32,541 bases of DNA from assembly GCA_005790605.1 (NCBI GenBank), contig SXUI01000033.1:1-32541 (forward strand), written 5' to 3'. Position numbers and translations under genes: made by a program. The notes below the pieces were generated by a model, which made no database searches, was not told the origin of the DNA, and saw nothing but the letters and a program-made list of their open reading frames with translations. Every line of letters starts with the position of its first letter. Positions within the stretch are counted from its first letter, which is position 1. The stretch is from Planctomycetia bacterium. GTDB lineage: Bacteria > Planctomycetota > Phycisphaerae > Phycisphaerales > SM1A02. This document shows, in pieces, positions 1-32,541 of the stretch.

Positions 1-239
1 CCGGGGACACAGCTTCGGCCCTCGACGCCGAAGAGGCGCATCGATCCATCCGATTGGTGCTGTCTGACCTGTATAGTGCTCCGTTCGCTCAATCGACCCG
101 CGTGATTTATGGCGGCTCGGTGAATGCGAAAAATGCAGCTGAACTCTTCGCCTCCGACGAGGTCGACGGTGGTCTCATCGGCGGCGCGTCGCTCCGAAGC
201 GAGGAGTTTCTATCGATAGCGCGAGCAGCGCTGGCCTAG
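1..239 (+). CDS. tpiA: triosephosphate isomerase, C-terminal part
   Basis: This is the last 78 or so codons of a reading frame open to the left edge of the window. It carries the end of the TIM barrel: the phosphate-gripping YGGSV motif in strand 7 and the GGASL motif of strand 8 followed by the last helix. These are diagnostic of triosephosphate isomerase, which interconverts dihydroxyacetone phosphate and glyceraldehyde 3-phosphate in cytoplasmic glycolysis. The frame reads back without a stop to base 3, so the start lies outside the window. It ends in TAG 43 bases before secG. The tpiA-secG order is common in bacteria and supports co-transcription. The active-site Glu and His are outside the window and cannot be checked. 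Confidence 0.93.
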   Translation, partial: GDTASALDAEEAHRSIRLVLSDLYSAPFAQSTRVIYGGSVNAKNAAELFASDEVDGGLIGGASLRSEEFLSIARAALA

Positions 240-282
240 TCTGAGCTGCGACGAGCTTGTCCGACCGCCCTTTGAGGTTTTC

Positions 283-753
283 ATGAACGCCCTCTATTCC
301 GTCTTCACCGTCCTCTTCATTCTTGTTTCCGCAGCATTGGTGCTGATCATCCTCGTCCAGCGCCCACAGGGCGGTGGACTCGCAGGTGCGTTCGGTGGCG
401 CAGGTGGTGGCGGAACCGACACAGCATTCGGCGGACGAACCGGAGATGCGCTCACAGTCGCAACCATCGGAGCGTTTGTTGTTTACCTCCTTCTCGCCAT
501 TGGCTTGAACATCACAAGCAACGTGATGCGGAATGCGCCAGCGCCAGCGGCTGACGCAGCGACGGCAACCGACTCTGTGCCAGTCGTGCCAGCGACTGAC
601 TCGTCGACGGCGGAAGTTCCTCCAGTTGCACCAACGACTGACTCCGCACCCGCGCCTGTCGCGCCTGCAACCGACGCCCCTGCCGCGGAGGTTCCTGTGA
701 CCGCACCGGCAACCGATACACCAGCGCCGGTGGATGCTCCTGTCGCACCGTGA
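283..753 (+). CDS. secG: preprotein translocase subunit SecG with long Ala/Pro/Thr tail
   Basis: A 156-residue protein whose first 80 residues have the SecG layout: a first membrane helix at about residues 5-25, the VQRPQGGG motif followed by a Gly-rich loop (26-50), and a second helix at about 57-78. SecG helps the SecYEG channel move unfolded proteins across the inner membrane. Bacterial SecG is usually 70-110 residues. Here about 70 extra residues follow, built from loose ATDS/APATD-type repeats rich in Ala, Pro, Thr and Asp. A GAGG SD lies 6 bases before the ATG. The gene sits between tpiA and yicC, 25 bases before the latter. The core call is safe; the role of the tail is unknown. Confidence 0.92.
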   Translation: MNALYSVFTVLFILVSAALVLIILVQRPQGGGLAGAFGGAGGGGTDTAFGGRTGDALTVATIGAFVVYLLLAIGLNITSNVMRNAPAPAADAATATDSVPVVPATDSSTAEVPPVAPTTDSAPAPVAPATDAPAAEVPVTAPATDTPAPVDAPVAP

Positions 754-778
754 TGCGACGACCTACTCGAACGCAACC

Positions 779-1669
779 ATGATTCGATCGATGACCGGTT
801 TCGGAGCTGCAGCGGCCGAAGCCGAGGGTTGTCGTTTTTCGGTTGAGGTGAAGTCGGTCAACAACCGTTTCTTCAAGTGCAGCGTTCGCCTTCCTGATGA
901 ACTGTCCGCACTCGAAGCGGAGATTGAAGCCCTCGTTGCGAAGCGACTCTCCCGCGGAAGCGTGTCCGTTGTTGTGCGATTCGTTCCCGGTGGACGCGTC
1001 GCTGGAGTCGAGATTAATCCAGAAGCAGTGCGCGCGCTGCTTTCACAGTTGATGGATGCGCTTCCCCTTGAACTGCGCGATCGCGCGACGGTCGACCTTG
1101 CATCGCTGCTCGCGGCGCCAGGCATCGCACACACGCAAGGTGGCGAAGCACTCTTAGCGCTTGCCCGCCCTGTGCTCTTGCAACTCGTCGATGAGGCGGT
1201 CGCTGCCGCGCTTGTCGCGAAGTCGCGCGAGGGCGCGGAACTCTCGAAGGAACTTGTTCGTTACGGCGAAGTGATCGCGAATGCGCTCGATGCAGTGCGC
1301 GTTCTTTCTCCTGCGTCTGTGAAGGCGTATGAGGATCGCTTGCGGACACGCATGATTGCGCTGCTCGCTGAGGCAGGTGCGAAGGTCGACGAAGGGACCA
1401 TCCTGCGTGAAGTTGCGGTGTTTGCGGAGCGCAGTGATATCGCTGAAGAGATCACGCGACTCAGTGGGCATCTCGCGCAGTACACGCAGGTGATTTCGCC
1501 TGCGCATGGTGAGGCTGCGGGGAGAACGCTCGACTTTCTCGCACAGGAGATGCTGCGCGAGGCCAACACGATTGCGAGCAAGTCGCAAGAGGTAGAGATC
1601 GCGCGCCGCGTTGTTGAGATGAAGACGGCGATTGACCGCATCAAGGAGCAGAGTCAAAACGCCGAATGA
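779..1669 (+). CDS. yicC: YicC family endoribonuclease
   Basis: A 296-residue protein starting with the family hallmark MIRSMTGFG and ending with a helix of the EMKTAIDRIKEQ type, which matches the YicC N-terminal domain and the C-terminal DUF1732 domain at normal length (about 290). YicC proteins are cytoplasmic oligomeric endoribonucleases linked to small-RNA turnover and stationary-phase growth. The frame is open further upstream to an ATG at 734 inside secG, but homology begins at 779. No SD is visible before 779. It lies 25 bases after secG and 9 bases before the next gene, so it is probably the third gene of one transcript. Confidence 0.9.
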   Translation: MIRSMTGFGAAAAEAEGCRFSVEVKSVNNRFFKCSVRLPDELSALEAEIEALVAKRLSRGSVSVVVRFVPGGRVAGVEINPEAVRALLSQLMDALPLELRDRATVDLASLLAAPGIAHTQGGEALLALARPVLLQLVDEAVAAALVAKSREGAELSKELVRYGEVIANALDAVRVLSPASVKAYEDRLRTRMIALLAEAGAKVDEGTILREVAVFAERSDIAEEITRLSGHLAQYTQVISPAHGEAAGRTLDFLAQEMLREANTIASKSQEVEIARRVVEMKTAIDRIKEQSQNAE

Positions 1670-1678
1670 GAGATTGTC

Positions 1679-2743
1679 ATGGGTGGACCCGCCGGCGAAC
1701 ATAGTCAGCGATCTGCAGAGTGGGATCGATTTCATGCGAAGGAGATTGCGAAGGTTCTTTCGCACTTCGATCTCGGTGTCATCGAGACGATTCGCGAGTT
1801 TCATCGCGGATCGAGAAGGGCACCCAAGTTGCGCATCCGGTCGGACCGCGGTGAGTTCCTTCTCAAGCGCCGATCGACGGAGCGCGATTCAGTCGAGCGC
1901 GTCCGATTCTGCCAGTCGATTCAGAAGCATGTGGGCGAGTGCGGAGTAAGCGTCGCGGGGTTGATCCCAACACGAAGCACGGGAGAGACGCTGCTTGAAC
2001 TCGATGGTCGGCGCTACGAGCTGTTCCGATTTATCAATGGGGTGCGGTACGCACGCTCCGAGGGGCATGCGCGCGCTGCCGGCAGCGTGCTCGCGCAACT
2101 CCACACCGCGCTGTTGACTTGCCGCGCGGTTGGGCAGATGCCTGACGCTCGGGTGCATCACAATCGGCATGCACATGCAGCGATCACTCGGATTCCCGAG
2201 GCCGTGCTCTACGCGAATCCTGCGTGCGATCGAGGAATGTTGAGCGACGCGCTTGAACGCGTGCGCGCGCGTTTGGAGATGGCAGAGTCGAAGGCAACCA
2301 AGTACGGCTACGACGCGCTCGCGCAGCAACCGATTCACGGCGATTGGCATCCGGGTAACACCATCTTTGAGGCCGGCGGAGGCATCACGGTCATCGACTT
2401 CGATAGCGCTCGACAAGAGCCGCGCTCTGCCGACATCGCGAACGGGCTTGTGCAGTTTGCGCTCCGAAGTCGCGTGGCTGCGGATCCACTCGAATGGCCG
2501 GTCGGTCTTGATCCGGCGCGCATGCAGGCATTCGCTGGCGCGTATCACGAACGCAGCAACATCAGCCCGGAGGAGGCGACGATTCTTCCTTGGCTCATGA
2601 TCGAGGCGATCGCCGCAGAAGCGACCGTTCCAATCGCGCGGGAAGGGAGTTTCGCCGGCGTGAGCGCCGAGCGTGTGCTCCTCGCAGTGGCGAATCTGCT
2701 GGATTGGATCGGGGATCGTTCGCGCGCAATCACGACGCTTTGA
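1679..2743 (+). CDS. APH-fold aminoglycoside phosphotransferase-like kinase
   Basis: A 354-residue soluble protein of the APH/choline kinase-like fold. The catalytic loop HGDWHPGN is at residues 220-227 (Asp222 as catalytic base, Asn227 for metal) and the IDFD metal-binding motif is near residue 240. An N-terminal lobe holds a Lys (LLKRRS, near residue 63) that may contact ATP. This family phosphorylates small hydroxylated molecules (homoserine, choline, aminoglycosides) or proteins (SrkA), and the sequence alone does not name the substrate. It follows yicC by 9 bases with a weak GAGAG about 6 bases before the ATG. Nothing nearby suggests antibiotic resistance, so a metabolic or stress kinase is more likely. 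Confidence 0.8.
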   Translation: MGGPAGEHSQRSAEWDRFHAKEIAKVLSHFDLGVIETIREFHRGSRRAPKLRIRSDRGEFLLKRRSTERDSVERVRFCQSIQKHVGECGVSVAGLIPTRSTGETLLELDGRRYELFRFINGVRYARSEGHARAAGSVLAQLHTALLTCRAVGQMPDARVHHNRHAHAAITRIPEAVLYANPACDRGMLSDALERVRARLEMAESKATKYGYDALAQQPIHGDWHPGNTIFEAGGGITVIDFDSARQEPRSADIANGLVQFALRSRVAADPLEWPVGLDPARMQAFAGAYHERSNISPEEATILPWLMIEAIAAEATVPIAREGSFAGVSAERVLLAVANLLDWIGDRSRAITTL

Positions 2744-2807
2744 GAGGGCAGACCGAATCTCTCGCGGTTGTCGCTCGGCGTGTCTCGTCGACGCATCGAT
2801 CCGATCG

Positions 2808-2813
2808 TACACT
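2808..2813 (+). promoter_or_regulatory. candidate -10 box (TACACT) for the PDZ protein gene
   Basis: TACACT ends 6 bases before the ATG at 2820. There is no SD, so a transcript started from this box would begin at or next to the start codon (leaderless). No clear -35 hexamer is seen. The call rests on the same arrangement recurring at several genes in the window. Confidence 0.4.
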
Positions 2814-2819
2814 TGAGTG

Positions 2820-3956
2820 ATGCGAGCAGCCCTTGTATCGCTCTCACGCCAATGCGTGCTCCTGCTCGGAGCCAGCGCGGTTTCACTGGCGTCAGGCCAA
2901 GTTCCCGCGGGGCTTCCGACGGAGCGACCCGGACAAGGCATCGGCATTGGCCAGCCACTCCCGCGAAAGCCTGGAGCGACCGGCAGCATCGTCATTGGCG
3001 GACCGGTGTCAACGCCGCCGCTTCCATCCGATGTCGAACTGAATGCGATTTCGGTTGATCCATGGCTCGTTGCGATTGTTGAACAACTCGCTTCGGCATC
3101 GTTTGAGGAGCGCGTCGCTGCGAGTGATGCGTTACTGAAGAAGCAGGCGGATCAAAGGCAATTGATGGCATTGCTCGCGCGACCAAATCTTGATCGAGAA
3201 GCGCGTGCGCGACTGATTACAGCGTTGCAACAGCGCATTCTGAAGGCACCGCGCGGCGCGCTTGGTGTGCGAATGGAATCGATGCGCGATGAGCTGGGAG
3301 TTCGAATCACTGGCCTCGTTCCCGGCATGCCGGGCGAGAAACTGCTTCGGGTCGATGATCTCGTGTACGCGATTGATGGCGATGCAGTGTCCATTCGCGA
3401 AGACCTCATTCGCATCGTGCAATCGAAAGAACCCGGCACGACGGTAACCATTTCGGTCCACCGACAACAGCGTGACGCGAAAGGGAAAGGGCTTCTCGAC
3501 GCGAAGGATGCGCCGCTGTATGACAAGCACGACTTTGATATCGCGCTTGCAAGTACCGAGACGCTTGAGGTGAAGGGGGGACCAGAACCTGCGAACCTCT
3601 TGCCGAGTCCGATTTCGCTTGAGCGTGAGGCACTTGCGGCGGCAGTCGCGGAGCGATTCGGAGAAAAGCCGCAGTTGCTCGAAGCACCGGCGCGTGTTGA
3701 GGCGGAACAGAAGGCGCGCGCGCTTGATCAACATCCGGTCGTGCGCGAAGCACTCGCAAGTCTCGAACTCCTGCGAAAAGTAGGCGGAGCAGATGAGGCG
3801 ACGATGCAGTTGCTGCTGCTTGAGGCGACGAAGTTACGCAAGCAAGCAGATCGGCCTGGCGTGAGCGAAGTTGAACGGGCGCATCTGCACGCGCTCGCAG
3901 ATCGAGTTGACGCCATCGTCCTCGAGATCAGTCGCATCCGCGTTCGCATCCCTTGA
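2820..3956 (+). CDS. secreted PDZ-domain protein
   Basis: A 378-residue protein with an N-terminal signal peptide (Arg at 2, hydrophobic core about 10-24, probable cut after an Ala-Ser-Gly run). A helical segment follows at about 80-140, then one PDZ domain at about 145-220 (GALGVRM start, IDGDAV and VTISVHR strands). The remainder is charged and helical with no recognised catalytic domain, so this is not an HtrA protease: no serine protease part is present. PDZ domains bind C-terminal peptides, so a periplasmic or surface scaffold is a reasonable inference. I chose the ATG at 2820 over the GTG directly before it. The stop codon lies inside the structured repeat that starts at 3946. Confidence 0.72.
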   Translation: MRAALVSLSRQCVLLLGASAVSLASGQVPAGLPTERPGQGIGIGQPLPRKPGATGSIVIGGPVSTPPLPSDVELNAISVDPWLVAIVEQLASASFEERVAASDALLKKQADQRQLMALLARPNLDREARARLITALQQRILKAPRGALGVRMESMRDELGVRITGLVPGMPGEKLLRVDDLVYAIDGDAVSIREDLIRIVQSKEPGTTVTISVHRQQRDAKGKGLLDAKDAPLYDKHDFDIALASTETLEVKGGPEPANLLPSPISLEREALAAAVAERFGEKPQLLEAPARVEAEQKARALDQHPVVREALASLELLRKVGGADEATMQLLLLEATKLRKQADRPGVSEVERAHLHALADRVDAIVLEISRIRVRIP

Positions 3957-4054
3957 GCGCTCGTGCAAGATTCTCGCCCGCAACGGGCGAAATCGTTGCA
4001 CTCGCTTTGGACTCCGGCGGGCCGAGTGAATCGGCACCGCCGGAGATCGAGCTC
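3946..4054 (+). repeat. structured repeat element, copy A (two hairpins)
   Basis: This copy begins at the end of the PDZ gene and includes its stop codon. It holds a conserved 13-base block at 3953-3965 (TTGAGCGCTCGTG) and a hairpin with a 7-bp stem (3974-3980 with 3984-3990, loop CAA). A conserved 20-base block follows at 3997-4016. A second hairpin at 4012-4045 has a 9-bp outer stem, a 5-bp inner stem, a GTGAA loop and one bulged A at 4036. Copy B at 4217-4335 has the same order of parts in the opposite orientation with compensating changes in the stems. It may be a 3'-UTR structured RNA, a terminator type or a mobile palindromic repeat. Confidence 0.75.
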
Positions 4055-4079
4055 CGTGCGTCCGAAGACATTGAAATTG

Positions 4080-4203
4080 CGGCGGTCGCCCAACACCGAA
4101 TTCTTGCACTCGCGCCGCCGCACACCAGAGCGAGCGAGGAATCTGCGGCTTGGAGCAGATCCCAAGTCGCGAGCGCTCAACCCTCGCGCTCAAGGGATGC
4201 GTT
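4080..4203. repeat. degenerate patches of the same repeat family
   Basis: Bases 4188-4203 are the exact reverse complement of 3945-3960 at the start of copy A. The block at 4103-4112 (TTGCACTCGC) matches the conserved block of copy A in the forward sense. The ordered two-hairpin structure is not intact here. This looks like a decayed or rearranged third copy between the two well-formed ones. Confidence 0.4.
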
Positions 4204-4216
4204 CGATTGACGAACT

Positions 4217-4335
4217 GAGCCAGATCTCCGACCGTCGCGATTCATTCGCGCGGTCGGAGTCCAAAGCGAGTGCAGCGTTTTTGCCGTGGGCTTTGCCACG
4301 GCAAGAAACCTGCCACGAGCGCTCAAAGGGATGGC
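4217..4335 (-). repeat. structured repeat element, copy B (two hairpins)
   Basis: On the minus strand this copy starts just after the adenylate kinase stop codon and runs away from that gene. It shares the TTGAGCGCTCGTG block and an identical 20-base block (4255-4274) with copy A. Hairpin I has a 9-bp stem (4281-4289 with 4296-4304) of different sequence from copy A. Hairpin II (4226-4259) repeats the 9-bp plus 5-bp stem, the single bulged base and a 5-nt loop ending TGAA, with four base pairs changed on both sides. The conserved structure with changed stem sequence argues for selection on folding. Confidence 0.75.
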
Positions 4336-4362
4336 AATCCGCTCACGAAGTGAGCGGATTGC
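4334..4362 (-). terminator. 13-bp perfect hairpin at the 3' end of adk
   Basis: Bases 4334-4346 pair perfectly with 4350-4362 around a GAA loop. The hairpin contains the last codons and the stop codon of the adenylate kinase gene. There is no following T run on the minus strand, so it is not a classical intrinsic terminator. It abuts copy B of the structured repeat and may act with it in 3'-end formation or mRNA protection. Confidence 0.55.
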
Positions 4363-4963
4363 GGAAGTGCTTGTTTTGCACGGGAACGACAAGCTCAAGC
4401 ACGTGCTGTAGGACTTCCGATGGCGATCCCATCGCGTTGACTTCGCGAATGATCTCCTTCGGGTAGCAGTCGAGCACTGGCTTCGTCTCTTGGTCGTAGA
4501 CCTCAAAGCGCTTGCGGATCACCTTCTCGTCCGCGTCGTCAATGCGATTTTCCTTGAGCGCGCGGCGACGCATGCGTTGCACCATCGCTTCGATGTCCGG
4601 GCAAACGAGGTGGAGCACTTCGAGCACATCGAGATGTTTGTCGAGGTGCTTCGCTTGATTCACATTGCGCGGGATGCCGTCAAGCACCAAGATGTCCACA
4701 TGGGGCTTGTACAAACTCAGCACGGTTTGTGCGTGCATGTTCTGTCGCCACATCTCAATGGTGAGTTCGTCGGGCACAAGCTCGCCGCGCGAGGAGAACG
4801 CGAGGAACTGCTTCCCAAGGTCGCTCGACATGTCAAGCGAACGGAAGACATCTCCACAAGCCAGGTGAAAGAAGCCAGGCACCTTGCCGAGAATTTTTCC
4901 TTGCGTGCCCTTGCCAGCGCCAGGGGCGCCGAAGAGGAGAATTGTTTTGTAGCGACGAGGCAT
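4343..4963 (-). CDS. adk: adenylate kinase family nucleoside monophosphate kinase
   Basis: A 206-residue cytoplasmic kinase. The P-loop GAPGAGKGT is near residue 10. The NMP-binding region has GDVFRS and a GELVPDE stretch, LDGIPRN matches the family LDGFPR motif, and RIDDADEKVIRKR supplies the catalytic arginines. The segment where long adenylate kinases carry the LID domain is short, so this is a short-LID form. It moves phosphate from ATP to AMP, or possibly to CMP/UMP; the sequence does not settle the acceptor. The ATG at 4963 has an AAGGGA SD upstream, and the frame is open to 5221 without homology. The gene is divergent from recJ and convergent with the PDZ gene. Its last residues are encoded inside the hairpin at 4334-4362. 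Confidence 0.85.
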   Translation of the reverse strand: MPRRYKTILLFGAPGAGKGTQGKILGKVPGFFHLACGDVFRSLDMSSDLGKQFLAFSSRGELVPDELTIEMWRQNMHAQTVLSLYKPHVDILVLDGIPRNVNQAKHLDKHLDVLEVLHLVCPDIEAMVQRMRRRALKENRIDDADEKVIRKRFEVYDQETKPVLDCYPKEIIREVNAMGSPSEVLQHVLELVVPVQNKHFRNPLTS

Positions 4964-5165
4964 GCGGAGTCCCTTTGCAGTGAGGACGGGGATGCGAGGA
5001 TCCCAATCAGGGGCGGAGTGAGTTTGCGCGCGAGGCGCGGAGGTGAGCAGGCGTTCCTCCGTATCGTCCTCCGGAGGAATGGGGCGAAGTATCAGGGGTG
5101 TTCGTGCGTTTGGGAAGCGGAGCGTGGGTGGAAACTTTCGAGAATGTTGCGCAGGAACGGAGCTA

Positions 5166-5196
5166 TTGGAGCCCTGCGTCAGATCAGCACTACACT
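5166..5196 (+). promoter_or_regulatory. candidate promoter for recJ
   Basis: TTGGAG at 5166-5171 and TACACT at 5191-5196 are separated by 19 bases, a loose sigma-70-type fit. It would give a leader of roughly 30 bases before the recJ ATG. It lies in the 270-bp divergent region between adk and recJ, which has no gene and otherwise shows only a short palindrome (CCTCCGGAGG, near 5069-5078). Confidence 0.3.
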
Positions 5197-5233
5197 CGCC
5201 CCCACTTCGCAAGCTCTCCATCCCCGAACCGTC

Positions 5234-7081
5234 ATGACGAAGCCCAAGGCGCGCTCCTCACGCAATTCCTGCCAGTCCGACAGCGGTGCGCAACTGAGCT
5301 TGAGTGGCAAAGCGTGGCGGTCTCAGAGCAGTCGCGATGAGCAATTGCAGCCGAGCGAGGAGCTCATTGACGCTCTGCTCAGGGTTCGGGGCTTGCTTCC
5401 CGTCGAGGAGCCGACAGGCCGTGCCGCGTTTCTCAAGCCATCCTTGAACGCCGTCGCGCATCCACGAGAACTCCCCGGCGCGGCTCGCGCGGCGGAGATC
5501 ATCCTTGAGGCGCTCCGGGCGGAGCGGTCGATCGTCATCTACGGCGACTACGACGTTGACGGCATTACGGCGACAGCAATCCTCTGGCACATGCTGCGCA
5601 CGATCCAAGGGTCGATGCAGACCAGCGGCAAGCTGACTGCATACATCCCGCATCGCATCGAAGAGGGCTATGGGCTCAATGAGGAGGCGCTGCGGAAGTT
5701 CAAGGCGGACAAGGTCGATCTTGTCGTCACGGTTGATTGCGGCGTGAGTTCCATGCATCACGCGAACGTTGCGAAGGAGATTGGGCTCGATCTCATCATC
5801 ACCGATCATCACGCGCTCCGTTCAGATGGCCAGTTGCCGGACGCGCTCGCGGTCATTCATCCTCGCCATCCGGACTCCACGCATGAGTTCAAGGATCTGT
5901 GTGGCGCAAGCGTCGCTTGGAAACTTGCGTGGATGCTTGCGGTTGCATACTGCAAGAGCGATCGAGTTGCGGAGATCTTGAGGATTGAACTCCAGCGCCT
6001 TCTTCCACTTGCCGCGCTCGGGACTATTGCGGACATCGTTCCACTGATCGGGGAAAATCGCGTCATCACCGCGCTTGGATTGCGAATGATGAGGACGACC
6101 GGGATTGTGGGTCTCGATGCCCTCCTTGCGCAGAAGGGAATTGGGAGCGAGATCAACGCAGAGACGATTGCGTTCCGTGTTGCGCCGCGCCTGAATGCAT
6201 GCGGCAGACTCGGGCACGCCGAGGATGCGATCGAGCTGTTTACGAAGGCAGACAAGGCTCGGGCAGGAGAGATCGTCGACGCTCTCGAGAAACTCAACCT
6301 GAAGCGCAAGCGGATCGAAGAGGAAGTCTTCGCGAAAGTGCAGTCGCTGCTTCAGGGTTCGCGAGAGCGAGGCGAGAGGCAGCCGAGGATCGTCGTGCTT
6401 GCGGATGACGCGTGGCATCCTGGTGTGGTCGGCATCACCTGTAGCCGAGTCGTGGAGGCGTTCGGTCGGCCATGCATCCTGCTTGGAGGAAATGGCGGGA
6501 AGTTCAAGGGCTCTGGGCGTTCCATCCCCGGATTCGAACTGCATAAGGCACTTGAAGGTGCGAGCAAACACCTTCTCACGCACGGCGGTCATGCGATGGC
6601 AGTTGGGCTTCAATGTAAGCCAGAGGAAGTGGAGGCTCTTCAAGCCGCGCTGGAGAAGTACGCGCAAGCGCACCTCCCCGAAACTCCAGCAGCGAGCCCG
6701 GAGGTGTACGACATTGCGTGTAGATTCGACGCGTTTACGGATCGGATGCTTGCCGCGATGCGCGCGTTTGAGCCGTGTGGGAGCGGGAATCTGCCGCCAA
6801 CATTCTTGGTCCCCGGCGTGTTCCTCTCCGGCCCGCCCAAACCCATCGGGACGCACGGCGAACATCTCGCGCTGCAGCTCAAGGCAAGCGCGATGCCAGT
6901 GCAATCAGAGAAAGAAACCTTGCGCGCGATGTGGTGGCGAGGAGGAAAATTCGCGGAAGCACTGAAGCTTGGGATGCGCGTCGATCTGCTCGCAAGACCA
7001 AAGCTCAACGAGTTTCGAGGGAAAAAGTCCATCGAAGCGGAGATCATCGACGTCCGAGTCGCTATGGACGCGAAGGCATAG
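5234..7081 (+). CDS. recJ: single-stranded-DNA-specific exonuclease RecJ
   Basis: A 615-residue protein of the DHH phosphoesterase superfamily. Motif I YGDYDVDG lies at about residues 102-109, DHH at 191-193 for metal binding, and GGHAMA of the DHHA1 domain at about 451-456. A C-terminal OB-like region follows. RecJ degrades single-stranded DNA 5' to 3' with Mn/Mg in recombination and mismatch or base-excision repair. Length is slightly above the usual 560-580, from a polar N-terminal extension of about 30 residues. The frame is open upstream to 4490, but that part is antisense to adk, and RecJ homology starts after residue 30. No SD is visible before the ATG at 5234. Confidence 0.92.
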   Translation: MTKPKARSSRNSCQSDSGAQLSLSGKAWRSQSSRDEQLQPSEELIDALLRVRGLLPVEEPTGRAAFLKPSLNAVAHPRELPGAARAAEIILEALRAERSIVIYGDYDVDGITATAILWHMLRTIQGSMQTSGKLTAYIPHRIEEGYGLNEEALRKFKADKVDLVVTVDCGVSSMHHANVAKEIGLDLIITDHHALRSDGQLPDALAVIHPRHPDSTHEFKDLCGASVAWKLAWMLAVAYCKSDRVAEILRIELQRLLPLAALGTIADIVPLIGENRVITALGLRMMRTTGIVGLDALLAQKGIGSEINAETIAFRVAPRLNACGRLGHAEDAIELFTKADKARAGEIVDALEKLNLKRKRIEEEVFAKVQSLLQGSRERGERQPRIVVLADDAWHPGVVGITCSRVVEAFGRPCILLGGNGGKFKGSGRSIPGFELHKALEGASKHLLTHGGHAMAVGLQCKPEEVEALQAALEKYAQAHLPETPAASPEVYDIACRFDAFTDRMLAAMRAFEPCGSGNLPPTFLVPGVFLSGPPKPIGTHGEHLALQLKASAMPVQSEKETLRAMWWRGGKFAEALKLGMRVDLLARPKLNEFRGKKSIEAEIIDVRVAMDAKA

Positions 7082-7098
7082 CGTGAGCGTGCTCGCGC

Positions 7099-7677
7099 CT
7101 ATGCGGCTGTCATCGCTCGACCGCCCGCGATCTTTCCAATGACCGCGCCGGCGAGAATCCAACCGACGGTTGATTCGATTGCGCCGTCGATGATCCAGCC
7201 CAGTGGGAAGCCGTACCAGATGTGGTTCGACCACTCGGTGCTACACCAAAGTGCGAGTGCAAAGAGGCCGCACATGACTGCCGTGCCCCGCATGCCGAGG
7301 GGGAGTGAGCCAACAGTAAATGCGACGAGCGCGGCCGCCGCGAAGCCGCTGAGAAACTCGTTCAAGAGCATGGGCGTCATGTCCATGTTGCCGCCAAGTG
7401 GCTTGTAGAAAATCAAGCCAGTCGGGCTCGTCTCGTACTTCTTGATGTATGCCTCCATCGCGGCTTCGTCATCTTCAGCGCAATCCGCGAACGGGAAGAA
7501 GTACACGCCAGGAAGTGGTGTGTTCGCTTTGAGTTCGCTGATGATTGCTTCTTCGTTTGGAAGGCCGGACCAATTCCGCCCGCCAAGATCGAACACCATG
7601 TGAGAAACGGCCCCCCACACGAAGAGGACGATGGCGCCAACAACGGCAGCGATAAAGACATTCGTACAGCGGCTCAT
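7099..7677 (-). CDS. multi-pass membrane protein of unknown function
   Basis: I do not recognise this 192-residue protein. It has a membrane helix at about 8-28, then a soluble, probably outward-facing stretch of about 70 residues with several acidic residues. Three or so hydrophobic segments follow at about 107-125, 130-147 and 160-185, with short loops rich in Trp and His. The chosen ATG at 7677 follows a GGAGA SD; the frame is open to 7755 without support. It lies 108 bases after the pyrophosphorylase gene in the same direction and is convergent with recJ, 17 bases from its stop. No catalytic motif is seen. Confidence 0.65.
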   Translation of the reverse strand: MSRCTNVFIAAVVGAIVLFVWGAVSHMVFDLGGRNWSGLPNEEAIISELKANTPLPGVYFFPFADCAEDDEAAMEAYIKKYETSPTGLIFYKPLGGNMDMTPMLLNEFLSGFAAAALVAFTVGSLPLGMRGTAVMCGLFALALWCSTEWSNHIWYGFPLGWIIDGAIESTVGWILAGAVIGKIAGGRAMTAA

Positions 7678-7785
7678 GGAAGTCTCCGAAAGGGAAGCGG
7701 CGTCGGCGGCATGCAGCGAAAACTGCGCACGCGCCGTGAGTACTGCGGCGTGCATCGACGAGCAATCGCGGAATACTTGAAAGGA

Positions 7786-9201
7786 TTAGAGGACGGCGTC
7801 AGAGTCCGCCGCGATCCGCTTGGGAAGTTGCCCGCTTGCCGCAAGCGGCATGAGGTCATCTTCGTAGAGCGCTGTCGCTGCGGAAATCTCGATGCGAGCG
7901 TCGACATCACCATTGGCGCGACGCGGAATCTGCGTCCCGTAGCGCTCGAGCCATGCGCCGTTCCGATTCGATTGCGTTTGGTGGCTTGAGCTTGGGCTGT
8001 CTTCGCCGCTCGAATTCTTGATTGGAGCAAACTCCTCCATGCGGCTCGTCTCAAGAAGCAGCGATTGCTTGGTCAGGACCAGCGCATCGAAGATGAAGGT
8101 CTCGAACTTGATTGCATTTGGTTCGCTCGGTTCGATCGTTGTCCCTGTCTTTTCGCAGTAGTAGGGAACCTTTTTCTTTGCGCGGTGAAACGGCAGCGCG
8201 AAATCGCCTTGCGTGAGTCGATCGACAAATGCAACGGAGATGGCGTGAATCGCCACACTGCCCGCCGCGAAGCGCAGCATCCCATCCGCGTCGGTTGCCT
8301 CTGCGAGCGAGCGAGGCAAATCGCTGTATTCGACGACGATCGTCTTTCCAGCGTGATGGCAGAACACGCCCACCTTCTCAGCCGCGTCTCGCTTGCGCAC
8401 CATCTTGCTGGACATTTCTCCGCTCGAATCACTCGCAGTCGCGTGCAGCCCAAGGAATGCTGGGTCAATGACTTTCACGAGCGGGTTGTCGACTTGGAAG
8501 TAACTGATCTGCTCGATGCCGCGAGCTTTCATGTCCTCCACTGCGCCGCTCGCCGCGAGTGCACGAAGGGATCCGCCATGTCCGTCTGGATTCAACGCGA
8601 GCGCGCAAGGTGACTCGAGAATGAGTTTGCCATCGAAAGTGATCGATGGCATCGTGCCCTGCGGAAACAGAAGCGTGTCTCGCGGGCTTCGCCCGAACCA
8701 ATTGTTGTCTTGAAAGAACGCGCGAGTCTCAGCGTCATTGATTGGACTCGTCATGATGTACCACGGGATCACGCGGCCGTATCGCTTCTCTGCTGCGGCA
8801 ATCTGCTCAGCAAACACGCGGAAGAGTGGCTTTCCTGTCACGACCGTCGCTGGGTAACTGCCCTTCGGACCGCGCCATCCTAAACGCGTGCCCTGACCGC
8901 CTGCCACCGTAAACGCAGCGACTCTCCCCGCGCGGAGCATCTCCTCGCCTGCCGCGCGAAAGGATGGCAGCGTTGGGTCGCCGATGGCGCGGAACTGCGC
9001 GGGTTGCGTCGAAGTGAAATCGACGTGCGCGGATTCCTCGGCCCGCGCGGTCAAGCGAGAGATCAACGCGAGATCGAGATCCGCAATCTGCGCGAGCAAT
9101 CCGGCGCGTTGCTTGGTTTGCAGCGATCCCCAGTGACGGAGCAAATGCGATTGCCCTGCGGCATCGAGTGACTGGCGGAGCGATTCATAACGATCTTGCA
9201 T
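7786..9201 (-). CDS. UDP-sugar pyrophosphorylase (UDPGP / UAP1-like family)
   Basis: A 471-residue cytoplasmic nucleotidyltransferase. The UTP-binding signature VAGGQGTRLG with the following PKG is at residues 99-114. GHGGS at about 210 and the YFQVDNPLVKV stretch match eukaryote-type UDP-N-acetylhexosamine pyrophosphorylases (AGX/UAP1). The family makes UDP-GlcNAc, UDP-GalNAc or UDP-glucose from UTP and the sugar 1-phosphate. Length fits UAP1 rather than the shorter bacterial GlmU or GalU. The exact sugar is not settled by the sequence. The start at 9201 has no good SD. It lies 45 bases after the phoU stop and may be on the same transcript. Confidence 0.85.
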   Translation of the reverse strand: MQDRYESLRQSLDAAGQSHLLRHWGSLQTKQRAGLLAQIADLDLALISRLTARAEESAHVDFTSTQPAQFRAIGDPTLPSFRAAGEEMLRAGRVAAFTVAGGQGTRLGWRGPKGSYPATVVTGKPLFRVFAEQIAAAEKRYGRVIPWYIMTSPINDAETRAFFQDNNWFGRSPRDTLLFPQGTMPSITFDGKLILESPCALALNPDGHGGSLRALAASGAVEDMKARGIEQISYFQVDNPLVKVIDPAFLGLHATASDSSGEMSSKMVRKRDAAEKVGVFCHHAGKTIVVEYSDLPRSLAEATDADGMLRFAAGSVAIHAISVAFVDRLTQGDFALPFHRAKKKVPYYCEKTGTTIEPSEPNAIKFETFIFDALVLTKQSLLLETSRMEEFAPIKNSSGEDSPSSSHQTQSNRNGAWLERYGTQIPRRANGDVDARIEISAATALYEDDLMPLAASGQLPKRIAADSDAVL

Positions 9202-9246
9202 GCGGGGCTCGGAGCAAGGGAAACTGGACGCGGGGAGATTGCGCCC

Positions 9247-9927
9247 TTACGGAGAAGGAGGAAGTGGTGCCGACCAACCTTCGGGACGATGTCGAACAAT
9301 GAGACCTGCTTGAAGGTAGATCACCTGCTCGCAGATGTTGGTCGCGTGATCGGCGATGCGCTCAATGGACTTGGTAATCCCGAGCAATCGAAACGCGAAT
9401 GCAATCGTGATGGTTCCGTCCTCGACATCGGCCTGTGCGGTTCGAAGAAGTTCGCTCTTGAATTGTGCGACGGTGTCGTCGAAAAGAAGGACTTGTTGCG
9501 CGAGATTGGCATTGCCGGTCGCGAGCGCACGATTCGCGTCTCGGAGCATGCCGATGACGCTGTTGGCCATGACGCGGAAGACAGCTGGGACACGCATGGA
9601 GGCGGGTTGGTCCTTCAATACATGTTCCGCGATCTCTACAGCGCAATCCGCGATGCGCTCAAGCTCGTTGTTCACTTTCACAATCGTGAGCACGGAGCGA
9701 ATACGGAATTCATCATTCATCCCGATGCCCAAGAGGGGAACCGACTTGCGCTCGATTTCAACATCAACGCGGTCGACATCCTCATCGCCAGCGATTACCG
9801 CTAAAGCCTTTTCGCGATCGCCATCGAAGTAGCTTTCAACCGCGCATAGTGTCAACGCGAGGACGCGTTCGCCTTGCTCATTGATGGACTGACGGAGGGC
9901 TTTGAGACTGTCATCGAAGGTAGGCAA
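9247..9927 (-). CDS. phoU: phosphate signalling/uptake regulator PhoU
   Basis: A 226-residue, almost all-helical protein with the two PhoU repeats. Each carries the metal-cluster motif: NNELERIAD near residue 80 and KSIERIADHA near 185. PhoU sits at the membrane with PhoR and the Pst transporter and turns off the phosphate-starvation response. Upstream ATG codons are far outside the family match and would overlap pdxJ. A TTG at 9927 gives a normal PhoU length and has a GAGG SD 8 bases upstream, so I chose it. No pst or phoR gene is next to it; it lies just before the pyrophosphorylase gene and is divergent from pdxJ. Confidence 0.88.
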   Translation of the reverse strand: MPTFDDSLKALRQSINEQGERVLALTLCAVESYFDGDREKALAVIAGDEDVDRVDVEIERKSVPLLGIGMNDEFRIRSVLTIVKVNNELERIADCAVEIAEHVLKDQPASMRVPAVFRVMANSVIGMLRDANRALATGNANLAQQVLLFDDTVAQFKSELLRTAQADVEDGTITIAFAFRLLGITKSIERIADHATNICEQVIYLQAGLIVRHRPEGWSAPLPPSP

Positions 9928-9952
9928 GGGGCGGTCCTCGTGGGGGGGTATG

Positions 9953-9958
9953 AGTATA
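9953..9958 (-). promoter_or_regulatory. candidate -10 box (TATACT) for phoU
   Basis: On the minus strand TATACT lies about 25 bases before the TTG start, leaving room for a short leader with the GAGG SD. No clear -35 is present. It sits in the 87-base divergent region shared with pdxJ. Confidence 0.35.
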
Positions 9959-10002
9959 CGCCTGCTTCGTACGCATGCGGCGAGTGCACTCTCAATGCTC
10001 GT

Positions 10003-10008
10003 TAGACT
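10003..10008 (+). promoter_or_regulatory. candidate -10 box (TAGACT) for pdxJ
   Basis: TAGACT ends 6 bases before the pdxJ ATG at 10015, and no usable SD lies between them. This is the same leaderless arrangement as at 2808, 12447 and 16732. Confidence 0.4.
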
Positions 10009-10014
10009 TGAGAA

Positions 10015-10794
10015 ATGCAGTTGGCAAGATCCAGCGAGGCCTCTTCGACAGTTCGCCTTTGCGTGAACATCGATCATGTCGCCACCATTCGTCAGGCGCG
10101 GAGGACGCACGAACCTGATCCGGTGGAGGCGGCAGTCGAAGCCGAAACTGGCGGCGCGGATGGCATCACGGTTCACTTGCGAGAAGATCGTCGACACATC
10201 CAAGATGCCGACCTTCCTCGATTGAAGAGCGCAGTCCGATCGAAGCTCAATCTTGAAATGGCGGCGACGGATGAGATGGTTCGAATCGCGATTGCATTGA
10301 AACCGCACATGGCGATGTTCGTTCCAGAAAATCGTCTTGAGGTGACGACCGAAGGCGGTCTCGATGTTGCGTCACAAGAGTCGCGGCTGCGTGAGCGAGT
10401 GCGCGAACTAGCCGACGCAGGGATCCCCGCGAGCGCTTTCATCGATGCGGACGAGCGGCAGATTGAGGCCGCCGCGCGCGCGGGTTTCGCGTACTGCGAA
10501 GTGCACACCGGTCCATACGCCCATGCCGCATACGCGCTGGCGACGGCGACGCAATGTCACGAAGCCAGTGCGCGAGCGACGGCGGAATTCGAGCGAGTCG
10601 TGCGTGCGGTCGCGTGCATCGGGCAGGCAGGAATGTTTGCGAACGCTGGACATGCACTGCACTACAACAATGTGCGCCCAATCGCCGCAATCGCAGGGTT
10701 GCAGGAGTTGCACATCGGTCATGCGATCGTGAGTCGGGCGGTGTTTGTGGGAATGCGCGAGGCGGTGTCGCGGATGAAGGCTGCGATGTGTTAG
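10015..10794 (+). CDS. pdxJ: pyridoxine 5'-phosphate synthase
   Basis: A 259-residue TIM-barrel enzyme with NIDHVATIRQAR at the first strand, GITVHLREDRRHI with the catalytic His, NLEMAATDEM, the FIDADERQI strand, EVHTGPYA and the phosphate-binding GHALHYNN. PdxJ joins 1-deoxyxylulose 5-phosphate and 3-amino-2-oxopropyl phosphate in the deoxyxylulose-dependent vitamin B6 route. Length is slightly above the usual 240 because of about 12 polar N-terminal residues. The ATG at 10015 has a -10-like box just upstream rather than an SD. It is followed by dapA 98 bases later in the same direction. Confidence 0.95.
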   Translation: MQLARSSEASSTVRLCVNIDHVATIRQARRTHEPDPVEAAVEAETGGADGITVHLREDRRHIQDADLPRLKSAVRSKLNLEMAATDEMVRIAIALKPHMAMFVPENRLEVTTEGGLDVASQESRLRERVRELADAGIPASAFIDADERQIEAAARAGFAYCEVHTGPYAHAAYALATATQCHEASARATAEFERVVRAVACIGQAGMFANAGHALHYNNVRPIAAIAGLQELHIGHAIVSRAVFVGMREAVSRMKAAMC

Positions 10795-10824
10795 AGCGCA
10801 GTGCGCGTCCGTCAAACGACAGGC

Positions 10825-10840
10825 CGACGAAATTTCGTCG
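10825..10840. promoter_or_regulatory. 16-bp perfect palindrome between pdxJ and dapA
   Basis: CGACGAAATTTCGTCG reads the same on both strands and is followed by a run of five A on the plus strand. It could be an operator for a dimeric repressor of dapA. As an RNA it folds into a short stem with little or no loop, and the A run would favour a terminator on the minus strand, where no gene needs one. No second copy was noticed in the window. Confidence 0.3.
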
Positions 10841-10880
10841 AAAAATAGAGGGATCGGTCGGGGTTGTCCCGTCCACCGGA

Positions 10881-10886
10881 TAGGAT
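10881..10886 (+). promoter_or_regulatory. candidate -10 box or SD (TAGGAT) for dapA
   Basis: TAGGAT ends 6 bases before the ATG at 10893 and fits the leaderless -10 pattern. The AGGA inside it is also at SD distance (7 bases), so the two readings cannot be told apart here. Confidence 0.35.
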
Positions 10887-10892
10887 CGCCAC

Positions 10893-11807
10893 ATGCTCAC
10901 TCTGCGAGGCTGCTACACCGCGATCGTCACGCCTTTTACCGCGAACGGCGCGAAGGTCGACTTCGATGTACTCGACGAGCAGATTGCGTTTCAGGCCGCG
11001 GGTGGGGTCTCTGGCATCGTGCCATGCGGAACGACTGGCGAGGCACCGACGCTTGAGTTCGAAGAACATCGCGCGGTTGTGGAGCGCGGCATCGAAGTTG
11101 GACATCGACATGGCCTCACGGTGATTGCCGGCGCGGGGTCGAACTGCACTGCACACGCGGTGAAGTACCAGAAGCTCGCGTTTGAACTTGGAGCCGACGC
11201 GGGACTGCAAGTCACGCCGTACTACAACAAGCCATCGCAAGAGGGCATTTACCGCCACTTTATGACGGTTGCGGACGCATGCGACTTACCGATCGTGCTC
11301 TACAACATCCCAGGTCGATGCGGCGTGCCGATTCTGCCTGAGACCGTTGCTCGACTCGCGCGGCACACCAACATTGTCGCGATCAAGGAGGCGACCGGAT
11401 CGATGGATTCGGCGACCGAGATTTTTCAGCGTTGCGGTCGCGAGTTCACGATCCTCTCAGGCGACGACTCACTCACGCTCCCGTTTGCGGCATGCGGAAG
11501 TTCGGGCGTTGTGAGTGTGGTGTCGAATCTGCTCCCCGCGCGAGTTCAAGGATTGTGCAACGCGTTTCTCGACGGAGATTTCGAGGGCGCAAAGTCGATT
11601 CACATGGAGCTCTTCCCCATCTCAAAGGGACTGCTATCAATCGATGTGAATCCAGTGCCTCTCAAGGCGGCGATGAAACTTCTCGGTCGTGATCGAGGCG
11701 TTGTTCGGCTTCCTCTCGCGGAAGCGTCGAAGGATGCGGTCGCCAAGATCTCCACACTCATGGCGGAGTTTGGACTCGGCCAGATCGCACGCGTGGCAGG
11801 GGCCTAA
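10893..11807 (+). CDS. dapA: 4-hydroxy-tetrahydrodipicolinate synthase
   Basis: A 304-residue TIM-barrel lyase of normal length. GTTGEAPTL holds the pyruvate-binding Thr-Thr, YYNKPSQEG the catalytic Tyr, and IKEATGS the Schiff-base Lys at residue 165. It condenses pyruvate with aspartate semialdehyde in the lysine and diaminopimelate pathway in the cytoplasm. Diaminopimelate is the peptidoglycan cross-linking residue in planctomycetes, so the gene fits a walled cell. It lies 98 bases after pdxJ and 2 bases before the NUDIX gene, which is probably co-translated. Confidence 0.95.
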   Translation: MLTLRGCYTAIVTPFTANGAKVDFDVLDEQIAFQAAGGVSGIVPCGTTGEAPTLEFEEHRAVVERGIEVGHRHGLTVIAGAGSNCTAHAVKYQKLAFELGADAGLQVTPYYNKPSQEGIYRHFMTVADACDLPIVLYNIPGRCGVPILPETVARLARHTNIVAIKEATGSMDSATEIFQRCGREFTILSGDDSLTLPFAACGSSGVVSVVSNLLPARVQGLCNAFLDGDFEGAKSIHMELFPISKGLLSIDVNPVPLKAAMKLLGRDRGVVRLPLAEASKDAVAKISTLMAEFGLGQIARVAGA

Positions 11808-11809
11808 GC

Positions 11810-12337
11810 GTGAGTGCTGCTCACGATGTCCGCGCGTTTCCCTATAAGGTCGCGGTGCTTTGTTACCTCTACGACACAGAGGGACGGCTGTTGCTCTTGC
11901 ATCGCAAGAAGCAACCGAACGCGGACCTCTACTCGCCCATCGGCGGAAAACTTGAAGTCTCCGAAGGCGAAGCGCCGCATGATTGCGCTGTTCGGGAGGT
12001 GTGGGAAGAAGCAGGCGTGCGCTTGGCGAAGCATGAGGTTCGCCTCATTGGGATGGTGAGCGAGGCCGCGTATCAGGGTGAGGAGCATTGGCTGATTTTC
12101 CTCTTCGAGGTCACTCGTCCGATCAAGCATGACGAGCTTACGCACACGGAATTCGAAGAGGGGAGGTTGGAGTGGCATCCAATCCCGGATGTGGAACGCC
12201 TTTCGATTCCTGACACCGACAAACGGATTCTCTGGCCCGCAGTGCAGAAGCATCGCGGCGGTTTCTTTGCGTTGCATATTGATTGCCGCGTCACTCCATG
12301 CGAAGCAATCATGCACGAGTCATGGACGCGGCAATAG
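11810..12337 (+). CDS. NUDIX hydrolase
   Basis: A 175-residue protein with the NUDIX box at about residues 44-69: GGKLE, then E, then REVWEEAG. The spacing between the first Gly and the middle Glu is 7 rather than the usual 5, a two-residue insertion in the loop; the catalytic REVWEE helix is intact. NUDIX enzymes cleave nucleoside diphosphates linked to another group; the substrate (8-oxo-dGTP-like or another) is not clear. The GTG at 11810 starts 2 bases after the dapA stop, with an AGGGG SD inside the dapA end, so the two genes look translationally linked. Confidence 0.85.
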   Translation: MSAAHDVRAFPYKVAVLCYLYDTEGRLLLLHRKKQPNADLYSPIGGKLEVSEGEAPHDCAVREVWEEAGVRLAKHEVRLIGMVSEAAYQGEEHWLIFLFEVTRPIKHDELTHTEFEEGRLEWHPIPDVERLSIPDTDKRILWPAVQKHRGGFFALHIDCRVTPCEAIMHESWTRQ

Positions 12338-12446
12338 GGTGCGCGCGACAGCATTTGGGGCGCGCGAACGAGCGAGATTGCGCCGGGCGCGCACGAGGGC
12401 GTAGCGTAATGAGCGAGATTTGCGCATTTCGTGGGGCGAATCCGAA

Positions 12447-12452
12447 TACGCT
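12447..12452 (+). promoter_or_regulatory. candidate -10 box (TACGCT) for the dus gene
   Basis: TACGCT ends 7 bases before the ATG at 12460 and no SD is visible. The 122-base gap upstream also holds an imperfect direct repeat of GAGCGAGATT (near 12370 and 12411), with no other gene signal. Confidence 0.35.
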
Positions 12453-12459
12453 GTAGCGC

Positions 12460-13602
12460 ATGTCCGTCGAGCTCGATGCAAGTGGAACTTCGAACTATGA
12501 AATCTCGCGAGAGGTTTCGGAGATCGCTCGATCGTGGCGTATCGACCCAAGGATTCCCGCAACGGTCCCGGGCTTTGATGCACCCTTTTTTCAGGCGGGG
12601 CTCGCGGGTTACTCGGATGGCGCGATGCGGCTTGTCGCGCGCCGACATGGTGCGCCGTTCTGCGTCACGGAGGCACTGCTCGATCGCACGCTGATCAATG
12701 GTGGTCGCGGTCGGCGGAAGGAAGATCCGGATCTTCTCGCAACCGAGTGCGGGATGGGCGAGATTGAGGACAACATCGCCGCGGGGCTTGACGATCATCC
12801 GATCGCGGGGCAAATCATGGGAACACTGCCCGCGGAAATGGCGCGTGCGGCAGAGTTGCTCGTTGCCATGAAGTATGACGTTGTCGATGTCAACCTCGCC
12901 TGCCCAGTGAAGAAAGTGAAGAAGAGCAATCGCGGAGGGCACTTTCTTGCTGTGCCTGACGATGCGATCGCAGTCTTGCGCGCGGTGCGTGAGGCAGTGC
13001 CCACGACTATTCCGTGCACCGTGAAGCTTCGCAGAAGTTTCGATGACACTCCCGAGATGGAAGAAGCGTTTGAGAGGATCTTTGACGCGACCTATGAACT
13101 TGGTTACGCATGGGCTGTCGTGCACTGCCGAACGGTGCAGCAGAAGTACCTCGGCGCGGCGAAGTGGGAATTCTTGCGCGATCTCGTTGCGCGCCGCAGC
13201 GACCGAGTGATCTTCGGTTCGGGCGACATTTGGAGCGTCGACGATATCTTTCGTATGCATGCGTATACGGGCGTGCACGGCGTATCTGTCGCGCGCGGGT
13301 GCATCGGTAATCCCTGGATCTTTCGGCAAGCTCGACAGCTCATGGCAGGAGCGCTTGCGACGACTCCTACGCTCGAAGAACAACGATTGGCGCTGCTCGA
13401 TCACTTTGAACTTGCCCACAAGCTGCACGGCGAATCGGTTGCGGGTCGGCGGATGCGAAAGTTCGGCATCAAGTTCTCCCGCCACCATCCTCAGAGCGAC
13501 GCCGTGAAGGCCGCGTTCGTTCGCTGCGATACAACGAGGGACTGGGAGCAGGTGTTGCGCGAGTATTACGCTTCCTCTGGCGTCGCATCGAGCGGGGACT
13601 GA
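12460..13602 (+). CDS. dus: tRNA-dihydrouridine synthase
   Basis: A 380-residue flavoprotein. The FMN-binding TIM barrel begins with FDAPFFQAGLAG, the catalytic cysteine is Cys148 in the DVNLACPVKKV motif, the C(T)VKLR strand follows at about 188, and FGSGDI binds the FMN phosphate. Dus enzymes reduce uridine to dihydrouridine in the tRNA D-loop. The barrel and the C-terminal helical domain (about 300-375) are both present. There is an N-terminal extension of about 40 residues compared with DusB/DusA types, and I cannot assign the subtype. It is convergent with the FG-GAP gene across 268 bases. Confidence 0.88.
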   Translation: MSVELDASGTSNYEISREVSEIARSWRIDPRIPATVPGFDAPFFQAGLAGYSDGAMRLVARRHGAPFCVTEALLDRTLINGGRGRRKEDPDLLATECGMGEIEDNIAAGLDDHPIAGQIMGTLPAEMARAAELLVAMKYDVVDVNLACPVKKVKKSNRGGHFLAVPDDAIAVLRAVREAVPTTIPCTVKLRRSFDDTPEMEEAFERIFDATYELGYAWAVVHCRTVQQKYLGAAKWEFLRDLVARRSDRVIFGSGDIWSVDDIFRMHAYTGVHGVSVARGCIGNPWIFRQARQLMAGALATTPTLEEQRLALLDHFELAHKLHGESVAGRRMRKFGIKFSRHHPQSDAVKAAFVRCDTTRDWEQVLREYYASSGVASSGD

Positions 13603-13650
13603 GCCTGCGAGAGGGCGGCGTACTGATGCGAACCTGCCGCGTGCAGAGCG

Positions 13651-13902
13651 TCAAGCAGGGATATGCATGCGGATTCCTGCGCCATCGCGCTGCGCTGGTC
13701 GTCTAGAGTGAACACGCGCGAAACTGAAGGCGACTCGTGATCGAGGTGGCTGGATGAACTTGGAGACGAGTTGCCGCCGTTCGTCAGTCACCACACCGCG
13801 TCTCTTCTGCATGCTGCGGATGTAGGTGTATCGAGCTGGATAGCGCTGCTCGTACGACGGAGCGGCGGGATCACGGAGCCGCCTCTGTTCGGTGTTCCTC
13901 AT
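13651..13902 (-). CDS. doubtful small basic ORF downstream of the FG-GAP gene
   Basis: This 83-residue frame fills most of the otherwise empty stretch 13603-13870 and overlaps the end of the FG-GAP gene in another frame. It is strongly basic, with an RYTYIRSMQKRRG segment. I recognise no domain. A second minus-strand frame at 13566-13715 (GTG start, 49 residues) competes for the same bases, and codon use does not clearly favour either. Both may be chance frames; the region also lacks an obvious terminator for the two convergent genes. Confidence 0.15.
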   Translation of the reverse strand: MRNTEQRRLRDPAAPSYEQRYPARYTYIRSMQKRRGVVTDERRQLVSKFIQPPRSRVAFSFARVHSRRPAQRDGAGIRMHIPA

Positions 13903-15445
13903 CACGACTCGATGAACTTGGCGCTTCGGCGTGAGCAATGAGTGGTGGCTCAGTCGAGAACAGATGGACCGATCCGCGTGTATGTCCACTTTCTTCATCA
14001 TGAAACCGACCAACAACCGCACAGTGATCCATGAGCGCTGAAGCGCTGCCGAGAAGAAACATCTCGCCCGCTTCAGCAGCGCGTAGCCGAGCGACTGGAA
14101 GAAACGGATCTTCTGCACCACGCCGTGCAAAGAGCCACGCAGCTCCGCTTGATTGACCCGCATCATTCGCGCCTGGCGCGCCGATAAGAAGTTGGCCTCG
14201 CGAGAGCGCAACTGACAACCCGAAGGAGCTACTCGCTCCACCATCAGGCGCGGTCAGGCTGACGGGCGAGCCGATCGCCGCATCTGACAGTGCATACGCG
14301 AAGACCGCACCAACCGCGGAGTTTCTTCCGGGTTCACTCATAGAGTCCGTGTACCCCGGCGCTCCCACGACAAGCGTGCTTCCCTCGAGTGCGAGTGCGC
14401 TGCCGAATGCTGCGAACTCGGCAATGCGCGGCGGTCGCAGGGTTGTATGGAGTTTCCAACCACCCGTAAGCGCGCGGTGATACACGCTTACCTCGCCGAC
14501 AGTCATCGCGATGGCAGTGCCACCGTCATCCGCGAGTGCATCGACCCCTGGGGCGCCAATGGCGATCCACTCCTCGTTCGCGCAGACCGCGCGACCAAAC
14601 CACGCGCTCGCTTCCGGCGCCTCGCGATCAAGCGTGGCGCTCGCATACCACGCACCGCTCTGCGGACTTCGCGAGAAGATGTAGGCATGTCCAGCATCGT
14701 AGATCTGCGTTGAGTGAAATGACCCATCGATGTCGGATTGCACGAGCACAGTGTCACCGCGAGGCGCGCCGATGACGATGCAGTTTCCATTCGCTGCGAT
14801 GGCGTGACCAAATGCCTCCCCGGGTTCTGGGCGTGGCGAAAAGAGCACGGATGCTGCGTCAAGTCGCGCTTCATTGAGTTGGAACATTCGTACGCAGCCC
14901 GCATCGGGCAGAAGCTCGTCCGATGTATCACAACCTACGAGCAACTCCGGCGAAGGCGTTTCGCCAAATCGGATCACGAGCGCAGCGGCGAATCGATCTC
15001 CACCCACTGGGGAGTCGCTTCGCGCGATCTCCGCGGCCGTGACGCTCCCGTGCGCGTTACGCTCGACGGAGTAAAGGTGCACGGACCCCGACGCGTTGCC
15101 GTCGTCGTGATCCATGGGTGCACCAACCGCTAACCAGCGCGCCGAAGTTGAGAGCGATGCTCCGAATCTCGGTTCGTACGAAGTCGTGGCGGGAGCGAGA
15201 ACGAGCTCGCCGTAGTCAATCGCAAGTGTGGTTCGCTCACGATTCATGAGCGGCGCGCAATGCGGCGATGAAACTCCCGCGATCGCCAGGTTTGATCCGA
15301 GCAGCGAGCAGATCCAGGCGCATCCGAAGGCACTCAGATACCGGTGCGGTGGTGGTTCGCCCTGCGGAGCCGGAACAACGCTCGTGTCCGTGCGTCGCGG
15401 TAGCAGCAAATCTTGCCTGCTGCGAGCGTGTTTGGCATGCGTCAT
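13871..15445 (-). CDS. secreted FG-GAP repeat beta-propeller protein
   Basis: A 524-residue protein with six clear FG-GAP-type blade cores, each an FG start and a VGAP-like end: near residues 94, 212, 283, 347, 408 and, weaker, 465. A degenerate blade lies around 150-175. Together these fit a seven-bladed propeller of the integrin-alpha type. A hydrophobic segment at about 37-57 ending in AIAG looks like a late signal peptide. The ATG at 15445 has a GGAAGAG SD 6 bases upstream; an upstream ATG at 15469 lacks one. The C-terminus is polar with no visible anchor. The likely setting is extracellular or surface binding, but no partner can be named. Confidence 0.75.
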   Translation of the reverse strand: MTHAKHARSRQDLLLPRRTDTSVVPAPQGEPPPHRYLSAFGCAWICSLLGSNLAIAGVSSPHCAPLMNRERTTLAIDYGELVLAPATTSYEPRFGASLSTSARWLAVGAPMDHDDGNASGSVHLYSVERNAHGSVTAAEIARSDSPVGGDRFAAALVIRFGETPSPELLVGCDTSDELLPDAGCVRMFQLNEARLDAASVLFSPRPEPGEAFGHAIAANGNCIVIGAPRGDTVLVQSDIDGSFHSTQIYDAGHAYIFSRSPQSGAWYASATLDREAPEASAWFGRAVCANEEWIAIGAPGVDALADDGGTAIAMTVGEVSVYHRALTGGWKLHTTLRPPRIAEFAAFGSALALEGSTLVVGAPGYTDSMSEPGRNSAVGAVFAYALSDAAIGSPVSLTAPDGGASSSFGLSVALSRGQLLIGAPGANDAGQSSGAAWLFARRGAEDPFLPVARLRAAEAGEMFLLGSASALMDHCAVVGRFHDEESGHTRGSVHLFSTEPPLIAHAEAPSSSSRDEEHRTEAAP

Positions 15446-15899
15446 GTGTTGTCTCTTCCAGTCATGCATAGATCCGCCTTTGTTTGCATCCCACTCTGAT
15501 TTTCGATCTCATCGAGTTGCTCCTCGCCCGGCAACCGCCGTTCTTACGCGCGCGCCTCTGCTGCATTGCTGCATTGCTGCGTGCGGCCCACACGCGCCAC
15601 GTCTGCGTATGTCCTTCACCCGTCCTGTCGAGCAGGCCATCGCTTGAGAGTCTCTCCACAGCACCGCCGCCGCATGTTTCCGTTTCCGCCTGCGCTACAT
15701 CACGAACGCCCGCCTTGCGTGTGATCACACTCGTACCAACCATTCGTCGCTTAATGCGCAGCCGATCCGCGCACATCCCGACCTGCAGGTTTTACTCTGT
15801 GATCTGAGGAACTCAGCGAGATCGTTCCTTTTTTCGGCGCGGAATTTTGAGTGCACGGCGCCGAGCGCTTCGGGTACTCGCGCGGCAACCTGTGCTCGA
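15446..15899. other. intergenic stretch without a convincing gene
   Basis: About 450 bases separate the divergent FG-GAP and dienelactone hydrolase genes. Short open frames occur on both strands but show no domain, no SD and unbalanced composition (Ser/Arg/Cys-rich). A CTGCATTG unit is repeated twice in tandem near 15558-15582. Apart from the FG-GAP SD at 15452-15459 and the -10-like box at 15900, no regulatory signal is recognised. Confidence 0.6.
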
Positions 15900-15905
15900 T
15901 ACACT
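15900..15905 (+). promoter_or_regulatory. candidate -10 box (TACACT) for the dienelactone hydrolase gene
   Basis: TACACT ends 7 bases before the ATG at 15913. There is no SD. The same hexamer occurs in the same kind of place before the PDZ gene and rnr. Confidence 0.4.
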
Positions 15906-15912
15906 TGCTTCG

Positions 15913-16656
15913 ATGTCAAGCAACATGCGACGAGAAGTCATCGAGTACTCCGACGGCGACGCCAGACTAGAGGGATATGTCGTCGCGCCGCGCGCCGATC
16001 ATCCGCTGCCGGTCGTGCTCATCTGCCACGCTTGGCGGGGAAGTGAGGCCTTTGATCGCGAGCGCGCAGAATGGATAGCGAGTCTCGGCTACATCGGATT
16101 CGCAATCGATGTCTACGGCAAGGGGAAGCGGGGAACCGACAATGCTTCGTGTGCGGCTCTCATGACTCCATTTCTTGAGGATCGGGCGATGCTGAAGGGC
16201 CGGCTTCTCGCGAGCGTGACTGAGGCGGGCCGTATCTCAGGCGCGGATCGCACGCGCCTCGCTGCAATCGGGTTCTGCTTTGGAGGACTTTGTGCGCTCG
16301 ATCTCGCTCGCGCGAACGCGCAGGGCGTGCTTGGGACTGTGGCATATCACGGCTTATTCACCGCGCCAAACATCGGGACGCAACCGCCGATTGCAGCGAA
16401 GGTCATCGCTTACCACGGCTGGGATGATCCGATGTGCACGCCAGAAGCTGCGCTTGGCTTCGCAGCAGAAATGACCGCTGCAAAGGCGGATTGGCAGTTG
16501 CACGCATTTGGTGGAACGCTGCATGCGTTCACGAACCCTGACGCGAATGATCCTAGCTTTGGCGTGCAGTATCGCGCGGCAGCAGCGGCTCGCGCATATG
16601 AGGGGTCGGTTGGATTCTTCCACGAGATCTTTGGGCCTACGCAGTGTTCGGCGTAG
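15913..16656 (+). CDS. dienelactone hydrolase family protein
   Basis: A 247-residue alpha/beta hydrolase. The catalytic triad is visible: Cys122 in GFCFGG as nucleophile, Asp171 in HGWDDP and His204 in GTLHAF. The early YVVAPRADHPLPVVL strand and the HAWRG oxyanion turn also fit. Family members open lactone or ester rings, as in chloroaromatic breakdown, but many planctomycete members have no known substrate. No signal peptide is seen, so it is probably cytoplasmic. A start at 15847 is open but lacks homology; ATG codons at 15913 and 15925 are both possible. No aromatic-degradation genes lie nearby, so pathway assignment would be a guess. Confidence 0.87.
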   Translation: MSSNMRREVIEYSDGDARLEGYVVAPRADHPLPVVLICHAWRGSEAFDRERAEWIASLGYIGFAIDVYGKGKRGTDNASCAALMTPFLEDRAMLKGRLLASVTEAGRISGADRTRLAAIGFCFGGLCALDLARANAQGVLGTVAYHGLFTAPNIGTQPPIAAKVIAYHGWDDPMCTPEAALGFAAEMTAAKADWQLHAFGGTLHAFTNPDANDPSFGVQYRAAAAARAYEGSVGFFHEIFGPTQCSA

Positions 16657-16709
16657 CGACTGCGCCGTTTGTGAGGGCTCCTTCATGGCGCAGCGCGCAA
16701 CACTCGGAT

Positions 16710-16737
16710 TTGCATCGCGGTTTCCCGCGGTTATGTT
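16710..16737 (+). promoter_or_regulatory. candidate promoter for the secreted-protein/matrixin pair
   Basis: TTGCAT at 16710-16715 and TATGTT at 16732-16737 are 16 bases apart, the best sigma-70-like pair in the window. The -10 box ends 6 bases before the ATG at 16744, so the mRNA would start at or next to the codon. It sits in the 87-base gap after the dienelactone hydrolase gene, so the pair has its own promoter. Confidence 0.45.
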
Positions 16738-16743
16738 GCATAC

Positions 16744-17571
16744 ATGAAGAATCACAACCCGCGCTTCGGGGCCTGCTTGATACGGCGCGCGTTGTTGTTT
16801 GCAACTTGTTTTGCCTTGTGCGCCGCACCGCGCCTTGAAGCGACAAGCGTCAAACCGATGTCGATGCGAGAGATCGCTGATCTGTCGGCGCAAGTCTGCT
16901 GGGCGACTGTGACCTCGACGACGCCGCGTTGGTCGAACGACCATCGTGCGATCGAGACGGTCGTGCAACTCACGGATGTTGAGTTTCTGAAGGGAAATGG
17001 TCCGCAGCAATTCGAATGGATTATTCCCGGTGGAACGATGGATGGCATGACCATGCAACTCGCGGGCGCGCCTTCTTTCGTCGCCGGCGAGCGTTGGATG
17101 CTCTGTTTACTTCCGCAGTGGAAGACGCACCCATGCACTGGCATCTGGCAAGGCGCGTTTCGCGTGGAGCAAGGAGAGCACGGACCAATTGTCCGAGGTG
17201 CCGCAGGCTTTGTCAGTGGTCTGAACGCTGACGCAACCGTTCGCTATTCGCAGGTGCGTCTCACGCATGCGTGTCGAGATGCTGCGTGCGGAATTGCGCA
17301 CAGCGTGAGTCTCGCAACACAGACTCCCGAGCCCGCGATTTCTGTCGAAGGATGGAATGCAGTTCTGAAACCAATCTTGCAGGGCAGTACGCCGCATGTG
17401 ATTCCCGATCACGCAGCCGTTCCCTCGCGAGTCATAGTGGATTCGCGGCCGGTGTCCTTTTCGAATGTTGCGCAGCAAACTCCGCAGGTGCAGCCAAAGT
17501 CCTCGCGGCCAGGCGCGGTGCGCCCGAGGGTGAAACTCACGCCGGTCCCTGTGAAAGGGGTCACGCGATGA
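16744..17571 (+). CDS. secreted protein of unknown function, coupled to the matrixin
   Basis: A 275-residue protein with a signal peptide (basic start, hydrophobic core about 15-28, cut near an AAPR or LEA site). The mature part begins with a helical MSMREIADLSAQV segment, then an IETVVQLTDVEFLKG-type beta region with Gly-Pro turns, and ends in a basic, Pro/Val-rich, disordered tail from about residue 230. I recognise no named domain. Its stop codon overlaps the start of the metalloprotease gene (ATGA), so both products are probably made together. A carrier, inhibitor or substrate of the protease is possible, but this is inferred from gene order alone. Confidence 0.65.
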   Translation: MKNHNPRFGACLIRRALLFATCFALCAAPRLEATSVKPMSMREIADLSAQVCWATVTSTTPRWSNDHRAIETVVQLTDVEFLKGNGPQQFEWIIPGGTMDGMTMQLAGAPSFVAGERWMLCLLPQWKTHPCTGIWQGAFRVEQGEHGPIVRGAAGFVSGLNADATVRYSQVRLTHACRDAACGIAHSVSLATQTPEPAISVEGWNAVLKPILQGSTPHVIPDHAAVPSRVIVDSRPVSFSNVAQQTPQVQPKSSRPGAVRPRVKLTPVPVKGVTR

Positions 17572-19106
17572 ACGCTTCGCGTGCTTCCATGCAGGCGCGC
17601 GTGCTTGCGTTCCTCTCGTTGCTCGCGCTTTGCGCCGTTGCTGGTGGATGGAACGCATGGACATACAGCGGGCAGGTTGTGGTCTGGCCGCAATCGCGAT
17701 GTGTTCGCTACTTGATGCCTGGATCGTTTCCTGCCGGATCTGTTCCGGCTCAACAGTTGGTGAGCGCGATGGGAGATTGGTCGAGCATTGATGGCTGCGC
17801 GTTTCGGTTTCTCTACGCCATTTTGCCGCAGGACTATCCGACGGATCATTTCGATGGCTACAGCGACACGAGCGCGGTGGGATCAGATGTTCTCGATCCT
17901 GGAGTGCTCGCAGTTACTTACGCCGTAAACGACGGTGCAGAGTGGTACGACATGGACATGGAGTTCAACAACGAGCCAATGGTGGTTGGTTGGAACTTCG
18001 TCGAGCAACCGACCTGTGCCGAAGAAGCCGTCCCAGGCTTGGACGGTTTTTGTTTCAAACTTGTCGCGCTCCATGAGTGCGGTCACTCCATTGGCCTCGC
18101 GCATGAGCCGACAGGAACAGAGACACCCGGCGCGCCTTGGATCGTGTGCTCGATGAATCCCAACTATGCGCACGGCGGATCGAATGGAGTTGCGCGGGTG
18201 TTCGAAACCCACGCGGACGACCGCGTTGGTGCGCGAACGCTTTACCCTGGAACCTCGACAGCGTTGATTGATCTCGCGACGCTGAACTTTTCATGGAGTT
18301 CAGAGTATGTCGGGAGCGCGTTCACGGTGCACTCGTCTCCGAGCTCGGCGTATCCCGGGGCGGAGTTCACGATTCGCAGCGCAATAGAGAATCGCGGGTC
18401 GATGGATGCGTTGGGTGTGACGCAGCGCATGTGGCTTTCGTCGGACGAGGTGATCGACCCAACAGACCTTTTACTCGCGGATCTGCTTTGGGACTTACCC
18501 GGCGGGGAGTTGATCGATTTCGATCTCGTGACCGATCTGCCATTCGATCTAGCATCGCGCGATTGGTATGTGCTGACGGTCCTCGACCCGCAACACATTT
18601 TCCCAGAACAGTTCGAAGATAACAACGACGCTGCGTATTGCGTGCCCGCTCATGTGTTGCAGTTTGCACCGGAGATTGTCGCGCCGCTTGGGCAGTTTTT
18701 TGGAACCGCTGGCGCGCCATGGGCAAGCCCAACGCCTCAGTTGACTCGACCTGTGAACATGGGACCAACGACTTGGTCGCTTGTCGCGTCGCCGCCCGTC
18801 GGAGTTTCGATCCATCCGCAAACCGGCGTCATCTCATGGCCGAATCCGGTTGCGAGCCAGTTTCAATACATGTTGTTCGTTCGAGCGACGAACGCCTCTG
18901 GCAGTGACACGGAGATCTTGTACCTCGGCATCGCGGAGTCGGCGTGCGTCGCAGATGTCAATGAAGATGGCGTGGTAAGCGCGCAGGACATCTCGCTCAT
19001 TCTCGCCTACTGGGGAAGCGCCTCGACGATTGCGGATCTTGATCACGATGGCATCGTCGCCGCGTCTGATCTCGCCATCGTGTTGAGCGCGTGGGGACCC
19101 TGTTAG
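17568..19106 (+). CDS. secreted matrixin metalloprotease with dockerin-like C-terminal repeats
   Basis: A 512-residue protein. After a signal peptide (core about 12-25) comes a zinc metalloprotease domain with HECGHSIGLAH at residues 169-179, the HExxHxxGxxH signature, and a CSMN Met-turn near 198, as in matrixins (M10). A CARDB- or Ig-like beta region (about 245-370) and a further beta domain (about 375-450) follow. The tail has two EF-hand-like calcium repeats, DVNEDGVVSAQDISLILAYWG and a DLDHDG copy, the dockerin-type end common in planctomycete secreted proteins. It probably cuts proteins outside the cell or on its surface. The ATG at 17568 overlaps the preceding stop as ATGA; the frame continues further upstream but without a signal peptide. 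Confidence 0.88.
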   Translation: MNASRASMQARVLAFLSLLALCAVAGGWNAWTYSGQVVVWPQSRCVRYLMPGSFPAGSVPAQQLVSAMGDWSSIDGCAFRFLYAILPQDYPTDHFDGYSDTSAVGSDVLDPGVLAVTYAVNDGAEWYDMDMEFNNEPMVVGWNFVEQPTCAEEAVPGLDGFCFKLVALHECGHSIGLAHEPTGTETPGAPWIVCSMNPNYAHGGSNGVARVFETHADDRVGARTLYPGTSTALIDLATLNFSWSSEYVGSAFTVHSSPSSAYPGAEFTIRSAIENRGSMDALGVTQRMWLSSDEVIDPTDLLLADLLWDLPGGELIDFDLVTDLPFDLASRDWYVLTVLDPQHIFPEQFEDNNDAAYCVPAHVLQFAPEIVAPLGQFFGTAGAPWASPTPQLTRPVNMGPTTWSLVASPPVGVSIHPQTGVISWPNPVASQFQYMLFVRATNASGSDTEILYLGIAESACVADVNEDGVVSAQDISLILAYWGSASTIADLDHDGIVAASDLAIVLSAWGPC

Positions 19107-19108
19107 AA

Positions 19109-19140
19109 CAGCCCATTCGCGAACAGAGACGAATGGGCTG
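19109..19140 (+). terminator. hairpin just after the matrixin stop
   Basis: Bases 19109-19119 (CAGCCCATTCG) pair perfectly with 19130-19140 around a 10-base loop, starting 3 bases after the stop codon. No T run follows, so it is a terminator-like hairpin rather than a classical one. Confidence 0.55.
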
Positions 19141-19168
19141 CAGGTGAGGAGCGTGAATTGTGGTTGTC

Positions 19169-19237
19169 GTTCAAACCTTGCACTTCAGACGAACTTGATG
19201 GAGTCTGGGTTCGTCTGAAGTGCAGGAATGTTTGAAC
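19169..19237. terminator. long hairpin between convergent genes
   Basis: Two stacked stems: 19169-19176 with 19230-19237 (8 bp) and 19179-19194 with 19209-19224 (16 bp perfect), separated by a small internal loop and closed by a 14-base loop. It lies between the matrixin gene (plus) and the secreted-protein gene (minus), so it can serve both directions. Confidence 0.65.
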
Positions 19238-19244
19238 TTCAGTG

Positions 19245-19877
19245 TCAGTTGATTCGATCGATGTCGAGCTTGAAGATCAGGTAGTTGTTGGGCACGAATG
19301 GCGTTGAGAACTTCAGACGGAGCTTGTTGTAGGTGTCGTTCTGCGCGGCAGCTCCACTGATGTTGACACGGTCGCTGTACTCAGGTCCTGCAAGCCAAGT
19401 TCCTGCGCCGCCGCCGTAGGTGATGTCGGCGCCGTTGAGGCTGCCGGCGGTTCCTGGATTCGGGAGCGTGCGATCGAAGCAGTAGAGTTTTCCGCCAACG
19501 TTGTTCTTGCCGATGAGTCTGATTTCAACGATGTCGAACCCAGGTGCACCCGAGTGTGTCAGCGTGAAGACGGGCATCACGCTGGCGTGGTTGCAATGGA
19601 GTCGGAACCCAGGTCCATTGAGCGTGGTGGTTGTCCCGATAGGGGCAGGGAAGTAGCCAACAAAGGCAGGGGCGGCAGCGTAGGTCACTTCGACGCGGCT
19701 TCCAACCACTTGTGCGACCGTTGTCGCTTGCGCCGCGCCGGCGATGGCGACCGGAACGCCGGGAATCGCATTGATTGCGCCGAGCCCTGCGGCGAGCGCA
19801 GTGCCAACGACGAGCATGCCGGTACTCGCGATGGCAGTTGCGCGGAGTGTGGATCGAATGGTGCGATGAATCTTCAT
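19245..19877 (-). CDS. secreted protein of unknown function
   Basis: I do not recognise this 210-residue protein. It begins with a clear signal peptide (MKIHRTIRST, then a hydrophobic core to about residue 35). The mature part is beta-rich with many Gly, Thr and Asn. It has two Cys (LHCNHA near 94, LYCFDR near 132) that could form a disulfide, and it ends in a hydrophobic beta strand, YLIFKLDIDRIN. No sorting signal such as PEP-CTERM is seen. A GAGGAA SD lies 7 bases before the ATG. It is convergent with the matrixin gene and divergent from the DUF1549 gene across 195 bases. A secreted or envelope beta-sandwich is the best description. Confidence 0.65.
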   Translation of the reverse strand: MKIHRTIRSTLRATAIASTGMLVVGTALAAGLGAINAIPGVPVAIAGAAQATTVAQVVGSRVEVTYAAAPAFVGYFPAPIGTTTTLNGPGFRLHCNHASVMPVFTLTHSGAPGFDIVEIRLIGKNNVGGKLYCFDRTLPNPGTAGSLNGADITYGGGAGTWLAGPEYSDRVNISGAAAQNDTYNKLRLKFSTPFVPNNYLIFKLDIDRIN

Positions 19878-20072
19878 TTTGGTTCCTCAGAAAGGGTGTT
19901 CTTTGTGTCCTCAGAAGCGGCGGACGGTGCCGCTTCAACCACTACAACTCCCTTCCGCGGCTCGAGCGGCCTTCTCGCATATGCGGCAAAACTTTTCTGA
20001 AATCGGTTTCGTGCGCGTCTAGAGCGGTGCTGGCGGTTTCCCTTCCACGCCCGTTGCGGCATACTTGCATTC

Positions 20073-22829
20073 ATGCGCACTCTTGCGATGTTCATGCTGC
20101 TCGGCGCCGCGCCGATGTGCGAGCCGGCGCAAGGTGCCCTATCGCGAGCCGTGGACTTTGACAGTGAAGTACGCCCCGTGCTCGCGGCTCGCTGCTATCG
20201 ATGCCACGGGCCAGATCCGTCGAGTCGAAAGGCGGGGCTGCGGCTTGATGCGTTTGAGCACGCGACGGCAACGCTGCCAAGCGGGAAGAAAGCGATTGTT
20301 CCGTCTCATCCTGAAGAGAGCGCGCTGCTCCGCCGCGTCACGCACAGCGATATCAGTGAGCGCATGCCGCCCGAAGGTCACGACGCACTCACCGCCGCCG
20401 AGATCGCGACGCTCGAGCGTTGGATTGCAGGCGGTGCGGCATACACGGCGCCCTGGGCGTTCACGCCGCTCGCGCATGCCGCTGTGCCCGTTGTTCAAGA
20501 CCAGGCGTGGCCACGCGGAGATCTAGACCGATTCGTGCTCGGGAAGCTGGAGTCTCGAGGCCTTGAACCAGCGGCTGACGCCGAGCCAGAAGTCCTGCTG
20601 CGTCGCGTGGCGTTTGATCTCACGGGGCTTCCGCCAGCGCCGGAGTTACGCGAGAGATATCTCGCGAATCCAACGGAAGCCTCGCTCGCATTGATCGTCG
20701 ATGAATTGCTCGCCAGTGGCGCATTCGGCGAGCGATGGGCACGGCACTGGCTCGATTGTGTGCGCTACTCCGAGACGCTCGGTCATGAGTTCGATTACGC
20801 GATTCCAAGCGCGTGGAGATACCGCGACTGGGTGATCGATGCGTTCAATCGAGATCTGCCTGTGGAGCGGTTCGTAACTGAGCAGGTGGCGGGGGATGCA
20901 GCCCAACCTCGCGCAGTCGCTGGCATAGCAAACAATGTCGCGCCGATCGCGACCACATTTTGGTGGATGGGGCAAGCAACGCACGCGCCGACTGATGTGC
21001 GGCAAGATGAAGCAGATCGTCATGCGAATTCCATCGAGGTGTTCGGCAAGGCGTTTCTTGGGCTCACGGTGAGTTGTGCGCGCTGCCATGATCACAAGTT
21101 CGATCCGATTCCAACCACAGATTTCTATTCGCTGCTCGGCGTTCTGCGATCGACGCAGCGAGTCGTCGGTTTTTCTGAGTCGGACGCAACGCTCACAGTC
21201 GCAGTTGAGCAGACGCGGGATGCTCTCAACGGTCTTCTGCACGGCGTGCAGAGCGGTGCGGTGAAACCTGCCTCCGAGGCCGCGGAGTTTTTCGAGGACT
21301 TCGCGCCAGGTTTTTCCAATCGCTGGAGTAGCGTCGGTTGGGCCTTTGCACTTCCTCAGCCGGTCGTGCGTGCGGATGGTGCGCTCGACGCGGATCTTCT
21401 TGACAGCGCGCGCTTGCATGCAAGACTGCAAGGGGCTCTCTTTTCCAAGCCATTCGAGATCCAGAAGAAATTCATGTACGCGCGACTTCGAGGGAACACA
21501 GGGTCCTTCCGCGTCGTCGTCGACAACTATTGGCTCGACGACTCGAACGCGCTCTTGTTCGAGTCGTGTCGGCACATCCCCACGCCAGAGTGGCGCACCG
21601 TCAAGATCGACCTGAGTCGTTTCGTCGGCGAGCGCGCCTACATCGAGATTCTCGATGACAGCGACGGGGTGATCGAGGTGGATTGGATCGCGTGCGGTGA
21701 TGGCGAGGCACCAACCGACGATGTTTCCCCGAGGATGGATGGATCGATCTCAGCGGAAGCTGCGTCTTCGAATCGCGAGATCCGAACAAGTTTCGAAGCG
21801 GCCCTTGCCCTTGCGCCGAGCATCGGCCGTACGCTCGAGGCGCGCGATGCGGCGATCGGCTTTGATGAGTCCGTACACATTCGCGGAAAGGCGGCGCAGT
21901 ATGGGGAGGGCACCTCTCGCGCTGCACTCTCTTTCGTGTCATCAAACGCCATTGGGCAAGTGAAGCAAGGCTCTGGTCGGCGCGAACTTGCCGCTGCGAT
22001 TGTTGATCCCTCCACTCCCTTCGTATGGCGGACGCTCGCGAATCGGATTGTGCACTACCTGCTCGGTCGCGGCATCGTGCGGACGACTGATGACTTCGGT
22101 CAGCTCGGCCGTCCGCCGACACACCCTGAGCTTCTTGACGCGCTCGCGTTGCGACTCCAATCGCATGGCTCGATGAAGACGCTTGTTCGCGAGATCGTAC
22201 TGAGCCGGACCTACCGGCAGTCGAGCGAGGCATCCGTAGATGCGTCTCGCGTTGATCCCGACAACGATCTCTTCTCGCGCGCGACGATTCGCAGACTCGA
22301 TGGTGAGGCGATTCGCGACGCGATGCTCGTTGCCGCTGGTTCGCTTGACACGCGCATGCATGGTCCGAGCGTCCCGGTGTATCTCGACGAATTCATGACC
22401 GGCCGAGGCCGACCAGGCGCGAGTGGTCCGCTTGATGGCGCGAATCGACGGAGCATTTACCTTGAAGTGCGGCGGAATTTCCTCGATCCCTTTATGCAGG
22501 TCTTCGATGCGCCTGTGCCAACGACGACCGTCGGGTGTCGCAATCGTTCCAATGTGCCCGCGCAGTCGCTTGCGATGCTCAATGATCCGCTTGTCCACGA
22601 ACTGGCAAACCGCTTCGCCGCGCGTGTGATGACAAGCGCCGCCCCCACCGAGTCGCTCATCAACGACGCATTCATCGCCGCATACGGTCGTGCGGCGACC
22701 GATGACGATGTGGAGGATGCGACTGCATTTCTTCTTGCTGCAGCTCCGACGGCTCAGGAGCGTGGCGCAGCCTGGGTTGCACTTTGTCATGTGCTCTTCA
22801 ATGCAAAGGAGTTCACGCACCTCCGATGA
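20073..22829 (+). CDS. DUF1549/DUF1553 protein with cytochrome-c-like PSCyt1 domain
   Basis: A 918-residue exported protein. After a short signal peptide comes the planctomycete cytochrome C domain (PSCyt1) with heme motif CYRCH at 41-45. DUF1549 (PSCyt2) follows from about 150, with RWARHWLDCVRYSET and a second CxxCH, CARCHDH, at 335-339. A beta insertion covers about 410-560, and DUF1553 (PSD1) fills the last 270 residues (NRIVHYLLGRGIVRTTDDFG, RTYRQSS). In planctomycetes these proteins come in large families of unknown biochemical role, thought to act in periplasmic breakdown of complex carbon. The usual partner, DUF1501, overlaps its stop codon downstream. Confidence 0.92.
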   Translation: MRTLAMFMLLGAAPMCEPAQGALSRAVDFDSEVRPVLAARCYRCHGPDPSSRKAGLRLDAFEHATATLPSGKKAIVPSHPEESALLRRVTHSDISERMPPEGHDALTAAEIATLERWIAGGAAYTAPWAFTPLAHAAVPVVQDQAWPRGDLDRFVLGKLESRGLEPAADAEPEVLLRRVAFDLTGLPPAPELRERYLANPTEASLALIVDELLASGAFGERWARHWLDCVRYSETLGHEFDYAIPSAWRYRDWVIDAFNRDLPVERFVTEQVAGDAAQPRAVAGIANNVAPIATTFWWMGQATHAPTDVRQDEADRHANSIEVFGKAFLGLTVSCARCHDHKFDPIPTTDFYSLLGVLRSTQRVVGFSESDATLTVAVEQTRDALNGLLHGVQSGAVKPASEAAEFFEDFAPGFSNRWSSVGWAFALPQPVVRADGALDADLLDSARLHARLQGALFSKPFEIQKKFMYARLRGNTGSFRVVVDNYWLDDSNALLFESCRHIPTPEWRTVKIDLSRFVGERAYIEILDDSDGVIEVDWIACGDGEAPTDDVSPRMDGSISAEAASSNREIRTSFEAALALAPSIGRTLEARDAAIGFDESVHIRGKAAQYGEGTSRAALSFVSSNAIGQVKQGSGRRELAAAIVDPSTPFVWRTLANRIVHYLLGRGIVRTTDDFGQLGRPPTHPELLDALALRLQSHGSMKTLVREIVLSRTYRQSSEASVDASRVDPDNDLFSRATIRRLDGEAIRDAMLVAAGSLDTRMHGPSVPVYLDEFMTGRGRPGASGPLDGANRRSIYLEVRRNFLDPFMQVFDAPVPTTTVGCRNRSNVPAQSLAMLNDPLVHELANRFAARVMTSAAPTESLINDAFIAAYGRAATDDDVEDATAFLLAAAPTAQERGAAWVALCHVLFNAKEFTHLR

Positions 22830-24274
22830 GCGGGCATTGCGGAAATTTCCAACGGCCGCCTCTCTCTCGGCGCGAGATGCTCACGCAGTTGTCGTGTGGA
22901 TTTGGTGCACTCGCGCTCGGTGGTCTTTACGCGTCCAAGGCAAGCGCTGAGATACTCTCGCAGATCGCGACAGCTGGCAGCTTGCCTGCCATGCACCTTG
23001 TGCCGCAGGTGCGCAGCATCATTTTTCTGTACCAGGACGGTGGGCCATCGCAGGTCGACTCGTTTGACCCGAAGCCGCGGCTGACTCATGAGAACGGTCT
23101 GCCGGTTCCATTCTCAAAGGCGCAAACGCAGTTCAACAACGATGGGAATCTGCTCGCGTCTCCATGGAAGTTCAAGAAGCACGGCGCGAGTGGCATCGAA
23201 ATCTCCGAGCTCTTTCCGCATCTCGCGACGATGGCCGATGAACTCTGCGTCATTCGGTCGATGACGAGCGAGTTCAGTGAGCACACGAACGCGAACTACT
23301 TTTTGCATACGGGTGCGGGGCTTGCGGGTCGCCCATCGATGGGCGCATGGTGTTCGTACGGACTCGGCTGCGAGAGCGCGAACCTTCCTGGATTCGTCGT
23401 GCTCGATGGAGGACTGACTCCGCCCGGAGGACTCGACTGTTTTTCGAGCGGCTTTCTGCCCGCGACGCATCAGGCATCGCGCATGAAACCACGCGCGCAA
23501 CCGATTGCGAATCTTGTCTCGCGCGATTCGAATGGGAGTGACGCCGCACGCAAGCGTGCGTTGCTTGAACGATTGGATGCGCGGTTTCAAGAACAAGGTG
23601 CGAGCGATGCTGTGGAGAGTGCGATTGCCAATCAGGAGCTCGCGTTTCGCATGCAGATGAGCGTGCCGGAGTTGGCAAGCGTCGATGGTGAGAGCGAGAC
23701 GGTTCGGAGCATGTACGGCTTCGATGCGAAGGACGAAGCCACGCGCATCTACGCGCATGAGTGCTTGCTCGCGCGTCGCCTTGTCGAGCGCGGCGTGCGA
23801 TTCGTGGAGCTGACGATTCCCCGAACCGCGAACGATCGGTGGGATCAGCACTCTGATTTACGCAAGGGGCATGAGGACAACGCGCGGGCGATCGATCAAC
23901 CGACTGCGGCGTTGCTCTATGACCTCCAGCGACTCGGCCTGCTCGAATCAACGCTCGTCGTATGGGCTGGAGAGTTCGGTCGCACACCGTTCGCGCAAGG
24001 CAGCAACGGACGCGATCACAATCCGTTCGGTTACTCCATTTGGCTTGCTGGTGGGGGAGTGAAGCGCGGATTTGTGTACGGCTCGACGGATGAATACGGT
24101 TACAGAGCCATTGAGAACGCCGTCTCAATGCATGACTTGCACGCGACAATGCTGCATCTACTTGGCGTCGATCACCGTCGCCTCACATGGCGTTTCGGTG
24201 GGCGCGATATGCGACTCACGGATGTGCACGGCAATGTCGTGACGGGGATTCTGAGTCAACCAGCGGCTAGCTGA
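22826..24274 (+). CDS. DUF1501 domain protein (alkaline-phosphatase/sulfatase-like fold)
   Basis: A 482-residue protein with a Tat-like signal (Arg15-Arg16, SRREML, then a hydrophobic core), pointing to folded export. FLYQDGGPSQVDSFDPKP starts the DUF1501 domain, and late motifs WAGEFGRTP and GRDHNP are the conserved metal-site-like parts of this alkaline-phosphatase-superfamily fold. Function is unproven in the family; a periplasmic hydrolase acting with the DUF1549/DUF1553 partner is inferred. The ATG at 22826 overlaps the upstream stop as ATGA. The gene ends 19 bases inside the convergent GYF-domain gene. Confidence 0.92.
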   Translation: MSGHCGNFQRPPLSRREMLTQLSCGFGALALGGLYASKASAEILSQIATAGSLPAMHLVPQVRSIIFLYQDGGPSQVDSFDPKPRLTHENGLPVPFSKAQTQFNNDGNLLASPWKFKKHGASGIEISELFPHLATMADELCVIRSMTSEFSEHTNANYFLHTGAGLAGRPSMGAWCSYGLGCESANLPGFVVLDGGLTPPGGLDCFSSGFLPATHQASRMKPRAQPIANLVSRDSNGSDAARKRALLERLDARFQEQGASDAVESAIANQELAFRMQMSVPELASVDGESETVRSMYGFDAKDEATRIYAHECLLARRLVERGVRFVELTIPRTANDRWDQHSDLRKGHEDNARAIDQPTAALLYDLQRLGLLESTLVVWAGEFGRTPFAQGSNGRDHNPFGYSIWLAGGGVKRGFVYGSTDEYGYRAIENAVSMHDLHATMLHLLGVDHRRLTWRFGGRDMRLTDVHGNVVTGILSQPAAS

Positions 24275-25414
24275 GCCCCCGTGTTGCGCTCGATCTGAAT
24301 CAGGAGTGGGAGGACGAGGAAGATGAGCAGCGCGGCGATGGATGCGCCCGCGGCGAGGATGGAGGGGAAGAAGAGCGCTTGTCGCCTCGCGAGAGCGATT
24401 TGGGCGAGTTCCACTTGGTCATTGCGCGCCTCCATGGCTGCGGACATTCTCTCGAGTCGCTCTTGCGAGCGCGTGCGCTGATCCTTCTCGAGTTGCTCGA
24501 CATCAAGCTTAAACTCTCGGATGAAGAAATTCGCCGCGTCAACTCCATTGCAATCAACATCGCTTGGGCGACTTCGCGCGAAATCGCGCGAAAACTCTAC
24601 GAAGCCGCGACTAAATGGATCGCGGTACTTCGCTTCGAAATCCAGCGTTGCCTTGCAGAGAGGCTGCCGCGCGTTCTCCGAGAGTTGGAGTTCCTTGATG
24701 ACGATGCTGATGAAATCGCCGAAGGGTGCGCAAGGATCTGGCTCCGCGACTACGCGCTCGACTCGAGTCGTTGGTGAGGGCGCGGTGCAGATTGCGATGT
24801 ACGCGCGAGCCGAAGGGAAGGGCACAGATTCCGGATCGACGGGATCGACTTCCGACTCAGGAATTGGTTCAGGGAATACCAAGTCTGGACTCTGTTGCGG
24901 TGCGATCGCGTAGAGCGCACCGATGCCACTGCCGAGCAGGACAAGAGCGCACACGAGGATGATGAGCACGGAGATCGACCGAGCAAACCGAAATGCCGTG
25001 CGGAGGACACCATCGACGAAGCCGAGTCCAGGCGCAGCGATCGGTGCCGAGGAGCGCGAGGTCCGCGAGGATGTCGATGGCGCGGGCTCCGCGACGGAGT
25101 ATGGAGGTTCTTGCGTTGGGGGAAACGGATCGTGAGCCCATGCGGATGGCGAGTCGTCCATCGGTAGGTCGACCGACGGCTGAGAGAGATCGTCCGCCGC
25201 GGCGGGTGGAGGAGGCGGTGGCGCTTCCGGTTGCTCTGAAAAAATCTCCCGGAGTCCTCGCACCTTCATGACCTGAATCCAAGTCGCGCCAGAATCCGCC
25301 GACACAGAATCCCACCCTTGACATTCCATGGGTCATCGCGAGATTTCGAAGCTGCGCAGAAGTGAAGGGTCCCGTGACTTCCGTTCCGTTGCGGCGCAAG
25401 TAATAGGTGGACAT
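24256..25414 (-). CDS. GYF-domain membrane protein, broken by a one-base frameshift
   Basis: Two frames together make one protein of about 385 residues. The first frame starts at the ATG at 25414 (GGAGAG SD 7 bases upstream) and encodes the first half of a GYF_2-type domain (YYLRRNGTEVTGPFTSAQL). The second frame continues it from about 25310 (DSVSADSGATWIQVMKVRGL). Dropping one C from the CCC at 25311-25313 joins them exactly. The rest is a Pro/Ser-rich linker, a membrane helix, an acidic outer region, a coiled segment and a second membrane helix near the C-terminus. The break may be a real mutation, a sequencing error or programmed slippage. The downstream half alone could start at an ATG at 25329. 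Confidence 0.7.
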
Positions 25415-25527
25415 CGTTGATCTCTCCTGATTCAGGTCCCAACTCTTCGCACACGAGAGCATGGTACAGCAGGAGATCAAGCGATCGGGAAGCGAGGTGC
25501 TCTCGCGTCACCCGACGCGTGAGAACA

Positions 25528-28047
25528 CTAGTAACTCTTCTTCCCGCGGCGACCTTTCTTGAATCCAGCGCGTTTGCCGTCCTTCATGCGACCTCGCGGA
25601 ATGTTCTCGCGTCCGCCGGTGTGGGCAGGTGTGTCGCTGGCCCTTGGCGGGCTCGTTCCATCGCTTTCGGTTGTGCTCGGCATCCAGCGATGACGCGCCT
25701 TACCCGCTTCGGGTTGCGATGACTTCGGACTCCATGCCGACTTCTCTTCGAGCGATCCGTCGTCTTTCATCGAAACCCGAGCGAACGCCGTGACATCGAG
25801 ATCGAGCGTTCGGCTTGCGAGATCCACGCGCGTGATCTTCACTTTGATGCGATCTCCAAGTCCAATCGACGCGCCCGACCTCTGCGCGACAAGTCGACCT
25901 GTTCTTCCATCGGTGCCCCAGCGATCGGCGCGACGATCTCCGCCTGGCATGTCGCGCGTCTTCACAACGCCGTCGACGAGCCAAGGTTCGACCGAAACGA
26001 ATACGCCCATGTTGGGCAGCGTGCCGGTGACGAGACCAACACACTCCTCGCCAAGGTGTTTTTCTTGCAGCAACTTCAACACAAGGAATGTCCGCAGATC
26101 ACGCTCCGCTTCTTCTGCCGTCACTTCTCGATCGGAGCAGTGCGCCCCGAGTTCGATGAGCGCACCTTCGTCCGGCACGCGTGGATCTTCGCGCAGATCC
26201 TCAATCATCTGGGCGCGCTTGCGTCCACCCATCGATGCTTGCCCGTTGTCGGAAAGATCGAGGTACGCATGCACGACGCGATGCACAGTCAAGTCGGGGT
26301 AGCGTCGAATCGGACTCGTGAAGTGAGCGTAGTGCTCACTCGCGAGCGCATAGTGTCCGACGAGCGCAGGCGAGTAGGTCGCCTTTGACATCGTTCGAAG
26401 CACTGCGAAATGAATCGCGCGCGCCGCAGGTGAAGTTCGTGCGGCTTCAAGCAGTGCTTGCAGGTCAGCGCGTGCGGGTTCATCGGGCAGTCGCCATTGC
26501 GCCAGCCGCGCGTAGATGCGCAACTCTTCGATGTCCGCGAATCCAGGTTCAGGGTGAATGCGGCGCAACAGTGGAATCGTGAGATCCGCGAAGGTTCGTG
26601 CGAGCGCTTCGTTCGCCTCGACCATGAACATTTCGATGAGCGTGTGGGTAAACGCATCATCTTCTTTCACCGCGTCAATCACGGCGCCGGACTCGTCATA
26701 GACGAGATCAACCTCAGGCAGATCGAGGTGAATGAGTCCATCCTTCTGGCGACGCTTCCGTAGCAAGCGAGCGAGTTGATCGGCGAGGAGCAGTGCATCC
26801 TTGAGTTGCTCGCTGTACATCGGCTCCGTCTTCGCGTGCGCGCGCGCCTCGTCGACCTTTCCATCGATCAGTGCCTGCGCTTCAAGATAGGTGAGACGCT
26901 TCGCGCTCTTGATCACGCTGCGCCGTAAGCGATGCGAAGTTGGTCGCCCGCGATCATCGAAGTCAATGAACACACTCAGCGTGAATCGCTCGACGCCCTC
27001 TTGCAACGAGCACACGCCGTTGCTGAGTTGTTCAGGGAGCATTGGAATGACAAGTCGCGGCAAGTAGACGCTCGTTGCACGATCCTGTGCTTCAAGATCG
27101 AGTGGCGATCCCGGCGCGACAAAGAACGCGACATCCGCGATGTGCACGCCGAGCGTCCATGTATTGGCCTTGTGATCGCGTGTAATCGAAATCGCGTCGT
27201 CGTAATCTTTCGCGTCGGGCGGATCGATCGTGAAGATGAATTCGGAAGTGAGATCGACGCGATCGCCCCAGTCTCGCACAGCGGCAAGCTCGCCAAATCG
27301 CGCCGCTGCGTCGCGCGCGGCATCCATGACCTCCGATTCAAACGGACCCGGCAAGTCAAACGCGGCGATGCAGGCGCGTGTCTCCACATCGGGGCGACCC
27401 GCTTCACCGAGGACCTCCGTGATCACACCTTCCGCGAGGCAGCCATCCGCAGGCCAAGCGACGATCTCCACGATGACCTTGTCATCGGCCTTCGCGTTTT
27501 TGGCATGCGGGTCGCGCACCACGATTGGTTCGCGCATGGCGCGTCCATCAGCGAGCACAATCCACTCACGACCCTGCTTGGCAAGTTTCCCGGCGAATCG
27601 TGTTTGCTTGCGCTCGAGCACTTCGACGACCACACCGATGCGCCCGTAGTCCTTTGCGCCGTTCACCGTCGTCGCACGGCCCGTCCGTTGACCGCGACGC
27701 ACAACCTTGCAACGCACGCGGTCGCCGTTCACCGCATCACCGGTTTCGCCAACAGGAACATACAGATCCCCGCCTCGGAATTGGCGGCCGGTCCGAAGGA
27801 AACCGAACCCACGTTGCGTAATGCGAATGGTGCCTTCCACTTCGTCGGGAAGTTGCGGAAGTCGGATGCGATCATCCTTGGCGATTTCGAGAAGCGACTC
27901 CGCGACGAGTTCCTTTATCGCGGTCTCGAAGATGGCTCTCTCCTCAATCGTGATGCGAAGTTGCCGTGCAATCTCTGCCGCCTCGCAGGGCTTGTAGGTT
28001 TCGTGCGAGAGATGATCGAGGATTCGGCCGCGGAATCGAAGGGGCAT
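25528..28047 (-). CDS. rnr: ribonuclease R
   Basis: An 839-residue 3'-5' exoribonuclease. An N-terminal winged-helix and cold-shock region (about 1-200) is followed by the RNB domain with catalytic aspartates in IDPPDAKDYDD (275-284). An S1 domain lies at about 670-770, and a Lys/Arg-rich tail of about 28 residues follows, as in RNase R rather than RNase II. It degrades structured RNA in the cytoplasm, including defective rRNA and tmRNA-tagged mRNA. No SD precedes the ATG; a TACACT box lies 10 bases upstream. It is the last gene of the minus-strand proteostasis cluster, 39 bases after the zinc-ribbon gene. Confidence 0.94.
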   Translation of the reverse strand: MPLRFRGRILDHLSHETYKPCEAAEIARQLRITIEERAIFETAIKELVAESLLEIAKDDRIRLPQLPDEVEGTIRITQRGFGFLRTGRQFRGGDLYVPVGETGDAVNGDRVRCKVVRRGQRTGRATTVNGAKDYGRIGVVVEVLERKQTRFAGKLAKQGREWIVLADGRAMREPIVVRDPHAKNAKADDKVIVEIVAWPADGCLAEGVITEVLGEAGRPDVETRACIAAFDLPGPFESEVMDAARDAAARFGELAAVRDWGDRVDLTSEFIFTIDPPDAKDYDDAISITRDHKANTWTLGVHIADVAFFVAPGSPLDLEAQDRATSVYLPRLVIPMLPEQLSNGVCSLQEGVERFTLSVFIDFDDRGRPTSHRLRRSVIKSAKRLTYLEAQALIDGKVDEARAHAKTEPMYSEQLKDALLLADQLARLLRKRRQKDGLIHLDLPEVDLVYDESGAVIDAVKEDDAFTHTLIEMFMVEANEALARTFADLTIPLLRRIHPEPGFADIEELRIYARLAQWRLPDEPARADLQALLEAARTSPAARAIHFAVLRTMSKATYSPALVGHYALASEHYAHFTSPIRRYPDLTVHRVVHAYLDLSDNGQASMGGRKRAQMIEDLREDPRVPDEGALIELGAHCSDREVTAEEAERDLRTFLVLKLLQEKHLGEECVGLVTGTLPNMGVFVSVEPWLVDGVVKTRDMPGGDRRADRWGTDGRTGRLVAQRSGASIGLGDRIKVKITRVDLASRTLDLDVTAFARVSMKDDGSLEEKSAWSPKSSQPEAGKARHRWMPSTTESDGTSPPRASDTPAHTGGRENIPRGRMKDGKRAGFKKGRRGKKSY

Positions 28048-28057
28048 GTGGGGAGCA

Positions 28058-28063
28058 AGTGTA
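28058..28063 (-). promoter_or_regulatory. candidate -10 box (TACACT) for rnr
   Basis: On the minus strand TACACT ends 10 bases before the rnr ATG, with no SD between. It would give rnr its own short-leader or leaderless transcript in addition to any read-through from the zinc-ribbon gene. Confidence 0.35.
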
Positions 28064-28086
28064 GGCGAGGCGCGCAGGTCGACCGA

Positions 28087-28596
28087 TTACTTCGATCGCT
28101 TGCCGCGCGGGGCGGGCTTCTTCGTCGCATTCGCCCTCGCGGCCCCTTGCACGATGTTGCCATGTCCTCGGCCGACTCGCGAGGGGTGGGTGGCTTCGCT
28201 GCGTGAGGCAGGGGGAGTCGCGGGAGCCTCAGGTTTCGGCGGACTCGAAGCGGTCGCCGGCGGCGTGGCCGCTGGCGATTTCGACGGGGATGCGTCTGCC
28301 TTCGCTTCCTTTTTCGGTTCCCCGCCGCTCGTCGTTGCTGTGGTGGAGCTCGTCGTTGGCGTTACCGACTCTGGCTCCTTCTTCGAAGCGCTTTCGCCTT
28401 GCTTGTAGTTCTCGCTTCGGTAGTCGGTTTCATAGAAGCCGCCACCCTTGAAAAGCACAGCGCCGCCGATACCGATCTTGCGCGCGACTTTCTTCTTCTT
28501 GCACTTCGGGCAAGTCGTGATCGGGTCAGCTTTGATGGAATGGAACGACTCAAACTCGTGCTGACACGCTTTGCAGATGTACTCGTAGGTTGGCAT
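28087..28596 (-). CDS. FmdB-type zinc-ribbon protein with long basic tail
   Basis: A 169-residue protein. The first 60 residues form the small FmdB/CxxC_CXXC_SSSS regulatory-type zinc ribbon: MPTYEY start, CKAC (Cys8, Cys11) and CPKC (Cys29, Cys32), then KIGIGG and GGGFYETDY. Most family members are 60-110 residues. Here about 100 extra residues follow, rich in Ala, Pro, Ser, Thr, Lys and Glu and ending in a strongly basic RG/K segment that could bind RNA or other acidic partners. The family's role is not established. It lies 10 bases after grpE and 39 before rnr, so it is probably in the chaperone operon. Confidence 0.82.
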   Translation of the reverse strand: MPTYEYICKACQHEFESFHSIKADPITTCPKCKKKKVARKIGIGGAVLFKGGGFYETDYRSENYKQGESASKKEPESVTPTTSSTTATTSGGEPKKEAKADASPSKSPAATPPATASSPPKPEAPATPPASRSEATHPSRVGRGHGNIVQGAARANATKKPAPRGKRSK

Positions 28597-28606
28597 CAGC
28601 TTCGAT

Positions 28607-29155
28607 TCACTCTGTCGGAGTCACGGCGACCTTCGCGGGCCGCAAGACTGCGTCGCCCAAACGCCAGCCGCATTGGAACTGCATGGCGATTGATCCACCT
28701 GCGGCGCCCTCGAGTGGCATCTGCGTCACGGCCTCATGATGCATCGGGTTGAACTCAGATCCAACCGCAGGATCAATCTTCACGAGTCCTTGCTGCTCAA
28801 GTGCGCGCTGCAGTTCTGCGCGTGTCATCTCGACCGACTTCGCGATCTGTTCGACGGAAAGTTTCGAGAGATCTTGAGACAGTGTGAGGTCGAAGTGGTC
28901 AAGCACGGGCATGAGACCGCGAGCAAAGCTCGTGATGCCCCAGAGCCGCGCGCGCGCTTCATTTTCAACAGACCGACGCTGAAAATTCGCATAATCGGCG
29001 AGCGCGCGTTGGCGGAGCGCCATTGCCTCGTCTCGCTCGCACTCAAGGCGGGTCACGAGTGCGTCGATGGTCTCCGCATCTGCCGCGACATCTGCGCAGT
29101 CGACGACCTTGGGATCGGCGTGTTCAGTGTTGTTCTCGTCAGACTCAGTCATCAT
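28607..29155 (-). CDS. grpE: nucleotide exchange factor GrpE
   Basis: A 182-residue protein with an acidic, disordered start (about 1-30), a long coiled helix (ALVTRLECERDEAMA...LADYANFQRRS) and the beta domain ending in RPAKVAVTPTE. The GRLLPVLDHFDL-like segment (here RGLMPVLDHFDL) and PMHHEAV with GWRLGDAVLRPAKV are family hallmarks. GrpE swaps ADP for ATP on DnaK. ATG codons at 29155 and 29152 are both possible; an AAGGA SD lies about 6 bases before the first. It starts 13 bases after the dnaJ stop. No dnaK is in the window. Confidence 0.93.
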   Translation of the reverse strand: MMTESDENNTEHADPKVVDCADVAADAETIDALVTRLECERDEAMALRQRALADYANFQRRSVENEARARLWGITSFARGLMPVLDHFDLTLSQDLSKLSVEQIAKSVEMTRAELQRALEQQGLVKIDPAVGSEFNPMHHEAVTQMPLEGAAGGSIAMQFQCGWRLGDAVLRPAKVAVTPTE

Positions 29156-29168
29156 GCGTTCCTTCGCG

Positions 29169-30317
29169 TCATTCGCCGGCAATTTGATCCTTGATTTTCT
29201 TCCAGAAACTCGTCTGCTCGCGGATGTCAACCTTCTCTGTCTTCGCGTACTCCTCAAGAAGCGTGCGCTGTTCAGCGGAGAGTTTCTTGGGGACGATGAG
29301 TTGCAAGACGACATGCATGTCGCCGCGATCCTTCGTGCGCAAGTTGGGCATGCCAAGGCCAGTGATGAGCACGGCCTCGCCGTGTTGCGAACCCGGCGGC
29401 ACATCGACGAGGCAGGTTCCGCCATCGACCGTAGGCACGCTGAGTTGTGCGCCAAGCGCCGCTTGCGCGAAGGCCATTGGTGCGACGGTGACGAGATCAT
29501 CGCCGCGTCGTTCGAATCGCGTGCTCTCGTTGTCATCCGAGATGCGGATGACCACATGGAGGTCGCCTCGCGCGCCGCTGCCGTCGGGACTTGACTCGGG
29601 CGCAGGCGGTTCGCCTTCGCCGCGCACTCGAATGACGACGCCATCGTCCACGCCAGGCGGAATCGCGACGGAGACTTTGCGCCGAGTCGGAACGCGACCC
29701 TTGCCGCGGCAATCGGGGCACTTGTCCTTCACGATGGTGCGCCTTCCGCGGCACTCCGGACACGCAGTCACCATGCGGAACATGCCGCCGAATCCTGCTT
29801 GAGCGACTTGCCCAACGCCATCGCACACGGTGCACTTCTCCGGCTTCGCGCCCTTGGCTGCGCCGCTTCCGGTGCAGCCCTTGCACACATCGACGCGCTT
29901 GAAATCCACATCGCGCTTTGTGCCCGTGACGCAGTCGCGCAGCGAAACTTCGACTTCCGTCTCAAGATCAAGACCTCGCGCCGGTCCGCGTGAACGGCGA
30001 CCTCCGCCACCTCCGCCGCCAAAGATGTCCCCGAACATCGAGAAGATGTCTTCGACATGCATCGTGCTGAAGTCGTGACCAGGTTGTTGCCGAAGTCCTG
30101 CATGCCCGTGTCGATCGTAGAGCTGTCGGCGCTCTGGATCGGAGAGCACTTCATAGGCTTCGGTGCACGACTTGAACTCGACGACGGCTTCCGCGTTTCC
30201 TGGGTTGCGATCAGGATGCCATTTCATCGCCATGCGGCGATAGGCGCGCTTCACATCGTCGCCACTCGATTCGCGAGTGACGCTGAGAATCTCGTAGTAG
30301 TCGCGCTGCGAAGACAA
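29169..30317 (-). CDS. dnaJ: molecular chaperone DnaJ
   Basis: A type I Hsp40 of 382 residues. The J-domain has HPD at 34-36, followed by a Gly-rich linker (about 98-115). Four zinc-finger repeats follow: [16 protein letters not shown], a degenerate CPECRGRR and CPDCRGKG. Then come two C-terminal beta domains. It delivers clients to DnaK and stimulates its ATPase. No ATG lies before the J-domain. A TTG at 30317 gives the family-type start [11 protein letters not shown]; a TTG at 30368 is also open and would add 17 residues. The third zinc-finger repeat lacks the usual Gly pair. It lies between groEL and grpE. Confidence 0.92.
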
Positions 30318-30428
30318 GTGTGGATCCGAGGGCAGGGGAGGGACGACCTTTGCGGGCTCGAACAGCAACGCGAGGAATCGGTCGTCGACGCATGCGCGCC
30401 TTCGGCCGATTCCTCGGTTGCATTCGGA

Positions 30429-32042
30429 TTAGCTGACCGCGCCTTCGACTGGCGCAGTCTCTTCCTTCAATTCAGCGATCACGACATTCGTGGTCAGCAT
30501 GAGACCCGCAACGCTTGCCGCATTGAGAAGCGCAGTCTTCACGACGAGCGCGGGATCAATGATGCCAGCCTTCACGAGATCGACATACTCGCCGGTGGAT
30601 GCATCGAAGCCAGTGTTGCCCTTGGTTTCGAGTGTCTTCGCGACGACGAGGTCGCCGTCGAAGCCAGCATTCCCTGCGATTTGCGCGCAGGGTCGAAGCA
30701 TCGCGTCCGCCACGATGTCGAAACCGAATCGCTCGTCGCCCTTCGCCTTGCGCTTGCCTTCAACGACCGCCGCATGTGCGCGAACGAGAGCAACGCCACC
30801 GCCTGCAACATAGCCTTCCTTTGCCGCAGCGCGAGTCGCGTGAAGCGCGTCATCGACGCGGTCCTTCGCTTCCTTCATCGCGGTTTCAGTGGCTCCACCG
30901 ACGCTGATGATGGCAACGCCACCAGTCAACTTCGCGAGGCGCTCTTGGAGCTTCTCCTTGTCGTAGTCGCTTGTCGCGCGCTCGATTTGTGCCTTGATCT
31001 GATCGCAGCGCGCCTCGAGATCCTTCTTCTTGCCAGTGCCTTCCACAATGGTTGTGTCATCCTTGGTGATGACGACCTTGCGTGCGGAACCGAGTTCCTT
31101 GAGCTCGACATCCTCGAGACTGCGACCGAGGTCTTCCGCGAAGAAGGTGCCTCCGGTCAGCGTCGCGATGTCGCCCATCATGGCCTTGCGGCGATCGCCA
31201 AATCCTGGAGCCTTCACGGCGCACACATTAAGCACGCCACGCAGACGGTTGACGACGAGTGCTGCAAGAGCCTCCGCCTCGACCTCTTCGGCGATGATGA
31301 GCAATGGCTTCGATGCAGTCGCGACCTTGTTGAGCAGTGGAAGCAGATCCGCGAGATTCGAGAGCTTCTTCTCGTAGAGGAGAATGAGCGGGTTCTCGAT
31401 CACGCACTCGGCGCGCTTCGGATCGGTCATGAAGTAGGGCGAGAGATAGCCCTTGTCGAACGCCATACCCTCGACATAGTTCAGCGTGGTGTCCGCGGTC
31501 TTGCCTTCTTCAATCTCAACGACGCCATCCGCGCCGACCTTGTCGATTGCTTCGGCGATGAGTGAACCGATGGTCGTGTCGTGGTTCGCAGACACGGTTG
31601 CGACCTTCTCAAGATCGCCCTTGCCCTTGCATTTCTGCGCGAGCTCGTCGATGGCGGTGGAGGCCACCTGGGACGCAGCAAGAATGCCGCGTTGAATCGC
31701 GACGGCGTTGCTGCCTGCAGCGATGTACTTCAGACCACCGTTGAAGATCGCTCCGGCGAGCACGGTGGCACAAGTGGTCCCGTCGCCCGCGATGTCCGCG
31801 GTCTTCTTCGCGACCTGCTGCACCATTTTGGCGCCGATGTTTTCGAACGGCGCGGGAAGATCGACTTCCTTTGCGACGGTGACGCCGTCCTTCGTGATCG
31901 TGGGTGAACCGAACGACTTTTGGAAGAGCACATTGTGCCCAACCGGACCCATTGTGATCGCAACGGCGGACACAAGTTGGTCGACGCCGCGCTTGAGCTC
32001 AAGGTGCGCAGCGGATTCAAACTTCATTTGCTTAGTGGCCAT
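30429..32042 (-). CDS. groEL: chaperonin GroEL, second copy without GGM tail
   Basis: A 537-residue 60-kDa chaperonin. Key ATPase residues are kept at E. coli numbering: Asp52 (KDGVTV), Asp87 (AGDGTT) and the RVDDAL Asp near 398. The apical substrate-binding face GYLSPYF and [14 protein letters not shown] are present. The usual GPKGRN loop reads GPVGHN, so the Lys is lost. The C-terminus ends in [11 protein letters not shown] with no Gly-Gly-Met repeat. A GGAG SD precedes the ATG. It follows groES by 77 bases; a GGM-tailed copy lies on the other side of groES. A specialised second chaperonin is likely, though its clients are unknown. Confidence 0.93.
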
Positions 32043-32119
32043 AGGGAGGCTCCGATTTCAGTAGTTGGAAGAGAAAAGCGAACTGCAAGTTGCCTGAGGC
32101 GATGCTCAAGCTTCATGCA

Positions 32120-32413
32120 TCAAGCATCGAGGACGCCGAGGAGTTCCGACTCGCGAAGGATGACATGGGAGACCGTCTTGATCTCGACTTCAGTGCCTGC
32201 GTACTTGCCGTAGACCACGGTGTCACCCTTCTTCACGCTCACGACTTGTCGGGTGCCATCGTCAAGCAAACGACCTGGGCCAGTCGCGACGACTTTGCCC
32301 TGCATGGGGCGCTCTTTCGCGCTCTCAGGGAGGAAGAGCCCGCTTGCAGTCTTCGTGGCTGCTTCGAGAGGCTTGATGAGGATCCGATCGTCGAGTGGTC
32401 GTACTGAAGACAT
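32120..32413 (-). CDS. groES: co-chaperonin GroES
   Basis: A 97-residue subunit of the heptameric lid for GroEL. It has the RPLDDRILIKP start, the mobile loop at about 17-36 (ATKTASGLFLPESAKERP), the GPGRLLDDG strand, GDTVVYGKYAG and an ILRESELLGVL end, all at normal length. A GGAG SD lies 9 bases before the ATG. It sits between two GroEL genes, transcribed in the same direction, and could serve either or both rings. No CIRCE repeat is visible in the 87 bases upstream. Confidence 0.95.
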   Translation of the reverse strand: MSSVRPLDDRILIKPLEAATKTASGLFLPESAKERPMQGKVVATGPGRLLDDGTRQVVSVKKGDTVVYGKYAGTEVEIKTVSHVILRESELLGVLDA

Positions 32414-32500
32414 AGTGTGTTGCTCCGTGAGTCAGTCTGTCGTTTGATGGTGTGTGAAGTTGTTTGTTGTGTGAGAAGCGGCGCGCGATGGAAGCAGCGA

Positions 32501-32541
32501 TCAGAAGCCCATGCCTCCGCCCATTCCACCCATACCGCCCA
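32501..32541 (-). CDS. groEL: chaperonin GroEL, C-terminal end with GGM tail
   Basis: Only the last 12 complete codons and the stop are in view at the right edge. They read as Gly-Gly-Met repeats ending GGGMGF, the disordered tail that lines the cavity of canonical GroEL. The frame and strand match groES, 87 bases downstream. From this I infer a full GroEL gene to the right. The tail is typical of the main housekeeping copy and contrasts with the second copy at 30429-32042. Confidence 0.85.
   Translation of the reverse strand, partial: GGMGGMGGGMGF

Follow-up and report, generated by a model that had tools for sequence, protein, structure and literature searches.

A probably mobile, REPIN-like family of about 130 hairpin-forming DNA repeats between the genes of a planctomycete and its close lake relatives

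About 130 short, hairpin-forming DNA repeats are spread between the genes of the planctomycete from which the analysed window derives (the whole 32,541-nucleotide stretch of contig SXUI01000033.1), and the family extends to close relatives from lakes. The repeat is probably a new palindromic repeat of the REPIN-like kind and mobile, and a family of non-autonomous, palindromic mobile elements of DNA that is specific to this lineage and works like REPINs or BIMEs is the likely explanation of the observations described below. An earlier note on the window had reported two inverted copies of a structured element and had offered three readings, namely a palindromic mobile repeat, a terminator type and a 3'-UTR RNA family. 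Taken together these are partly supported: the first of them is backed by the 133 matches found in the genome, by inverted dimers with a fixed spacing, by nested copies and by orthologous sites that are empty.

The copies of the window lie in the gap between a PDZ protein gene on the plus strand and the adenylate kinase gene adk on the minus strand (bit scores refer to the covariance model):

3951-4057, plus strand: copy A, an alpha-type two-hairpin unit (106.8 bits; fold z = -6.97)
3956-4006, plus strand: hairpin I of copy A, with tip TCGCCCG/CGGGCGA, a bulged C in the 5' arm and a bulged G in the 3' arm (from the fold)
4012-4045, plus strand: hairpin II of copy A, made of 9 bp, a bulged A (4036), 5 bp and the loop GTGAA (4026-4030)
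4058-4064, unstranded: 7-nt spacer from copy A to the inverted third copy, the commonest dimer spacing (15/27)
4065-4182, minus strand: third copy, beta-type and partly degenerate with an enlarged hairpin II loop, the inverted partner of copy A (58.1 bits)
4186-4201, minus strand: additional end fragment CGCATCCCTTGAGCGC preceding the third copy, a perfect inverted match to 3945-3960
4214-4328, minus strand: copy B, an alpha-type unit (117.2 bits; fold z = -6.83)
4226-4259, minus strand: hairpin II of copy B, made of 9 bp, a bulged A, 5 bp and the loop ATGAA
4265-4323, minus strand: hairpin I of copy B, with tip TTGCCGTGG/CCACGGCAA and basal AGCG/CGCT pairs in the fold of the isolated hairpin, the basal pairing being different in the fold of the whole copy

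Direct reading of the sequence confirmed that the inverted two-copy element is real and had been described correctly, with coordinates accurate to about 10 bases. Copies A and B share a 13-base block (TTGAGCGCTCGTG) and a 20-base block (TGCACTCGCTTTGGACTCCG) in identical order and follow the plan TTGAGCGCTC, hairpin I, CACTCGCTTTGGA, hairpin II. Their hairpins II have the same 9-bp plus 5-bp design with one bulged A and an RTGAA loop and differ, as had been claimed, in exactly four base pairs, all four of them compensated; hairpin I keeps its position and has a different stem in each copy. The count of two copies held for A and B and had overlooked the degenerate third copy 7 nt from A. Folded as single-stranded DNA, copies A and B were matched by none of 200 shuffles. 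For the third copy z was -1.35 and 23 of the 200 shuffles did as well, a fold no better than chance that counts against the mobile-element reading. Copies A and B are placed at gene 3' ends, as had been stated: the TTGA of copy A supplies the stop codon TGA of the PDZ gene (3954-3956), and copy B begins 14 nt past the adk stop. The flanking genes are ordinary, with SecG, YicC, an APH-family kinase and the PDZ protein on one side and adenylate kinase and RecJ on the other.

Searching the 3.03-Mb host genome (G000) with a covariance model derived from 40 of its copies gave 133 matches at E ≤ 0.01. A separate search of host stretches totalling 287,076 bases, the window included, also returned 133 matches at E ≤ 1e-4 (125 after removal of overlaps), and the identity of the two numbers is a coincidence. 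Matches were present in seven of 61 genomes, the host included. Three belong to the same genus (G001, at least 63 matches; G002, 38; G003, 40) and three to other genera of the family (G031, 21; G025, two; G027, one); the remaining 54 genomes had none at the filters used. The elements of G031 and G025 have the same plan with different stems, and the single G027 match (24.4 bits) looks like chance and was rejected as a family member. A pattern scan of named genomes retrieved at least 80 stretches from at least eight assemblies, as told by accession prefix, seven of them titled as planctomycetes or uncultured bacterium and one as Limnohabitans, and an exact-pattern search of viral contigs found no element. 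Freshwater Phycisphaerae MAGs have been placed in the CL500-3 clade, with Nemodlikiaceae as proposed name, in a paper of which a passage on replication rates mentions ZH-13MAY13-plancto70 (PMC6461901). Searches of open-access papers brought up none that was recognisable, judging by titles and the beginnings of abstracts, as describing the repeat family. The earlier note would have been refuted by a lack of further copies or by stems that do not covary; the covariance search it had put forward yielded further copies in the host and in relatives, and hairpin II covaries strongly in the host and in three other species, so that the observation passed this check.

The basic unit of about 105 nt consists of TTGAGCGCTC, hairpin I, [CA]CTCGCTTT[GC]GA and hairpin II, hairpin II usually being preceded by T[GC]GA. 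Across the 40 host copies, 94.5% of the hairpin II cells are paired and 9 of 14 pairs have changed on both sides, with a covariation score of 0.419 compared with 0.119 after shuffling and at most 0.118 in slid controls. The corresponding values are 93.0%, 10 of 14 pairs and 0.366 for all 133 host matches, and 86.8%, 12 of 14 pairs and 0.386 (0.098 in the control) for 42 copies from three other species, these two alignments having been fitted to the model and so being biased toward it. As the copies are related, these changes cannot be taken as independent events; slid controls, in which the relatedness is retained, stay low. Among the 40 aligned copies, hairpin II has the loop GTGAA in 31, ATGAA in eight and TTGAA in one, and the bulge is an A in 37 of 40. 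Hairpin I falls into four types, labelled alpha, beta, gamma and delta in this analysis, and the copies combine the stem types of hairpins I and II in many ways. The alpha hairpins I comprise 45 distinct sequences with highly varied tips, a bulged C on the 5' side in 42 of 45 and a 3' bulge that is G in 33, A in three and absent in nine. These alpha hairpins were chosen by a fixed layout, and the hairpins II used for counting bulges and mismatches in the host and in other genomes by the loop [AGT]TGAA and at least 9/13 paired positions, so that in both sets the choice partly fixed the loop, the pairing and the place of the bulge. In 49 hairpins II of other genomes the base at the bulge is A in just 31; it is G in 17, in part owing to a register shift, and this ratio counts against the mobile-element reading. 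By the 40-copy, other-genome and alpha hairpin I counts, the stems change while the loops and mostly the bulges stay.

Covariation of this kind might also arise without selection, if hairpin-templated repair (quasi-palindrome correction) perfected the stems and recombination shuffled the stem types. Stems that are mostly paired, as in the 133 host matches, the small number of G-U intermediates and the many combinations of hairpin I and II stem types agree with this proposal, which should, however, also erase the bulged A of hairpin II and the bulged C of alpha hairpin I, yet both persist, and which leaves the spread and the location of the repeats unexplained. We consider it unlikely.

The commonest composite is an inverted dimer of roughly 225 nt with the tails pointing inward, usually 7 or 21 nt apart. 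Between model ends, the 27 tail-to-tail neighbour pairs are spaced by 7 nt in 15 cases and by 21 nt in eight, and the 29 head-to-tail and four head-to-head pairs have scattered spacings; 27 units are isolated. Head-to-tail arrays occur in G001, one example having a period of 107. At six loci a complete or partial unit is nested in a hairpin loop of another unit, in gamma hairpins I at L042/L080, L055, L012 and L084 and in hairpins II at L063 and L017. The flanks of clusters showed no excess of split hairpins, and a comparison with mismatched flanks revealed no excess of target-site duplications in 60 clusters. A dimer that has inverted outer ends and recurs as one unit with fixed spacing would also be expected of a MITE of a DDE transposon, with the outer ends CTTGAGCGCTCG/CGAGCGCTCAAG as terminal inverted repeats at which an IS transposase cuts. 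This origin is very unlikely in view of the target-site duplications at chance level, of solo units and head-to-tail tandems being common and of covarying hairpins that it leaves unexplained; moreover, among the recurring neighbour genes described below, those with a Pfam family (19 members scanned) are not transposases.

The repeats are concentrated at the 3' ends of genes. The 65 host clusters lie between convergent genes in 34 cases, between co-directional genes in 22 and between divergent genes in none, one neighbour being beyond the contig or stretch in the other nine, and 63 of the 65 have an overlap of at most 40 nt with any called gene. When a more stringent gene list was used, gaps with elements were convergent in 33 cases, co-directional in 22 and divergent in one, compared with 14, 98 and 29 gaps without elements (Fisher p = 3.6e-12 for convergent enrichment and 3.4e-4 for divergent depletion), the genes having been called with our own codon-usage script, which misplaces some starts. 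In 57 cases the 5' end of a unit faces the 3' end of a gene and lies anywhere between 20 nt inside that end and 60 nt past it, and in 11 of these 57 the TGA within TTGAGC is the stop codon of the gene, as at copy A.

The elements turn over, since relatives have empty sites. The gap between adk and the PDZ gene measures 386 bp in the host; in G003 it is 89 bp long and contains a degenerate remnant, and in G002 it is 23 bp long. In the same order of genomes, the C-terminus of the PDZ protein reads EISRIRVRIP, EISRLP and EISRLGK. Eight orthologous sites could be matched between the host and G003 in a sample of 40 G003 stretches picked by contig number (548,006 bases); four are empty in G003, measuring 23-182 bp there versus 244-562 bp in the host, and four are occupied, which also fits old sites shared by both species and counts against the mobile-element reading. 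The relatives' loci used for comparing nested copies had been chosen for holding an element and were left out of this occupancy test. The pattern of presence and absence could reflect gain or include loss by deletion, and no insertion or excision event was caught in progress, which also counts against the mobile-element reading.

The location at gene ends also bears on the RNA readings. Hairpins acting in the mRNA, as a 3'-end stabiliser or processing site, with covariation resulting from selection on RNA, would account for the 57 unit 5' ends that face a gene 3' end with an exact stop codon in 11, for the enrichment in convergent gaps and for the strong folds of copies A and B. If the reading strand were selected as RNA, G.T mismatches should exceed A.C mismatches, but the 86 host hairpins II contain 9 G.T, 13 A.C and 19 other mismatches, and 3 of 560 cells in the 40-copy hairpin II alignment are G-U; the 49 hairpins of other genomes have one G.T and 20 A.C, part of them from the shifted bulge. 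The mismatch spectrum gives no support to RNA selection on the reading strand and is compatible with an RNA role. Nor did Rfam recognise the element: no known RNA scored above the gathering threshold in the whole window, the only two matches in 3900-4400 had E values of 0.62 and 0.8, and elements at five other loci gave none, the sole match being RNase P elsewhere in L054. Many units form inverted pairs, and one of each pair is therefore antisense to its partner, and G003 is empty at four of the eight orthologous sites. The evidence falls short of showing a 3'-UTR RNA family, and we hold an RNA element of this kind to be distinctly unlikely. The reading as a terminator type is not supported: an intrinsic terminator is unlikely, with no terminator-like site of a GC-rich hairpin followed by a T-run in 3900-4420, and on either strand alpha hairpin I has a T-run 5' of its stem and an A-run 3' of it.

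Searches for an enzyme that might mobilise the family covered the host and its congeners. The Pfam model of the Y1 transposases (Y1_Tnp) matched nothing in G000 at E ≤ 10 or in G001 and G003 at E ≤ 1; G002 has five weak matches, and no element was found near them at the four of the five loci scanned (L154, L157, L160 and L161). A RAYT gene, or another gene flanked by these repeats, could have been missed because the genomes are drafts of many contigs, which often end in them. The IS110-type family PF02371 was absent from all four genomes searched at E ≤ 0.01. Seven protein clusters with 28 members recur as neighbour genes in the host stretches; a Pfam scan of 19 of these members found no transposase, five without a family, and named the others as dockerin, SRP54, ABC, M24 peptidase, DHDPS, amidotransferase and similar proteins. 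In the searches of G000, G001 and G003 no transposase that could drive the family was found, an observation that counts against the mobile-element reading.

Three tyrosine recombinases are encoded in the host genome, and hairpins with kept bulges and a variable tip recall integron attC sites, which are imperfect hairpins with extrahelical bases and a variable tip and serve as substrates of such enzymes. The boxes of attC sites have the consensus GTTRRRY/RYYYAAC. By inspection, the unit ends TTGAGCG and CGCTTT lack these boxes, the three recombinases score 115, 103 and 27 bits against TIGR02249, far under the integron-integrase cut-off of 265, so that no integron integrase was found in the host genome, and no cassettes are present, called genes lying inside only two of 65 clusters. 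Two of the three recombinases score best as XerC and XerD, slightly under the cut-offs of those families. The attC-like reading is largely refuted and its remaining probability is minimal.

The delta type of hairpin I has a hypervariable loop of 28 nt (48% mean pairwise identity) between a stem and flanks of 36 nt with 91% identity. In the host and G003 together, 27 distinct modules have one length and one is 1 nt shorter, in a search that also admitted lengths up to about 5 nt longer; the pattern counts are 24 in G000 and seven in G003, and zero in G001, G002, G031 and G025. The loops differ between most loci, while tandem copies lying close together have a common loop (no difference at C22 and C5; 31/32 at L054, L056 and L163). 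At the two sites common to the host and G003, 17 and 10 of 28 positions are identical. The loops resemble neither their own flanks nor, beyond tandem copies, their own composite, and the one loop used as a query against two whole genomes found no match but itself. On the opposite strand, one frame has no stop in 243 codons, a count as low as that in four of 1000 column shuffles with six frames tried. The delta loop might serve mobilisation as an address or guide, or might code for a peptide, and that it is a diversified or programmable cassette is a speculative idea to which we give little credence. The two delta modules at L055, 211 nt apart, differ (11/28), at one pair of separate loci the loops agree in 25 of 28 positions, and G000 has no reverse transcriptase, all of which count against such a cassette, as do the results on the flanks, the composite and the single queried loop. 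Reverse transcriptases were likewise not found in G002 and G003, one being found in G001, and we rejected a DGR as the explanation of the delta loops on their absence from G000, G002 and G003.

Several known families offer a comparison. NEMIS and ERIC are MITE-like repeats that are short, palindromic, dispersed and intergenic and have no coding capacity. The family described here is likewise short, palindromic, dispersed, intergenic and non-coding, but differs in its covarying internal hairpins and two-unit dimers and in that no target-site duplication was found; both NEMIS and ERIC are named in passages of PMC3116915. The likeness to REPs, REPINs and BIMEs, as portrayed in parts of PMC3116915 and PMC3733652, is broader: many extragenic imperfect palindromes with alternative complementary stems, inverted dimers with preferred spacing, and placement in convergent or co-directional gaps close to stop codons, the stop itself being provided by the repeat in some cases. 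REPs, too, lie at gene 3' ends according to a passage of PMC3733652. The REP unit of those accounts has 20-60 nt and one hairpin (PMC3116915, PMC3733652), whereas the unit here has about 105 nt and two hairpins; the present family further differs in its kept RTGAA loop and bulged A and in that no RAYT was found in G000, G001 or G003. The foot GTAG/CGTC of REPs is not clearly recognisable here, which counts against the mobile-element reading: GTCC or ATCC precedes [CT]TTGAGC in 24 of 69 host cases, and GTAG stands immediately before TTGAGC in 12 of 74 cases from other genomes. Class 3 TnpA-Y1 (HUH) proteins are found mainly in Planctomycetes, together with high-copy atypical hairpins with the foot CnGA, as stated in a part of PMC6006769. 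Planctomycete hosts and atypical DNA hairpins in high copy number are common to both, T[GC]GA here usually standing before hairpin II in place of CnGA; the Pfam model detected no Y1 protein in the host, and class 3 has a profile of its own.

For a mobile, REPIN-like family, we propose that a trans-acting protein would bind the hairpins as single-stranded or extruded DNA, would read the loop and bulges rather than the sequence of the stems, and would copy or move the unit or the dimer without duplicating the target site. Stem changes would be compensated because only paired stems would be recognised, possibly with help from hairpin-templated repair, and selection would purge insertions in promoters or genes, so that copies would remain at gene 3' ends. 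Hairpin-templated correction could yield covariation by itself, a possibility that counts against the step assigned to the binding protein.

With more than 250 matches in four related genomes, the repeats are an internally replicated test set for palindromic spread without a detectable RAYT, which a passage of PMC3733652 treats as an open question for CGTC-type repeats. Their most curious feature is the delta subtype with its hypervariable 28-nt loop of constant length. Several contig ends lie in or near repeats, which makes the family relevant to the annotation and assembly of these planctomycete genomes. At gene ends the repeats at times provide stop codons and alter C-termini, and the contrast between the kept loop and bulges and stems that change freely tells what a binding protein would have to read.

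In the delta-type hairpin I of the two-hairpin repeat, nearly invariant flanks enclose a 28-nt loop that is hypervariable yet constant in length. Further modules exist besides these three examples (L numbers denote sequence stretches from the host genome, its relatives or other records):

L056:2302-2427, delta-type hairpin I module
L054:2336-2461, delta-type hairpin I module
L010:2559-2684, delta-type hairpin I module

Immediately outside copy B of the repeat, a perfect 13-bp hairpin with arms GCAATCCGCTCAC/GTGAGCGGATTGC overlaps the adk stop codon (window 4334-4362). The hairpin is not seen in the orthologues that were read in the same-genus genomes G003 and G002.

Five Y1-type matches were obtained in G002, including a protein at L154:1459-2619 that matched the model of REP-associated transposases at a score below its cut-off. 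The four of these five loci that were scanned contained no repeats of the two-hairpin family.

Several otherwise different host proteins share C-terminal dockerin domains, and a 16-member protein similarity cluster is at least in part due to these shared domains. Dockerin-domain proteins are encoded at:

Window 17769-19106
L045
L051
L027

Host contigs C5, C8, C11, C25, C32, C46, C74, C76 and C80 have an end inside the repeats or at most about 400 bases from them, and thus the repeats probably break the assembly. The repeat is also present in L122, L141 and L152, records titled Limnohabitans sp. MAG13; these may have been mistitled or misbinned.

The composite element at L056 is flanked on either side by direct copies of a 32-nt stretch containing a terminator-like hairpin, and the orthologous site in G002 has a single such hairpin with two half-elements around it. 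At L112, a series of 13-bp repeats is built from the element's own tip, GCTCAAGGGACCC, four of them consecutive and exact:

L056:2189-2220 and L056:2473-2504, 32-nt direct repeat with terminator-like hairpin
L112:390-470, run of 13-bp tip repeats

These tip repeats may be footprints left where insertion and loss occurred repeatedly.
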